Shown: positions 1 to 64,000, numbered from the stretch's first letter. The stretch: 64,000 nucleotides of DNA from an uncultured Alphaproteobacteria bacterium (GCA_902515765.1 CABXVZ010000003.1:1-64000), one strand, 5' to 3'. The notes: a model not told the origin generated them from the sequence alone. A program made the numbers and translations.

Positions 1-953
1 GCTTTCCTCTCCCCCTTTAATGGATTTGATGCATTCATATTAGTTTCAGTCATTCCATAGCGCTCTAAAATTTTATGTCCTGTTATATTTTCAAATTGAT
101 TATGGGTTTTTTCAAGTAATGGGGCGCTTCCTGAGATAAATAATCTCATATTACTAGTTAAGGATTTAGTGAGTCTTTTATCTTTTAACAGCCTGGCATA
201 GAATGTAGGAACTCCCATCAAAAGTGTAGAATTTGGTATTGCTTCAATTATTAAATCTAAATTAAACCCTTTTATAAATCTAATTGATGCGCCAGCTATC
301 ATAGAAGTATTAATTGCCACAAATAGACCATGAGTATGATAAATAGGAAGAGAATGAATTAATTGATCTTTATTTGATATTTCCCATAAATCACCCAGTG
401 CTTTTGAATTGGAAACTAGGTTTTCTTGAGAAAGCATTGCTCCTTTGGGTTTACCTGTGGTTCCAGATGTGTATAAAAGAGCTGCTAAATCATTTAAATT
501 CCTTTCAATAGGTTCAAAGTAATTTGAATAAGTATCTAAAGACTCAGTTAATTTTCCGCTACCATCCTTGTTCAATGATAGAATTTTACAATTAATTTCA
601 TCACAAATTGGCTTTAATTCATTTATATTGTTTTCTTCACAGATAAAAAAAGAAGGACGGGCATCTTTTATAAAGTAAATAGTTTCATTGATTGTATAAC
701 TAGAATTTAAAGGTAAATAAACAGTGCCAGTAAGAATAGATGTTAGATATACAGATAAGGCCTCTTTGGACTTTGGAGATTTTACCAAAATAATATCTCC
801 TGTATTTAAGCCTAAGTTAGTTAACTTATGTGAAACTTTAGAGGCAAAAGCTATAAAATCTTTATATGTGATAGAACTTCCATCATCTTCAAATAAGAAG
901 TTTTTATCATTATCTAAATTAGGTTTAATTAAATTTAAATATAAGGAATTCAT
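1..953 (-). CDS. Acyl-CoA synthetase (AMP-binding family, malonyl-CoA synthetase-like), C-terminus truncated by window edge
   Basis: Reverse-strand translation from ATG at 953 gives MNSLYLNLIKPNLDN..., AMP-binding motif LLYTSGTTGKPKGAMLSQ and SLPIYHTHGLFVAINTSMIAGAS, as in MatB-type ligases; absent from the ORF track because it runs off the edge. Confidence 0.8.
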   Translation of the reverse strand, partial: MNSLYLNLIKPNLDNDKNFLFEDDGSSITYKDFIAFASKVSHKLTNLGLNTGDIILVKSPKSKEALSVYLTSILTGTVYLPLNSSYTINETIYFIKDARPSFFICEENNINELKPICDEINCKILSLNKDGSGKLTESLDTYSNYFEPIERNLNDLAALLYTSGTTGKPKGAMLSQENLVSNSKALGDLWEISNKDQLIHSLPIYHTHGLFVAINTSMIAGASIRFIKGFNLDLIIEAIPNSTLLMGVPTFYARLLKDKRLTKSLTSNMRLFISGSAPLLEKTHNQFENITGHKILERYGMTETNMNASNPLKGERK

Positions 954-1028
954 AATAAGTAACTATATTAGCTGAATACTAAAGTAATATTCATTATTAA
1001 AAATAACTTTGAAAAGGGATAATTTAGT

Positions 1029-1055
1029 AGGCTCTGCATTAAAATTGCAGAGCCT
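1029..1055 (-). terminator. Hairpin (10-bp stem) just downstream of the betaine-type SBP gene
   Basis: AGGCTCTGCA ttaaaat TGCAGAGCCT; no strong T-tract, so terminator or mRNA-stabilising stem. Confidence 0.5.
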
Positions 1056-1072
1056 TAAAATGATTTAATATT

Positions 1073-2074
1073 TTATGGAAGCCATGATTCCCAAGTGGAT
1101 TTATTATTAGCTTTCCACTCAGCAACTACATCATTGAGTTCCGCGCCTTCTCTAACTGCAACTAACATTGCTGCTTGATCTGCGTTAGATAATGCCATTT
1201 TGCCAAAAAATTCTAATGCTTTTTGGTTTTCTGGTTTTGCGAAAGTCTCTGGATTACCATAATTCATTGGGTAATCAACAGCCCAGCCTGTTCCAGGCCA
1301 CTTATCTGGTCCACATACTTCCCAATTATTAGCTTCGGTGAAAGTTTCACAAGGTGCATTAGGAGCTAACTTTACACCCACTAATTCATTAACACCAAAG
1401 AACCAATGAGGTTCCCAAAGATACATTAAGAATGGCTCACCTCTATCATACATACCTTGTGCTTCTGCTAGAGAGGCAGTTTCAGTACCTAATTCGTCAG
1501 CGATAAAGTCTAGACCAAGTACATCTAATCTTTTTTGATCATGGCAATTCCAACCAGCAACTGGACAACCAATTAATCTTCCTTTGTCACCAGTTTCCAT
1601 AGTAGCAAAATCAGATTTAAAGTCATTTAGATCAGTATAATCTTGGAAATCAGGATTAGCGTCTGCCCAATATTTTGGAACGTAGTAATCTGACATTCCA
1701 GTAATACCGACAGTTCCTAATATTGTAACACTTCCATCACCAGAGTAGGTCATCTTAACTTCTCCTCCATGAATCAGATCACCATTAAACATTATTTCAT
1801 CAGCTTCTGCGTAACTAGGCCAAGATTCACAAGCAAAATCAATATCTCCGGCAGCAATGGCTTCCCAGAGACCTGTTCCTGATGCAAATACTATTCTATC
1901 AATTTCATATCCTAGCTCATCTTCAAGTATACTTACGGCTACTTGACATGATATTTCTCCACCAGTCCAGTCAGCTATGGCTGCCAAAAGTTTTTCAGCA
2001 CTAGCCTTAGATGCCGTCATAGAAAAGAGCATAGAAGATAGAATAAAAGTAATAAGTAATTTAGATATTTTCAT
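1073..2074 (-). CDS. Glycine betaine/proline/carnitine-type ABC transporter substrate-binding protein (OpuAC family)
   Basis: Signal peptide, then LLAAIADWTGGEISCQVAVSILEDELGYEI and ACESWPSYAEADE, typical of OpuAC-type SBPs. Confidence 0.85.
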   Translation of the reverse strand: MKISKLLITFILSSMLFSMTASKASAEKLLAAIADWTGGEISCQVAVSILEDELGYEIDRIVFASGTGLWEAIAAGDIDFACESWPSYAEADEIMFNGDLIHGGEVKMTYSGDGSVTILGTVGITGMSDYYVPKYWADANPDFQDYTDLNDFKSDFATMETGDKGRLIGCPVAGWNCHDQKRLDVLGLDFIADELGTETASLAEAQGMYDRGEPFLMYLWEPHWFFGVNELVGVKLAPNAPCETFTEANNWEVCGPDKWPGTGWAVDYPMNYGNPETFAKPENQKALEFFGKMALSNADQAAMLVAVREGAELNDVVAEWKANNKSTWESWLP

Positions 2075-2209
2075 AAATTATTCCTCCCATTTAAAAGATT
2101 ATTTTAGCAAAAAAAAAACAAAAGTTAATATGCATTTTAAACATTAATGAATAGAAATTATAAAGATTTAATTTTTATTAATTAGGTAAGTATATTAATA
2201 TCTTTAATT

Positions 2210-3094
2210 ATGGCTAATAAAGTATTTTTAACATGTGCGATTAATGGATCTGGCGATACTGCTTCAAAACATCCTGATCTTCCAAAAACACCCAAACAAA
2301 TTGCTAAATCTGCAATAGAATCCGCTAATGCTGGTGCCGCTATAGTTCATATACACGTAAGAGAGGAAGATGGAAGACCAAGTAGAAAATTTGAATTCTA
2401 CGAAGAGGTTGTTGAGACAATTAGATCTAGTGATACTGATGTCATTTTAAATTTAACAACAGGTATGGGTGGTGACTTAGACATAGGAGAAAACGATCCA
2501 ATGAATTTTGGTCCATACACTGATATGGCCAATATTTCAGAAAGAATTTCTCACGTCGAAAAACTTCTACCAGAAATATGCACGCTAGATGCGGGCACAC
2601 TTAATTTTGGTGATAGTACAACAATAGCTATCAACACACCAAATGATCTTCGAAAAGCAGCTAAAAGATTGCAAGACTTAGGAGTCAAACCAGAAATAGA
2701 AGCTTTTGATTTAGGAAATATGTGGTTTGGTGCGCAACTTTATAAAGAAGGATTATTAAGTGATCCACCAATGTTTCAGATGTGTTTAGGTATACCATGG
2801 GGTGCTCCAGCAACAACATTAGCTATGCTTGCCATGAAAGATATTATGCCTCAAGAAGGTGTATGGTCAGCTTTTGCTATTTCAAAAAATGAAATGCCTT
2901 TTGTAGCACAAACAGTTTTAATGGGTGGTAATCCCAGAGTGGGTTTAGAAGATAATTTGTACTTATCTAAAGGTAAGCTTGCAACAAACCCCCAATTAGT
3001 TGAAAAGGCTTTAAGAATTGTAAATGAACTTGGTTTTTCAGCTATGACGCCCTCAGAGACAAGAGAAAAATTAAAACTTGTTAAACACAAGTAG
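2210..3094 (+). CDS. BKACE (DUF849) beta-keto acid cleavage enzyme, possibly 3-dehydrocarnitine cleavage
   Basis: KVFLTCAINGSGDTASKHPDLPKTPKQIA...AAIVHIHVREEDGRPS...DAGTLNFG is the BKACE signature; adjacent to a carnitine-dehydrogenase-like gene. Confidence 0.85.
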   Translation: MANKVFLTCAINGSGDTASKHPDLPKTPKQIAKSAIESANAGAAIVHIHVREEDGRPSRKFEFYEEVVETIRSSDTDVILNLTTGMGGDLDIGENDPMNFGPYTDMANISERISHVEKLLPEICTLDAGTLNFGDSTTIAINTPNDLRKAAKRLQDLGVKPEIEAFDLGNMWFGAQLYKEGLLSDPPMFQMCLGIPWGAPATTLAMLAMKDIMPQEGVWSAFAISKNEMPFVAQTVLMGGNPRVGLEDNLYLSKGKLATNPQLVEKALRIVNELGFSAMTPSETREKLKLVKHK

Positions 3095-4034
3095 TAAAAA
3101 TTTTAAAAAAGTTGCTGTTATAGGAACTGGTGTTATAGGAACTGGATGGATTATTCGTTTCTTAGCTCATAATAAAATTATCTATGCTTTTGATAAGGAT
3201 TTTGAGTTACATAAAAAATCAATTAAAGAAATCAAAAGAACATGGCCGCATGTAAGAAAATTTTATGGTAAAACAAGACTCAATCTTCAAAACCTCAAAT
3301 ATTGTCATTCAATTGAAGAAGCAACAAAAGAAGCTGATTTTATTCAGGAATGTGTAAGTGAAAACTATTTATTAAAAACAAATCTAATGAAAATAATTGG
3401 AGAAAAATCAAAAACTAATGCAATTATTTCATCCAGTTCTTCTGGTTTACTTCCAACGAGAATTTATTCAAAATGTAAAAATGCAGAACGTACTATTATA
3501 GGTCATCCATTTAATCCAGTTTATTTGCTTCCTGCTGTAGAAATTGTTTCTGGAAAAAAAACATCAAAATTAATAATCAATAAAACTTTTCAATTTTACA
3601 AATCTATATCTATGAATCCTATTATAGTCAAAAATGAACTACCAGGATATTTATCGGACAGATTACAAGAAGCATTGTGGAGAGAAGGACTACATATAAT
3701 TAGTGAAGGTTATGCAACAACACAAGATTTAGATAGAGCTATAGAAGATGGTCCGGGATTAAGATGGTCATTAATGGGTACTTTTTTAACTTTTCATCTG
3801 GCTGGAGGAAACTCTGGAATGAGTCATATGTTAGAACAATTTGGGCCTGCTTTAAAACTCCCATGGACGAAATTAAAAGCACCTAAGTTAACGAAAAAAT
3901 TAGTAAATAAATTAGTTGAGGGAACTAAGAGACAATCTAAAGGAAAATCAGTTACAGAAATTTCAAATATTAGAGATGAGTACTTAGTTGAACTCTTAAA
4001 GTTAAGAAAAAAATTCGAAAAGAAATTAAGATAA
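3078..4034 (+). CDS. L-carnitine dehydrogenase / 3-hydroxyacyl-CoA dehydrogenase family protein
   Basis: Rossmann motif KVAVIGTGVIGTGWIIRFLAHN, GHPFNPVYLLPAVEIV, DRLQEALWREGLHII; TTG start overlaps the BKACE stop. Confidence 0.8.
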   Translation: MLNTSSKNFKKVAVIGTGVIGTGWIIRFLAHNKIIYAFDKDFELHKKSIKEIKRTWPHVRKFYGKTRLNLQNLKYCHSIEEATKEADFIQECVSENYLLKTNLMKIIGEKSKTNAIISSSSSGLLPTRIYSKCKNAERTIIGHPFNPVYLLPAVEIVSGKKTSKLIINKTFQFYKSISMNPIIVKNELPGYLSDRLQEALWREGLHIISEGYATTQDLDRAIEDGPGLRWSLMGTFLTFHLAGGNSGMSHMLEQFGPALKLPWTKLKAPKLTKKLVNKLVEGTKRQSKGKSVTEISNIRDEYLVELLKLRKKFEKKLR

Positions 4035-4035
4035 A

Positions 4036-4824
4036 TTAATCCATTCTTTCTGTATTACCATCTACTGAAATAATTTGACCTGAAACCTTGCTAGAGTCAT
4101 CTGAAATTAAGAAAGAACACATTTTTGCAATATCATCTTCGTATATCCACTGTTTCATTGAACTCATTGATACAAAGTCTTTTTCGATACTCTTAACAGA
4201 TTTATTAGTAACTTTTGATTTAGCTTTAATTACTCTATTCATTCTATCCCCTTTTACAGAACCAGGGCAAATAGCATTTGATCTAATATTAAATTTTCCA
4301 AGTTCCATTGCTAAAGTTTTGGTTATACCTATAACAGCCCATTTACTTGCAGCATAAGCAGATCTATTTGGAAAACCATAAATTCCTGCTGTTGAAGAAA
4401 TATTTATAATAGAGCCATTCTTAGATTTTTTTAAAAGAGATATAGCTGATTTGGTAAAATAGAAGTAACTATTAATATTTGTGTTAAGAGTTTTATCCCA
4501 TTCTGTTGAGACTATTTTTTCAAGTGAGGCCGTAGGACCAGATATTCCTATATTATTTATAAGTGCATCAATTTTTTTAGTTTGCTTTTTAATGTTATTA
4601 AAAAATCTTTTAACTTGATCTTCTTGTGAAGTATCACATTCAAAAATAAATAATTTTTTACCGTTTAAAGGATTTCGTTTTAGTTTTTCTATAAATTTTA
4701 AATTGATATCACAAACATATACATATGCACCTCGGGACAAACATAACTTTGTTGTTGCCAATCCAATACCTGAAGCACCAGCGGTAATAACAATTTTTTT
4801 ATTTTTGAGGGTATTATTTTCCAT
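4036..4824 (-). CDS. SDR family oxidoreductase
   Basis: TAGASGIGLATTKL, NNIGISG, SAYAASKWAV, CPGSV motifs. Confidence 0.9.
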   Translation of the reverse strand: MENNTLKNKKIVITAGASGIGLATTKLCLSRGAYVYVCDINLKFIEKLKRNPLNGKKLFIFECDTSQEDQVKRFFNNIKKQTKKIDALINNIGISGPTASLEKIVSTEWDKTLNTNINSYFYFTKSAISLLKKSKNGSIINISSTAGIYGFPNRSAYAASKWAVIGITKTLAMELGKFNIRSNAICPGSVKGDRMNRVIKAKSKVTNKSVKSIEKDFVSMSSMKQWIYEDDIAKMCSFLISDDSSKVSGQIISVDGNTERMD

Positions 4825-6013
4825 TAAATAATACCTCTTCTTTTTTTGAAGGAATTGAGCGATCTAGACCACGAACTATTTTTTTTTCTAGGTCAATAAA
4901 AGGGAGGTTAACTACTTTTGCTTCATAGAAATCCCCACCTGGAAGTTCTAACAACAGATCTTGTCCTATCCATGAGTCAGGTTCATAAAACCTTACATAT
5001 CCTATTCCTATTTGCAACGTAGGTGATGGAACACCAGCAGTTACGTAACCCACAATTTTATTTTTAAGTATCACTTTAGAACCTGCTGCAGGGACTGCTT
5101 TTTCACAGGTTAAGCCAAAAAGACAGGTTCTTTTATCTTTTTCTTTTAAAGAGTCTTTTCCAATGAAATCACTTTTATCCATATTTACAAAGAGACCAAG
5201 TCCAGCTTCAAAAGGTGTCATAGATGTATCTATATCTGTTAAATTACCAAATATTCCACCCTCAATACGTCTTATCGTCATTGCTCTTGAAGCTGAAAAT
5301 TCCATTCCAAATGGTTTACCACATTCCATTAAATGATCCCACAAAGCCAAATGATCAGTTTTTAGTCCATCTGAGAATATTTCAAAACCTAATTCATTAG
5401 TAAAGCCAGTCCTTGAAACATAAAGTTTTTGTCCTCCGATATCAAAAAAACCAGATCTAAAATATTTCATGTTTTCATCTATTATTCCTCTAGAGGCTTT
5501 TTTCATTATTTCTAAAGAAGCTGGTCCCTGTATTTGTAACACACGAGATTTAGGATCAGTAATTTTGATATTATAGTTTGAACTGTGTGCTATGAGCCAA
5601 TCTTCAAAAGGACCATCAGCTTGAACATACCAATACTTATTGTCATTAAATTTAAATATAACCCCATCCATAAAAATTCCACCTTGAGGTGTACAGGCAA
5701 GAGAGTAGTACCCCCTTCCTTCTTGAACGTTTTTAATATCTCTCGTTAATACTTTATTTAGGAATGAGTTGGCATCTGGTCCTGATATCTCTATTGGTTT
5801 TTCTGGAACATCAAAAATTACCGCTTTTTGCCTTAGTAGCCAATATTTTTCAATTGGATCCTCATCTATTTGCATTGGAAAATATCTTCCAGCATAAACA
5901 CCTCTTATCATATTGGGAGTATTTGTTCGTTCAATAAAAGGTGACTCTTCAAATCGACGAGCACTAATTGTTATAGTACTTTTTAAATCAGACTCTTCTT
6001 GAAGGTTACCCAT
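4814..6013 (-). CDS. GcvT-family aminomethyltransferase (DmdA / glycine-cleavage T-like demethylase)
   Basis: EISGPDANSFLNKVLTRDI, CTPQGGIFMDGVIFK, LQIQGPASLEIM, SRTGFTNELGFEIF, FEAGLGLFV are GcvT/DmdA-fold hallmarks. Confidence 0.8.
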   Translation of the reverse strand: MGNLQEESDLKSTITISARRFEESPFIERTNTPNMIRGVYAGRYFPMQIDEDPIEKYWLLRQKAVIFDVPEKPIEISGPDANSFLNKVLTRDIKNVQEGRGYYSLACTPQGGIFMDGVIFKFNDNKYWYVQADGPFEDWLIAHSSNYNIKITDPKSRVLQIQGPASLEIMKKASRGIIDENMKYFRSGFFDIGGQKLYVSRTGFTNELGFEIFSDGLKTDHLALWDHLMECGKPFGMEFSASRAMTIRRIEGGIFGNLTDIDTSMTPFEAGLGLFVNMDKSDFIGKDSLKEKDKRTCLFGLTCEKAVPAAGSKVILKNKIVGYVTAGVPSPTLQIGIGYVRFYEPDSWIGQDLLLELPGGDFYEAKVVNLPFIDLEKKIVRGLDRSIPSKKEEVLFNGK

Positions 6014-6045
6014 TAATTATACTTTTAATTTTTATCATTAAATAT

Positions 6046-8364
6046 TTAATTTTCACGAATAATTATTGGAGGTACATGAGCAGTAACTATTGGTGCTTTA
6101 TTTTTACAAAGCTCTATATCAATGAGGCAAGAATGAGCAATAGGACCCTGTCCAAGTTTTGAGGTTCCTTTATCTCTAGTTAATACATTTGGATTTCCAT
6201 GCTTACAAAGGGTATTAATTTTTTTTGGATCTTCTGGATCATACCATGCACCTGTACTAATTTGAACAACACCTTTTCTTACTTTATTATTAATATTAAC
6301 TCCTGCTAAACAAGCTCCCCTATCGTTAAAAAGTTTAACAATATCTCCATTTTTAATTTTTCTATCCTCTGCATCTTTAGGGTTCATTTCAATTGGCTCT
6401 CTACCCTGAATTTTAAATGATTTACTAAAACTTCCATGATCCATTTGACTGTGTAGTTTGTCTTTAGGTTGATTAGAAATTAAATGGAGAGGGTAAGGTT
6501 TATTTTTCATTCCCAACCATTCACATGGCTCCATCCAGACAGGATGTCCAGGACAGTCATCGTATTTGAAACTATCTACAGTTCTTGAAAATATTTCGAT
6601 TTTACCACTAGGAGTATTTAAGGGATTATTTAAAGGATCTTTACGAAAATCTTTTAGCATGATTGTGTGTTCTTTTGGGGGTTTTACTTTAAACCATCCT
6701 TTTTTAAGAAACTCTTTATAGGATGGAATCTCAATATTTGAGTCAGAGCATTGTTTTAAGGTTTGTTCATATATCCATTCTTGCCATTGGTCTTGATTTT
6801 TTCCCTCTGTAAAATCTTGCTCTAAGCCCATAACCCGAGAAATACCTTTAAATATTTCAAAATCATTTTTAGCTTTACCGTGTGGTTCAATTAATTTAGA
6901 CATAGAAACTACATAAGGATCTCTAGGCGTCATCATGATATCTTTGCGTTCAAGAGGGGTCGTACAAGGCAAAACTATATCAGATCTTTTTGCTAGAGAG
7001 TTCCAACACCATTCGTTGCAAATAATAGTATCAGGTTTTTGCCAAGCTAAATTTAGTCTATTTAAATCTTGGTGATGATGGAATGGATTTCCACCTGCCC
7101 AATAAACTATCTTTATATTTGGATAGGTATAGGTAGATCCATCAAAATCAAATTTTTCTCCAGGTTTAAGCAACAGATCACTTATTCTTGCTACAGGAAT
7201 AAAATCATCAATCTTATTTTCAGTTTGGGGAAATGCCGCTCCAGGAATAATAGTAAATTGACCTCCAATATGATTTGTAGCACTATACCCAAAACCAAAA
7301 CCCCCACCTGGTAGACCAATTTGGCCAATCATAGAGGCTAGCATGATTGCAGCCCAAAAGGGCTGTTCCCCATGATCTTGACGAGTCAGTGACCAGCTAA
7401 CTGAAATCATTGTTCTTCTAGAAACCATAGTTCTCGCTAGTTGTTTAATTTTATCAGAAGAAATTTCACTTATTTCTGAAGCCCAATCTGCATCTTTTTC
7501 AACTCCATCATTTTTACCTAAAAGATATTCAAGGAACTGATCAAAACCTTCTGTGTGGCTCTGTAGAAATTCTTTATCACTTAACTTCTCTACATGGAGA
7601 GTATGGGCAATTCCTAACATAATTGCAGTATCGGTATTTGGGCGTAAGGCATACCATTCTCCGTTGACCTCATCTAATAGATCAGATTTTAAAGGACTAA
7701 AATTAATAAATTTAATTCCAGCTTCAGCTGTTTCGATTATATTTTTTTTTTGATTATGGCTGCCTGTTCCACCTTGAGAAATCTGACCATTTTTTAGAGG
7801 AACACCTCCAAAACAAACAAATAATTCGGTGTTTTCTTTAATTGAATCCCAACTAGTGCACGTATCAAGATAAGTTCTATAGCTCCCTAATATATGTGGG
7901 ACCATTGCTTCTGCTGCCGCAAAACTATATGTAAATTTTGATCTGGTATAACCTCCTATGCAATTCAAAAATCGATGGAGCTGACTTTGTGCGTGATGAA
8001 ATCTTCCAGCGCTAGCCCAACCATAAGAGCCTCCGAATATTGAAGAGTTACCAAAATTATTTCTTACCCTATTTAATTCATCTGCTATTATTTTTTCAGC
8101 TTCATCCCAAGAAACTGCAATATATGAGTCGACACCTCTTAAGTTATTTTTAGATCCTGGTCCACTTTCTAACCAACTTTTTCTTACCATTGGTGCATCA
8201 ATACGAGTTGAATTATTATGAATATCTAAGATACCGGAACCAATAGGAGAAGGATCAGTATCATGCTCCCACCCTAAAAGTTTTTCTATTTTACCGTTTT
8301 TTATCTTGGCACGATAAGTTCCCCAATGTGATCCTGTTAATGGAAGATCATTCTCATGATCCAT
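6046..8364 (-). CDS. Molybdopterin oxidoreductase, TorA/DorA/BisC subfamily (S-/N-oxide reductase-like), no obvious signal peptide
   Basis: GGSYGWASAGRFHHAQSQLHRFLNCIGGYT, SVSWSLTRQDHGEQPFWAAIMLASMIGQIGLPGGGFGFGY, WAGGNPFHHHQDLNRL, C-terminal molybdopterin dinucleotide-binding region. Confidence 0.88.
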   Translation of the reverse strand: MDHENDLPLTGSHWGTYRAKIKNGKIEKLLGWEHDTDPSPIGSGILDIHNNSTRIDAPMVRKSWLESGPGSKNNLRGVDSYIAVSWDEAEKIIADELNRVRNNFGNSSIFGGSYGWASAGRFHHAQSQLHRFLNCIGGYTRSKFTYSFAAAEAMVPHILGSYRTYLDTCTSWDSIKENTELFVCFGGVPLKNGQISQGGTGSHNQKKNIIETAEAGIKFINFSPLKSDLLDEVNGEWYALRPNTDTAIMLGIAHTLHVEKLSDKEFLQSHTEGFDQFLEYLLGKNDGVEKDADWASEISEISSDKIKQLARTMVSRRTMISVSWSLTRQDHGEQPFWAAIMLASMIGQIGLPGGGFGFGYSATNHIGGQFTIIPGAAFPQTENKIDDFIPVARISDLLLKPGEKFDFDGSTYTYPNIKIVYWAGGNPFHHHQDLNRLNLAWQKPDTIICNEWCWNSLAKRSDIVLPCTTPLERKDIMMTPRDPYVVSMSKLIEPHGKAKNDFEIFKGISRVMGLEQDFTEGKNQDQWQEWIYEQTLKQCSDSNIEIPSYKEFLKKGWFKVKPPKEHTIMLKDFRKDPLNNPLNTPSGKIEIFSRTVDSFKYDDCPGHPVWMEPCEWLGMKNKPYPLHLISNQPKDKLHSQMDHGSFSKSFKIQGREPIEMNPKDAEDRKIKNGDIVKLFNDRGACLAGVNINNKVRKGVVQISTGAWYDPEDPKKINTLCKHGNPNVLTRDKGTSKLGQGPIAHSCLIDIELCKNKAPIVTAHVPPIIIREN

Positions 8365-10487
8365 TAAGATTTATCTAATCCTAAAGCTATTCTTTGTTTC
8401 TTTGTCCAGGCATGGGATATTCTATCTATAATAATTGCTAGTAGCACTATTGCCAAACCAGCAGACAACCCTCTTCCGGTATCTGATCTTTGAAGAGCAT
8501 TAAAAACTTGAAGGCCTAAGCCTTTTCCTCCAATCAAAGGTGTAACTATCTGCATTGCAAATGCCATAATTACAGTTTGATTGAAGCCCATCACAAGACT
8601 GGGAACTGCTAGTGGAAATTTAACTTTGTTTAAGGTTTGAATACCCGTTCCACCAAATGACCTTGAAACCTCTGAGTAGGATCCAGATACTTGGGATAAA
8701 CCAAGTGCGGTCAATCTTATAATAGGAGGTACAGCATAAATAACGGTGGCAATTACAGCTGATACTATATTTCCACCAAAAAACATTAAAACTGGGATGA
8801 GATAGCAAAAATAAGGAAGAGTTTGCATAGCATCTAAGACAACGTTTTGTATATCTCTATACCACTTATTATAAGAAGCTATAATTCCAAGAGGTACTCC
8901 GATTACAAAACAAATTAAAACGGAAACCAAGACAGATGATAAAGTAATCATTGAATGCATCCACATACCGCTAGCGCCTATGAAAGCTAATAATAATGCT
9001 GTGATTGTTGCAAATCTTATACCAACAGTGAAATAACCTATGATAATAAAAACTGTCATTGTGTACCACCAGGGTGTGTGAGTAAGAAATAAATTTAATG
9101 GATTGAGTAAATACAAATATACAAATGCCCTCATTCCTTTAGCAAAAGCAATAAAACCAGGATCTAGTGTCATAGCTTTAACTGCATTCTCGATAGGTTT
9201 TTCTATGTCTATAGTCCAAGTTTCAGGGAATGAGCCAATTGTGTAAAAGTATGCATCAAATAAAAATATTAGAATGAATATTAATACTGATGAGAATAAA
9301 AAAAATCTTTGAATTATAAAATCTCTAACTAGTCCACTATAAGATTTTTTAAATATAGATATAAATTTATCAACTGTAATAGCAAAAAGATTAATGATAT
9401 TAGAAAAAATTATATAAGTTAATTTGACAATTAATCTAAAGGGTAATTCAATTAAATTTGCAATTGGGTACCTTTGCCAATTTTGAGGAAGTATATAAAA
9501 TTTTTGAACATCCTCTGGCAAAGTCTGTCTATCTTTAGTGATGGCACTACTTATTCTGTCAAACATTATTGCCATAAATAAGATACATAGTCCTGCCTCC
9601 ATTGCGTAACCCACATCTAATTTTCTAATTGCTTGCCATACTTGACCACCCAAACCCTCTGCACCTATAAAAGTAGCTAAAACAACTAAGGCCAAAGCCA
9701 TCATGATAGTTTGATTAACACCCATCATAATACTAGGTAATGCCATTGGAATTTTGATTTTAAATAAAAGTTGTATTTTGTTTGAACCAAAAGACTCTGC
9801 GGACTCAATAGTTTCTTTTGAAACTTGTCTGATTCCTAAATTAGTTAATCTTATTATAGGAGGCATAGCATAAATCAGAGTTGCTATAATAGCCGGAGCT
9901 CCACCAATGCCAAAAAAAAACATGGCAGGAAATAGATAAACAAAGGCTGGCATAACCTGCATAGTATCAAGAATAGGTTTTAAGAAATTTTCAAATCTAT
10001 CACTTTGTGAACTAAATATTCCAAGAATTACACCAAAGATTATTGATAAAATTACAGATAAACCCATTAAAGATAAAGTTTGCATGGACACATCCCACAT
10101 ATCTACTGCTCCCCAAAAATAAACTGTGAAAATACAAAATAAAGAGAGCTTTATACCGCCATATGCTAAGGCTGGAAGAGCAACTAAAGACATTACTAAT
10201 ATCCATGGGGAAGTGACAAAGAAATTTTCTAATGCCGTATAACCAGCTTTAAGAAAAGAAGCAAACAATCTAGTAATCCATCTATAGTTCTCTTTCAAAT
10301 AATCTTCTCCCGCATTAATCCATGCAGTAAATTTGAATTCATCCGTAATAGATTTGGGGAATACAGAGGGATCCTCATTAATTATTGAGAGATAATAAGC
10401 AATAGCACCTAATACAAATATACTTAAGTAAACTATTAAATTTTTATTAAATTTATACTTATCCTCAATGTTTTGCATAACAGCCAT
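8364..10487 (-). CDS. ProW-like ABC transporter permease with two fused permease domains
   Basis: Two copies of the permease core: YAMPPIIRLTNLGIRQVSKETIESAESFG and YAVPPIIRLTALGLSQVSGSYSEVSRSFG, each followed by an EGLGGQVW/KGLGLQVF-type motif. Confidence 0.9.
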   Translation of the reverse strand: MAVMQNIEDKYKFNKNLIVYLSIFVLGAIAYYLSIINEDPSVFPKSITDEFKFTAWINAGEDYLKENYRWITRLFASFLKAGYTALENFFVTSPWILVMSLVALPALAYGGIKLSLFCIFTVYFWGAVDMWDVSMQTLSLMGLSVILSIIFGVILGIFSSQSDRFENFLKPILDTMQVMPAFVYLFPAMFFFGIGGAPAIIATLIYAMPPIIRLTNLGIRQVSKETIESAESFGSNKIQLLFKIKIPMALPSIMMGVNQTIMMALALVVLATFIGAEGLGGQVWQAIRKLDVGYAMEAGLCILFMAIMFDRISSAITKDRQTLPEDVQKFYILPQNWQRYPIANLIELPFRLIVKLTYIIFSNIINLFAITVDKFISIFKKSYSGLVRDFIIQRFFLFSSVLIFILIFLFDAYFYTIGSFPETWTIDIEKPIENAVKAMTLDPGFIAFAKGMRAFVYLYLLNPLNLFLTHTPWWYTMTVFIIIGYFTVGIRFATITALLLAFIGASGMWMHSMITLSSVLVSVLICFVIGVPLGIIASYNKWYRDIQNVVLDAMQTLPYFCYLIPVLMFFGGNIVSAVIATVIYAVPPIIRLTALGLSQVSGSYSEVSRSFGGTGIQTLNKVKFPLAVPSLVMGFNQTVIMAFAMQIVTPLIGGKGLGLQVFNALQRSDTGRGLSAGLAIVLLAIIIDRISHAWTKKQRIALGLDKS

Positions 10488-10586
10488 AATTTAAAAATAT
10501 AATTCCTTGATATATGAATTTATAAAAATTCTTGTATTTTAAAAGTATTAATTCACAATTATAGTGATTTAGTGGTTATATAGGTT

Positions 10587-11621
10587 ATGGATAAAATAGT
10601 TTGTAAAAATATATGGAAGATATTTGGAAATAACGAAAAAAATATATTAAAAAATCTCGACCTTAAACTATCAAGAGACGAGGTTCAGGAAAAAACAGGT
10701 CATGTGGTAGCTGTAAAAGATGTTAGCTTCTCTATCCAAAAAGGTGAAACTTTCGTTGTTATGGGTCTTTCAGGAAGTGGAAAATCTACTTTAGTAAGAT
10801 GTCTTACAAGATTAATTGAGCCTACATCAGGTTCTGTAATAATAGATGATACTGATGTAACTAAAATAAGTAGAAATAAATTATTAGATCTGAGAAGAAA
10901 TAAAATGAGCATGGTGTTTCAGCACTTTGGACTTTTTCCGCATAGAACTGTTCTTGAAAATATATCTTATGGTTTGGAAATAAGAGGAGAAAGAAAACAA
11001 GATAGATTAGACAAAGCCATGGAGTCTTTAAATTTAGTAGGCTTAAAAGGATGGCATAATAATTACCCAAGAGAATTATCTGGAGGTATGCAGCAAAGAG
11101 TTGGTTTAGCTCGGGCTATGGCAGTGGAACCTGAAATTTTAATATTCGACGAACCATTTTCAGCTTTAGATCCTCTCATTAGAAGAGAAATGCAAGATGA
11201 ATTACTAGATATTCAAAGAAAACTACAACGCACTATGGTTTTTATTACTCATGATTTTCTAGAAGCTATAAAAATGGGAGATCACATTGCTATTATGAAA
11301 GATGGTGAAATTTCTCAAGTTGGAACACCAGAAGAAATTGTCGCAAATCCAATCGATCAATACGTTAAAGATTTTTGTGAAGATGTTCCAAAATATAAAG
11401 TTTTAAGTGCGGGTAAAGTTATGAGAAAAGATTGTTCAGAAAAAGCAAAGAGTCTTTTTTTAGATAAAACAAAATGTATTAATGATAATGCTAAAATTGA
11501 AACATTGATTGATCAAATCTGCGAGAATGATACCCCCTATCCTATAATTGACTCTCAATCAGGTGAGTTAATTGGTGAAATAGATCGCACTATTGTTATG
11601 AAATCTATGAAATCAAACTAA
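10587..11621 (+). CDS. Glycine betaine/proline-type ABC transporter ATP-binding protein (ProV/OpuAA-like)
   Basis: VVMGLSGSGKSTLVRCLTRLIEPTSG, ELSGGMQQRVGLARAMAVEPEILIFDEPFSALDP; C-terminal CBS-like tail. Confidence 0.92.
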   Translation: MDKIVCKNIWKIFGNNEKNILKNLDLKLSRDEVQEKTGHVVAVKDVSFSIQKGETFVVMGLSGSGKSTLVRCLTRLIEPTSGSVIIDDTDVTKISRNKLLDLRRNKMSMVFQHFGLFPHRTVLENISYGLEIRGERKQDRLDKAMESLNLVGLKGWHNNYPRELSGGMQQRVGLARAMAVEPEILIFDEPFSALDPLIRREMQDELLDIQRKLQRTMVFITHDFLEAIKMGDHIAIMKDGEISQVGTPEEIVANPIDQYVKDFCEDVPKYKVLSAGKVMRKDCSEKAKSLFLDKTKCINDNAKIETLIDQICENDTPYPIIDSQSGELIGEIDRTIVMKSMKSN

Positions 11622-11629
11622 TAAAAAAT

Positions 11630-12541
11630 TTATGTTTTCTTATTAGCCTTTTTATTTTTATCTCTCCAGATAATTATTAAACCTGCAAATACAATCAAAA
11701 GAACACCAGGAAATAATTGATCAAATGGTGCTTCGCCAAAAAATATCCAAGCTAAAATAAAAGATGAAGGTATAGCCAAATATTCAAATACAGCAATTTT
11801 ACTTGCAGCAATTAATCGATATGAATAAATAAAAAGAATAGCTGCGGTTCCTCCAAAAATTCCAATTAAAGATAATATGAAAAAATCACCTTGCCCTTCT
11901 ATATTAGTATGACCCGTGGTAAGAAAAATTAAGAGCAAAGATCCAAGGAAGGATGAGGAAAGTGAATAAAATTGAATTTTACCTGTTGAGTAATTATTTG
12001 GTATAAATTTTAAAACAATAACCTGTACAGCCCATAAAAAAGCTACAAGTATTGGTAATATTGAGTAATAAGAAAATATACTACTATTTGGTTTCATTAT
12101 CATGACAACACCAACAAATCCTATTATTACTGCTGACCACCTATATATCCCCACTTTATCGCCTAAAAAAAAGATAGATAAAATGACTATAAAAAAAGTT
12201 GAAGAAAATGTCAGTGTTGAAGCTGTTGCAAACTCCATATTATTTATTGCAATATAATAAAGAACATTAATTAATAAAAAACAGGAACCTCTAATAAAAC
12301 AAAATAAAATAAATTTCTTATTTAAGTTATTAAAAAGAGATGAGCTTTCCTTATTATAAATTAATAATAATATTAAAGGTATAATTGCAAAAGTATTTCT
12401 AAAAAGAGCTAATTGAATTGTAGAATATTCACCTCCCAAGAATTTAACAATGAGTCCATGAATATCTATAAATATAACTCCTATTACCATTGCTATAATT
12501 GCAAGGAATGTATTTTTTTGATTACTTAAAAAATTAATCAT
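11630..12541 (-). CDS. EamA/DMT-family transporter
   Basis: About ten hydrophobic segments, duplicated EamA pattern. Confidence 0.8.
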   Translation of the reverse strand: MINFLSNQKNTFLAIIAMVIGVIFIDIHGLIVKFLGGEYSTIQLALFRNTFAIIPLILLLIYNKESSSLFNNLNKKFILFCFIRGSCFLLINVLYYIAINNMEFATASTLTFSSTFFIVILSIFFLGDKVGIYRWSAVIIGFVGVVMIMKPNSSIFSYYSILPILVAFLWAVQVIVLKFIPNNYSTGKIQFYSLSSSFLGSLLLIFLTTGHTNIEGQGDFFILSLIGIFGGTAAILFIYSYRLIAASKIAVFEYLAIPSSFILAWIFFGEAPFDQLFPGVLLIVFAGLIIIWRDKNKKANKKT

Positions 12542-12578
12542 GTATTTTCATTTTTAAATTGTTATAAAATTAGATCAA

Positions 12579-13769
12579 ATGAAAAACTTTAAGCTCAATG
12601 AATCAGACATCCTCTCTAATCAGGATTGGACTTTTCCTACAGATACTATTTACGGGCCTGGTAGATTTAAAGAAATTGGACAATTATGTCAAAATAACGA
12701 TATTAAAAATCCCTTAATTGTTTCAGATAGTGGAAGTAAAAATTTATCATTCATTAAAAATCTAAAAACATTACTTTCAGAAAAGGATATAAAATGTTCC
12801 TTTTATTTTGAAATCTCACCTAATCCTCGAGATAATGAAATAGCTAAAGGTTGCGCAGAGTTCAAGAATGGTCAACATGATGCCATTATAGCGATTGGTG
12901 GTGGTAGTGCCATGGATGGGGGAAAAGCTATTTGTTTAACTGTAAATAGTGAAATTCCTTTATGGGACTTAGAATTTGAGCAAACTCCAAAGGTAATAAC
13001 GAAAGAAAATGCTTTTCCTAAGATCATAACAATTCCTACAACTGCAGGTACGGGCGCTGAAACTGAAATAACGGCTATGGTAACTCATCTTGAAAAAGGT
13101 ATGAAATTTTGTATTTGGCATCCGGACGTCAGACCTCTTTTCACACTAGTTGATCCAGAATTAACTTTGGAATTACCATCTAATTTAACTGCTTGGACAG
13201 GTGTAGATGCATTAGTTCATAGCATTGAGGGATATTGTGTTCCAGTTTTCCATCCACTTTGCGATGGAGCTGCAATAGAAAGTCTAAATTTAATATCAAA
13301 ATCACTAGTTCTAGCAGTGGAAGAACCCCAAAACCTTTTAGCTAGAGGTGGAATGATAGTGGGCTCCTATTTGGGAGGTATTTCATTTTTAAAAGGCCTT
13401 GGAAATGTTCACTCTATTTCTCATATGATTGGTGCAGAGTTTAATACTCATCACGGATTAACTAACGCAATCGTTTTACCAGTTGTGCTTCGTTACAACT
13501 TAATAGGAATGGAAGAAAAAGTACAAAGAATGTCGGAAGCAATGCAATTTGAAGATCATTCGGTAGATTCATTCATTAAAAATATTGAAGATATTCTTGA
13601 TAGAGTAAATATTCCAAAAAGTTTAAGTGAAATAAATGTTCCAGAAGATTGTGCTAAAAGAATTGCTGAAAAGGCTATGCTAGATCAAGCGTATGCTACT
13701 AATCCTAAAAAAGCATCTTTAGAAGAATTAGAAGAAATTGTTCTCCAAAGCATTAAAAAAGCTCGTTAG
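12579..13769 (+). CDS. Iron-containing alcohol dehydrogenase
   Basis: AIIAIGGGSAMDGGKAICLT, TIPTTAGTGAETE, HSISHMIGAEFNTHHGLTNAIVLP. Confidence 0.92.
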   Translation: MKNFKLNESDILSNQDWTFPTDTIYGPGRFKEIGQLCQNNDIKNPLIVSDSGSKNLSFIKNLKTLLSEKDIKCSFYFEISPNPRDNEIAKGCAEFKNGQHDAIIAIGGGSAMDGGKAICLTVNSEIPLWDLEFEQTPKVITKENAFPKIITIPTTAGTGAETEITAMVTHLEKGMKFCIWHPDVRPLFTLVDPELTLELPSNLTAWTGVDALVHSIEGYCVPVFHPLCDGAAIESLNLISKSLVLAVEEPQNLLARGGMIVGSYLGGISFLKGLGNVHSISHMIGAEFNTHHGLTNAIVLPVVLRYNLIGMEEKVQRMSEAMQFEDHSVDSFIKNIEDILDRVNIPKSLSEINVPEDCAKRIAEKAMLDQAYATNPKKASLEELEEIVLQSIKKAR

Positions 13770-13775
13770 GCTTTG

Positions 13776-15191
13776 ATGCTTGAAGACCTATCAGTCCAAG
13801 AAATTTTAAATAATATAAAAGATCGAACAGTTTCCATGAAGGAAGTTGCTGAGTATTATCTCGATAGAATTGATAAATATAATCCTCAATTAAATGCAAT
13901 AGTTTTACAAAAAGATAGAGAATTAATAATAAAAGAAGCGATATCAAAAGATAATTTAAAAGAAAAGAATAAACCATTAAATGGATTACCAATTGCTATA
14001 AAAGATTTAACTGATGTTGTTGGATTCAAAACAACCTATGGTTTTCCAGGATCTAAAAATAATACTCCTTTAAAAAATACTTTATTTGTTAATCGTTTGA
14101 TTAAAAGTGGAGCATTAATAATTGGTAAAACCAATACTGCTGAATTGGGAGTTGGCGGACACACTATAAATAGACTCTATGGCCCTACTTCTAATATATA
14201 CGATTTCTCAAAATCAGCAGCTGGTTCAAGCGGTGGAGCCAGTACCGCTGTTGCAGCAGGTTTATTGCCGTTTGCCGATGGAACGGATCAAATGGGATCA
14301 TGTAGAGGGCCCGCAGCTTTTGCAAATATTTATGGATTTAGACCAACACCAGGATTAATTTCAGTTGAAAGAGGAAATCCAAAAAAAAAATCACCAATAC
14401 TCACTACACCAGGTTGTTTTGCTAAGACTCCAGACGATATGGCATTTCTCTTAGATGTAATGATAGGTAGCGATAATCTTGATAAACAATCTTTTGACTT
14501 AAATGATTTTTTTAAAAACATAAATATTAATCAGAATATTTTTTCTTCTTATAAATTAGGATGGCTTTCTGATATGAATGGAAATTACAAATATGAAGAT
14601 GGCATCTTAGATTTATGTGAAAATGCATTAGTTAATTTAGAAACATTGAACTTAAAAGTTGAATTTTTAAATCCTGATCTTGACAATGAAGCCTTATGGA
14701 AAAGCTGGGTTACTTTTAGATCAAAAAGTATTTATGAAGATACAATAGCAATGAATTTAGAGAATATAGACTCAATGACATTCCAAGCAATTTGGGAATA
14801 TAATTTAGGAAAAAAAATTAGTGATAATGACTTAAATATTGCTTTGGAACAAAAAAATAAATGTGTTCAACAAGTAGAAAGTATTTTTAATAATTTTGAT
14901 TTTTTAGCTCTCCCTTCTGCTCAGGTTTTTCCTTTTGATAAGAACAAGCAATTTCCAGAAAATATTAATAACATGAAATTAGACACATATCACCGATGGT
15001 TAGAAATTTTTATTTTATCAAGTCTTTTAGGACTACCTACAATAACAGTTCCTGTTGGTTTCAGTAAAAAAGGTTTTCCAATGGGTATGCAAATCATAGC
15101 CAGAAAAAAAGATGATTTAAAATTATTTGCCTTTGCAAAAAAATATGAACAAGTATTTAATTATAGTAAAAATAAACCTTTATTAAATTAA
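13776..15191 (+). CDS. Amidase (GatA/amidase signature family)
   Basis: NGLPIAIKDLTDVVG, SAAGSSGGASTAVAAGLLPFADGTDQMGS amidase signature; ATG at 13776 preferred over track start TTG at 13773. Confidence 0.92.
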   Translation: MLEDLSVQEILNNIKDRTVSMKEVAEYYLDRIDKYNPQLNAIVLQKDRELIIKEAISKDNLKEKNKPLNGLPIAIKDLTDVVGFKTTYGFPGSKNNTPLKNTLFVNRLIKSGALIIGKTNTAELGVGGHTINRLYGPTSNIYDFSKSAAGSSGGASTAVAAGLLPFADGTDQMGSCRGPAAFANIYGFRPTPGLISVERGNPKKKSPILTTPGCFAKTPDDMAFLLDVMIGSDNLDKQSFDLNDFFKNININQNIFSSYKLGWLSDMNGNYKYEDGILDLCENALVNLETLNLKVEFLNPDLDNEALWKSWVTFRSKSIYEDTIAMNLENIDSMTFQAIWEYNLGKKISDNDLNIALEQKNKCVQQVESIFNNFDFLALPSAQVFPFDKNKQFPENINNMKLDTYHRWLEIFILSSLLGLPTITVPVGFSKKGFPMGMQIIARKKDDLKLFAFAKKYEQVFNYSKNKPLLN

Positions 15192-15197
15192 GAAGCC

Positions 15198-16097
15198 ATG
15201 AGACACCCACATCATTATAAAATAGCATTTGCATTAGCAATTTCTGCAGGAGCTTGGGGAATTTACTGGCTACCTCAAAGGATATTAGAAGATGGTGGTC
15301 TCACTGGTGGCTGGGGTACAATTGCACAAATGATAATAGGTGTTTTAATATTGTCTCCTATTTCTATTTGGCGAAAGATCAAAGGAAGAACCAGTGGATT
15401 AGAATTGCCAATTACAGGCTTATTGGCTGGAGGGGGTTTTATTTGTTATGCATTAAGCTTTCTTTTAACTGATGTAGTTCGTGCATTAATACTTTTTTAT
15501 ATGACCCCTATTTGGACAACAATCTTTGAAATGATGTTTTTAAAAAAAAAACCAGGTCTAGAAAGAGCATTAACATTAGGGCTTGCACTTGGAGGTTTAT
15601 GGATAGTTTTTAGCAAACAAACAATTGTCCCCCTTCCTGAGAATATGGGAGATTGGTTAGCACTTGCAGGTGGAGCTTTATTTGCAGCTGGAATGATACG
15701 TTTGGAAATAGTTAAAACAGATGGAGTATTCCCATTGATTTATTCATTCTTTTTTTACGGTGCCTTATTTAATATAGCTTCGGGTTTCATACTTTCTAAT
15801 TATCTTGGTCCTATGCCGGGAATAGAAGCATTTACTTCTATGTTTACATTCCTATTTGTTATCTCTGTCTTTTATTTTATCCCAACAGGTATAGTTATTT
15901 TTTGGTCGCCCAGTAAACTAGGTGCTGGTTTGTGCTCTATTCTTTTTCTGTCAGAAATAGTAGTTGGCGTTACAAGTTCTAGCATTCTTACAAATGAACC
16001 CTTTGGTTGGCGTGAAATAATTGGAAGTTCAATGATAGTATTCGGGGGAATCTTAGCCGTTGTTTTAGTGCCTAATCCCAAAAATAATGATATTTAA
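15198..16097 (+). CDS. EamA/DMT-family transporter
   Basis: Multiple hydrophobic helices, EamA-like repeats. Confidence 0.8.
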   Translation: MRHPHHYKIAFALAISAGAWGIYWLPQRILEDGGLTGGWGTIAQMIIGVLILSPISIWRKIKGRTSGLELPITGLLAGGGFICYALSFLLTDVVRALILFYMTPIWTTIFEMMFLKKKPGLERALTLGLALGGLWIVFSKQTIVPLPENMGDWLALAGGALFAAGMIRLEIVKTDGVFPLIYSFFFYGALFNIASGFILSNYLGPMPGIEAFTSMFTFLFVISVFYFIPTGIVIFWSPSKLGAGLCSILFLSEIVVGVTSSSILTNEPFGWREIIGSSMIVFGGILAVVLVPNPKNNDI

Positions 16098-17076
16098 AGA
16101 AAAATTAAAAACTAAAAATAAAATTTTTTTGGATGGGGGTAACGGATCTGAAATAGAAAAACTCGGGGGAGAAATGAGTCCAGCTTTTGCCGCCCTAACA
16201 ACAAAGACATCTCCAGAAATTGTAATACAAGTTCATGAAAATTTTATTGAAGCTGGATGTGATATTATCACTGCCAATACTTTTGCAACTAATAGGCATG
16301 TTTTAAGTAGTTTAAAATGCGATAATGAAACAGTAAAATTTCTATCTGAGTCTGTTGGATTAGCAAAAAAAGCTATTAAAAATTCTAATAAAGAAAATAA
16401 AGTAGCTGTAGCTGGCAGTCTATCTAATTTCTTTGCATTAAAAGAAAATGAATTTGTTCCAAACCCAAAATTTGTTCCTTCATATAGTCAGGAGGAAAAA
16501 AACTATATAGAAGCAGCTAATGTATTAAAAGACTCCGGTGCTGACATTCTATTATTGGAAATGTTGTTAGACATTGATCATTCAAAAATGCTATTAAATG
16601 CAGCTTTAAAAACAGGACTCCCAGTTTGGGTGGGTTTGAGTTGTTGTATTAATAAGTTTGATAATACCGTAATAGGTAGGAACTTTAGAGCAGAAAAAGA
16701 AAAATCCTTAATCTACGATGAAAACAAATATAAAGAACAACCTAGTTTCTTACCCGAAGATAAAATTATTTTATTGGAGGATATAGTTAAATCTTTAACT
16801 AGGATTGGAGGGGATGTTTATGGAATAATGCATACATGGTTTCAGGATAGCTCTGAAGGTTTGAGGGTTTTAAAAGAAAATTGGAATGGACCCATAATGT
16901 TTTATCCTGAGATTCATAAATTTGATACCAGTACTCATAAGGCAATTATCACTTCTACGGAAGAAGAGTTTGCTAATTCATGTATAGATTTAATTGATGA
17001 CAGTATTCAAATTATTGGTGGATGTTGTGGTGTAACACATAATCATTTAAAAAATCTTATTGAAAGATTTAGTTAA
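16087..17076 (+). CDS. Homocysteine S-methyltransferase family protein
   Basis: FLDGGNGSEIEKLG, ITANTFATNRHVL, C-terminal IIGGCCGVTHNHL and internal GLSCC Zn cysteines. Confidence 0.9.
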   Translation: MIFKEKLKTKNKIFLDGGNGSEIEKLGGEMSPAFAALTTKTSPEIVIQVHENFIEAGCDIITANTFATNRHVLSSLKCDNETVKFLSESVGLAKKAIKNSNKENKVAVAGSLSNFFALKENEFVPNPKFVPSYSQEEKNYIEAANVLKDSGADILLLEMLLDIDHSKMLLNAALKTGLPVWVGLSCCINKFDNTVIGRNFRAEKEKSLIYDENKYKEQPSFLPEDKIILLEDIVKSLTRIGGDVYGIMHTWFQDSSEGLRVLKENWNGPIMFYPEIHKFDTSTHKAIITSTEEEFANSCIDLIDDSIQIIGGCCGVTHNHLKNLIERFS

Positions 17077-17081
17077 TAATA

Positions 17082-18215
17082 ATGATGATTAATATATCAA
17101 AAGTAGAAACATGGATAACAAAGTCTGAACTTAGTGATGATGGCTGGTCGCAAATAAAAAATTTTTTATTTGTAAAACTCACTACTACTGATGGCTATGA
17201 AGGATGGGGAGAAGCATTTACTTTACCTACTAGAGAAAAAGGTGTTGTTCAAATAATACATGATTTAATTACATCATTATCAAACATAGATGACCTAAAC
17301 CCTGAAATCTTTCATAAGGAGGTTAAAATAATCGCAGATGGTCACCGCGGTATAGATTTTTCTGCTGCTACTAGCGCATTAGAAATGAGCATATGGGACA
17401 TCAAAGGAAAACAAGAAAATAAACCCCTTTATAAAGTTTTATCAAATAATTCTAAAAAAGAGATACCAGTCTATGCAACGATATGGAGTGATAAGTATAA
17501 AAACAATGAAGAACTTTCTTCTAGAGCTATTGAATTACTAAATCAAGGTTATGGTGGGATTAAAATATATCCATTACAGAATAGAACTATTGAGGAAGCA
17601 AAAATATGTGTTTCTAAAATTAGAGATGAAATAGGACCAAAAACTCCTCTCATGCTAGATCTTGCTTGTCCAAAAGATCCAAATATTTCACTTAAATTTG
17701 CCCCTCTTATTAAGGAATTTAATCCTTATTGGTATGAAGAACCCTTTGAAGGTGAAGCTACAAGCATGCTTAAAAAAATAAAAAATGAAACAGGTTTAAA
17801 AATTGTAACAGGAGAAAGACAATTTGGATTATATCACTATATAGAAACGTTGATTGCAGAAGCTGTAGATATATTTAATCCAGATATTGCAGGTGTTGGA
17901 GGAATTATAGATTTTTTAAAAATTGCAGAATTATCTAATAAAAAAGGAGTAAAAGTTACACCTCATTGTTGGAATTCAATGTCTATAGCTGCGTCTGCTA
18001 TGCTTCATGTTTGTAAAAGTTCTCCTAATACAGAAATGGCAGAATTTTTTCCTGAATATATTCCTCATGCATTAAAATTTAGTAATACTAATTTTACCAT
18101 AAGCAATGGTATTATTGAGTTAGATGATAAACCAGGTCTTGGAATAGATATCAATATTGAAAGTCTAATGAATATCTCTTCAAACTACAAAGAGACATTA
18201 ATAAATAAAAATTAA
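17082..18215 (+). CDS. Mandelate racemase/muconate lactonizing enzyme (enolase superfamily) protein
   Basis: AATSALEMSIWDIKGKQENKPLYKVL, WYEEPFEGE, VTGERQFGLYHY, TPHCW. Confidence 0.88.
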   Translation: MMINISKVETWITKSELSDDGWSQIKNFLFVKLTTTDGYEGWGEAFTLPTREKGVVQIIHDLITSLSNIDDLNPEIFHKEVKIIADGHRGIDFSAATSALEMSIWDIKGKQENKPLYKVLSNNSKKEIPVYATIWSDKYKNNEELSSRAIELLNQGYGGIKIYPLQNRTIEEAKICVSKIRDEIGPKTPLMLDLACPKDPNISLKFAPLIKEFNPYWYEEPFEGEATSMLKKIKNETGLKIVTGERQFGLYHYIETLIAEAVDIFNPDIAGVGGIIDFLKIAELSNKKGVKVTPHCWNSMSIAASAMLHVCKSSPNTEMAEFFPEYIPHALKFSNTNFTISNGIIELDDKPGLGIDINIESLMNISSNYKETLINKN

Positions 18216-18222
18216 TATTTTC

Positions 18223-19140
18223 TTACCCAAGATCAGATAAGGCCTTTATATGGTTTGGTCCAATACCACAACAACCACCAATTATTTGAGCACCGCTTTC
18301 AATCCACAGCTTAGCCTCTTGGTGGTAATTATCTGTTGAAATATCTTCTGTTGTGTTCCAGTGTGGTTTTTCAAAAAATCCATTATTTGGATAAGCACCA
18401 ATAATTCCTTTGTGATTTTTTCTTATCTCTTTAACTGCTTGATTTGTTATTTTAAAGTCAGTATGAGCAATAAGTATAGGACCATCATAAATGCTAATAA
18501 ATTTATTAAGAGCTATTTCAAAATCTTCATAAAAAAAGGCTTTTGAATGATTTATGCTCTCTTGATAGCCAAGCATTAATTTATTCTGTTCTCTGTCCAA
18601 AGCACATGAAATTGAAAGCCAAACTGGTAGGTTAGTTTTATTAGAGCATTCGAGTATTGTCTCGATTGTTCTAGAGGATGAAGTCATAGCTTCAAGAATA
18701 ATTAGATCCACACCAGCGTCAGATAAAATACCTATTTGCTGATCATAACCAGGTTTTAAATATTCTGATTCAATTCTATCCCAACTTCCGCACGTAGATA
18801 CAGACCCTGCTACTGCTATTTCATGATCAGATATATCAGCAACTTCTCTAGCAATCTTTACACTAGCATTATTCCAATCATCTACATAATCGCCATATCC
18901 ATACTCTTTCATAGAAATGGGAGTGCTTGCATAGGTATTGGTTGTTATGACATCTGCACCAGAGTTGACAAAATTTTGATGAACTTCATGAACTATTTCT
19001 GGACTATCTATTGAGCATCTTCCCGACCAAAGATCTTTATCAATAGAGGCACCAAGTTTTTCTAATTCAGCACCCATGCCCCCATCTAGTATGACTACTT
19101 CGTTAGAACTAAATTTATTCTCTATTTTGGAGTAAGACAT
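18223..19140 (-). CDS. Homocysteine S-methyltransferase family protein (second paralogue)
   Basis: VILDGGMGAELEKLG, ITTNTYASTPI, SISCALD, QIIGGCCGIGPNHI. Confidence 0.9.
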   Translation of the reverse strand: MSYSKIENKFSSNEVVILDGGMGAELEKLGASIDKDLWSGRCSIDSPEIVHEVHQNFVNSGADVITTNTYASTPISMKEYGYGDYVDDWNNASVKIAREVADISDHEIAVAGSVSTCGSWDRIESEYLKPGYDQQIGILSDAGVDLIILEAMTSSSRTIETILECSNKTNLPVWLSISCALDREQNKLMLGYQESINHSKAFFYEDFEIALNKFISIYDGPILIAHTDFKITNQAVKEIRKNHKGIIGAYPNNGFFEKPHWNTTEDISTDNYHQEAKLWIESGAQIIGGCCGIGPNHIKALSDLG

Positions 19141-19170
19141 AATAGTTAAATTTTATTTTTGTTAGTGAAA

Positions 19171-19557
19171 TTAATTTTTATTTTTAAAGAAAGTGTATCC
19201 ACAAATTTTATTACCATCTAAATCTCTTAAATATGAATAATATTCGCCCTCATATCTCTCTCCTGGAGCTCCCTCGTCTTGAGCGCCCAAACTTAATGCT
19301 GACGAGTGAAAAGAGTCTACTTTTTCTTTTGAGTCGATATAAAATGAAATTTGAGTTCCATTACCTATGGTTGCTTTTTCATTATTGAACGGAGTGGTCA
19401 CATAAAATTCTATAGCTTCTAAATTATTGTTTGGGGCATAGGATGCATAGGTATCAGTTTTTCCTACCCTCTTTAAGTCAATTACATCTAAAATAGAGTC
19501 ATAAAAATTAATTGCTTTATCCAAATCGTTAGTACCCACCATTACAAAACCAATCAT
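19171..19557 (-). CDS. VOC/glyoxalase-family protein
   Basis: MIGFVMVGTNDLDKAINFYDSILD... YLRDLDGNKICGYTF pattern. Confidence 0.85.
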   Translation of the reverse strand: MIGFVMVGTNDLDKAINFYDSILDVIDLKRVGKTDTYASYAPNNNLEAIEFYVTTPFNNEKATIGNGTQISFYIDSKEKVDSFHSSALSLGAQDEGAPGERYEGEYYSYLRDLDGNKICGYTFFKNKN

Positions 19558-20988
19558 CTATTTCCACCCACTAATAGTTTTAACTTCAAGATATTCATGT
19601 AAGCCCCAAGTACCACCTTCTCTTCCATTACCCGATTGATTATAACCTCCAAATGGAGTACCTGAGTCAGGAGCATTACCATTAATTTGAACTACCCCTG
19701 CCCTTAATTGCTTAGATACTCTGCGAGCTCTTTCTTTATCTTCAGTTTGTAGAAAGTTTCCAAGACCGTAGGGAGTGTCATTAGTAATCGCTATTGCTTC
19801 TTCCTCAGTTTCAAAAGGTATAATAGATAAAACTGGTCCAAAGATTTCTTCTTTTGCTATCCTCATTTTATTTTCAACATTAGTAAATACAGTAGGTTTC
19901 ACATAATAACCCCTATCAAAATTTGAAGGTCTGCCGGCACCACCAGCAACTAATGTTGCTCCTTCATCAATGCCACTTTGAATTAAAGATTGTATTTTTT
20001 CAAATTGAGTTTTGTTTATTACTGGGCCTATGTGATCACCCGATTTAGAGGGTAAATCCACACCTATTTTATTTGCTTCATCAGCTGCTTCTTGGACGGC
20101 CCTCTCATAAATTGATTTTTCAACTAACATACGAGTGGGAGCATCACAGGATTGACCTGAGTTGCTCATTATGTTCCTTACACCATCTCTTACTGCTTCG
20201 GGATAAGCATCTGAAAATACTATATTTCCTCCCTTACCACCAAGCTCTAAACAAACTCTTTTAATAGTGTCAGCCGCATTTTTAGAGATTAATTTCCCAG
20301 CTCTAGTTGATCCTGTAAATGAAACCATATCTATGTCGGGGTGACTCGAAATTTGAGTTCCCACACCTGCCCCATCGCCGTTAACTAAATTAAAAACACC
20401 AGGAGGAAATCCCGCATCATGAATCATTTCGGCAAATAACATAGCCGATAATGGAGCCATTTCAGATGGTTTTAAAATCATTGTACAACCCGTGACAAAA
20501 GCTGGTATTACTTTTAGAGCTATTTGATTAATTGGCCAATTCCATGGAGTAATTAAGCCACAAACACCAATTGGCTCATAAACGATATGATTGTTAGATC
20601 CATCTTCAAATTTTGACTCAAACTCAAATTCCTTGAGTCTTTTAATGAAATCTTCTATATGCGACTGTCCTGAAGCCATTTGAGCAGATGAAGCCCAATC
20701 CATAGGTGCGCCTAACTCAATAGATATGGCTTTAGTCATTTCATCTGAACGTGAAATATAAATTTTTAGTAATTTCTCAAGAAGTGTTAATCTTTCTTCT
20801 TTAGAAGAATTCTTCCAAGTATTAAATGAATTTTTAGCAGCTGAAACAGCTTTATTTGTATCTTCTGTACCACCTAAAGAGATTGTTACGTATGGTTCCT
20901 CGTTAGAAGGATCTATAACTTTATGATCATTTGGTTTTTGTGGCTCTACCCATTCACCATTTATGTAAAATTTTTTTTTATCAATCAT
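19558..20988 (-). CDS. Aldehyde dehydrogenase
   Basis: TPWNWPINQIALKVIPAF, FTGSTRAGKLI, LELGGKGGNIVF, NSGQSCDAPTRMLV, KEEIFGPVLSI. Confidence 0.95.
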   Translation of the reverse strand: MIDKKKFYINGEWVEPQKPNDHKVIDPSNEEPYVTISLGGTEDTNKAVSAAKNSFNTWKNSSKEERLTLLEKLLKIYISRSDEMTKAISIELGAPMDWASSAQMASGQSHIEDFIKRLKEFEFESKFEDGSNNHIVYEPIGVCGLITPWNWPINQIALKVIPAFVTGCTMILKPSEMAPLSAMLFAEMIHDAGFPPGVFNLVNGDGAGVGTQISSHPDIDMVSFTGSTRAGKLISKNAADTIKRVCLELGGKGGNIVFSDAYPEAVRDGVRNIMSNSGQSCDAPTRMLVEKSIYERAVQEAADEANKIGVDLPSKSGDHIGPVINKTQFEKIQSLIQSGIDEGATLVAGGAGRPSNFDRGYYVKPTVFTNVENKMRIAKEEIFGPVLSIIPFETEEEAIAITNDTPYGLGNFLQTEDKERARRVSKQLRAGVVQINGNAPDSGTPFGGYNQSGNGREGGTWGLHEYLEVKTISGWK

Positions 20989-21038
20989 AAAAATAATTTT
21001 ATCATATAAAATTAGAAGTTAGAAATATTAAAAGGTAT

Positions 21039-21884
21039 TTAAGAAATATCTCTTTTATCATTTAAAACAGTAATTCTATTCATTACTCTTCGATGAGGCA
21101 TGTAATCTCCAATCGCATAATGCATCGTACACCTATTATCCCAAAGAGCTAGAGTGTGAGGTGTCCACTTAAATCTTACTTGATACTGAGGCTTAGTCAT
21201 AAAACTAAAAAGATAGGATAATAAATTATTAGAGTCAGTCATATCCATACCAATAATATGGCGTGTAAAACTTGGATTAATATATAGAAACTTTTTATTT
21301 AAAATTGGGTGTACTTTTACAACAGGGTGAACCGCATTACCAAATTTTTCAAAACCAGCATTTAATTTTTTAGAATATTCTTCATTATCTTCGCTGCTAA
21401 AATTATTTCTAAAAGCTCCCATATCATGAATTGCTCTCTTTGACTCTAGCTCTATTTTAATATTTTTAGGTAATGCATCATAAATCGCAATTAAAGAACA
21501 CCATAAAGTGTCGCCACCAGAAGGGGGTATTTCTTTACTATATAGAATAGAAGTAAAAGGAGGCTCTGTTTTAAAAGTCACATCAGTATGCCATTCATCT
21601 GTATCAGGTGGGTTAGTTGGATCATTTTCTAGTAAAGTAATTTCAGGAAAATTTTCTACATGTGGATAGATTGGATGAGGGGGCTCAATATCTCCAAAAC
21701 TTTTAGCAAAGGCAATATGGTCCTCTGGTTTTAAATTCTGATTGCGAAAAAAAATAACCTTATGATCTATTAAGTTTTTATAAATATTATCTAAGTCCTG
21801 TGAGTTAAGATTGTTAGATAGATCTATACCTGATATTTCAGCGCCTATAGTTGGGGTTAGGCTATTAATTTCATAATTGGTCAT
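21039..21884 (-). CDS. TauD/TfdA-family Fe(II)/2-oxoglutarate dioxygenase
   Basis: GAEISGIDLSNNL, DEWHTDVTF (HxD), ALWDNRCTMHYA...HRRVMNRITV. Confidence 0.92.
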   Translation of the reverse strand: MTNYEINSLTPTIGAEISGIDLSNNLNSQDLDNIYKNLIDHKVIFFRNQNLKPEDHIAFAKSFGDIEPPHPIYPHVENFPEITLLENDPTNPPDTDEWHTDVTFKTEPPFTSILYSKEIPPSGGDTLWCSLIAIYDALPKNIKIELESKRAIHDMGAFRNNFSSEDNEEYSKKLNAGFEKFGNAVHPVVKVHPILNKKFLYINPSFTRHIIGMDMTDSNNLLSYLFSFMTKPQYQVRFKWTPHTLALWDNRCTMHYAIGDYMPHRRVMNRITVLNDKRDIS

Positions 21885-21929
21885 TTTAACTATCCCTTAA
21901 AACAGTAAGATAAAATTAAATTGTATTAT

Positions 21930-22616
21930 TTAAATTACAACTATTTCAAGTGTCTCTAAGTTATCAATGGTTCCAATTAGTTTATCTCCTTTAACTATAG
22001 GTCCCACTCCAGCTGGTGTACCTGTCATAATTAAATCACCTGCGCTGATATCATAATATTTAGATAAATGAGCTATCTGTTCTGGGATTTTCCAGATCAT
22101 CATATTCAAATCACCATCTTGGCGTGTTTCACCATTGACAGATAGTTTGATACTTCCTTTTTCCATATTACCAACTTCAATAATTGGTGTAATTTTTCCC
22201 ATTGGAGCAGATCTTTCAAATGCTTTTCCTATTTCCCACGGTCGACCCATCTTCTTACAAACACCTTGTAAGTCTCTTCTTGTCATATCAAATCCTATTC
22301 CAAAACCATATATATGATCGTATGCATTTTCTTCAGTAATATTTGAACCACCACTTTTAAGAGCTACTATTAATTCTAATTCATAATGAACATCACTAGA
22401 CTCGGGTGGATAGGGAAATTCACCAGAGGTATCGATATTATCTGTATTCTTTTGGAAGAAAAAAGGAGGTTCCTTATCAGGATCAAAACCCATTTCTATA
22501 GTGTGTGCTGCATAATTTCTACCTATGCAATAAACTCTCCTCACAGGAAATTCTTGATCACTACCCTGAATCGGTATTGTTATCTGTTTAGGCGCAGGTA
22601 TTACTAAATTAGACAT
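21930..22616 (-). CDS. Fumarylacetoacetate hydrolase family protein
   Basis: YCIGRNYAAHTIEMG, HYELELIVALKSGG, YGFGIGFDMTRRDLQ, GDLIMTGTPAGVGP. Confidence 0.92.
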   Translation of the reverse strand: MSNLVIPAPKQITIPIQGSDQEFPVRRVYCIGRNYAAHTIEMGFDPDKEPPFFFQKNTDNIDTSGEFPYPPESSDVHYELELIVALKSGGSNITEENAYDHIYGFGIGFDMTRRDLQGVCKKMGRPWEIGKAFERSAPMGKITPIIEVGNMEKGSIKLSVNGETRQDGDLNMMIWKIPEQIAHLSKYYDISAGDLIMTGTPAGVGPIVKGDKLIGTIDNLETLEIVVI

Positions 22617-22638
22617 TTTTTACTTCTCCTTATTTTAA

Positions 22639-23394
22639 TTAATTACGTTTTGATGCATAGTAATCAACTTTTCTTGCCAGCATTCCTAAAAGCTCTGACA
22701 AAGTGAATGCTAATGCAAACAAAACAATGATAACGGCCCAAAAGTGAGTCATTAAAAACCTAGATGAATAAAGCTCAAATAGAGCGCCAAATCCTACTAT
22801 AGATATTAAAAGCTGAGCAATAATAACTCCTTTGACAGCTCTAATAAATCCAATGCGAACTCCACCTAATATCTCTGGTAAAGCAGCCCAAAAATAAATC
22901 TTAATAAATGCATCTATAGGAGATGCACCAAAAGAATTAGCCATATCAACTAATGAGCGGTTAATTTGCATTACACCTGCTCTTGAGTTTAAAATTATAA
23001 TCCAGATAGCAAATAGTGTAGTTGTAATAATAATAGATTTAAGTCCAAAACCAAAAAGAACCATTAAAACTGGAACTAAAGCAGTCAAAGGTGCACTCAT
23101 AAAAGTATTAACCCAAGGAAGAAGAAGTTCATCTAATAATTTATTTTTTCCCATTAGGATACCAGTAGGAATTCCAATTATTACAGCAAAAAAAACACCA
23201 GCTAAAAATGAGTAACCTGTCTCGTACAGGGCTCTTATAAAAGCTTTAGAATTATAAATTTCTCCCAGTGTACTAAATATTGCAGTTAATGGTGGAAGAA
23301 AAAAAGAAACTTCCATTTGACCTAAAATTTCCCATAACAATCCCCATAGAATTAAAGAGGACATGCCAGGCAGTCTATAACCAAACAAATACAT
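22639..23394 (-). CDS. SsuC/TauC-like ABC transporter permease
   Basis: Hydrophobic; GASPIDAFIKIYFWAALPEILGGVRIGFIRAVKGVIIAQL permease loop. Confidence 0.88.
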   Translation of the reverse strand: MYLFGYRLPGMSSLILWGLLWEILGQMEVSFFLPPLTAIFSTLGEIYNSKAFIRALYETGYSFLAGVFFAVIIGIPTGILMGKNKLLDELLLPWVNTFMSAPLTALVPVLMVLFGFGLKSIIITTTLFAIWIIILNSRAGVMQINRSLVDMANSFGASPIDAFIKIYFWAALPEILGGVRIGFIRAVKGVIIAQLLISIVGFGALFELYSSRFLMTHFWAVIIVLFALAFTLSELLGMLARKVDYYASKRN

Positions 23395-23403
23395 TATAAA
23401 ATT

Positions 23404-24174
23404 TTACTCAACATATGATCTCAATGATTTCCAAATTCTCTCTACTGTATCTAAATATTCACTATCTTTTCTAATACTATTAATATCTTTATTTTTAAAA
23501 CTGCTTGGCTTTATAATTTCTGACACCCTACTAGGACGAGGTAATAATAATGCTACTTGGTCAGATACGTAAACAGCTTCCTCAATAGAATGTGTAACAA
23601 ATATAAATGTTTTATTTTCATTTTTGACAAGATTAAGTAAATCTTCTTGGAATTTTCTTCTTGTTTGCTCATCGACTGCAGAAAAAGGTTCATCCATTAA
23701 AAGCACTGGTGAGTCAACACTTAATGCTCTTGCTAAACCTACCCTTTGTCTCATACCACCAGATAATTCATGGGGATAACTATGTTCAAAACCAGTAAGA
23801 CCTACATCTTTTATATATTTAATAGCAATACTTTCTCTTTCAGATTTGTTTACACCCCTAAGCTCTAATCCAAAAGCTACATTTCTGATTACACTAGCCC
23901 ATGGCATTAATGCAAAATCCTGAAAAACGAATGCTCTATCCGGTCCAGGTTTGTTTACTTGTTGTCCATTAACTAATACCTCTCCTTGAGTAGCGGGAAG
24001 AAGACCAGCTATTATTTTTAAAAGAGTTGTTTTACCACAACCAGATGGGCCTAACAAAGAAGTTAGTTGGCCTTTTGGAAACTCTAATGATAAGTCTCTT
24101 AGGGCTTCTACATCACCATAGTTTTTGTAAACATTTTTAACTGTTACAGCGTTTTCAACTTGATCATTAGACAT
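23404..24174 (-). CDS. SsuB/TauB-like ABC transporter ATP-binding protein
   Basis: LLGPSGCGKTTLLKIIAGLLPATQGEV, HELSGGMRQRVGLARALSVDSPVLLMDEPFSAVDEQTR. Confidence 0.93.
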   Translation of the reverse strand: MSNDQVENAVTVKNVYKNYGDVEALRDLSLEFPKGQLTSLLGPSGCGKTTLLKIIAGLLPATQGEVLVNGQQVNKPGPDRAFVFQDFALMPWASVIRNVAFGLELRGVNKSERESIAIKYIKDVGLTGFEHSYPHELSGGMRQRVGLARALSVDSPVLLMDEPFSAVDEQTRRKFQEDLLNLVKNENKTFIFVTHSIEEAVYVSDQVALLLPRPSRVSEIIKPSSFKNKDINSIRKDSEYLDTVERIWKSLRSYVE

Positions 24175-24198
24175 AAACTTTATTCTCCTTTTTGTTAA

Positions 24199-24957
24199 TC
24201 AAGATATATAACCTTGATTATTCCCTTTAAATAAAACATCTTCAATTTTCTCTAAAATATTTAAAAATATAACTGCTAAAAGAATTATAGAAAATATAGC
24301 AGCATACATACTTGGGTAATCCGCTGTCATTCGACTGTAGGATATTATATCTCCTACACCAGTTGGTGTAATTTTTAATTCAGCTAAAATAGCGCCAATA
24401 AAACCAGCGGAAACTCCTAACCTTAATCCAGCAAAAATTACCGGAGAAGCTGATGGAATAATAATTTTTAAAATAACATCCTTTCTACTTCCAAGAAAAG
24501 AACGAGCCATTTCTTTGACAGAGGAAGGTGTATTTTTAACAGCTACACTTGTATTAAGAACAATTACAGGCATTGCCATGATACAAACAACAAACACTTT
24601 TGAAGTGAGACCAATACCATAAGCCATTATTAGAAGTGGTATTAGTGCTGCTAGTGGTGCCGCCTGCATAATTATAAATATAGGTGAGATTAACCAATCA
24701 AATTTCTCACTTAAGCCTACCCATACTCCAATACCTATTCCAATAAAAGCTGATATGAGAACGCCTACAACCAATGGTCTTAATGTATCTGCGTAGGCTT
24801 TAAAAATTAAGCCACTTATAGTCATGTCTATTAATGCTTTCATAGACTCTAGGAAAGTTGGTAGTGCATAATTTACTCCTGTTCTACCAGCAAATTCCCA
24901 GGCACCAAATATTAGAGCTCCTGATAAAATTTTAAGAAAAAAAGATCTAGATAGCAT
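24199..24957 (-). CDS. SsuC/TauC-like ABC transporter permease (second)
   Basis: Hydrophobic; RSFLGSRKDVILKIIIPSASPVIFAGLRLGVSAGFIGAILAEL. Confidence 0.88.
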   Translation of the reverse strand: MLSRSFFLKILSGALIFGAWEFAGRTGVNYALPTFLESMKALIDMTISGLIFKAYADTLRPLVVGVLISAFIGIGIGVWVGLSEKFDWLISPIFIIMQAAPLAALIPLLIMAYGIGLTSKVFVVCIMAMPVIVLNTSVAVKNTPSSVKEMARSFLGSRKDVILKIIIPSASPVIFAGLRLGVSAGFIGAILAELKITPTGVGDIISYSRMTADYPSMYAAIFSIILLAVIFLNILEKIEDVLFKGNNQGYIS

Positions 24958-24969
24958 TTTTATAAATAA

Positions 24970-24994
24970 GTTAGCTGCAAATTTTGCAGCTAAC
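24970..24994 (-). terminator. Strong hairpin (11-bp stem) between SBP and downstream permease gene
   Basis: GTTAGCTGCAA att TTGCAGCTAAC. Confidence 0.55.
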
Positions 24995-25014
24995 TCTTAA
25001 ATACATATTTTTTA

Positions 25015-25974
25015 TTAATTAGCGTCTTGAAGTGGCTTAAGATACCAGAAATCATTAATATCTAGGTCACCAAAGTCACCAGTTAGTTGACCAGCTTTGT
25101 GATACCATTCCATGTCAGCATTAGCCGCAACTGCGCCACCACCATTTACATCGTAGAGCCCGCCAGCGACTGCATCAGCATAAAAACCATCTAACTCACC
25201 TAAAACTTCTTCAGGTAATTCACCAATAGGTCCATCTGGATTAGTTTCTCTTCTAATAATAGTTGGGTCACTAGCCATATCTCTATAAACGCTCAAAAGA
25301 GCTTTCACGAAAATATCTACATCTGCAGAATTTGACTTTATCCAATCTAAATTTGCAAATAGAGCTTCATCACTAGCATCTACATCAAACATTGGTAGAG
25401 CGTGAAACTGATCTCCATGTGAAGCTGTAATTTTATTTTTGTTAGATAAGTCAATAATAGTTGCTTTTGCCTGATTAGCTAGCAAAGCAGCAACTCTATT
25501 TGAAGAACCAGAAATATATGATCTATCACCAAATTTTATTCCAAGCTTATCTTCAATAACATTAGCTATAGAGTCAGTACCGCCACCACGTGAGTGAAGG
25601 AGAATTGGCTCTCCATTAAGGTCTTCTAACTTATTGTAGTCATAAGTAGTTACAGGAAAAAACTTCAACTTAGATAATTGAAATATAATTCTAATTGGAG
25701 CTTTAGATTTTTGCATGGCAGAATAAGGTGTTCCAAAACCAATATCCATTTGGCCACTTAAAATTGACTGAATAGCTAATTCTTCATCTGCAAAAGCTGT
25801 CCATTCATAATCTAATCCATTAGCCTTTGCGCGATCAAGAGCAACAAAAAATGCTGCTAATTCATCTGATGGTGTTTCAGCTAAAGCTATACGAATTTTA
25901 TCAGCAAATGAATTAGTCGAAGCAAATACTGAAAGAAAAATTATAGCAATTATTTTTGAAAATAGTGTTTTCAT
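25015..25974 (-). CDS. ABC transporter substrate-binding protein (NMT1/TauA/SsuA-like)
   Basis: Signal peptide; IRIALAETPSDELAAFFVALDRAKANGLDYEW; first gene of an SBP-permease-ATPase-permease operon. Confidence 0.85.
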   Translation of the reverse strand: MKTLFSKIIAIIFLSVFASTNSFADKIRIALAETPSDELAAFFVALDRAKANGLDYEWTAFADEELAIQSILSGQMDIGFGTPYSAMQKSKAPIRIIFQLSKLKFFPVTTYDYNKLEDLNGEPILLHSRGGGTDSIANVIEDKLGIKFGDRSYISGSSNRVAALLANQAKATIIDLSNKNKITASHGDQFHALPMFDVDASDEALFANLDWIKSNSADVDIFVKALLSVYRDMASDPTIIRRETNPDGPIGELPEEVLGELDGFYADAVAGGLYDVNGGGAVAANADMEWYHKAGQLTGDFGDLDINDFWYLKPLQDAN

Positions 25975-26096
25975 AAAATCCTCCTTTTTATGATAATTTA
26001 TATAAATTTATATTATTATTGATTGTTATAAAATCGTTTAATTATAATTAAAGATATGTATTAAATGCATCGAGATAGTAATAAAAAAATAGCAAA

Positions 26097-26978
26097 TTAT
26101 CCCTTTACAGCACCAGCAGTCAGACCGCTGATTAGCTGACGTTGAAAGAACCATATAATCATAAATAAAGGAGCAGTTGCTGAAACAACACTTGATACAG
26201 CCCACATGTAATTACCTCCATATTCAACTGTTCCTAGATAAGCATTTATCTTTGGAACCATTGTATAGTTTTCTTGATTAAGCAATAAAGCAGTCACAGT
26301 AAAATCATTATAGGCTAACATCATGCTAAATAAACCAGCAGTCACAACTCCAGGCCACATGACTGGCATAATTATAAAACGAAATGCTTGAAAGTATGAA
26401 CATCCATCAATTAATGCACTTTCATCAAGTTCTTTTGGAACAGTTTTAAAAAATGAATAAAGCAACCAGAGAGTAAAAGGTTGGTTAATAGCTACCAAAA
26501 CAATAATAGTTGTTGGAAGTATACCCCAAATATTTAATTGAAAAAATGGGAATAGATAACCTGAGACTAAAGTTATGTGAGGCATAGCTCTAAATATCAA
26601 TGCAGCAATTAAAATATAAAAAGTATATTTAAATGTCGATCTTGAAAGAGCATAAGCACCCAGAGTTCCAAGAAATAATGAAATTGTGACAACTGAAACA
26701 GTCACAATCATTGTATTCATCGTAGCTCTCCAAAACTCACCTTCTATCCAAGATTCAAAGTAAGCTTTTACAGTAGCTGTAGCTCCAGTTTCTATCAAAG
26801 TATTGAAGCCATTTAATGCATAAGTCCAATCAGATCTTGTGAAGAAGTCTGCCTTCACTTTAAATGAGCCCCATAGAGTCCACAGAAAAGGAAAAATTGA
26901 AATTGATAACCAAATTAATATAAAAATACTATTGAAGATAATAAGTTGTTTTGAATATCTGTTTATTTGTGATTCCAT
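26097..26978 (-). CDS. Sugar-type ABC transporter permease (MalG/CUT1-like)
   Basis: LDESALIDGCSYFQAFRFIIMPVMWPGVVTAGLFSMMLAYNDF EAA-loop motif. Confidence 0.9.
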   Translation of the reverse strand: MESQINRYSKQLIIFNSIFILIWLSISIFPFLWTLWGSFKVKADFFTRSDWTYALNGFNTLIETGATATVKAYFESWIEGEFWRATMNTMIVTVSVVTISLFLGTLGAYALSRSTFKYTFYILIAALIFRAMPHITLVSGYLFPFFQLNIWGILPTTIIVLVAINQPFTLWLLYSFFKTVPKELDESALIDGCSYFQAFRFIIMPVMWPGVVTAGLFSMMLAYNDFTVTALLLNQENYTMVPKINAYLGTVEYGGNYMWAVSSVVSATAPLFMIIWFFQRQLISGLTAGAVKG

Positions 26979-28007
26979 TTATCTCTCAGTTCTAAACTCT
27001 CTCCAAGTTCTTAATAGTACCGGTGTAAGTAAAATTGCTATTCCTATGATAGTTAGCATGGAAGTAGCTCCCGCAGATCCAAAGAGCATTTTATTTTCAT
27101 TTCTTAAATCTTGATAGATCATCCATGATAAAGATTGGGCAACTCCTTCAGCGGAGAAGCCAATAATTGGTTCAAATACTCTAAAATTATCCATCAGGCA
27201 AATTAACATTATAAAAGTTGCAACAGGATAAAGATGAGGAATTACGATGTAACGTACTCGCTGAAATCTAGAAGCTCCATCTATAAGAGCTGCTTCAATT
27301 GGATCCTGGGGCACAGTTTGTAATGCTGCATAGAAAACAATAAATGCAAAAGGTGTGTTATGCCATATACCATAAATAATTAGGGTAATCCAAGTTAAAG
27401 TACTTGAGGATTTTAAAGAAAGGTTTGGATCGTTAAAAAGAATTTTAATCGTAGCTCCAATAATACCTTGTGAGTCGATCATCCAAAATAATACTAGAGA
27501 TCCTATTAGTGGTGTAACAATCATAGGTAAAATTGAACCAAATATTGCGAGACCCTTTAAACTTTTTGCCAATGTATTAATACTTAAAGCTACAATAAAA
27601 CCTAAGATTATTACAGGTGGAGTGACTGCAAAACAAAAAGTTAATGTAAATAACATAGCTTTATAAAAAGGAAGATTCAAAACAATGTCTTTGAACTCAC
27701 TAGTAGATGATGAAGTATTCCAAGCTTCTCCAATTTCATCAAAAGCCAAATGATTTCTATCAGCGTACGTACCAAATCCGTTAAACCTGCCTAAGGGATT
27801 TTGTTCTTTTAATTTTTCAGTAGCTTCTACATCTACACGGACGTTTGTGGTACATCCGAATGGATCACAATTCTCCACTTCCATTAAAATCTGCTGATTT
27901 TCAATATGAAGAGATTGAAAAAAACTCGAAACAATGGGTAAGCCAATAAATAATATCATTGCAAGACCAGTTGGAAAAAAGAACCAAAAAAAGGTTTTAT
28001 GAGGCAT
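26979..28007 (-). CDS. Sugar-type ABC transporter permease (MalF/CUT1-like)
   Basis: DPIEAALIDGASRFQRVRYIVIPHLYPVATFIMLICLMDNFRVF motif. Confidence 0.9.
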   Translation of the reverse strand: MPHKTFFWFFFPTGLAMILFIGLPIVSSFFQSLHIENQQILMEVENCDPFGCTTNVRVDVEATEKLKEQNPLGRFNGFGTYADRNHLAFDEIGEAWNTSSSTSEFKDIVLNLPFYKAMLFTLTFCFAVTPPVIILGFIVALSINTLAKSLKGLAIFGSILPMIVTPLIGSLVLFWMIDSQGIIGATIKILFNDPNLSLKSSSTLTWITLIIYGIWHNTPFAFIVFYAALQTVPQDPIEAALIDGASRFQRVRYIVIPHLYPVATFIMLICLMDNFRVFEPIIGFSAEGVAQSLSWMIYQDLRNENKMLFGSAGATSMLTIIGIAILLTPVLLRTWREFRTER

Positions 28008-28026
28008 TATATTTATCTAAAAAAAA

Positions 28027-28053
28027 AGAGTGGACCATATAATGGCCCACTCT
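28027..28053 (-). terminator. Intercistronic hairpin plus T-tract between SBP and permease genes
   Basis: agagtgg-acca-tataa-tggc-ccactct, followed on the minus strand by a run of T (aaaaaaaaa at 28018-28026 on plus). Confidence 0.6.
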
Positions 28054-28076
28054 AACAAAAATAATTTATTTTTGGT

Positions 28077-29312
28077 TTATAAAAAACCCTGCTCAGTAGC
28101 TTTTGCTATATAAGCAGCTTCAACGTCGGCTAAAGCTTTTTCAGCAGACTCATTACCCTGAAGAAATTCCACTAATTCAGTGCTTAGTGCACCGTGCATT
28201 AAGCTCATATGTGGAAAGCTTGGATATGGTGAAGCGCCTCTACTAGCTGCATCAACAACAGGTCCAGCAGTATTACCACCTTTATAGTCTTTGATTAACC
28301 ATACTGTTGCATCAGCGTTACTGTTTGCTAACTCAGATGATGATGCCGCACCAACTAAAGCTCTAAAAGAAGCTTCTGCATTTTCATCAGAAGTGTTGGT
28401 AGCAATAGCAATACCATCCCACCAAAGTGTAGTAGCAGGCATACTTCCGCCACCTACGCTAGGGGAAGGAGCTAATCTTGTGTCAGCTCTAACTGCTTGA
28501 TCACCTTCGTCATCAAGTAAAGAGGAAGCTCCAGAGTTCCAAACGTGCATTAGTGCAAGGTTACCTGACTCCCACTCTTCTTTAACTGCGTTTGTATCTT
28601 GAGTTAAAAAATCGGGATTACTGACTTCTGTTAGTTTTTTCATAACATTAAGAGCTGCAACACCATTTTCATTATTTACGTTTGGTTGAGCTGATCCTGA
28701 TTTAAAAAATTCACCGCCATGACCGAGATACATGTTTACAAACTCTTGAGCTAGGTTCCATCCTGATTTAAATGCGCCTCCATAAGGGTTGGCCATTTTT
28801 CCAGAGTCTTTAATTTTTTGAGCAGCTGCAATAACTTCTTCATAAGTAGAAGGAACAGCTATTCCTAATTCATTAAGAATGCTTTCTCTGTACCAAAGAT
28901 GTTGTGCATTCGCCATAAAAGCTACTGCATAGATTTTTCCATCAATAGTAATTTTTTGATTATCATTTAAGTTAACACCATATTTTGCAACTAAGTCATC
29001 TAGTGGACGTAATAGACCGTCATTCATCAAAGGTGTTATTGAACCATTTGTAACTAATTTAGCTGAAAATTCTGATGGGTTTGCTGACAGTGCTGCTACT
29101 TGCAATTTGTTGTGATCAACAGAGTGCGTAACACTAAAATCTACTTCAGATCCTGCACAGCTTTTTACTTCATCCATAAAAATTCTGTATGTATTAAATT
29201 CATTAGCTAGAATGTTAATTGAACCTTCAGTAGGTCCACAAGGTGAATGACTACCTGCATAAGCACCTGAAGTCATAAAAGATAGCAATAAAGCTATTAT
29301 TAGTTTTTTCAT
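28077..29312 (-). CDS. Sugar-type ABC transporter substrate-binding protein
   Basis: MKKLIIALLLSFMTSGAYA signal peptide (start placed at the internal ATG); DGKIYAVAFMANAQHLWYRESILNELGIAVPSTYEEVIAAAQKIK. Confidence 0.9.
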   Translation of the reverse strand: MKKLIIALLLSFMTSGAYAGSHSPCGPTEGSINILANEFNTYRIFMDEVKSCAGSEVDFSVTHSVDHNKLQVAALSANPSEFSAKLVTNGSITPLMNDGLLRPLDDLVAKYGVNLNDNQKITIDGKIYAVAFMANAQHLWYRESILNELGIAVPSTYEEVIAAAQKIKDSGKMANPYGGAFKSGWNLAQEFVNMYLGHGGEFFKSGSAQPNVNNENGVAALNVMKKLTEVSNPDFLTQDTNAVKEEWESGNLALMHVWNSGASSLLDDEGDQAVRADTRLAPSPSVGGGSMPATTLWWDGIAIATNTSDENAEASFRALVGAASSSELANSNADATVWLIKDYKGGNTAGPVVDAASRGASPYPSFPHMSLMHGALSTELVEFLQGNESAEKALADVEAAYIAKATEQGFL

Positions 29313-29335
29313 ATATTTCCTTTTCTTATTCAAAA

Positions 29336-29348
29336 TGTGAAATTCACA
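29336..29348. promoter_or_regulatory. Palindrome TGTGAAATTCACA upstream of the sugar SBP gene (candidate operator)
   Basis: TGTGAA-A-TTCACA perfect arms in the SBP/LacI divergent promoter region. Confidence 0.4.
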
Positions 29349-29396
29349 ATTGAGTATATATCCTTTATATTAATATAACTAAATATTGCAATAATA

Positions 29397-29421
29397 TGAA
29401 TATATATTCAATAGTTTGAAT
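29397..29421. promoter_or_regulatory. Candidate operator array TGAAT-N4-ATTCA-N6-TGAAT in LacI/SBP divergent promoter
   Basis: TGAATATATATTCAATAGTTTGAAT; shared architecture with 32112-32147 and 37733-37768. Confidence 0.5.
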
Positions 29422-29442
29422 AATGAAACAGGGGATAAAATT

Positions 29443-30444
29443 ATGAATTTTAATAAGACTGCGACATCACAGGACGTCGCTAAACTGGCTGGAGTATCAC
29501 AATCTGCTGTTTCCCGCTGTTTTACTAAAGGAGCAAGTATTTCAAGTAGAACGAAACTAAGAGTTTTAGAAGCAGCTAGAAAATTAAAATACAAAGCACC
29601 AAATATTTCGCAGAGCACAATTTCCAATGAAGATATTGGATTGGTTGGTGTTATACTTCCTTACGTAACAAGTAGATATTACCCAGAAGTATTAACAGAG
29701 TTACACGAAGCTCTTAAGTTAGGTGGTTTTAGAATTCTACTAATAACTACTGATGACGGTGAAGAGTTAGATGAAAAATTAGTTCAACCCTATTTAAAAG
29801 AAAAATTAATAGCTATCATTTCAGCGACGAAACCAACAGAAAGTTTTGTTGAGAGTTGTAATGCAAAAAGAATTCAATTTATTGCATATAATAGATCATG
29901 GAACATCCCCACTCTAAGTTCAGTAGCTTGTGATCACAAAAATGGTGGAGAAATGGTTGCAGAATATTTTATTAAAAATAATCATCAAAAAATTGGGTTA
30001 ATTGAGGGACCTAAGGGTTCATTTGTCAGTGATCAGAGAATAAAAGGCTTCAAACAATTTTTAAAAAATAATAAAAGAATTAAAATTTTTAACGAGAAAG
30101 GTTTTTTTACTTATGATGGTGGTTATCAATCTTGTCAAAAAATTTTAAAAAATAAAGGTGTTAGTGCTATATTTTGTGCAGATGATACAATGGCATTTGG
30201 CTGCCTCGATTACATAAAAAAAAATACAAAAATAAAAATTCCTAAAGATTTAGAATTAATTGGCTATGATGATATTTCAATGTCAAATTGGAAGTCATAT
30301 GATTTAACAACAGTCAAACAACCCATTAGACAAATGTCTAAGTTAGTCACTCAATTAATAGATGACTATATTAGAGATCCCGATTATGAAACCATAAATC
30401 ATATTGTTCGTGGTAGTCTAATTAAAAGAAAAACAACAAGATAA
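29443..30444 (+). CDS. LacI-family transcriptional regulator
   Basis: TSQDVAKLAGVSQSAVSRCFTKGASISSRTKLRVLEAARKLKY HTH; periplasmic-binding-like C-domain. ATG at 29443 preceded by GGGGAT is preferred over TTG at 29416. Confidence 0.93.
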   Translation: MNFNKTATSQDVAKLAGVSQSAVSRCFTKGASISSRTKLRVLEAARKLKYKAPNISQSTISNEDIGLVGVILPYVTSRYYPEVLTELHEALKLGGFRILLITTDDGEELDEKLVQPYLKEKLIAIISATKPTESFVESCNAKRIQFIAYNRSWNIPTLSSVACDHKNGGEMVAEYFIKNNHQKIGLIEGPKGSFVSDQRIKGFKQFLKNNKRIKIFNEKGFFTYDGGYQSCQKILKNKGVSAIFCADDTMAFGCLDYIKKNTKIKIPKDLELIGYDDISMSNWKSYDLTTVKQPIRQMSKLVTQLIDDYIRDPDYETINHIVRGSLIKRKTTR

Positions 30445-30457
30445 ATTTAAAATTTTA

Positions 30458-30877
30458 CTATTTAAATTTAAGTCCCATTTGTTCAAAAACACCATGATTA
30501 TCAACCATGACGTAATTATCTAAAAATTTATCCTCTTTGATTGTCCAAAAATCTGAAAACTGCATCTTAATTGATTTACCTGTAGGTTCCACACCTAGAT
30601 AAGTTCCACTATGAGTTCCAGTTAAAAAACCTGTTGCACTAATCCATTCACCTTCTGCAACAACAATATCATTTTTTACATGATAGTCTGGAAATGCATC
30701 ATAAAAAGGTTTTAAAACCTTATATTTAAAATTCTCTATACCATGAATATCCCCAAAACCTGGAGGTCCATGCCAAACCATATCGTCGTGCCAATATTTA
30801 TGATGAGCCTCTAAGTCTTGTGCATTTAAAGCTTCATACATGTCTTCTAGTAATTTTTTACTTTCGTTTATATTCAT
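30458..30877 (-). CDS. SnoaL/NTF2-like protein (ester cyclase-type), single domain
   Basis: EALNAQDLEAHHKYWHDDMVWHGPPGFGDIHGIENFKYKVLKPFYDAFPDYHV, GTHSGTYLGVEPTGKSIKMQFSDFWTI. Confidence 0.85.
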   Translation of the reverse strand: MNINESKKLLEDMYEALNAQDLEAHHKYWHDDMVWHGPPGFGDIHGIENFKYKVLKPFYDAFPDYHVKNDIVVAEGEWISATGFLTGTHSGTYLGVEPTGKSIKMQFSDFWTIKEDKFLDNYVMVDNHGVFEQMGLKFK

Positions 30878-30879
30878 TT

Positions 30880-32061
30880 TTATCCCCTATTATTAATTTT
30901 ATCAAAATTGAGAGAACTTTTTTTATCAGCTAACAATTGAATCAATATTGCAAGTTCATTAAAGCCCGTCCATTCTTTGATAATTTTATTATTTTTGATT
31001 TCCCATTGAGTGATACCCCAAAGATAGCACTCTCTATTAGTAGGTGCTCCATAAATGCCATTTCCTTTGTGGGTTCCAACTGCACCCCATCGAATTGATA
31101 CTAAATAGCCATCTTGAGCATTGCCCATCCAATAGAGATCTTCAATACTAAGTGCAAGGTCTGGAAAGCAAGCAACCATTGAAATAATAAAATTTCTAAG
31201 ATTGTCTATTCCTTTAAACTTTCTTCCTGTTGATCCCTCAAATTCTACGTTATTAGCATAGGCATTATTTAGAGCTGAAAAATTTCTTCTATTCCAAATG
31301 GTATCATAAACTGCATGGACAAACTCTCTGAGATTTTTAATATTGTTAGGAATTTCATAACTAATTGGTTTTAGTTTTGATATTTTTCTTTTGGGTTTTG
31401 TTTTTTTAAAATCAGGTGCAAAGGGACCCCTAACTCCTTCATTGGCAATTTGTTTTGCAACTTCATGTAAATCTAGACCTAACTGTTTTATTAAACCTGC
31501 TGTATCATAGACAACATTTTCATAATAAATTTCATTATTTTTAGCTACACAATTTGCGATACAAAATAATCTGACAGTTTTACCTGTTGGTTTTGAAAAC
31601 TTACTAAAACCTGTGTTGGTTCCTGTAATTATAGTTCTATGAGAGGTATGGAAACTAGTCTTTTCATCTCCAGCCCAAATCACTTCATCTGCAAATAATC
31701 TAATATCAGGGAATGCATTATTTGTATGAATAGTATCAGAAACTATTTTTTCTGATCCAGATTGTAGTCCAAATTCATCCCACACAAGGCAATCAGGGCT
31801 ATATGTGTCATAAATATAACCAATATTCTTTTCTTCCCAAATAGTGTGCGTAATTCTTACAATATAGTCGATTATATTTTTATATTGTGTTTCAAAACCC
31901 TTCATTGATTGAGGATTTAATTTTTTTGGAGAAGGGTTTAGTGATTTTGAAGTGCCTCCTCCTCCATAGGCTTTTAGTGAAATATCAAAATTTTGAGGCA
32001 TATGATGATCTTTTAAATCATCAGGTCTTTTATTTTTTAATTTATTTAATTTATTATTCAT
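30880..32061 (-). CDS. Double-domain SnoaL/NTF2-like protein
   Basis: Two SnoaL units (TIWEEKNIGYIYDTYSPDCLVWDEFG... and TIWNRRNFSALNNAYANNVEFEGSTG...). Confidence 0.8.
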   Translation of the reverse strand: MNNKLNKLKNKRPDDLKDHHMPQNFDISLKAYGGGGTSKSLNPSPKKLNPQSMKGFETQYKNIIDYIVRITHTIWEEKNIGYIYDTYSPDCLVWDEFGLQSGSEKIVSDTIHTNNAFPDIRLFADEVIWAGDEKTSFHTSHRTIITGTNTGFSKFSKPTGKTVRLFCIANCVAKNNEIYYENVVYDTAGLIKQLGLDLHEVAKQIANEGVRGPFAPDFKKTKPKRKISKLKPISYEIPNNIKNLREFVHAVYDTIWNRRNFSALNNAYANNVEFEGSTGRKFKGIDNLRNFIISMVACFPDLALSIEDLYWMGNAQDGYLVSIRWGAVGTHKGNGIYGAPTNRECYLWGITQWEIKNNKIIKEWTGFNELAILIQLLADKKSSLNFDKINNRG

Positions 32062-32111
32062 AATAGATGAAGATAAAAATAATATTTATTTTAACAGATA
32101 CAATTAAAATA

Positions 32112-32147
32112 ATTCAATTTAATGAATTAATATTCAAATAAATGAAT
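32112..32147. promoter_or_regulatory. Candidate operator array ATTCA-N6-TGAAT-N4-ATTCA-N6-TGAAT between divergent SnoaL genes
   Basis: attcaatttaatgaattaatattcaaataaatgaat. Confidence 0.5.
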
Positions 32148-32174
32148 ATTGTTATTTAAAAATTAATATAAGTT

Positions 32175-33188
32175 ATGGCTGTGCAGAATTTACAAAATGA
32201 AAAAAAAATAGTTTTAGATTATTTCAATAATCTTGATAATTGCAAAAATGAAGATTTAGCAGAGATAATATCTAATCATACATCAAAGAATTTTCATATG
32301 AGATGCACTCATCCTTTTAATGAAATAAAGGGGCCAGAAAATGTAGCAAATCAATTATGGTTACCAATTAGAGACTCCTTTAAACCAATTCAAAGAAGAT
32401 TAGATATTTTCTATGCTGGAATAAACTCATTAGAAGAAAATCCAGGTGTATGGATTTCATCTATGGGTCATCTAATGGGTGTTTTTAATAAAAGTTTTTT
32501 TGGTTTACAACCTAATTACAAATCATCACTTTTAAGATTTGCTGAATTTTACAAAGTTGAAGATAATAAAATTACTGAAGGAGCTATTTTTTTAGACATT
32601 TTCAATTTCATGCAACAATTAGGTCTTTCCTTTATTCCAGAATCAACTGGTTTAGTTTGTGTAACTCCTGGTCCAATGAATCATAAAGGATTAAAATTTG
32701 AATTATCTGAAAATGGTGAAAGTATTAAAACTCTTGAAGTTATTCATAGAATGCGTGACCGATTGGTCAAAGGATCTAAAATGAAATCATTTAAGGAAGA
32801 ATTAGAACTGGATTGGAAAAAAGATATGATTTGGTGGGGACCTGGTGGAATTGGTGCTTCATATACAATAGATGGTTATACCAGAGGTCATACAAAACCT
32901 TTTGAAGAGGGTTTGGAGTTTGTTAAATTTAATGGACATATTTTAAGCAGTGCTGAAGATGATTTAGGTGGTTGGTTTGGCTGGCCAAACCTTATTATGA
33001 AATCAAAAGGAGGCTATCTTGGTTTAACTAGCCCTAGCAATATTGAGTCAGAAATGCGTGTAGTGGATTTATATAGAAGAGATGGGGATAAAATTGCTGA
33101 AAATTGGATTTTTATTGATCATCTTCATTTTTTAAAACTACTTGGAATAGATCTCTTAGAGAAAAATAAATCAATCTCTAGAACATAA
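32175..33188 (+). CDS. Double-domain SnoaL/NTF2-like protein
   Basis: Paralogous to the other SnoaL genes: WLPIRDSFKPIQRRLDIFYAG, GHLMGVFNKSFFGLQP, KDMIWWGPGGIGASYTIDGYTRGHTKPF. Confidence 0.8.
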   Translation: MAVQNLQNEKKIVLDYFNNLDNCKNEDLAEIISNHTSKNFHMRCTHPFNEIKGPENVANQLWLPIRDSFKPIQRRLDIFYAGINSLEENPGVWISSMGHLMGVFNKSFFGLQPNYKSSLLRFAEFYKVEDNKITEGAIFLDIFNFMQQLGLSFIPESTGLVCVTPGPMNHKGLKFELSENGESIKTLEVIHRMRDRLVKGSKMKSFKEELELDWKKDMIWWGPGGIGASYTIDGYTRGHTKPFEEGLEFVKFNGHILSSAEDDLGGWFGWPNLIMKSKGGYLGLTSPSNIESEMRVVDLYRRDGDKIAENWIFIDHLHFLKLLGIDLLEKNKSISRT

Positions 33189-33214
33189 AATTTTAAAAGC
33201 AATAAAAGAAAAAT

Positions 33215-33907
33215 ATGCCCAAAATAATTTTGATTTCAGGTTATATGTGTGATGAAACAATATGGCAATCTACTATAAAAACATTCAAAAATAATTATGA
33301 ACTAATAATTCCCTCTTTAAAGAATTACAAAACAGTTGAAGAAGCAGCAAAAAGTATTGGTCGACACATAGATATTGATACTTCAATAATTGGTTTTTCA
33401 ATGGGAGGATTTATTTCACTGCAGTTAGCTATAAAACATCCAGAATTTATCAAAAAATTAGTCATAGTTTCCTCTAATGGAAGAGGTATTTCCAAAATAA
33501 GAGAGAAAAAACTCAATAAATATTTAAAAGAGTCTAATCAAAATAATTTTGCAGATTTGTTTTATAAACTTCACTTCGATATTTCATTTTCAAAAAATTA
33601 TTTAGATAATAAAAAATATCAAAATGAATATTATGAAATGACTAAAAATTTAGGATATCAAACATTTAAAAATCAAACTAATTTAATACTTAATAGGCCA
33701 AATCAATTACAAAATTTAAAACAAATAAAATCTAAGACTTTAATAATAAATAGCTCGGAGGATAAGCTTTCTCTTTTAAGTATGAGTAAAGAATTAAAAG
33801 AAAAAATTAAAAATTCTAGACTAAAGATGATAAAAAATAGTTCTCATTTTGTAATGATAGAAAAACCAAAGATATTTAATAAATCTTTAATAGATTTTCT
33901 GAAATGA
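33215..33907 (+). CDS. Alpha/beta-hydrolase
   Basis: IIGFSMGGFISLQLAIKHPEFIKKLVIVSS nucleophile elbow; C-terminal NSSHFVMIEKP. Confidence 0.88.
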   Translation: MPKIILISGYMCDETIWQSTIKTFKNNYELIIPSLKNYKTVEEAAKSIGRHIDIDTSIIGFSMGGFISLQLAIKHPEFIKKLVIVSSNGRGISKIREKKLNKYLKESNQNNFADLFYKLHFDISFSKNYLDNKKYQNEYYEMTKNLGYQTFKNQTNLILNRPNQLQNLKQIKSKTLIINSSEDKLSLLSMSKELKEKIKNSRLKMIKNSSHFVMIEKPKIFNKSLIDFLK

Positions 33908-33908
33908 A

Positions 33909-35039
33909 TTAAATTTTTTTTGATGCTATCATTGTTCCCTCTACTAGGGATTTTAACTTTTCATAACAAATTTTTTCATCAACTTTACCAAAACCAGCAA
34001 AAGTACTAAAACCACAATCTGCACCAGCCATAATTTGTTCTTTTGAAACAACTTTTGAAAATTGAATAAGCCTATCTGAGACAAGATCAGGATGTTCAAC
34101 AAAATTTGAAGTAGAATCAATTACACCAGGTACAACAATTTTTTCTGAGGGTAATTTTATATTTTCAAAGACTTTCCATTCATGAGCATGCCTAGGATTA
34201 GAGGACTCAATTAACAAGTATTTAACATTAGCTTTTAAAATAATCGGCAGTATTTTCTCAAGAGGAATATCAAAAGTATGAGGTCCTTCATAATTACCCC
34301 AACAAATATGCATTCTTATTTGATCTGAAGGAATGCCTTTTAAGGAATAGTTTAGTGCCTCAACCTGTCTTTCAGCTCTCTTTAAAAACTCATTATCAGA
34401 TAGATGTTTGTAATTCATATGTCTAGCAAGTGCTAAATCTGGACAATCTAATTGGAGGTGCAAATTACTTTTGATAATGGCTTGGTATTCAAGAGACATC
34501 ATATTAGATAATTTCTCTAAATATTCGTCATCGTCTTTATAAAATTTGTTTGGCATGAAAATATTTATGACCCCAGGTGATGCTGAATTCATGAAACCAT
34601 TAGAATGATTAAATTTTTTTAGAACATCAGTGAAGTTTTTAATATCAGATTTAAGGGAGTCTTCATCTTGAATTTCTAATTCGCTCGTACAACAAGGTCT
34701 TACATAGGTAGGTGTACCTCCACTTTTTGCAATTTTTATTTTATATTCACCAAAGGCATCAAGATCTGCTGGAGCTTTTCTTTCGCTCTCCCCTGAGAAG
34801 CCTTTAAGACGATCTTTGATATAAGTTGCATAACTAATTTTGCTCATTTCACCATCACTAATAATATCTATACCTACTTCTAATTGTTGCTTAACAACAT
34901 TTTCGACATTTTTTTTAACTTCAAAATCAAATATTTTTTTGTCAAAGGTTTCTTTTTTATCTTTTGCAAAAAGTAATTCAGATAATTCTTTAGAACGAGG
35001 TAGACTTCCAACATGAGTAGTGAGTATGGATGAGGTCAT
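33909..35039 (-). CDS. MetE C-terminal-like (cobalamin-independent methionine synthase / EaCoMT-like) methyltransferase
   Basis: TTHVGSLPRSKELSELLF, IRMHICWGNYEGPHTFDIPL, LIESSNPRHAHEWKVF, MAGADCGFSTFAGFG (His/Cys/Glu/Cys Zn-site pattern). Confidence 0.88.
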   Translation of the reverse strand: MTSSILTTHVGSLPRSKELSELLFAKDKKETFDKKIFDFEVKKNVENVVKQQLEVGIDIISDGEMSKISYATYIKDRLKGFSGESERKAPADLDAFGEYKIKIAKSGGTPTYVRPCCTSELEIQDEDSLKSDIKNFTDVLKKFNHSNGFMNSASPGVINIFMPNKFYKDDDEYLEKLSNMMSLEYQAIIKSNLHLQLDCPDLALARHMNYKHLSDNEFLKRAERQVEALNYSLKGIPSDQIRMHICWGNYEGPHTFDIPLEKILPIILKANVKYLLIESSNPRHAHEWKVFENIKLPSEKIVVPGVIDSTSNFVEHPDLVSDRLIQFSKVVSKEQIMAGADCGFSTFAGFGKVDEKICYEKLKSLVEGTMIASKKI

Positions 35040-35050
35040 ATTTAAGAAGT

Positions 35051-35764
35051 TTATTTTTTACCCATAAAATTTCTATATTTCTCTTTAAATTTTTTTATAG
35101 AGATTTTCTTATTCATACTTAAATAATCAAAAATGATATTTTCTTTTTTTATTAATTTAGAAATAGCATCAGGTAGTTTTTCTAAGTTTTCTCTTTTAAT
35201 GACAACAGCACCGTGAAGGTCTGCGTGAATTAGATCATTAGGTGAGACTTCCATATCGAAAATATTGACTTTACAATTTATTTTATGGATTTGATTATAT
35301 CCATGACCTACTCTAATTTCTCCACTTAAAATTTGAAATTTTTTATCAATTGAACCTAAATCTCTAACAGCTCCATTGGTTACAGCACCCTCAAAGCCAA
35401 AACGGTGGTGAATTGTTGCATTAACCTCCCCCCACCAGGCACCAATAGTGTTGGTTTTATCTTTATCTTCTATTACACAAATTTTTGGATCTGTGCCTTC
35501 ATGCATGTATTCATAATAATTTTCTCTATTTTTATTAATATTAGTATTCTTCTTCTTTCTAGAGGTAATGATAGCTGTTTTAGCAAAACCAATTATAGGT
35601 CTATGTATGGGGTTAGAACTAATCATTGTTTTATTTGTAAAACCTTCTTGACGAAGTAAGGGGTCAATTATTTCAAGAGAGTTAGAAACAGTTGGAGTAT
35701 CGAACTTTCTTATAAAATTAATAATTTTTTTTTCTTTAGAAGAAAGTTTAATGGGGTTATTCAT
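35051..35764 (-). CDS. RraA-like / 4-hydroxy-4-methyl-2-oxoglutarate aldolase family protein
   Basis: GAVTNGAVRDLGSID, DLIHADLHGAVVIKRENLEKLPDAI; internal ATG at 35764 overlaps the upstream stop, so likelier than the track start at 35794. Confidence 0.8.
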   Translation of the reverse strand: MNNPIKLSSKEKKIINFIRKFDTPTVSNSLEIIDPLLRQEGFTNKTMISSNPIHRPIIGFAKTAIITSRKKKNTNINKNRENYYEYMHEGTDPKICVIEDKDKTNTIGAWWGEVNATIHHRFGFEGAVTNGAVRDLGSIDKKFQILSGEIRVGHGYNQIHKINCKVNIFDMEVSPNDLIHADLHGAVVIKRENLEKLPDAISKLIKKENIIFDYLSMNKKISIKKFKEKYRNFMGKK

Positions 35765-36735
35765 TAACCAGTTTTTAACAAAATTTGTTTCCAAATACTA
35801 GTTTCATCAAATAATACCCATTCATTTTTAATACCCCGCGGACCGAATTCAGCATGAGAAATACCCATTACATATACATCAGCATGACTTGGTTCACCAA
35901 AATTACCAGAACCAGAGTGTATCCCACTCAAGGACCATCTTACAGCAGCTTTAGCATATTCGTTAGGTTCATTAAGAAAACTTACATGTTCTATTTTGAA
36001 ACTTGCATCTGGAAATGCGGATAAAAGAGATGACCAAAAAGTTTTGACATCCTGCCATCCATAACCTGTAAAACCACCAGGTTGTTCCTGATTAATAGCT
36101 CTATCGTAACAATTTTCAATTGTATCTAAATTTTTACTAAAAATATTTTTTAAAATATCAGCATATTCATAGCCAATATTTTGATCAGGTAATTTTATTT
36201 GAGTATATTTTAAATCTGGATCTGTATTTTTATTAAAAGGAATTGGACAATTATCTAACCCCCCTTGATTTTCAATTAATTGAGTTGCATAGGTTTTAGG
36301 GTCTAAGTTTAATTGTCGAATTATTGAACCTTGGTCTCTTACAAGCCACTCGTCATAAACTTGGTTATTTTTACAAGCACAATCAGCTATTACTCTGTAA
36401 GTAAGTTTTTTACCTGTAGCTTCACCATATACACCATTATTTGCATGTGTAGCTCTAGATAAAATTCTATGAGAGGAAAGATAGCCTTCGGTATCATTGC
36501 CGATCCAAATAACATCTTCACCCAATAATTGACGATCTGGGAATTCTTTTAAAGTTGCATAGGTAGCTTTAACAACAGTTTCTGGACCGTAGATTATACC
36601 ATCTGGAAATCTTACAGGTATTCCTTCAGCATAATATTGCATGATTGACTCCACATCTTTTTCTTCCCAGATTTGGTAGGTTATCTTCAGGATATAATCA
36701 GGGAAATCTTTAAACTTCTTGTCAAAACCTTCCAT
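35764..36735 (-). CDS. Double-domain SnoaL/NTF2-like protein
   Basis: TYQIWEEKDVESIMQYYAEGIPVRFPDGIIYGPETVV..., second unit with AFPDASFKIEHVSFL. Confidence 0.8.
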   Translation of the reverse strand: MEGFDKKFKDFPDYILKITYQIWEEKDVESIMQYYAEGIPVRFPDGIIYGPETVVKATYATLKEFPDRQLLGEDVIWIGNDTEGYLSSHRILSRATHANNGVYGEATGKKLTYRVIADCACKNNQVYDEWLVRDQGSIIRQLNLDPKTYATQLIENQGGLDNCPIPFNKNTDPDLKYTQIKLPDQNIGYEYADILKNIFSKNLDTIENCYDRAINQEQPGGFTGYGWQDVKTFWSSLLSAFPDASFKIEHVSFLNEPNEYAKAAVRWSLSGIHSGSGNFGEPSHADVYVMGISHAEFGPRGIKNEWVLFDETSIWKQILLKTG

Positions 36736-36742
36736 AATAAAA

Positions 36743-37714
36743 TTAGTTTTTTTGGCGAACTATAAAGACACTTCCATCTTTACCACTGATATTTTTTATA
36801 CTTCGAGTTGAATTTTTAGGAGAAGAAAAGGTATCTTTAGATCCAATAATAACTTTTTGATCATCGCAGGTAATTTCCCACTCTCCTTCTAAACATAGAA
36901 ATATTTCAGACTCAGCTAATGTATATGGGTGAATATGAGAATTTTCGCCTTTTAATAAAGTTAGTCCAAATCCAGTGTTATGTTCAATTAAAGGGCTTAG
37001 ATCTTTTTCATGAATTTTGAAATTATCAATATAATTTAAAATTGTATTAGAATTAAAATGTCCATCGTCTTGAAGGTATTTATCATGATCTTTTGCACGG
37101 ATTACAAACTTTTCTATTTCCTCAGAAGTATAATTATCAAATTTATCTAATTCGTTATCTTGAATTGGTTTTATAGCACTCTTACCCTCTGGAATATTAT
37201 TTTTATCTAAATCTATTAAGGAATTATCATCTAAAAGAACCATTCCTGAATCTTTTGCTTTTTTTAGTAATGATGGTGTCCATGTAATTACACCTGGGTC
37301 GTTCTCACCTAAAACCACAAATAAGTGGGCGTCTTGATCGCTGACATTTTGAAAACCTCTAAACATATTAGTTGGGAAAGAAGCCACATCCCCTGCGTTA
37401 CAGACAACCTCGCCTTCTTTACCTTCGGTACCCCAATAAAATCGCCAGGATCCAGAAAAAATTAAAAAAACCTCAGCTGTAGTATGACTATGAAGACCTG
37501 AGCCATTCATGGGAGCTGCTCTTACAGCACCAATATTAAAACCATGTTCTTCTGCTATTTTGACACTTTGTTTAGTATCTTCACTTACGCCTGGGCCAAC
37601 TATAGAATAATTAGACCTATCTTGATGACCTTTTAATTTACCTTCAACAAAAGGAACTTCACTGGGAATAAGATCTTTAAATTTTACTAAACGATTTTGG
37701 ATATCTGCTGTCAT
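36743..37714 (-). CDS. Cupin-domain protein (two cupin-like segments)
   Basis: MNGSGLHSHTTAEVFLIFSGSWRFYWG and GENSHIHPYTLAESEIFLCLEGEWEIT. Confidence 0.85.
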   Translation of the reverse strand: MTADIQNRLVKFKDLIPSEVPFVEGKLKGHQDRSNYSIVGPGVSEDTKQSVKIAEEHGFNIGAVRAAPMNGSGLHSHTTAEVFLIFSGSWRFYWGTEGKEGEVVCNAGDVASFPTNMFRGFQNVSDQDAHLFVVLGENDPGVITWTPSLLKKAKDSGMVLLDDNSLIDLDKNNIPEGKSAIKPIQDNELDKFDNYTSEEIEKFVIRAKDHDKYLQDDGHFNSNTILNYIDNFKIHEKDLSPLIEHNTGFGLTLLKGENSHIHPYTLAESEIFLCLEGEWEITCDDQKVIIGSKDTFSSPKNSTRSIKNISGKDGSVFIVRQKN

Positions 37715-37732
37715 TTTTTAAAATATTTTTTT

Positions 37733-37768
37733 ATTCATTTTTTATGAATATTATTCATAATATTGAAT
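37733..37768. promoter_or_regulatory. Candidate operator array ATTCA-N7-TGAAT-N3-ATTCA-N6-TGAAT in cupin/SnoaL divergent promoter
   Basis: attcattttttatgaatattattcataatattgaat. Confidence 0.5.
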
Positions 37769-37817
37769 AAATCAATTTAATATTATATTAATTGTGAATA
37801 AATAAAGGAAATATTCT

Positions 37818-38912
37818 ATGAGCAAAATTGAAAATTTTACAACGGGAATTCCAATGGATAGTAATGCAAAAATTATAAATTTGGACCCTCAAACAAACAT
37901 ATTAAATAAAAAAAAGATAAGAAATTTATTAAAAAATATAGTTGAGTCCAATGATCAAAGTTTAAGTGAAAATATCAATAATGCATATCATGAGAATGCT
38001 ACAATTAATGCCTTTCATCCCATTAATGATTTAGAGGGAATTTCAGATATTACAAATAAACTTTGGAAGCCTCTCTTGCATTCTTTTCCAGATCTGGAAA
38101 GAAGGGATAATTTAGTTATTGGAGGAAGTTTTCAAAATAGAGTTTATGTTGCAACAGTTGGACATTTAACGGGTACTTATACTAACCCTTGGTTAAATGT
38201 GCCTACTAGTGGCAAAACAATTCATTTAAGAATTTGTGAAGTACATCAAATAGAAAACGAAAAAATTATTAATTCTCATATCTTAATTGATATCATGGAC
38301 TTTATTCGTCAGGCTGGATTTTGGACCGTTAACCCCTCATTAGGTATTGAAGAAATGTGGCCAGGTCCCATTACTGGTGAAGGAACAACATTTGAAAACT
38401 TAGATTTAAATCTGTCAGCTGCCTCTCTAGACCAAGGTTTAACAATGCAAAGAAGTCTTAATATTAAACCAGAAACCGATCCTGATGCTACTAAGGATTA
38501 TGTGAGAGAAAAATTAATTGACCACCCTCAAAAAGATTACTGGCACCCAAAAATGATGTGGTACGGTCCTTGCGGTATAGGAACAGCCAGGGGATTAAAA
38601 GGTTTTGTTGAACATCATCAATTGCCATTTAGATTAACTTTTAAAGAAAGAGATTACTGGAAAATTGGGCATTATATAGAAATAGGTGATGGTAATTTTT
38701 CTATGACTGGTGGATGGCATAGCATTCAATGTGTTCATGGATCAAGTGATTGGCTTGGATATGAAGCAACAAAAAAAACAGTAACAATGAGAGTGATGGA
38801 TTTTTATTTACACCATGAAGGGTTAATAAGAGAAAATTGGGTACCAATTGATATAGCTCATATTTTGTATCAGTTGGATGTGGATGTTTTAAATTTGATA
38901 CATAAAAAATAA
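37818..38912 (+). CDS. Double-domain SnoaL/NTF2-like protein
   Basis: LWKPLLHSFPDLERRDNLVIGGSF, GHLTGTYTNPWLNVPTSGKTIHLRICEVHQIE, HPKMMWYGPCGIGTARGLKGFVEHHQLPF. Confidence 0.8.
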   Translation: MSKIENFTTGIPMDSNAKIINLDPQTNILNKKKIRNLLKNIVESNDQSLSENINNAYHENATINAFHPINDLEGISDITNKLWKPLLHSFPDLERRDNLVIGGSFQNRVYVATVGHLTGTYTNPWLNVPTSGKTIHLRICEVHQIENEKIINSHILIDIMDFIRQAGFWTVNPSLGIEEMWPGPITGEGTTFENLDLNLSAASLDQGLTMQRSLNIKPETDPDATKDYVREKLIDHPQKDYWHPKMMWYGPCGIGTARGLKGFVEHHQLPFRLTFKERDYWKIGHYIEIGDGNFSMTGGWHSIQCVHGSSDWLGYEATKKTVTMRVMDFYLHHEGLIRENWVPIDIAHILYQLDVDVLNLIHKK

Positions 38913-38914
38913 AT

Positions 38915-40237
38915 ATGGCAATTGAATATATTAAAAAAAGCACCAATGAAAAACAAAGGTCTGATGATAATGAAAAAGTCAAAGAGATTGTTGAAAATAC
39001 TTTAAAAGAAATTGAGCTAAGAGGTGACAACTACATAAGAGAACTCTCAGAGAAATTTGATAACTACTCCCCTTCTCACTTTAAGCTATCAGAAGAAGAG
39101 ATTAATGAATTAGTTAATGAAGTATCTGATGACGATATTGATGATATCCAATTTGCTCAAGAACAAGTTAGGTCATTCGCAATAGCACAATTAAAAACAT
39201 TAAATGAAATAGAACTACAAACTCAACCAGGAGTTATACTTGGTCACAAGAATATTCCAGTTCAAGCTGTAGGGTGCTATGTGCCTGCTGGGAAATTTCC
39301 AATGGTAGCCTCCGCTCATATGTCAGTCGTTACTGCATCAGTTGCTGGTGTACCAAGAATTATTGCTACCACTCCCCCTTTTCAAGGAAGACCAAATCCT
39401 GCAGTAGTTGCAGCAATGAAAATGGGAGGGGCACATGAAATTTATGTTCTTGGAGGCATGCAAGGAGTTGGTGCTATGGCTATTGGAACAGAAACTATAA
39501 AACCCGTAGATATGCTCGTTGGACCGGGAAATGCCTATGTTGCTGAAGCTAAAAGACAGTTGTATGGAAGAGTTGGTATTGACTTATTTGCAGGACCCAC
39601 AGAAACGATGGTTATTTGTGATGACACAGTGGATGCAGAAATATGTGCTACAGATTTACTCGGCCAAGCAGAGCATGGCTATAATTCCCCTGCAATAATG
39701 ATAACTAATTCTAAAAAATTGGCTCAAGAAACTCTTAAAGAAATAGATAGGCTTTTAGAAATTCTACCTACAAAGGATACAGCAAGTATAAGCTGGAGCG
39801 ATTATGGTGAGGTTATTTATTGTGAAACATATGAAGAAATGTTGTCTAAAGCTAATGAAATTGCTTCTGAACATGTTCAAGTGATGACTGATAGAGATGA
39901 TTGGTTTTTAGAAAATATGACTTCTTATGGGGCTTTATTCTTAGGTGCGAGGACTAATGTTGCTAACGGCGATAAAGTAATAGGAACAAATCATACTTTA
40001 CCTACTAAAAAAGCAGGAAGATACACTGGTGGATTATGGGTTGGAAAATTTATTAAAACACATACTTATCAAAAAATTACAACAGATGAAGCGGCAACAA
40101 AAATAGCAGAATATGGCTCAAGACTATCTCACTTAGAGGGCTTTATAGGTCACGCGGAACAATGTAATGTTCGTGCAAGAAGATACGGTGGTATTAATGT
40201 TGGATACGGAAAACCTGTATCTAAAATTAAAAAATAA
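38915..40237 (+). CDS. Histidinol dehydrogenase-family protein (catabolic HisD-like, e.g. HpsN-like alcohol dehydrogenase)
   Basis: VGCYVPAGKFPMVASAHMSVVTASVAGV, VDMLVGPGNAYVAEAKRQLYG, DLLGQAEHG; located in a catabolic cluster, not a his operon. Confidence 0.9.
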   Translation: MAIEYIKKSTNEKQRSDDNEKVKEIVENTLKEIELRGDNYIRELSEKFDNYSPSHFKLSEEEINELVNEVSDDDIDDIQFAQEQVRSFAIAQLKTLNEIELQTQPGVILGHKNIPVQAVGCYVPAGKFPMVASAHMSVVTASVAGVPRIIATTPPFQGRPNPAVVAAMKMGGAHEIYVLGGMQGVGAMAIGTETIKPVDMLVGPGNAYVAEAKRQLYGRVGIDLFAGPTETMVICDDTVDAEICATDLLGQAEHGYNSPAIMITNSKKLAQETLKEIDRLLEILPTKDTASISWSDYGEVIYCETYEEMLSKANEIASEHVQVMTDRDDWFLENMTSYGALFLGARTNVANGDKVIGTNHTLPTKKAGRYTGGLWVGKFIKTHTYQKITTDEAATKIAEYGSRLSHLEGFIGHAEQCNVRARRYGGINVGYGKPVSKIKK

Positions 40238-40249
40238 GTAAAATAAAGA

Positions 40250-41017
40250 ATGTATTTAAAAAGTTTTGATTTAAAAAATAAAATGGCACTAGTTACTGGT
40301 GCAGGAAAAGGCATTGGAAGAGCATCAGCGATAGCTCTAGCTGAAGCTGGTGCAGATTTAATTATTTTAAGTAGAACTGAGTCAGAACTTAAAAAAGTAG
40401 AAAAAGAAATAACAAAATTAAAAAGGAAATGTAAATTTTTTGTGTGTGATTTATTTGATGATAATCAAATAATTGATATTTTCAGTAAAATTAAGAAACT
40501 TGATATTTTAGTAAATAATGCTGGAACGAATATACCTGCACACTTTACAAAAATTAAAAAGAAAGATATGGATTATATGGTTGATTTAAATATCAAAGCA
40601 GCTTTTCAAGTAGCTCAATTAGCATCTAATGTAATGTTAAAATCCAAAAATAGAAAATTTATCGGAGGAAGTATTATTAATATGTCTTCTCAATTAGGCA
40701 AGGTAGGAGCTCCTAATAGAAGCACCTATAACATGACGAAGTTTGGAATTGAGGGATTAACTAAGGGCATGGCCATAGATTTAGCTTCTAATAACATTAG
40801 AGTAAACTCTATATGTCCTACTTTTGTTGAGACACCTATGGTTAAAAAGTTTTTTCTAGATAAAAGTTTTAAAAAGAAAACTTTAGAAAACATTCCTCTT
40901 GGTAGATTTGCCACTGAAAGTGATATCGCCACAGCTGTTGTATATTTGGCCTCTAATGGTTCGTCAATGATGACAGGATCATCTCTAGTTATAGATGGTG
41001 GATGGACAGCAAAATAA
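40250..41017 (+). CDS. SDR family oxidoreductase
   Basis: ALVTGAGKGIGRASAIALAEAGADL, NNAGTN, STYNMTKFGIEG, GSSLVIDGGWTAK. Confidence 0.95.
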   Translation: MYLKSFDLKNKMALVTGAGKGIGRASAIALAEAGADLIILSRTESELKKVEKEITKLKRKCKFFVCDLFDDNQIIDIFSKIKKLDILVNNAGTNIPAHFTKIKKKDMDYMVDLNIKAAFQVAQLASNVMLKSKNRKFIGGSIINMSSQLGKVGAPNRSTYNMTKFGIEGLTKGMAIDLASNNIRVNSICPTFVETPMVKKFFLDKSFKKKTLENIPLGRFATESDIATAVVYLASNGSSMMTGSSLVIDGGWTAK

Positions 41018-41023
41018 ATTTTT

Positions 41024-41575
41024 ATGACAAATAAACTTATTTCTGATGAAATTTTTGGTAAACAATTTTTTGCAAAGTACTATCTAGTAATACTTGGCGT
41101 TATTCTACTAACTGTAACATCAAAAATATCTATACCTTTCTTTCCAATAGCTATGACCTTGCAAACACTAATTGTATATTTTATCTCTTCTTTCATGGGT
41201 ATCTTTGGTTTTTACTCAGTTTTAATTTATTTAATATTAGGGACTCTAGGTTTGCCTTTATTTACTAATGGCGGAGGTTTGGAATATTTAGCATCTCCGA
41301 TGTATGGTTTTTTATATGGTATGGTTTTGGCTTCTTTTGTTATTTCTTATATTCTTAAAAAGAGTTTGATGATTAATCTTACTAAAATTAGTGTAGCTAT
41401 TTTATCTGGTACTTTTACTATTTATTTTTTTGGTGTATGCCATCTCTCTTTTTTTATAGGATTTAAAGAAGCATTTATGATTGGTTTTTTGCCACTAATA
41501 TATAGTGAGTTATTCAAAGCTATATTAGCTATAGTAATGATTTATGGACTATTATTAAAAGTTAATAAGAAATAA
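41024..41575 (+). CDS. bioY: BioY-family biotin transporter substrate-specificity component
   Basis: Hydrophobic; SIPFFPIAMTLQTLIVYFISSFMG...LGTLGLPLFTNGGGLEYLASPMYGFLYGM is typical BioY. Confidence 0.85.
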   Translation: MTNKLISDEIFGKQFFAKYYLVILGVILLTVTSKISIPFFPIAMTLQTLIVYFISSFMGIFGFYSVLIYLILGTLGLPLFTNGGGLEYLASPMYGFLYGMVLASFVISYILKKSLMINLTKISVAILSGTFTIYFFGVCHLSFFIGFKEAFMIGFLPLIYSELFKAILAIVMIYGLLLKVNKK

Positions 41576-41619
41576 ATTTATAAAGAGCTACATACTAATG
41601 CTGTTTTATTCGTATTACA

Positions 41620-42285
41620 TTATTTACTCATATGACTCTTAACAATAGATAAGCCCAAAGATACAGCAGGACCTATTCCAAAAGCAAATATTAAAGTTCC
41701 CAAGCCCACAGTCCCTCCAAGATACCACCCTACAAATACAACTGTAATTTCAAGAGAGGCGCGAACAAAAGAAATAGGATAGTTAGTAATTCTTGTTAAG
41801 CCTGACATTAAACCGTCTCTAGGACCTGGGCCTAAATTTGCTACTAAATAAATACCACTTCCAAAGCCAACTAGAAGAACTGCAACAATAGTCAATAAAT
41901 ATTGGTGATAAACTGATGTGGGAGGATCAAAGTAAAAAGAGGTTACATCTATGACAATAGCTATGATAAAAACATTTAAAATAGTTCCTATCCCTGGTTT
42001 TTGTTTTAGAAATATCCATAGAAATAAAACAATCAGACTGATTATAAAGGTTGTACTTCCTACAGAAAGGCCTGTTATAATTGACATTCCCTCAGATAAA
42101 ACAAGCCATGGTGAATTTCCGGTAGATGAAATCAAAATTAAAGCCTCGCCTAAACCAAAACAAAAAAGGCCCAATAATAGAAAAAATAAAGTTTGAATTT
42201 TAGGCTTAAAATTTAAAGGGCTATCTGAGCTCCATGATTTTTTAGGTATATCTTTGATCTTCAAAAAATTAAAAAAAGAAAACAT
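41620..42285 (-). CDS. YczE/YitT-like membrane protein
   Basis: GEALILISSTGNSPWLVLSEGMSIITGLSVGSTTFIISL...VANLGPGPRDGLMSGLTRITNYPI. Confidence 0.75.
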   Translation of the reverse strand: MFSFFNFLKIKDIPKKSWSSDSPLNFKPKIQTLFFLLLGLFCFGLGEALILISSTGNSPWLVLSEGMSIITGLSVGSTTFIISLIVLFLWIFLKQKPGIGTILNVFIIAIVIDVTSFYFDPPTSVYHQYLLTIVAVLLVGFGSGIYLVANLGPGPRDGLMSGLTRITNYPISFVRASLEITVVFVGWYLGGTVGLGTLIFAFGIGPAVSLGLSIVKSHMSK

Positions 42286-42316
42286 AAAAATTATTTTTAA
42301 AATAAATTATTTTTAA

Positions 42317-43297
42317 TTACCAACGGTGATGAATGTCTTCTTTTAGATATTGGCTATAAACATCTTTTATTAAGGGCATGAGAGAGGAAATATCATCTAA
42401 ATGAACAGCATTAACATTCTTAGATAATTGATAATTTTTTTTTGCGCCAGGTATAGCAACAGTAATTTCTTGATGCATCAATATCCACTTGAGAGCCAAG
42501 TCTGTTAATGAAAAATTATTAGGTATTAGTTTCTTTATTTCCTCAACAGCTTGAAGACCTTTATCAAAATTTACGCCAGAAAAAGTTTCACCTACATCAA
42601 AGGCCTCACCCTTAATATTATAATTACGATGATCATTAGCAGGAAAAGATGAGCTTTCACTCATTTTACCAGTTAATAAACCACTCGCCAAGGGAACTCT
42701 GGCAATTATCGCAACATTTTTTTTAGCAGCTTCTTGAAAAAATTCTTCAGCAGGCTTTTGACGAAACATATTAAAGATGATTTGAATGCTTTTGACATTT
42801 GAGAACTGAATTGCATCCATGGCTTCAGAAACTTTTTCAACACTCACTCCGTAATAAGAAATCTTTCCTTTTTTTACTATTTCATCCATCATTTCATAAG
42901 TTTCTTTTTTTGAACAAACATCAGAAGGGGGACAGTGAAGTTGTAATAAATCAATACAATCCACCCCAAGATTTATTAAAGATCGATCAATAAAACTCTC
43001 TATATTGTTTAAATTATATCCCTTAGATGTATGTGGGTTTAATCTCCTACCTGATTTTGTAGCAACATAAATTTTTTCATTTGTTGATTTTAATAACTCA
43101 CCTACAAACCTTTCACTTCTGCCATCACCGTAAACATCAGCAGTGTCAAAAAAATTTATTCCATGATCTAAAGATGATTTTAAAACTTCAGTGGCATCCT
43201 CTTTTGATACATCACCCCACTCTGAACCAATAGCCCAACATCCAAGACCAACCTCAGATACCTTCCATCCAACATCAGAAAAATCTCTAAATTTCAA
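42317..43297 (-). CDS. Aldo/keto reductase
   Basis: EVGLGCWAIGSEWG, DHGINFFDTADVYGDGRSERFVGELLK, YYGVSVEKV. Confidence 0.92.
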   Translation of the reverse strand: MKFRDFSDVGWKVSEVGLGCWAIGSEWGDVSKEDATEVLKSSLDHGINFFDTADVYGDGRSERFVGELLKSTNEKIYVATKSGRRLNPHTSKGYNLNNIESFIDRSLINLGVDCIDLLQLHCPPSDVCSKKETYEMMDEIVKKGKISYYGVSVEKVSEAMDAIQFSNVKSIQIIFNMFRQKPAEEFFQEAAKKNVAIIARVPLASGLLTGKMSESSSFPANDHRNYNIKGEAFDVGETFSGVNFDKGLQAVEEIKKLIPNNFSLTDLALKWILMHQEITVAIPGAKKNYQLSKNVNAVHLDDISSLMPLIKDVYSQYLKEDIHHRW

Positions 43298-43299
43298 TT

Positions 43300-43746
43300 T
43301 TATAACTCTCCTTGAATTATATATTTAAGAATTCGAACCACTTGTTTTGTGTTTGATGCAACTGCAGAAGCAGCGGCATCTATTTCTTTTAATGCATGCT
43401 GTTGATCTTCATTATGTATGACAATTATTGATTTATTAAGAGCTGCTGCATATCCTGCATCAAAGGCAGCGTTCCATTGCTTATATTTTTCTCCAAACTT
43501 AACAATTACAACGTCACAATCTTGAATGTGCTTTTTAGTTCTAATAGAATTAATATTAGCTCCTTTTTGATCTTTCCAAAAATTTTTTTCTTCAGCACCT
43601 AATATCTCTACACCACAATTATCAGAGTTTTTGTGATTGGTTACAGGAGAGGTAAATTGAATATCTAGTTTATCTACTTCGCAAAGATCAATAACTTCTT
43701 GGCGCCAATTACTATGAATTTCGCCAGCTAAATATACTGTGATCAT
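43300..43746 (-). CDS. YtoQ-family protein
   Basis: MITVYLAGEIHSNWRQEVIDLCE...FTSPVTNHKNSDNCG...DCDVVIVKFGEKYKQWNAAFDAGYAAALNKSIIVIH. Confidence 0.8.
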   Translation of the reverse strand: MITVYLAGEIHSNWRQEVIDLCEVDKLDIQFTSPVTNHKNSDNCGVEILGAEEKNFWKDQKGANINSIRTKKHIQDCDVVIVKFGEKYKQWNAAFDAGYAAALNKSIIVIHNEDQQHALKEIDAAASAVASNTKQVVRILKYIIQGEL

Positions 43747-43774
43747 TTTATAATCTCAAAACTTTTAATAAAAG

Positions 43775-43823
43775 AAGTGGTGAGCCCAACAGGATTCGAA
43801 CCTGTGACACCCTGATTAAAAGT
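43775..43823. repeat. Left 49-bp direct repeat = 3' end of tRNA-Lys (att site, no functional tRNA)
   Basis: aagtggtgagcccaacaggattcgaacctgtgacaccctgattaaaagt, identical to 51296-51344. Confidence 0.9.
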
Positions 43824-44041
43824 TAGTGTGTCTTGGTTCTCAAACCCAACAAGATAAACCTTTTCTAAGCATTGATTTAATCTGTCCACCTTCAGTCCAC
43901 CTTTCTTAATCTACCTTAATCATTTTAACCTAAATATGAATCAATTTTTTTAAACTTGGGTGGACTACACCGAACCCCATGACGCGTGTGCGAGAACCTA
44001 CTGTTTCTGAATCATACAGGGGTTATTTATTCATAAATGAT

Positions 44042-44107
44042 AAAAGATACGCTCGTAATGTTTTAAGCGTACCTGTGAATCTTAAAACGCGTTTATCATA
44101 GGTTTAT
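44042..44107. repeat. Left arm of ~66-bp imperfect inverted repeat
   Basis: Reverse complement of 44471-44536 matches at 57/66 positions by eye. Confidence 0.8.
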
Positions 44108-44175
44108 ATCTTACCTTTGGTTAAGTTTTTAACCCCCCCTACTCGTAGCGTGTTGCTTCTGATGAAGTAGTAAAT

Positions 44176-44496
44176 ATGTACAAACCTAATATTCCAATAG
44201 TGCCATTAGAGCAGCGGATTGAAATGTTGAAGGCATTATCTTGTGTCGATATTGTTAGACCTTACCACAACCTTGAATATGTTTCAGGTTGTAAAGAGTT
44301 AAATGTTGATATTTTTGTCGTTGGGGAAGACTGGGGAAAAAAACCATATAATCTTGACGTTGATAATTTCATAATAAGTATGGGAAAAAAAATTCAAAAA
44401 GTTAAATATAATTCAATAACGTCATCTACTAAAATAAAAGAAATTGTTTTGGAACAGTATTTATCAAGGAATAAACCTCTGATAAATGCGTTTTAA
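44176..44496 (+). pseudogene. C-terminal fragment of a TagD-like glycerol-3-phosphate cytidylyltransferase family protein
   Basis: VPLEQRIEMLKALSCVDIVRPY...VDIFVVGEDWG...STKIKEIV matches the cytidylyltransferase C-half; HxGH-containing N-terminus missing; last residues encoded in the inverted-repeat arm. Confidence 0.65.
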
Positions 44497-44536
44497 GATA
44501 CATAGGTTCGCTTAAAACATTGCGAGCATAGTTTTT
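44471..44536. repeat. Right arm of ~66-bp imperfect inverted repeat
   Basis: See 44042-44107. Confidence 0.8.
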
Positions 44537-44645
44537 CCTCTTTTACCCATTGAGTAATTCTTCGAATGTTGCCCCATGATCCATGGTATGTATCTTCATC
44601 TATTTCATACATCCATCCGTAAAAATCGATCATAAGAGGTTACAT

Positions 44646-45068
44646 ATGAAATATATTACAATTATTTTTTTAGCATTTTTTACAACACAATCACTAGCAG
44701 ACAGCTTTGTTTTAGAAATGCTTAACAAAAGAACAGATGGACAAAGGATGGTATTCTCTGAAGATATCAAACATGTGGAGGTTGGCGACACAATCACATG
44801 GTTACCAACTACAAAAAACCATAATGTCCATTTCCTAGCAGGTCCAGAAAGTTGGGACATGCCTAAGCCTAGTCGAATAAACAAAGAATATTCATACACA
44901 TTTGAGATCCCAGGAATCTATTACTATCAATGTACTCCACATGATTCAGTAGGCATGATAGCACTAGTGGTTGTGGGTGGAGATACTTCTAATATAGATG
45001 TTATTGCTGAAGCAAAAGCAGTTGGCAAGGGTAAAAAGAAACTGAAACAATTGCTAGAACAATTATAA
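44646..45068 (+). CDS. Cupredoxin (pseudoazurin/plastocyanin-like), exported
   Basis: MKYITIIFLAFFTTQSLA signal peptide; VEVGDTITWLPTTKNHNVHF, YYYQCTPHDSVGMIALVVVG copper ligands (His, Cys, His, Met). Confidence 0.9.
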   Translation: MKYITIIFLAFFTTQSLADSFVLEMLNKRTDGQRMVFSEDIKHVEVGDTITWLPTTKNHNVHFLAGPESWDMPKPSRINKEYSYTFEIPGIYYYQCTPHDSVGMIALVVVGGDTSNIDVIAEAKAVGKGKKKLKQLLEQL

Positions 45069-45071
45069 TTT

Positions 45072-45479
45072 ATGAAATTTATATCATACGTCAGAAAGAT
45101 TCCTGAGTTCAAAGGAGCAAATTGGTTAATACGTACTCCAATTGGCATTGTGTTTATACTTCAGGGGTTGTCTAAGTTTCCATTGAGTATCGATGATGCA
45201 CAAGCATTTGGCCTGCCAATGACAGTATGGTTCTCTGCAGCTTGGGGTGAATTGATGAGTGGTATAGGTTTGCTGTTAGGAGGAACTTTTATATCTGGTG
45301 ATCGTGTTGGAGATCTATTAACACGTTTTAGTGGCATTGTAATTTGTTGCATAATGACTGGAGTAATACTGATAGGTGAACCTGAAAGCATTTGGTATGT
45401 ATTGCTTTATGATCATTTACATCTAATGCTGTTCTGTGGTGGTTTGTTTTTCGTTTTAAGAGGAAATAGAGTAAAGTGA
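45072..45479 (+). CDS. DoxX-family membrane protein
   Basis: WLIRTPIGIVFILQGLSKFPLS...WFSAAWGELMSGIGLLLGG hydrophobic DoxX-like pattern. Confidence 0.75.
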   Translation: MKFISYVRKIPEFKGANWLIRTPIGIVFILQGLSKFPLSIDDAQAFGLPMTVWFSAAWGELMSGIGLLLGGTFISGDRVGDLLTRFSGIVICCIMTGVILIGEPESIWYVLLYDHLHLMLFCGGLFFVLRGNRVK

Positions 45480-45567
45480 AAGATAAGTTCGAAATTAAAT
45501 TTTTATAAGATAGGCTATCGAATAAGAATTAAGTAATTTTATTAATCAAATAATAAGGAGATTATAA

Positions 45568-45876
45568 ATGTTAGTACTAGGACAAATTAAGTTGATTAAA
45601 GATTTTCAAGAATGGAAAAAAATGGTTCAAGAAAATGGCGATAAATTAAAAGAATATGGAATGACTTTTATATTTGCGGGAACTCAAGCAAACGATAACA
45701 CCATATTAAATACAGTTATGCACTTTCAATCTAAGGAGCACTTACAAAAATTTCAATCAGATGAAGAGTTAACCAAGCGTAGAGCAGAGGTTGTAGATGT
45801 TAATTCAGCTGTAATGACTCCAATTTCTGATACTGCTTTTACCAACTTCCCTGAGCCTTTGACCATAGAGGGGTAA
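45568..45876 (+). CDS. Small conserved-hypothetical protein (ferredoxin-like/ABM-type fold suspected)
   Basis: Intact 102-aa ORF with upstream aaggag RBS; LIKDFQEWKKMVQENGDKLKEYGMTFIFAGT. Confidence 0.6.
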   Translation: MLVLGQIKLIKDFQEWKKMVQENGDKLKEYGMTFIFAGTQANDNTILNTVMHFQSKEHLQKFQSDEELTKRRAEVVDVNSAVMTPISDTAFTNFPEPLTIEG

Positions 45877-46013
45877 TTGTGATTAACTAAATGTTAGTGA
45901 AAATCATACAAATATAGTTATTATTTAATAAGAAAGGTATACATAGGTTAAACAGAATAGGGAACAACTCTATTAGTTTAGACTTTATTGGGTTAGATAA
46001 TTTAGCACTTCTT

Positions 46014-46059
46014 CCTGTCACGCAGGAGGTCGCGGGCTCGAGTCCCCTTGGCTCCACCA
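46014..46059 (+). pseudogene. tRNA-Asp(GTC)-like 3'-half fragment ending in CCA
   Basis: cctgtcacgcaggaggtcgcgggctcgagtccccttggctccacca: anticodon loop CTGTCAC, T-arm and acceptor-CCA; no matching 5' acceptor strand (GGAGCCA) upstream. Confidence 0.7.
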
Positions 46060-46229
46060 TTTACCTTAATAAAAAATAATAAACTGCTGATATCATAATA
46101 ATTATAACCCCATATCAAAAACAATCTTAAATAATTCGAAATACAGTTCAAAAAATTAGTAAAATTATTTATAGGAGTTACTTTATTTTTTTTTATTTTA
46201 TTAAATTTGAAATTTATTATTTTTCCTCT

Positions 46230-46988
46230 GTGATATACAAAGAGGTAGTTACTAAAGTTAAACATTGGAGTACAAGAACTTTTAGTTTTACGACTACAAG
46301 AAATTATCCAAATAAATTTAACAATGGAGAATTCACAATGATAGGTTTAGAAGATGAGGGAAAGAGTATAATGAGAGCATACTCTATTGCTTCTGCAAAT
46401 CATGAGGATTTTCTAGAATTTTTATCGATTAAATTAGATAAAGGCCCTCTTACATCAAAATTACGAAATATAAAAATAGGTGATGAAGTATTAATTCAGA
46501 ATAAATCTACAGGTACTCTTGTAATAGATTATCTTAAACCAGGAAGAAATTTGTACTTGTTATCTACAGGAACAGGGCTTGCACCATTTATGTCAATCAT
46601 AAAAGACCCTATGACATATGAAAGATTTGAAAAAGTTGTATTAACGCATACTGTCCCAGATCCTACACAACTAGCTTATTTAGAGGAGCTGACATTGTTT
46701 AATAATAGATGGAATATAATCACTAATAATAAATTTAATTATTTCAGCACACTTACAAGAGCTCCATGGGACAATATTGGTAGAATTACCCAATGGATAA
46801 AAGAAGATAGATTGCATAAAGCTATTAAATTTGAGCCTATTAGTTCAGAATTAGATAGGTTTATGGTCTGTGGTTCTTTAAATTTTAATAGAGAATTAAT
46901 TGAATATTTTAAAAATCTTGGACTTTCTGAGGGCAATACTTCAGTTCAAGGAGAATATTTAGTTGAAAAAGCGTTTGTTGAGAAGTAA
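46230..46988 (+). CDS. Ferredoxin-NADP reductase (FNR family)
   Basis: MRAYSIASANHEDFLEFLSIKLDKGPLTSKL, LYLLSTGTGLAPFMSIIKDP, FMVCGSLNFNRELIEYF, C-terminal YLVEKAFVEK. Confidence 0.9.
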   Translation: MIYKEVVTKVKHWSTRTFSFTTTRNYPNKFNNGEFTMIGLEDEGKSIMRAYSIASANHEDFLEFLSIKLDKGPLTSKLRNIKIGDEVLIQNKSTGTLVIDYLKPGRNLYLLSTGTGLAPFMSIIKDPMTYERFEKVVLTHTVPDPTQLAYLEELTLFNNRWNIITNNKFNYFSTLTRAPWDNIGRITQWIKEDRLHKAIKFEPISSELDRFMVCGSLNFNRELIEYFKNLGLSEGNTSVQGEYLVEKAFVEK

Positions 46989-47012
46989 TTGCCCTCAAGT
47001 CAGTAGATATAT

Positions 47013-48209
47013 TTATTTAGTATAATTTTTTGCTTCCTCAGACCCTCCTGTTGCATCACCTTTACTATAAGAGTGTTTACCTGTACCAGCTAATTCGCCT
47101 TCTGAAATAATTGTATACTCTGTTCTTTGTGGTTTTCCATCAAAGAGACACTCTAATATTTCTCTTACACCTGCAGCATATCTTGCTTGAGCAGAAAGAG
47201 AAGTGCCAGATGTATGAGGAGTCATACCTTGATTTGGCATCGTTCTCCAAATATGATCGTTCGGTGCTGGTTGAGGAAACCACACATCACCTGCGTAGCC
47301 CGATAATTGTCCTGACTTTAATGCATCTGCAATGGCATCTTTATCACAAATTTTTCCTCTTGCCGTATTTACTATATATGCACCTTTTTTCATTTTACTG
47401 ATTAACTCTGCATTAAACATATGCTCAGTTTCTGGGTGCAAAGGGCAATTAATTGTAACTACATCACAAACGGATACAAGTGACTCAACGCTCTCATGAA
47501 AAGTTAAGTTTAGTTCACTTTCGACACTTTCTGGCAATCGATGTCTGTCAAAATAATGTAAATGTGTATCAAATGGTTTCATTTTTCTTAATGCATCTAA
47601 ACCTATTCTACCAGCAGCAACAGTTCCAATATGCATACCCTCAACATCATAAGATCTTTTAACAGCATCAGCTATATTCCATCCACCAGCTTTCACTATG
47701 GCATGCTGATTATGATAATCTCTTACCATTGATATGATCATCATAACGATATGCTCAGCAACTGATCTTGAATTACAAAAGGTAACTTCCATGACATCAA
47801 TTTTGTGGTCCATTGCAGCTTGTAAGTCTACATGATCAGAGCCAATTCCCGCAGTTATGGCCATTTTCAAGTTAGGTGCTGTTTCCATTTTTGTTCTAGT
47901 TAAATAATATGGCCAAAACGGTTGAGATATAACAATATCAGCATCTTTTAGCTCTTTGTCAGCTTGACAGTCCTCACCGTCTTTATCACTAGTTACAACT
48001 AACTCATGGCCCAAATCCTCTAAAAATTTTCTAAGACCAAGCTCACCTGACACACACCCAAGTAATTGGCCGGGGTTAAAGTCTATAGATTTTGGTGTTG
48101 GAAGAGTCTGGCCATCTGGATATTTTTCAATTTTGGGGATTGTAGTCAGCGGATAACTTTCGGGCATTCCTTCAGTTGGGTCGTCGTATAAAACACATAA
48201 TATTTTCAT
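47013..48209 (-). CDS. fdh: NAD-dependent formate dehydrogenase (D-2-hydroxyacid dehydrogenase superfamily)
   Basis: KILCVLYDDPTEGMPESYP...GQTLPTPKSIDFNPGQLLGCVSGELGLRKFLE...NTARGKICDKDAI...GYAGDVWFPQPAPNDHIWRTMPNQGMTPHTSGT...GTGKHSYSKGDATGGSEEA; internal ATG start (MKILCVLYDD) preferred. Confidence 0.93.
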   Translation of the reverse strand: MKILCVLYDDPTEGMPESYPLTTIPKIEKYPDGQTLPTPKSIDFNPGQLLGCVSGELGLRKFLEDLGHELVVTSDKDGEDCQADKELKDADIVISQPFWPYYLTRTKMETAPNLKMAITAGIGSDHVDLQAAMDHKIDVMEVTFCNSRSVAEHIVMMIISMVRDYHNQHAIVKAGGWNIADAVKRSYDVEGMHIGTVAAGRIGLDALRKMKPFDTHLHYFDRHRLPESVESELNLTFHESVESLVSVCDVVTINCPLHPETEHMFNAELISKMKKGAYIVNTARGKICDKDAIADALKSGQLSGYAGDVWFPQPAPNDHIWRTMPNQGMTPHTSGTSLSAQARYAAGVREILECLFDGKPQRTEYTIISEGELAGTGKHSYSKGDATGGSEEAKNYTK

Positions 48210-48582
48210 TTTTTTTTCCTTTTTAATTTCACCTGAATTATTTTTTTTAAAAAAATTATTAAAAAAATTTTTCACATAATTAAATTAATAAATTTAATAG
48301 TGAAAAAATATGTAAAAAAAAAATAAATAATAAAATCAATATCAAGAATTGTTTTAACTAATAAGTTACAAATAATCTAATACTCAATATTTTTTTATAG
48401 CAAAACTATTATTAATATAACTACTAAATAGGTTTATTTAGTAAATGATTTCAATAAAGTTCTAATAGTTATTAAAATAGTAATAAAGATAATTATTCTG
48501 AACTGTATTACAAATAACACGTCTCTAAAATATTTATAAAATTAGGTGAAAAGTAATTAAAAGTTATCTATTATCGTATTAA

Positions 48583-49191
48583 TTGAAAAAGATATTTATT
48601 ATTTATGGTCATCATAATACTAAAGACTCTTTTAATGCTGAAATAAGGAACACTTTTATTAAAGAAGCAAAATTAAACGGCCATTATATTGATTTAGTTA
48701 ATTTATTTGATGAAGAGACTCAATTACCTTTTTATGATCAAAATATAAACCCTCCACCAAAATTAGTATTAGATTATAGAAAAAGACTGGAAAAATCTGA
48801 TGTAATGTTTTTAATTGGTGCTTGTCATAATTTAAGACTTAATAGCATATTAGAGAATTGGATAGATTGGGTGCTTCACCCTAAATGGTTCTTTTCTTAC
48901 AGATCAATGTTTCAAAGTAGTAAATTTTTTAAAAATTATGGTTACCTCGTACCTGGAGCAATGAAAGGAAAACTGGGAATTGTTTCCATAACTTATGGTG
49001 GGCCCATGATTAGTTATTGGAATTTTAGTTTTTTTGATAACATACCTTTTAGAAGAATTAAGAAATCTGTATTTAAACTAGGGGGTTTAAGGACAAAATA
49101 TATTAGATTTTATTCTATCTTACCCAATTTAGACAAAAAGACTTTTAATAAGCATATGACAAGAGTGAAAAAGCTTGCAAAATCAATATAA
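48583..49191 (+). CDS. NAD(P)H dehydrogenase (quinone)-like flavodoxin-fold protein (KefF/MdaB-like)
   Basis: KIFIIYGHHNTKDSFNAEIRNTFIKEA...FLIGACHNLRLNSILENWIDWVL...GKLGIVSITYGGP. Confidence 0.8.
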   Translation: MKKIFIIYGHHNTKDSFNAEIRNTFIKEAKLNGHYIDLVNLFDEETQLPFYDQNINPPPKLVLDYRKRLEKSDVMFLIGACHNLRLNSILENWIDWVLHPKWFFSYRSMFQSSKFFKNYGYLVPGAMKGKLGIVSITYGGPMISYWNFSFFDNIPFRRIKKSVFKLGGLRTKYIRFYSILPNLDKKTFNKHMTRVKKLAKSI

Positions 49192-49231
49192 ATAATGACA
49201 TTTTCAATTAACTTAAAATTTATTTCCTTAA

Positions 49232-49705
49232 ATGTTGAATAAGAAAATACTTTTTAACGCTTTAGTTTCAAGTCTTGGGGCATTTTTATGTATAACATTT
49301 TTAGCTTTTTTAAATGGCATAGACGAGTCAACATTGTGGTTAATACCTCCTTTTGGTGCCTCTATGGTTTTAGTTATGTCTGCCCATGAAAGTCCTTTAG
49401 CTCAGCCTAAAAATATTTTTTTTGGCCACACTTTGTCTGCTTTGTCTGGAGTGGCTGTAAATACTTTCATGAGTTCAAGTTTTTTGACAATCGGTATCGC
49501 AATCGGTCTGGCAATTTTTATTATGATTATAACAAAAACAGTTCATCCACCAGCTGGTGGAAACCCAATAATAGCAGTAATGGCTTCAAAATCTTTTGAA
49601 TTTATATTTATACCAGTCGCTTTAGGAGCGTTGATAATAATAATTTTTTCTTTGATATATAATAAATCTATTAAAAGAGTGTATCCTTCAAAAGAAAAAA
49701 TATAG
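49232..49705 (+). CDS. HPP-family membrane protein
   Basis: LIPPFGASMVLVMSAHESPLAQPKNIFFGHTLSALSGVAV...KTVHPPAGGNPIIAVMA (HPP motif). Confidence 0.9.
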   Translation: MLNKKILFNALVSSLGAFLCITFLAFLNGIDESTLWLIPPFGASMVLVMSAHESPLAQPKNIFFGHTLSALSGVAVNTFMSSSFLTIGIAIGLAIFIMIITKTVHPPAGGNPIIAVMASKSFEFIFIPVALGALIIIIFSLIYNKSIKRVYPSKEKI

Positions 49706-49717
49706 TGAAGAAAATTT

Positions 49718-50344
49718 TTAGATTTTTTTGAATTTTTTCTCGTTTAGAATGTCAGCAAAATTGTGATTTACATCTCTATGGCCAGCTTCATCATCTCTAA
49801 TAACTTGAACGACATCTTTTAATTTAGAATTAAGAGGCAAGTTCCAATAATTTACAGCTATTTCAGGAGCTTTTGTGTTTTCTATTTTACCGTCTTCAAT
49901 TTCCTTTAGATATTCAGTATAGCTTATTACAGCCTCTTCCTCAAAATACCCGACTATTCTATGAGCTGTTCTTTGCGAAACGATATATATTATTAAATAC
50001 ATGATTATGAATATGAATTGTGCAAATAAAATGATCAAGCGTTCAATAAAAGTAGGTTTGGCTATTTCAATAAATGTCATTAAATGCATCCTTTCATTCT
50101 CAGCCTCGTCTAAGAGAGTTTTTATCCAACCTTTATCGTCTTGCATTTTCCTTAATGATTTTAAATGAATTAACATACCTGCCACCATCCCTGGAACTGC
50201 TGCGACAGTCTCTAGAACTACAGCCCTATGTCCATATTTTTTTTTAAAAAAAGTATCGGCTAAAAATCTAAGAAACTTAGTAAAAATTAATGCTGTACGA
50301 TCACTCAAATTTTTTGGAGTATAGTGTTTTGTTGTATAACTCAT
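49718..50344 (-). CDS. aox: Alternative oxidase (AOX, non-haem diiron ubiquinol oxidase)
   Basis: All diiron motifs: LETVAAVPGM, DEAENERMHLMTF, YFEEEAVISYTEYL, IRDDEAGHRDVNHNFAD. Confidence 0.95.
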   Translation of the reverse strand: MSYTTKHYTPKNLSDRTALIFTKFLRFLADTFFKKKYGHRAVVLETVAAVPGMVAGMLIHLKSLRKMQDDKGWIKTLLDEAENERMHLMTFIEIAKPTFIERLIILFAQFIFIIMYLIIYIVSQRTAHRIVGYFEEEAVISYTEYLKEIEDGKIENTKAPEIAVNYWNLPLNSKLKDVVQVIRDDEAGHRDVNHNFADILNEKKFKKI

Positions 50345-50401
50345 GAAAATTTATTTTTTTGTGTTTATAATGTTCAAATTAACTACTGTTCAATAATTAA
50401 T

Positions 50402-50797
50402 TTAGATTAGAATAAAAACTAAGCAAAACATTTGAATAAAATTTAAAATAACTGACAAAAGATGAGAATTCTTGAATTTTTTGTGTAAATTTTGATCACT
50501 AAACTTATTTATTAGAGGCATCAATAAAAAATTTGATATAAGAAAAAGTATCGCTGTAAGGGAAATGAGGTAAAATTTAATTCCAAACATATTCAGATAA
50601 ATAAAAAAAAGAAAAACAACCAAACTTAAAAAAAAATTTATAAGATAGTAATATGGAAATATTTTCCTAATAAAAACACTATAGTTTTCTTTATTTAATG
50701 AGGAAAAAGCTACAGGTGCAACTACAAAAGAAAAGAAAATCATTATACCGAGGATAATACTTGTCAGAAAAAGACTAATATTTAAAATCACGATCAA
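50402..50797 (-). CDS. Small integral membrane protein (DUF4149/TMEM205-like)
   Basis: 131 aa, hydrophobic; FSFVVAPVAFSSLNKENYSVFIRKIFPYYYLINF. Confidence 0.6.
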   Translation of the reverse strand: MIVILNISLFLTSIILGIMIFFSFVVAPVAFSSLNKENYSVFIRKIFPYYYLINFFLSLVVFLFFIYLNMFGIKFYLISLTAILFLISNFLLMPLINKFSDQNLHKKFKNSHLLSVILNFIQMFCLVFILI

Positions 50798-50827
50798 TAA
50801 AAATAAACCAAATTTTAAAATTTACAT

Positions 50828-51097
50828 TTAAATAATTAAATATTTTGTCACGGCTAAAGATACTTTCAATTCCCTACATCTATCTAATGCTATAGCAGGG
50901 GTGATTTGGGGGTATACCCCTATCCTATAATTGTAATTGTAGCCATTTTCCTTGTAGTTAAAGTAAAATGTTTTAACGCCTGTAGATCTAACATCAATGT
51001 TAAGACCTTTTAGCTCTTTGTGATAATACCTAATTCTTTTTTCAGGTTTAGGTATCTTGTTAATACTTCCCTTGTTGAACTCAATATATTTAGTCAT
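50828..51097 (-). pseudogene. Truncated P4-type tyrosine integrase, N-terminal (DUF4102-like) domain only
   Basis: KIPKPEKRIRYYHKELKGLNIDVRSTGVKTFYFNYKENGYNYNYRIGVYPQITPAIALDRCRELKVSLA then premature end; no catalytic domain present; next to tRNA-Lys. Confidence 0.8.
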
Positions 51098-51295
51098 AGC
51101 TTCTACCTTTCTTTAAAGGCTTATGGGAAATTCTGTTCTGACTTAAAATCACTTCCATAGTTATTGTCATAAAAGCGTTGGGGGTGTGCTTAGAATCTCA
51201 GTACACCCTCAGTCCACCTTTGTAGAGAACAGTCATTCTTTTGGGGGATAAGATCTCAATACTTTGTGCAAGTTTCTCACCACTTTCTAATCAGA

Positions 51296-51344
51296 AAGTG
51301 GTGAGCCCAACAGGATTCGAACCTGTGACACCCTGATTAAAAGT
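51296..51344. repeat. Right 49-bp direct repeat within intact tRNA-Lys
   Basis: Identical to 43775-43823. Confidence 0.9.
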
Positions 51345-51374
51345 CAGGTGCTCTACCAGCTGAGCTATGGGCCC
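51299..51374 (-). tRNA. tRNA-Lys (TTT), CCA encoded
   Basis: Reverse complement GGGCCCATAGCTCAGCTGGTAGAGCACCTGACTTTTAATCAGGGTGTCACAGGTTCGAATCCTGTTGGGCTCACCA folds as a cloverleaf. Confidence 0.96.
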
Positions 51375-51393
51375 GTATAGAAATGTGAACATT

Positions 51394-51882
51394 TCAAATT
51401 TTTGATAAGAAATCAAGAACTGGTTTAGGAACACTTTTTGAAATATCACCACCCAGTTTATGAATCTCTTTGATAAACCTAGAGGAAATAAAATGATATT
51501 TTTCAGCTGACATTAGAAAAATAGTTTCTATTTCATTGTCTATTGTTCTGTTCATACCTGTCATTAAAAATTCATATTCAAAGTCTGAGACAGCTCTCAA
51601 ACCTCTGATTATTAGAGATGCTTTCTTTGATTTAACATAATGTACCAATAAATTATCAAATTTTTCTATTTCAATTTTTTTTTGAAAATCATCAGGAAGT
51701 GATTGGATTGTTTTTTTGATTAAATCCAATCGGTCATTGATAGAGATCATATGATCTTTAGATTTATTATCTGATACAGCAATTATTAGTTTATCAACAA
51801 CATTCAGGCTTCTTTGAATGATATCAACGTGCCCCAAAGTTATCGGGTCAAAAGAACCAGGATAAATTCCAATTTTTGACAT
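51394..51882 (-). CDS. coaD: Pantetheine-phosphate adenylyltransferase
   Basis: IGIYPGSFDPITLGHVDIIQRSL, IIRGLRAVSDFEYEFLMTGMNR. Confidence 0.97.
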   Translation of the reverse strand: MSKIGIYPGSFDPITLGHVDIIQRSLNVVDKLIIAVSDNKSKDHMISINDRLDLIKKTIQSLPDDFQKKIEIEKFDNLLVHYVKSKKASLIIRGLRAVSDFEYEFLMTGMNRTIDNEIETIFLMSAEKYHFISSRFIKEIHKLGGDISKSVPKPVLDFLSKI

Positions 51883-51884
51883 TT

Positions 51885-54551
51885 TTAATCTTCTAATCTA
51901 GCAACTGATACGATTTTTTCTTTAGAGTCAACTTTAAACACGGATACTCCTTGAGAGACTCGACCAACTACTCTTATATTTTCTCCCACATTACACCTTA
52001 ATAATTTACCAGTATCTGAAATCAAAGCTATATTATCTTCTAAATTAACTTTAAGAGATTGAATAACTCTGCCATTTTTTGGGGTTATTGTAATATTAGT
52101 AACTCCAGAACCCCCTCTATTAGTAATACGATATTCATATGCAGAACTTAATTTACCATAGCCATTTTCTGTAATAGATAAGAGAAACTCTTCTGTATCA
52201 GCTAATTCCTTAAATTTTTTGTTAATTTTTGATGGATCTTTTTTTGCTTCACTCTTAGCTTTTAAATAAGACTCTCTAACATCAATGGAAATTTTGTTAT
52301 GAAGTAAACTTGAGATGGACACAACTTTGTCATCTTTGGCTAACTTAATTCCTCTTACACCCGCAGAACCCAAACCAGAGAACTCTCTTAAATCTTTAGT
52401 TGCAAAACGAATAGATTTTCCATTTGTGGTTGCTAACTGCACATCATCATTTTCTATAACTGAAATTACGCCAATTAAACGATCTCCAGTTTTAAGTTTA
52501 ATAGCTGTTTTACCAGATCTAGATAATTTACGTGTACCACTCATCGCTACATCTTTTAATTTATTTTTTCGAATATTTCCCAAGCTAGTGGCAAAAACCA
52601 AATTATAGTTTTCAAAGTCACCTATGTCTTTTGGAAGTGTTAAAATAGATGAAAGTTTTTCATTTTTGGAAATAGGTATTAAATTAACTATAGCTTTACC
52701 TCTAGATGTAGGGGTGCCAGCAGGTAATTCATATGCCTTCATTGAATAAACTTTACCAACAGAAGTGAAGAATAATATCGTGTCTCTTGTTGTAGCCGCA
52801 AAAACCTGTTCTAGAAAATCTTCATCTCTAGTAGTCATAGCATTTTTACCTTTACCGCCTCTTTTTTGGACTTTGTAAGAGGATTTAAGTACGCGTTTAA
52901 TATAACCCTGATGAGAAACTGTAACTACAACATCTTCCTCAACTATTAAATCTTCCGTATCAACTTCTTCTAAGTCATGCTTTTGAATTTCAGTTTTTCT
53001 AGGTGTTGCAAAATTATTTTTAATTTCTATCAGTTCATCTTTTAAAACTTTTAATAATTGTTTATTAGAATTTAGAATTTTTAAGTAGCCATTAATATCA
53101 TCAATCAAAGATTTTAAGTTATTAAAGAGATCGTCTCTTTCTAGAGCTGTAAGTTTTTGTAATCTTAATTCCAGAATAGCTTTTGCCTGGTCTTCGTCTA
53201 AAGAAATCTTTGATGAAGAAGATTTAAAACTAGGATTAATTAACTTTATATATTGCGTAATATTAGATTTTGCAGTCCATTTAGTAGAAAGTAATTTTGT
53301 TTTAGCTTCAGCTGGATTTTTAGACTTTTTAATTAAATTAATAATTGTGTCAATGTTATTAACCGCAATTGATAATCCTATTAGGATGTTGGCCTTTTCT
53401 CTTGCCTTATTAAGTTTAAATACCGTTCTTTTAGTAATGACATCTTTTCTAAAATCTATGAAATAAGATAAACCATCTTGTAATGTAATAGTTACAGGTT
53501 TGGTTTCTTTTAAAGCTAGCATGTTACTACTAAAAGAAGATTTTAATGGAGTATATTGAAATAGTTGATTTTTAATAATTTCTGGGACAGCTGAAGATTT
53601 TAATTCTACAACAATTCTCACACCTTCTTTGTTAGACTCATCACGGATATCACTAATCCCTTCAATAGTTTTATTATTAACCACATCAGCAATTCTTTCT
53701 AAAAGCTTTGATTTATTTTGTAGATAAGGAATTTCAGTAATTACTATTGCATTTCTAGTTTTAATTTTTTCTTCATGAAGTTTTGATAATACTGTAACGC
53801 TCCCTCTACCTGTTTCATACATTGAATTTAGTCCAGCAGTGCCAGAGATAATAGCACCAGTAGGAAAATCAGGGCCTTTAACTATCTTATGAAGTTGCTT
53901 TGATGTCGTATCTGGTTCATCAACTAAAAGAAGAGTTGCATCAATAATTTCACCTAAATTATGAGGTGGAATGTTTGTAGCCATACCAACAGCAATACCA
54001 CTCGCTCCATTAACGAAAATATTTGGAAATCTTGATGGAAGAAATTTTGGTTCTGTTAACGTCTCGTCGTAATTGGGGCGAAGTTGAACAGTTTCATATT
54101 CTAACTCCTCTAACATAAATGAAGATACTTTATCGAGTCTAGCTTCTGTATATCTCATAGCTGCTGCTGGGTCACCGTCCATAGAGCCATAATTGCCCTG
54201 ACCATCAATTAATGGAAGTCGCATAGTAAAATCTTGAGCCATACGAACCATAGCCTCATAAATCGAAGAATCACCATGTGGATGATACTTTCCCATAACG
54301 TCTCCAACTATTCTTGCAGATTTTTTGTAGGGTTTATTATGATGATAGGAAGCCTCATACATAGAATAAAGAATTCTTCTATGCACTGGCTTTAATCCAT
54401 CTCTCATATCTGGTAAAGCCCGAGATACAATTACACTCATGGCGTAATCTAAATAACTTTTTTCTAATTCATCGGTAATACTAATATTAGGATAAACGTT
54501 GGTGTCCAATACATCTAACTGCTTTGAAATTGTTTTTTTCTTCTTTGCCAA
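51885..54551 (-). CDS. gyrA: DNA gyrase subunit A
   Basis: [51 protein letters not shown], GyrA C-terminal repeats ([15 protein letters not shown]). Confidence 0.98.
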
Positions 54552-54560
54552 TGATTTTAT

Positions 54561-55028
54561 TTAAAAAGGAATATCATCATCAAGTTGTTCAGCTGTAGAG
54601 TTATCTGAACCACCTAAAGCTTCATCAGCTGCAGATTCTAACTGATTAGTATTTTCTTCGGTGACTGGAGATTGAGAACGTGAATCTAGCATCGTCATTA
54701 CACCAGAATAATTTGGGACTACTACCTCTGTGGTGTATTTATCAATGCCGTTATTATCTGTCCATTTACGAGTTTGTAATTGTCCTTCAATATAAACTTT
54801 GGAGCCTTTTTTTAGATATTTCTCACAAATATCAGCTAGTTTATCGTTAAAAACAACTACCCTATGCCATTCAGTCTTGTCTTCTAACTGTTGTGTCTCT
54901 TTATTCCTATATTTTGTTGATGTAGCAATAGAGAAACTAGCAAGTCGAGAACCTGCCGACGTAGCTCTAATGTCGGGATCTTTACCCAGGTTACCAAGAA
55001 GAATTACTTTATTTACTGATCCAGCCAT
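54561..55028 (-). CDS. ssb: Single-stranded DNA-binding protein
   Basis: VNKVILLGNLGKDPDIR, TEWHRVVVFNDKLADICEKYLKKGSKVYIEGQLQTRKW, C-terminal DDDIPF. Confidence 0.98.
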   Translation of the reverse strand: MAGSVNKVILLGNLGKDPDIRATSAGSRLASFSIATSTKYRNKETQQLEDKTEWHRVVVFNDKLADICEKYLKKGSKVYIEGQLQTRKWTDNNGIDKYTTEVVVPNYSGVMTMLDSRSQSPVTEENTNQLESAADEALGGSDNSTAEQLDDDIPF

Positions 55029-55084
55029 GATTTTTTTAATAAAAATATAATATATATTAATTCAACATTTTTGAAACTTAATTA

Positions 55085-57886
55085 ATGAAAAATCAGTCAC
55101 CTCTTACTCACATTATTGTTCATAATGCTCATGAACATAATCTTAAAAATATAAATCTTAGTTTACCAAAAAATAAATTAGTTGTGATTACTGGTGTAAG
55201 TGGATCAGGAAAGTCAACTTTAGCTTTCGATACAATCTACGCAGAAGGCCAAAGAAAATATATCGAATCACTTAGTGCCTATGCGAGACAGTTCTTAGAT
55301 ATGATGGATAAACCCAAGGTTGATAAAATTGAAGGATTATCTCCAGCTATTTCTATAGATCAAAAAACAACTTCAAAAAATCCTCGATCCACTGTTGGAA
55401 CAGTAACAGAAATATATGATTACCTGAGAGTGCTCTATGCAAGAGTGGGAATACCCTACTCACCTGCAACTGGAAAACCTATTAGAGGTCTAACGAGCTC
55501 TGAAATAATAGATGAAATTGAAAGTAAATTTTTAGAACAAAAAATAATGATTATGTCTCCTTTAATAAAAGGAAGAAAAGGGGAATATAAAAAATTATTT
55601 GATGAATATTTTAAAAAAGGATATGAAAGATTTTTTATAAATCAAAAAGTTTATCAAAAAAATGAAATTCCAGAGTTAAGTAAAAATTATAAACATAGTA
55701 TTAGTGTTATAATTGACAGAATTATACCTTCTCTAGAGAATAGAGATAGATTGGCTAATAGTATTGAAATTAGCTTAAGTGAAAGTAATGGTAGTGTTGA
55801 AGTCTATAGTGTTGAAACTGAGGATTTAATAAATTTTTCAAATAAATTTATGTGCCCTGTTAGTGGTTTTAGTATTGATGAAATTGAACCAAGATTATTT
55901 AGCTTTAATAATCCTTATGGTGCTTGTAAAAAATGTGATGGTCTAGGTGAGGTTGATGCATTTGATGAAGACATTCTAATACCTGATAAAAATTTAAGTT
56001 TTAATGATAACGCTGTAAATTTTTGGTCAGAAAAAGCTAAATCAAGAATAAATCCAAAATTAAAAAAACTATTTCAATCCAAGAAATATGAAAAAATAAT
56101 ATGGTCAAAGTTACCAAAAGTATTTCAAAATGAAGTACTCTTTGGAGGTAAAGATTTTGAAGGATTAATAAATATTATGGATAATATTTATGATGGAACA
56201 TCCAGTTGGTGGAGGCAATGGGAACTAGAAAAATTTAGAAATTCTAAAATTTGTAAAGAGTGCCTGGGCAAAAGATTAAATGAAAAGGCACTATGCGTAA
56301 AAGTTAACGAATTAAATATCAGTGATTTTACTTCACTGAGTATTAATGAGTCACTTAATTGGATAAATAAATTTGAAAATAATTTATCCGAACAAAAAAA
56401 AATGATTGCAGCACCACTCAAGAAAGAAATATATTCTAGATTAAATTTTTTAAATGAAGTGGGATTAAACTATTTAAGCCTATCAAGAAAAAGCTCTACA
56501 CTTTCAGGTGGAGAGTCGCAAAGAATAAGACTAGCAAGTCAGATTGGTTCGGGATTAACTGGAGTAACTTATGTTCTTGATGAGCCTTCTATAGGCTTAC
56601 ATCAAAGAGATAACCAAAAATTAATAAATACTCTAAAAAACTTAAGAGATTTAGGAAATTCAATAATTGTTGTTGAGCACGATGAAGACATAATTAAGGA
56701 AGCAGACTATGTAGTTGATATTGGAAGGTACGCAGGTATTAATGGAGGAAGTATAGTTGCAGAAGGTAGCTTTGATATGGTCTTAAGAAGTTCGAACAGC
56801 TTAACCGGAGACTATATAAAAGGATTAAATACAAGATATCCAAGCTCCATTAACAAAAAAATATCTCAAGATTTTATTGAAATTAAAAAAGCTCATGGAA
56901 ATAATTTAAAAGAAGTAGATGTAAAATTTCCACTAGGAAAATTTATTGCAGTAACTGGTGTTTCAGGAAGTGGAAAATCTACTTTGATTAACGAAACATT
57001 ATATGGAGCAACAAATAATAGGATTTACGAAAAAATAATTAAAACACTTCCTTATAAAGACATCAAAGGTATTGAGAATATAGATAAGGTGATAAATATT
57101 GACCAATCGCCTATTGGAAGAACGCCACGCTCAAATCCGGCCACCTATGTAGGATTATTTACTCCTATTAGAGAATGGTTTGCAAACTTACCAGAAGCCA
57201 AGGTAAAAGGGTTTAAACCAGGAAGATTTTCTTTTAATGTGAAAGGTGGAAGATGTGAAAGTTGTGAAGGAGATGGTCTTAAAAAAATTGAAATGCACTT
57301 CTTGGCTCCAGTATACGTAAAATGTGAAGTCTGTGATGGAAAAAGATACAATAAAGAAACTTTAGCAGTTCAGTATAAATCAAAAAATATAAGTGATATA
57401 CTTAATATGACAGTTGATGACGCATGTGAATTTTTCTCATCTAATCCTCAAGTATTTTCTAAGTTAAAAACACTTAATGATGTTGGGCTAGGTTATATCT
57501 CTATAGGTCAAGCCGCTACTACATTATCTGGAGGTGAAGCTCAAAGAATTAAACTTTCCAAGGAGTTGTCAAAAAGACAAACAGGTAAAACACTTTATAT
57601 TTTAGATGAACCCACTACTGGTTTACACTTTGATGATATTAAGAAACTTTTAGAAATTCTTCACAAACTAGTCTCTTATGGAAATACTGTTATTGTAATC
57701 GAACACAACTTAGATGTCGTGAACACCAGTGATTGGATAATTGATTTAGGTCCAGAAGGTGGAGAAAAAGGTGGTCAAATACTCTTTGAAGGTCTTCCTA
57801 AAGACATAATTAAAAGAAAAGAAAATCAAACAGGTATTTATTTAAAAAAATATCAGGAATCTCTTGCTTTAAGTACAGCCTCGTAA
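55085..57886 (+). CDS. uvrA: Excinuclease ABC subunit A
   Basis: AHEHNLKNINLSLPKNKLVVITGVSGSGKSTLAFDTIYAEGQRKYIESLSAYARQFL; STLSGGESQRIRLASQIGSGLTGVTYVLDEPSIGLHQRD. Confidence 0.98.
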   Translation: MKNQSPLTHIIVHNAHEHNLKNINLSLPKNKLVVITGVSGSGKSTLAFDTIYAEGQRKYIESLSAYARQFLDMMDKPKVDKIEGLSPAISIDQKTTSKNPRSTVGTVTEIYDYLRVLYARVGIPYSPATGKPIRGLTSSEIIDEIESKFLEQKIMIMSPLIKGRKGEYKKLFDEYFKKGYERFFINQKVYQKNEIPELSKNYKHSISVIIDRIIPSLENRDRLANSIEISLSESNGSVEVYSVETEDLINFSNKFMCPVSGFSIDEIEPRLFSFNNPYGACKKCDGLGEVDAFDEDILIPDKNLSFNDNAVNFWSEKAKSRINPKLKKLFQSKKYEKIIWSKLPKVFQNEVLFGGKDFEGLINIMDNIYDGTSSWWRQWELEKFRNSKICKECLGKRLNEKALCVKVNELNISDFTSLSINESLNWINKFENNLSEQKKMIAAPLKKEIYSRLNFLNEVGLNYLSLSRKSSTLSGGESQRIRLASQIGSGLTGVTYVLDEPSIGLHQRDNQKLINTLKNLRDLGNSIIVVEHDEDIIKEADYVVDIGRYAGINGGSIVAEGSFDMVLRSSNSLTGDYIKGLNTRYPSSINKKISQDFIEIKKAHGNNLKEVDVKFPLGKFIAVTGVSGSGKSTLINETLYGATNNRIYEKIIKTLPYKDIKGIENIDKVINIDQSPIGRTPRSNPATYVGLFTPIREWFANLPEAKVKGFKPGRFSFNVKGGRCESCEGDGLKKIEMHFLAPVYVKCEVCDGKRYNKETLAVQYKSKNISDILNMTVDDACEFFSSNPQVFSKLKTLNDVGLGYISIGQAATTLSGGEAQRIKLSKELSKRQTGKTLYILDEPTTGLHFDDIKKLLEILHKLVSYGNTVIVIEHNLDVVNTSDWIIDLGPEGGEKGGQILFEGLPKDIIKRKENQTGIYLKKYQESLALSTAS

Positions 57887-58725
57887 TTAAGATCCCCTAC
57901 TATACCCAATACAAGAAATAACGAAGAATAGGTTCCTATTAAAACACCAAATATAAAAACAATAGGCATTTCTGTTAAATTTACAGGAGCTAAGATTACT
58001 AAACAAATTAATGCAAGAATTGTTGTGAAACTCGTTAAGATAGTTCTTCTTAAATTAAGTTTAATTGAATTATTCACATTTAATTCAAAACTATTCTTAT
58101 TATTTTCATCAGAGGTGATAGTTCTCAATCTATCAAATAAAACTATTGTATCATTGATACTATAGCCTGCTATTAAAAGTAAGGCTGCGATCATGGTTAA
58201 ATTGAATTCAATATTGAAAAGAGACATAAATCCAATAGCTATAAAAACATCATGAATTAAAGCAAAAATACCTGAAGCTGCAAATTGCCAATCAAATCTA
58301 ATCCATATATAAAATGCTATTACTAATAAAGATGAAGCAAGCGCATATATAGAATTTTTAATAAGTTCATTACTGAATGTTGGTTCCATATATTCAGATA
58401 AGAGAATTTTCATATCAGGATTTTCATTAATAACTTTATTAATTTCTTCAATAAATGTTGGATTATTCGGACCAGTCTCAATTCTAATAGTGTAGACATC
58501 ACTACCTATTTCCTTTTTGATTAAAATTTCTCTATCAGAATCAAGAATATCAAAAATTTGAGATATTTGGTTACTTTCTAATTGAGTTTTAACTTCAAAG
58601 TTTAGTCCTCCCTTAAAATCTATACCTAAATTTAAACCCTTAAAAAATATAACTATTATTGTGAATAATAGCAGTAGTGTAGAAATGATATAAGATTTAT
58701 TTTTAAATAAGTAAAAATTTATCAT
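57853..58725 (-). CDS. secF: Protein translocase subunit SecF
   Basis: GLNLGIDFKGGLNFEV, AGYSINDTIVLFDRLR, NNSIKLNLRRTILTSFTTILALI. Confidence 0.96.
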   Translation of the reverse strand: MINFYLFKNKSYIISTLLLLFTIIVIFFKGLNLGIDFKGGLNFEVKTQLESNQISQIFDILDSDREILIKKEIGSDVYTIRIETGPNNPTFIEEINKVINENPDMKILLSEYMEPTFSNELIKNSIYALASSLLVIAFYIWIRFDWQFAASGIFALIHDVFIAIGFMSLFNIEFNLTMIAALLLIAGYSINDTIVLFDRLRTITSDENNKNSFELNVNNSIKLNLRRTILTSFTTILALICLVILAPVNLTEMPIVFIFGVLIGTYSSLFLVLGIVGDLNYEAVLKARDS

Positions 58726-60179
58726 TTTTGAAGTCCTAGATATTTTTCAGGGGTTGCGTTTAAAAAGAATTTTAAAATAATGTAGGTAACAATTAAGGAA
58801 GATATAATTCCAATTATTAATGAAATTGAGAAACCTCTAATCGGCCCAAAACCGAAAGCAAAAAGAAATATAGCAGCAAAAAGGGTTGTAAAATTTGAGT
58901 CTAGAATAGTTATATATGCAGCATTAAAACCATCGCTCTTTGGATTATCTGATTTTAATTTGAAGTTTTCTCTTATTCTTTCAAAAATTAATACATTAGC
59001 ATCTACACACATACCAATTGTTAAAACAATTCCTATTACACCTGGTAGCGTCAAAGTGGTTTTTAATAATGACATGAGTGCAAATAAAAGACCTAAACAG
59101 CTTATGATCGTGATCACTGTAAAGAGACCTGATATCTTGTAATAGATGATCATGAAAAGTGTGATGGCTATCAAAGCAATTACAGATGCATAAACACCTT
59201 TTCTAACTCCCTCTTTGCCAAGAGTTGGTCCAATTTGCTTTTCTTGTATAATAGTAATGTCTGTTGGCAGAGAGCCAGACTTTAAGATAATAGCTAAATT
59301 GTTAGCAGATTCATTAGAAAATCCACCAGATATTTGACCACTGCCGCCAGTAATAGCTTCTCTAATTACAGGAGCAGTAATCAAAGCACCATCTAAAACA
59401 ATAGCAAATCGAGTGCCAACATTTTCAGAGGTCATTTGAGCAAATAAATTAGAGCCTTCTTTGTTGAAAGAGAAAGCTACAACAGGTTCGTTTTGATTAT
59501 ACTGCAAAGATGCATCTTGAAGATAATCACCAGTTAAATTTGGTATTTCTTGAACTCTTATTTCTTCACCTGTGTCCTCATTTATAAAAATTTTTGAACT
59601 TACAAGGGATTTTTTTTGTAAATGAAAGGTTAACTTAGCAGTTTTTGAAATCACTTCCTTAACATTGTTATCTAAATTTCCAGGGATTTCTAAAAGTATT
59701 TTATTCAAACCTACTTTTTGAATAGATAATTCCTTATTTCCAAGAAAATCGACTCTAGATCTAACTACTTCTACAGCATTTAAAGTCATATCTGAAAGAG
59801 ATTGATTAAAACTTTTTTTAGATATCTTGTAAGTTATTCCCTCGGGAGATTTATCTTCTACCTCAAGACCAATGTTTTGAAGTAGTATATTATTAATTTT
59901 TTCTAAATCTTGGTTAGATGGAATAAACAAAGTACCTTGATCAATAAATGACTCAACATTGTAGTCATTTTCAAATGCTTGAGAGGTTTTAGTCAGTAAA
60001 TTATCTAGATATTCATCTTCATTTAGTTCTAAGAGATAAGAGTAACCACCTTGTATATCTAATCCAAAATTAATTTTATTGCTATCTTGGTTATCTATAA
60101 AATTTGGCTTTATAAAATAGAAACAAAAAAATACAAGCAATAAAGAAAGCCAAAATCTCCATTCCTTGAGCACTAACAT
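58722..60179 (-). CDS. secD: Protein translocase subunit SecD
   Basis: NFGLDIQGGYSYLLEL, VVRSRVDFLG, GMCVDANVLIFERIRE. Confidence 0.97.
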   Translation of the reverse strand: MLVLKEWRFWLSLLLVFFCFYFIKPNFIDNQDSNKINFGLDIQGGYSYLLELNEDEYLDNLLTKTSQAFENDYNVESFIDQGTLFIPSNQDLEKINNILLQNIGLEVEDKSPEGITYKISKKSFNQSLSDMTLNAVEVVRSRVDFLGNKELSIQKVGLNKILLEIPGNLDNNVKEVISKTAKLTFHLQKKSLVSSKIFINEDTGEEIRVQEIPNLTGDYLQDASLQYNQNEPVVAFSFNKEGSNLFAQMTSENVGTRFAIVLDGALITAPVIREAITGGSGQISGGFSNESANNLAIILKSGSLPTDITIIQEKQIGPTLGKEGVRKGVYASVIALIAITLFMIIYYKISGLFTVITIISCLGLLFALMSLLKTTLTLPGVIGIVLTIGMCVDANVLIFERIRENFKLKSDNPKSDGFNAAYITILDSNFTTLFAAIFLFAFGFGPIRGFSISLIIGIISSLIVTYIILKFFLNATPEKYLGLQK

Positions 60180-60198
60180 TTAATTGACTGTATGGGTA

Positions 60199-60462
60199 TT
60201 ACTTTGCAGCTATATCAGCAATCATACCTTTAGCTACTTTGACATTAACATTATCTGCAATTTCAACAGATAGAGTGCCGTCATCATTTACGTAGTGAAT
60301 ACTACCTATAATGCCACCTTGAGTGACAACACGGTCACCTTTTTTTAAGTCAGATATCATTTTTTTATGATCTTTAAGCTTTTTTTGTTGGGGTCTAATA
60401 AGTAAAAAATAAAATACTATAAATATTAGTATTAAGGGTAAAATGCCTGCAAGTTGTTCCAT
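60199..60462 (-). CDS. yajC: Preprotein translocase subunit YajC
   Basis: FYFLLIRPQQKKLKDHKKMISDLKKGDRVVTQGGIIG. Confidence 0.96.
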   Translation of the reverse strand: MEQLAGILPLILIFIVFYFLLIRPQQKKLKDHKKMISDLKKGDRVVTQGGIIGSIHYVNDDGTLSVEIADNVNVKVAKGMIADIAAK

Positions 60463-60531
60463 GATTAAAATCCTTTAAAATAATAAAATTAGCATTAAAA
60501 TCTCACAATCATCAATGAAGTCAATAAAAAA

Positions 60532-61290
60532 TTGAACAATAGAAGTCTACTTTGCTGGAATGGATCTAAGAAAAAATTAGAAGAAATCCCTTATAATAAC
60601 GTATTGGATCTTAAACTCCTCTACGGTGTCGACAGCCAAATATCTAAAATTTCTCTAAATACTGAAAACTTTCTCAATGATCTTTCATTTAATCATGCTC
60701 TTTTATGGGGAGTAAGAGGAAGTGGCAAAAGCAGTATTGTTAGAGGAGTAGTAAGTGAATTTGCTGATAAGTATGACAATTTCATCGTATTAGAAATAAA
60801 TAGTGAGGATCTATCTGATTTACCAAGCATATTTCTAAACTTTAAATTTGAAAAGAAAATAATTATTTTTATTGATGATTTATCATTTGAACAAAACGAT
60901 AGAAGATATATTCAATTTAAATCTTTCATTGAGGGATCCTTTTATAATTCCAAAAATAAATTTTTAATTTATATAACAACAAATAGAAGGCATTTAATGA
61001 AACGTGATATGATAGACAATGAAAGATCATCAGCTATTTCACATGATGAAGGAATAGAGGAGAAGTTATCCTTATCTGATCGTTTTGGATTATGGATTAG
61101 TTTTCATAATCTATCGAAAGAGGATTTTCTTTTAATCATCAAGAATTATTGTGAATATTACAATATTAGTTTTAACAATGAGATTAGTGAATTAGCTCTT
61201 AAATGGATATTTGCTAGAGGTAATAGAACTGGAAGATCTGCTTATCAATTTTTTAAAGAATATTGTTCAAAAAAAAAAATTAAGATTTAG
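60532..61290 (+). CDS. DUF815-family ATP-binding protein
   Basis: NHALLWGVRGSGKSSIVRGVV, IIFIDDLSFE, IYITTNRRHLMKRDMIDNE...LSDRFGLWISFH; TTG start. Confidence 0.9.
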   Translation: MNNRSLLCWNGSKKKLEEIPYNNVLDLKLLYGVDSQISKISLNTENFLNDLSFNHALLWGVRGSGKSSIVRGVVSEFADKYDNFIVLEINSEDLSDLPSIFLNFKFEKKIIIFIDDLSFEQNDRRYIQFKSFIEGSFYNSKNKFLIYITTNRRHLMKRDMIDNERSSAISHDEGIEEKLSLSDRFGLWISFHNLSKEDFLLIIKNYCEYYNISFNNEISELALKWIFARGNRTGRSAYQFFKEYCSKKKIKI

Positions 61291-62542
61291 AAATTTTAGT
61301 AATATTTCCCATATAAGGAATCAAAACCTTAGGTATCGTAATACTTCCATCTTCGTTTTGATAATTTTCTATTATAGCTATTAAGGTCCTACCTACCGCT
61401 AAACCAGACCCATTTAATGTATGGACAAATTTATTTTTATCAGAAGTTTTATATCTAGCATTCATTCTTCTAGCCTGAAAAGAACGACAGTTACTACAGG
61501 AAGATATTTCACGGTATTTTCCTTCACCAGGTAACCATACTTCAATATCATAGGTTTTAACTGCAGAAAATCCCATATCACCAGATGAAAGCAACATCAC
61601 TTGATAGGAAATTTCTAAATCATCTAAAATTGAAGTAGCACAATTTAACATTCTCTCTAATTCTTCCTCTGAGTCTTCGTCTTTGGTAATACTTACAAGT
61701 TCAACTTTAGAGAATTGGTGTTGTCGGATCATACCTCGAGTATCTCTTCCAGCAGCACCAGCTTCGGATCTATAACAAGGTGTCCAGGCTGTTAATCGTT
61801 GAGGTAGATCTTTTTCTAAAAGAATTGTATCTAAAACTAAGTTAGTTAAGGGAACTTCTGCTGTAGGAATTAACCAGTGATCTGTATTTGTTTTAAATAG
61901 ATCTTCAGAAAATTTAGGTAGTTGACCAGTTCCAAATACTGCTGCATCTCTAACCATGTTAGGAGGTATGATTTCATTATATCCGTAAGAATTAGTGTGT
62001 TTATCTAACATATAGTTAGCAATAGCCCTTTCTAATTTAGCTAATTGGCTTTTTAAATAAACAAATCTAGTTCCTGAAACTTTGCTAGCTTGTTCAAAAT
62101 CTAACATTTTAAGATTTTCACCAAGTTCATAATGAGGTAATGGCTTAAATGAATAAGATGGAATATCTCCAACTTTCTTGATCAATTTATTGGAAGTTTC
62201 ATCCTTCCCTATTGGTACATCTTCATGTGGTAAATTTGGTAATGAAGAAAGTATATTTTTTAATTGAGTTTCTAGATTATTAATCTCATTTTCCATTTTA
62301 TCTATATTGGTCTTAATTTCTTGAACTTTAATTTGTAAATTTGATTTTTCTTTATCATTTAATTTGGAAAAGGAAGATGAAAGTATTTTTCTTTCAGATC
62401 TTAAATCTTGGGATTTAGTTAAAAGATCTCTTTTTTTTAAGTCTAACACTAGGATTTTATTAGACTGAGGTTCAATAAATCTTTTTTTTAAAGATTCATC
62501 AAAAGCTTTAGGTTTCTCTCTAATAAAGTTTAAATCATGCAT
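61280..62542 (-). CDS. serS: Seryl-tRNA synthetase
   Basis: MHDLNFIREKPKAFDESLKKR, PTAEVPLTNLVLD, RSEAGAAGRDTRGMIRQHQFSKVELV, NGSGLAVGRTLIAIIENYQ. Confidence 0.98.
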   Translation of the reverse strand: MHDLNFIREKPKAFDESLKKRFIEPQSNKILVLDLKKRDLLTKSQDLRSERKILSSSFSKLNDKEKSNLQIKVQEIKTNIDKMENEINNLETQLKNILSSLPNLPHEDVPIGKDETSNKLIKKVGDIPSYSFKPLPHYELGENLKMLDFEQASKVSGTRFVYLKSQLAKLERAIANYMLDKHTNSYGYNEIIPPNMVRDAAVFGTGQLPKFSEDLFKTNTDHWLIPTAEVPLTNLVLDTILLEKDLPQRLTAWTPCYRSEAGAAGRDTRGMIRQHQFSKVELVSITKDEDSEEELERMLNCATSILDDLEISYQVMLLSSGDMGFSAVKTYDIEVWLPGEGKYREISSCSNCRSFQARRMNARYKTSDKNKFVHTLNGSGLAVGRTLIAIIENYQNEDGSITIPKVLIPYMGNITKISKS

Positions 62543-62548
62543 AATGAA

Positions 62549-63325
62549 TTACTCGTCTTCCCTTTTATCTTTTTTCTTATCTTTTTTTGATAAAAATCTA
62601 GATATTAGAATAGATACTTCATATAAAATTATTACAGGCAAGGCCAGAGAAATTTGAGAAAATGGATCGGGCGGAGTTATAATTGCTGCAAATATAAAAG
62701 CTAAAACAATTGCATATTTTCTAAAGGAAACTAATTGCTGAATGGTTAAAACACCAACTCTCACCAAAAGTAGCAATACAACTGGTAATTGAAATGCTAG
62801 CCCAAATGCAAAAATAAAAGTCATCATTAAAGAAAGGTACTCATTCATTTTTGCTTGAAGTGTGATATTTATGGAGTCAGCCTGAGAAGTCTGAAAACTC
62901 AAGAAAAATTTCCATGCAATAGGAGAAATCAAGTAATAAACAACGGCTGCCCCTAATAAAAATAGAAAAGGTATAGCTATCAAAGAAGGTAAAGAAATTT
63001 TCTTTTCTTTTTTTAACAATCCAGGGGAAATAAAAGACCATATTTGAAAAGAAAGAAACGGAAAAGAAATAAATGCAGCAGTGAAAAATGCAACTTTGAC
63101 ATTTGTTAAAAAGGCTTCTTGTAATGCTGTATATATCAAACCATTTCCATCTTGGAGTATAGATGTCAATGGCTTTGCTAAAAATTCAAAAATAGATTGA
63201 GAAAAATAAAAAGAGATAATAAATGAAAATATAAAAAAAATAATTGAATAAATTAATTTTTGTCTTAGCTCTTTGAGGTGATCTAAGAAATTCATTGATG
63301 TTTCATCTCCATTTTCAGCTATCAT
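62549..63325 (-). CDS. tatC: Sec-independent protein translocase TatC
   Basis: FLDHLKELRQKLIYSI, FGLAFQLPVVLLLLVRVGVL, RKYAIVLAFIFAAIITPPDPFSQISLALP. Confidence 0.97.
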   Translation of the reverse strand: MIAENGDETSMNFLDHLKELRQKLIYSIIFFIFSFIISFYFSQSIFEFLAKPLTSILQDGNGLIYTALQEAFLTNVKVAFFTAAFISFPFLSFQIWSFISPGLLKKEKKISLPSLIAIPFLFLLGAAVVYYLISPIAWKFFLSFQTSQADSINITLQAKMNEYLSLMMTFIFAFGLAFQLPVVLLLLVRVGVLTIQQLVSFRKYAIVLAFIFAAIITPPDPFSQISLALPVIILYEVSILISRFLSKKDKKKDKREDE

Positions 63326-63611
63326 TTTTTTCTTTCATTATTTCATTGTTGTTTTTTTCAATAAATTCATCTAATTCTTTGCCCTCTTTTAGAACAGCTT
63401 CCTTAGTATCAAGTATTTCTTTTTTAATGTCTTTGACTTCTTGAATATGAGTTATTTCATCTACAGTTGAATTGAACTCTTTAGACAACTTTCTTAAATT
63501 AGATGTTATAGATTTAATAAATTTTATTACTGTAGGTATTTCTTTAGGACCTACAATAATAATTGTAATAATTAGGATGATGGAAATTTCCATCCAACCT
63601 AAAGAAAACAT
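63315..63611 (-). CDS. tatB: Sec-independent protein translocase TatB
   Basis: [29 protein letters not shown]. Confidence 0.93.
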   Translation of the reverse strand: MFSLGWMEISIILIITIIIVGPKEIPTVIKFIKSITSNLRKLSKEFNSTVDEITHIQEVKDIKKEILDTKEAVLKEGKELDEFIEKNNNEIMKEKNDS

Positions 63612-63796
63612 TACTGGTCCTTATTTTGATTATCTTGACTAGAACTGTCAGAGTTATCATCATCTGACATATTTTTTTTAAAGGATTTAATTCCTTTGGC
63701 CATATCAGCCATCAAAGAGGGAATTTTTCCCTTTCCAAATAATAAAAGAACAATGATTAATACTATAATCCAATGCCAAATACTAAAAGCGCCCAT
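63611..63796 (-). CDS. tatA: Sec-independent protein translocase TatA
   Basis: [40 protein letters not shown]. Confidence 0.96.
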
Positions 63797-63824
63797 AACT
63801 AAATATTACTCTAATATTAATTAA

Positions 63825-64000
63825 TTATCTAGGGAAAATAAATATTTGAGATTGATCTAAGGTTATTGAAAGTGAAGAGGCTAGAGGTGGTAGAAAATTA
63901 CCATTTACCTTACTATGAATGTGATGTTTGAAATTTTGATCATCATTTACAGTCATGTGAACAATAGTATTATTACCTAAAAATTTTGAGTCGACAACAA
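63825..64000 (-). CDS. C-terminal (TOBE-like) end of a sugar-type ABC transporter ATP-binding protein (MalK/UgpC class), truncated by window edge
   Basis: Reverse translation VVDSKFLGNNTIVHMTVNDDQNFKHHIHSKVNGNFLPPLASSLSITLDQSQIFIFPR-stop resembles TOBE_2 tails. Confidence 0.55.
   Translation of the reverse strand, partial: VVDSKFLGNNTIVHMTVNDDQNFKHHIHSKVNGNFLPPLASSLSITLDQSQIFIFPR

Follow-up and report, generated by a model that had tools for sequence, protein, structure and literature searches.

A Predicted Four-Half-Site Operator Array of a LacI-Family Regulator with a Degenerate Hinge in HIMB59-Order Alphaproteobacteria

The Locus and Its Predicted Target Genes

The window, by which we mean the whole 64-kb stretch of DNA analyzed here, is part of a 965-kb draft genome labeled as belonging to the order HIMB59. 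It encodes a LacI-family regulator of 333 aa (29443..30444, + strand; Pfam LacI and Peripla_BP), flanked by genes that we predict to be its targets. On one side, in divergent orientation, lie the genes for a carbohydrate-type ABC substrate-binding protein (SBP; 28077..29312, − strand, ATG near 29312), an ORF with a weak NgcE-like match that is conserved beside lacI, and for two permeases identified as ORFs with matches, of the MalF/UgpA type (26979..28007, −) and of the MalG type (26097..26978, −). On the other side are found, on the − strand, the SnoaL-like protein Sno1 (30458..30877) and the double SnoaL-like protein Sno2 (30880..32061), which is divergent from Sno3 (SnoaL-like; 32175..33188, +) and an alpha/beta hydrolase (33215..33907, +; Pfam Abhydrolase_1). 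Next come, again on the − strand, a MetE C-terminal-like protein (33909..35039; Pfam Meth_synt_2), an RraA-like aldolase family protein (35051..35794; Pfam RraA-like), the SnoaL-like protein Sno4 (35764..36735), and a two-domain cupin (36743..37714; Pfam Cupin_2). The cupin gene is divergent from those for the double SnoaL-like protein Sno5 (37818..38912, +), a HisD-family dehydrogenase (38915..40237, +; PDB 8v35, E=8e-113), and an SDR oxidoreductase identified by match (40250..41017, +). All Sno proteins were assigned by Pfam SnoaL. The closest solved structures of the HisD-family enzyme are sulfopropanediol 3-dehydrogenases (HpsN), a likeness that does not fix its substrate. Literature searches for this cluster or for the motif described below returned nothing, and the papers searched describe no operator.

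Three Divergent Promoters Share a 36-bp Array

A 36-bp array of four half-sites, WTKCA-N6/7-TGMAW-N3/4-WTKCA-N6-TGMAW, is present at all three divergent promoters. Array 1, in the SBP/LacI promoter (29386..29421), reads TTGCA-N6-TGAAT-N4-ATTCA-N6-TGAAT, with the lacI ATG 21 bp downstream. Array 2, between Sno2 and Sno3 (32112..32147), is ATTCA-N6-TGAAT-N4-ATTCA-N6-TGAAT, and array 3, between the cupin and Sno5 genes (37733..37768), is ATTCA-N7-TGAAT-N3-ATTCA-N6-TGAAT; no strand is assigned to any of them. The motif coordinates and spacings given for these promoters by an earlier sequence-only reading proved exact on re-check. At the LacI promoter, its three half-sites stand, but it had overlooked a degenerate fourth one, TTGCA, at 29386–29390.

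The starts of successive half-sites, H1 to H4, are 11, 9, and 11 bp apart at the LacI and Sno2/Sno3 promoters and 12, 8, and 11 bp apart at the Cupin/Sno5 promoter. The H1–H3 (20 bp), H3–H4 (11 bp), and H1–H4 (31 bp, or 2.95 helical turns) distances are constant in the three arrays, so that only H2 moves, by one base. The arrays are palindromic overall and lie at the regulator's own promoter and at those of the linked cluster. Their ends are 18–70 bp from the flanking start codons, a distance that would suit blocking of the core promoter. An overlap of the arrays with −35/−10 boxes is suggested; a scan for sigma-70 promoters gave 43 sites versus 50 in shuffled sequence, that is, no excess. A separate palindrome, TGTGAAATTCACA, adjoins array 1.

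Occurrence and Conservation of the Arrays

Single half-sites are abundant in the window (127 TGAAT and 121 ATTCA), as they would be if the arrays were a chance or compositional repetition of AT-rich intergenic DNA. However, all four ATTCA-N6-TGAAT pairs of the window, its sole N7 pair, and every TGAAT-N3/N4-ATTCA inverted pair are confined to the three promoters. With up to two mismatches allowed, the window contains three four-half-site arrays, where first-order Markov shuffling of the window predicts 0.03 and sequence generated with the 86% AT composition of the three intergenic regions themselves predicts 0.0016. Throughout the 965-kb draft genome, the pattern TGAATN{3,4}ATTCAN{5,7}TGAAT matches at these three places only, and the reversed control pattern has 0 matches; the earlier claim of a repeated spacing peculiar to these promoters thus withstands a search for the array elsewhere. 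A genome-wide scan for complete 6-4-6 arrays at three mismatches or fewer recovers arrays 1 and 2, plus one place elsewhere with three mismatches.

A search of 150 related genomes, for the most part incomplete single-cell assemblies and MAGs, revealed orthologs of the regulator (68–96% identity) in 68, and the genome collection has them at 77 loci. One of these records, the single-cell genome AG-891-K05, is among the HIMB59-order reference genomes listed in PMC10734472. The array is kept at the orthologous promoters in tens of genomes, as expected of an operator by the sequence-only reading: the full 6-4-6 array at the LacI promoter in 78/78 loci examined and, at the Cupin/Sno5 promoter, the 7-3-6 array in 69 of 70 extracted sequences, counts that concern orthologs related by descent and hence are not independent trials. 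At the Sno2/Sno3 promoter of family f2, the orthologous array is mostly TTTCA-N6-TGAAA-N4-ATTCA-N6-TGAAT. The flanks diverge more than the arrays, whose columns carry 1.82 bits versus 1.16 for the rest of the intergenic region at Cupin/Sno5 (p=1e-7), 1.57 versus 1.24 at the LacI promoter (p=3e-4), and 1.82 versus 1.58 at Sno2/Sno3 (p=0.011). The HIMB59 half-sites vary chiefly at the third position of TGAAT, which is A or C (TGAAT/TGCAT), and the same two forms occur in the outgroups described below. Given the uniqueness in the genome, the shuffle expectation, and the conservation at each promoter, chance repetition is ruled out for practical purposes.

The arrays also follow the cluster and its regulator. 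Genomes devoid of Sno2/Sno3 lack that promoter and its array too, and the LacI array is retained in loci with another SBP gene (about 40% identity). Among 149 related genomes, perfect arrays occur in 65 of the 68 with the regulator versus 11 of the 81 without it, and within family f2 alone in 64/67 versus 7/31; as the lacI gene and the cluster are linked, this co-occurrence alone cannot identify the regulator. In four inspected genomes with arrays and no lacI (G057, G110, G124, and G135), the contig that carries the cluster ends before or near the position of lacI.

A second array locus, at a sugar ABC SBP/SDR-GMC promoter, was observed in two genomes (G065 and G101). It is absent from five other checked genomes that hold this sugar transporter, and we did not retain it as a general member of the regulon.

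A LacI-Family Protein with a Degenerate Hinge

In LacI regulators, the textbook basis of allostery and specificity lies in the hinge helix together with the operator's central CpG, and CytR is a well-known natural exception. The regulator of the window combines an HTH domain with a periplasmic-binding-protein-like core (PF00356, 5.8e-11; PF13377, 4.3e-20), as members of the LacI/GalR family do, and its PDB relatives are CcpA, RbsR, and LacI structures. Its HTH is canonical (GVSQSAVSRCFTKGASIS). The hinge or linker, at about residues 51–65, is degenerate (KAPNISQSTISNEDIG) and does not contain the PNxxARxL motif, the leucine of which is inserted into the minor groove at the central CpG. This hinge is a usual but not an obligatory feature of the family, CytR being the published exception.

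The degeneration extends to the HIMB59 orthologs. Their recognition helix is invariant and their HTH almost so (4.15 bits per residue), whereas the hinge (residues 51–64) is the least conserved part, with 2.63 bits versus 3.74 for the core; its hypervariable forms include APNISQSTISNEDIG, PQTFLQDSQNIEDSG, and HQTIQHSFSSSVDGG. In the outgroup LacI proteins the linker (3.06 bits) ranks above the core (2.82) and the HTH reaches 3.34. AlphaFold2, run with 43 sequences, predicts no helix for residues 54–63 of the window protein (pLDDT <50) and, with the same 43 sequences, a helix at residues 53–60 of the canonical homolog L195, at modest confidence. The decayed linker could still fold on DNA.

Known regulators offer partial parallels. 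According to a comparative genomic study of 1303 LacI regulators, 1251 recognize even palindromes, 1173 a central CG, and more than one site precedes about 20% of operons (PMC4052901). CytR, a LacI-family protein of E. coli and other gammaproteobacteria, is described as having a flexible, unstructured interdomain linker, as tolerating a relaxed spacing of its TGCAA/TTGCA-type half-sites, and as being used with CRP (PMC3454398). Its sites are reported as inverted or direct repeats (Jorgensen 1998, cited in PMC3454398), and it is cited as a rare exception (PMC2978694). The decayed linker and the split half-sites liken the window regulator to CytR. One difference is that CytR works jointly with CRP, whose sites flank its own, whereas no CRP-like TGTGA-N6-TCACA was found in the three intergenic regions with up to two mismatches. 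Another is that the motifs of CytR are weak and differ from gene to gene, whereas the arrays are strict: N3/N4 and N6/N7 variants exist, yet the spacing is fixed for each promoter. The protein scores 128.7 bits with the CytR model NF008269 of NCBIfam (cut-off 436) and 187.7 bits with the RbsR equivalog NF047341 (cut-off 382), and both identifications were rejected. With RbsR, CcpA, PurR, and GalR it shares domain architecture, HTH, apparent autoregulation, linkage to ABC transporter and catabolic genes, and TG..CA half-sites; it differs from them by the missing PNxxARxL hinge, the missing CpG center, and four half-sites in place of one dyad. By its score, the strict arrays, and the missing CRP-type site, we file it as a LacI-family member and not as CytR.

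A Predicted Operator in Other Alphaproteobacteria

The 20 loci fetched from outside the order HIMB59 (L187–L206) encode alphaproteobacterial LacI homologs sharing 30–37% identity with the window protein. In most of them the lacI gene lies within this same cluster, and it does so in many families of alphaproteobacteria. These clusters contain genes for SBP, permeases, SnoaL, HpsN-like HisD, SDR, LacI, Sno4, cupin, MetE-like, hydrolase, and RraA-like proteins. Most of these regulators have a recognition helix identical to that of the window protein, GVSQSAVSR, and all but a few have a canonical PNxxARxL hinge. In the outgroup loci, the palindrome TTGCAWNCGNWTGCAA has 18 matches with up to one mismatch versus 0.47 in shuffles; at two mismatches the scan was too noisy (62 versus 54). 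Many copies lie in or near cluster promoters; L188 and L189, for example, have three each. Of the spacers up to N8, only N4 is enriched for the half-site pair (23 matches versus 0–4 for any other), and CG is the center of 17 of these 23 pairs. The predicted outgroup operator thus has the half-site of the arrays, TG[C/A]AT, and their N4 spacing, around a central CpG.

CG occurs in 0 of 187 HIMB59 inverted spacers, and the inner pair of the HIMB59 array, TG[A/C]AT-N4-AT[T/G]CA, would be the outgroup operator minus its CpG. The shared half-site and N4 spacing, together with the mostly identical recognition helix, suggest that the array is tied to the linked LacI protein. The outgroup regulators differ from it by their canonical hinge, present in nearly all, and by their CpG operator TTGCATNCGNATGCAA, arranged as single or separated dyads and not as a compact array of four half-sites. 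Base composition is not the cause of the CpG loss, since normal-hinge LacI paralogs of the same AT-rich genomes keep CpG-centered sites: of nine such genes examined, seven have ACCAAAACGTTTTGGT or AGTAAAACGTTTTACT a short way upstream. A decayed hinge, a lost CpG, and outboard half-sites are thus combined in this single group of orthologs.

A Proposed Mode of Repression and Its Alternatives

We propose, at a probability of roughly 0.78, that the arrays are the operators of the LacI protein encoded at 29443–30444, which would act as an autoregulated local repressor of the uptake and catabolism cluster, with hinge/CpG readout replaced by four half-sites. On the sequence evidence, the best reading of this protein is a CytR-like variant of a local LacI-family repressor that binds multiple half-sites instead of reading a CpG through its hinge. 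The regulon would comprise the ABC transporter, the five SnoaL-like proteins, the cupin, the HpsN-like dehydrogenase, and others, repressed until release by a pathway effector. That this one regulator controls uptake (SBP and permeases) and the SnoaL cluster together, as first put forward from the sequence, now finds support in promoter conservation, the co-occurrence of arrays and LacI, cluster linkage, and the outgroup operator.

In the proposed mechanism, each HTH would read one TG[A/C]AT half-site. For the relatives in other alphaproteobacteria, the model has two such half-sites opposed across NCGN (TTGCATNCGNATGCAA), with the central CpG kinked by canonical hinge helices. Among the HIMB59 orthologs, the hinge helix has decayed to a flexible linker, the CpG has been lost, and two outboard half-sites stand at a fixed distance. 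The four half-sites, 8–12 bp apart in a three-turn array, would lie on one face of the DNA, and we infer that two dimers fill them cooperatively, the affinity and specificity otherwise provided by hinge helices kinking a CpG being gained by the filling of all four. The dimers may pair the half-sites either as everted N6/N7 pairs or as a central inverted pair plus outboard halves. Everted pairing is favored by the coupled TTTCA..TGAAA change at the Sno2/Sno3 promoter, and the inner inverted pair by the outgroup register and by the AAT/ATT central spacer of array 3, which hardly varies.

A more conventional operator is conceivable, in which one dimer occupies the central TGAAT-N3/4-ATTCA, the outboard half-sites serve as promoter elements, and a missing CpG is tolerated, as it is by a minority of LacI regulators. 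The central pair does preserve the outgroup register, and among the 1303 LacI regulators 49 have a different center, 29 have a degenerate center, and about 4% have odd palindromes (PMC4052901). However, conservation of the outboard half-sites is much the same as that of the central ones, they are present at every promoter at a fixed distance, and the hinge helix that would read the center is decayed, which makes this arrangement rather unlikely. We give still less credit to the idea that the arrays bind a regulator encoded elsewhere and that the LacI protein is merely a neighbor. The half-site is short and AT-rich, HIMB59 genomes encode further LacI-type proteins, and the palindrome TGTGAAATTCACA next to array 1 might point to another factor. 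Against this, clusters of the outgroup families share half-site and spacing with a linked LacI of mostly identical recognition helix, and the HIMB59 paralogs examined have different, CpG-centered operators beside their genes and no array at their loci.

Returning to four-half-site repression by the linked LacI, the evolutionary claim is bolder: that the HIMB59-order protein independently lost its hinge helix and its reading of a kinked CpG, in favor of cooperative recognition of four phased half-sites with no CRP partner, is in our estimate about an even bet. As the intact operators of the relatives are visible, the point in the gene tree at which hinge and CpG were lost can be located. The two appear to have disappeared together from a whole clade, which kept the recognition helix and the regulon, and controls are at hand in the CpG-centered relatives of the same pathway and the normal-hinge paralogs of the same genomes. 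The clade may thus serve as a natural experiment in the exchange of hinge readout for multi-site binding by a repressor, and the predicted regulon is assigned to a nutrient cluster of streamlined ocean bacteria.

At single loci or in a few genomes, two further LacI proteins, L241 and L205, are possible candidates for hinge loss.

Distribution of the Cluster and of the Four-Half-Site Array

The cluster at 26097-41017, comprising genes for SnoaL-like, HpsN-like, cupin, MetE-like and RraA-like proteins together with an ABC transporter and the LacI regulator, is kept across many alphaproteobacterial families, between which its gene order is rearranged. Within the genus of the window, the LacI was found in a single genome (G031) among the relatives searched.

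In two related genomes, G101 and G065, the four-half-site array also occurs at an unlinked divergent promoter, located between sugar ABC substrate-binding protein (SBP) and SDR-GMC genes (L154:5223-5258 and L239:8623-8658). This sequence match suggests that the regulon may reach the sugar transporter promoter in some genomes. The array was not found in five other genomes checked that have the same transporter.

Other Palindromes and LacI Proteins

Between the SBP and LacI genes of the window lies a perfect 13-bp palindrome, TGTGAAATTCACA (29336-29348), with no second exact copy in a whole-genome search. It is found in three fetched loci (L076, L077, and L102) and missing in all five divergent loci checked. 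This palindrome is probably the site of some other factor, predicted to work on the SBP promoter.

A further alphaproteobacterial LacI without the hinge motif, with YATPSGQVASRVNLG at the hinge, is encoded in L241. An AT-rich palindrome devoid of CpG, TTGAAATAATTTCAA (L241:7966-7980), is located approximately 25 bp upstream of its start codon; a search of its genus gave no ortholog of this LacI. In L205, the hinge of the LacI is altered to PSIIPQIML, and the sequence TTGCATAGCTATGCAA (L205:10873-10888), downstream of the gene, has a central GC and not CG. TGCATAGCTATGCA is retained in two of three related genomes. HIMB59 genomes also hold LacI paralogs with a normal hinge (L066-L074), for which clear CpG-centred predicted operators, ACCAAAACGTTTTGGT and AGTAAAACGTTTTACT, lie close to their own gene starts.
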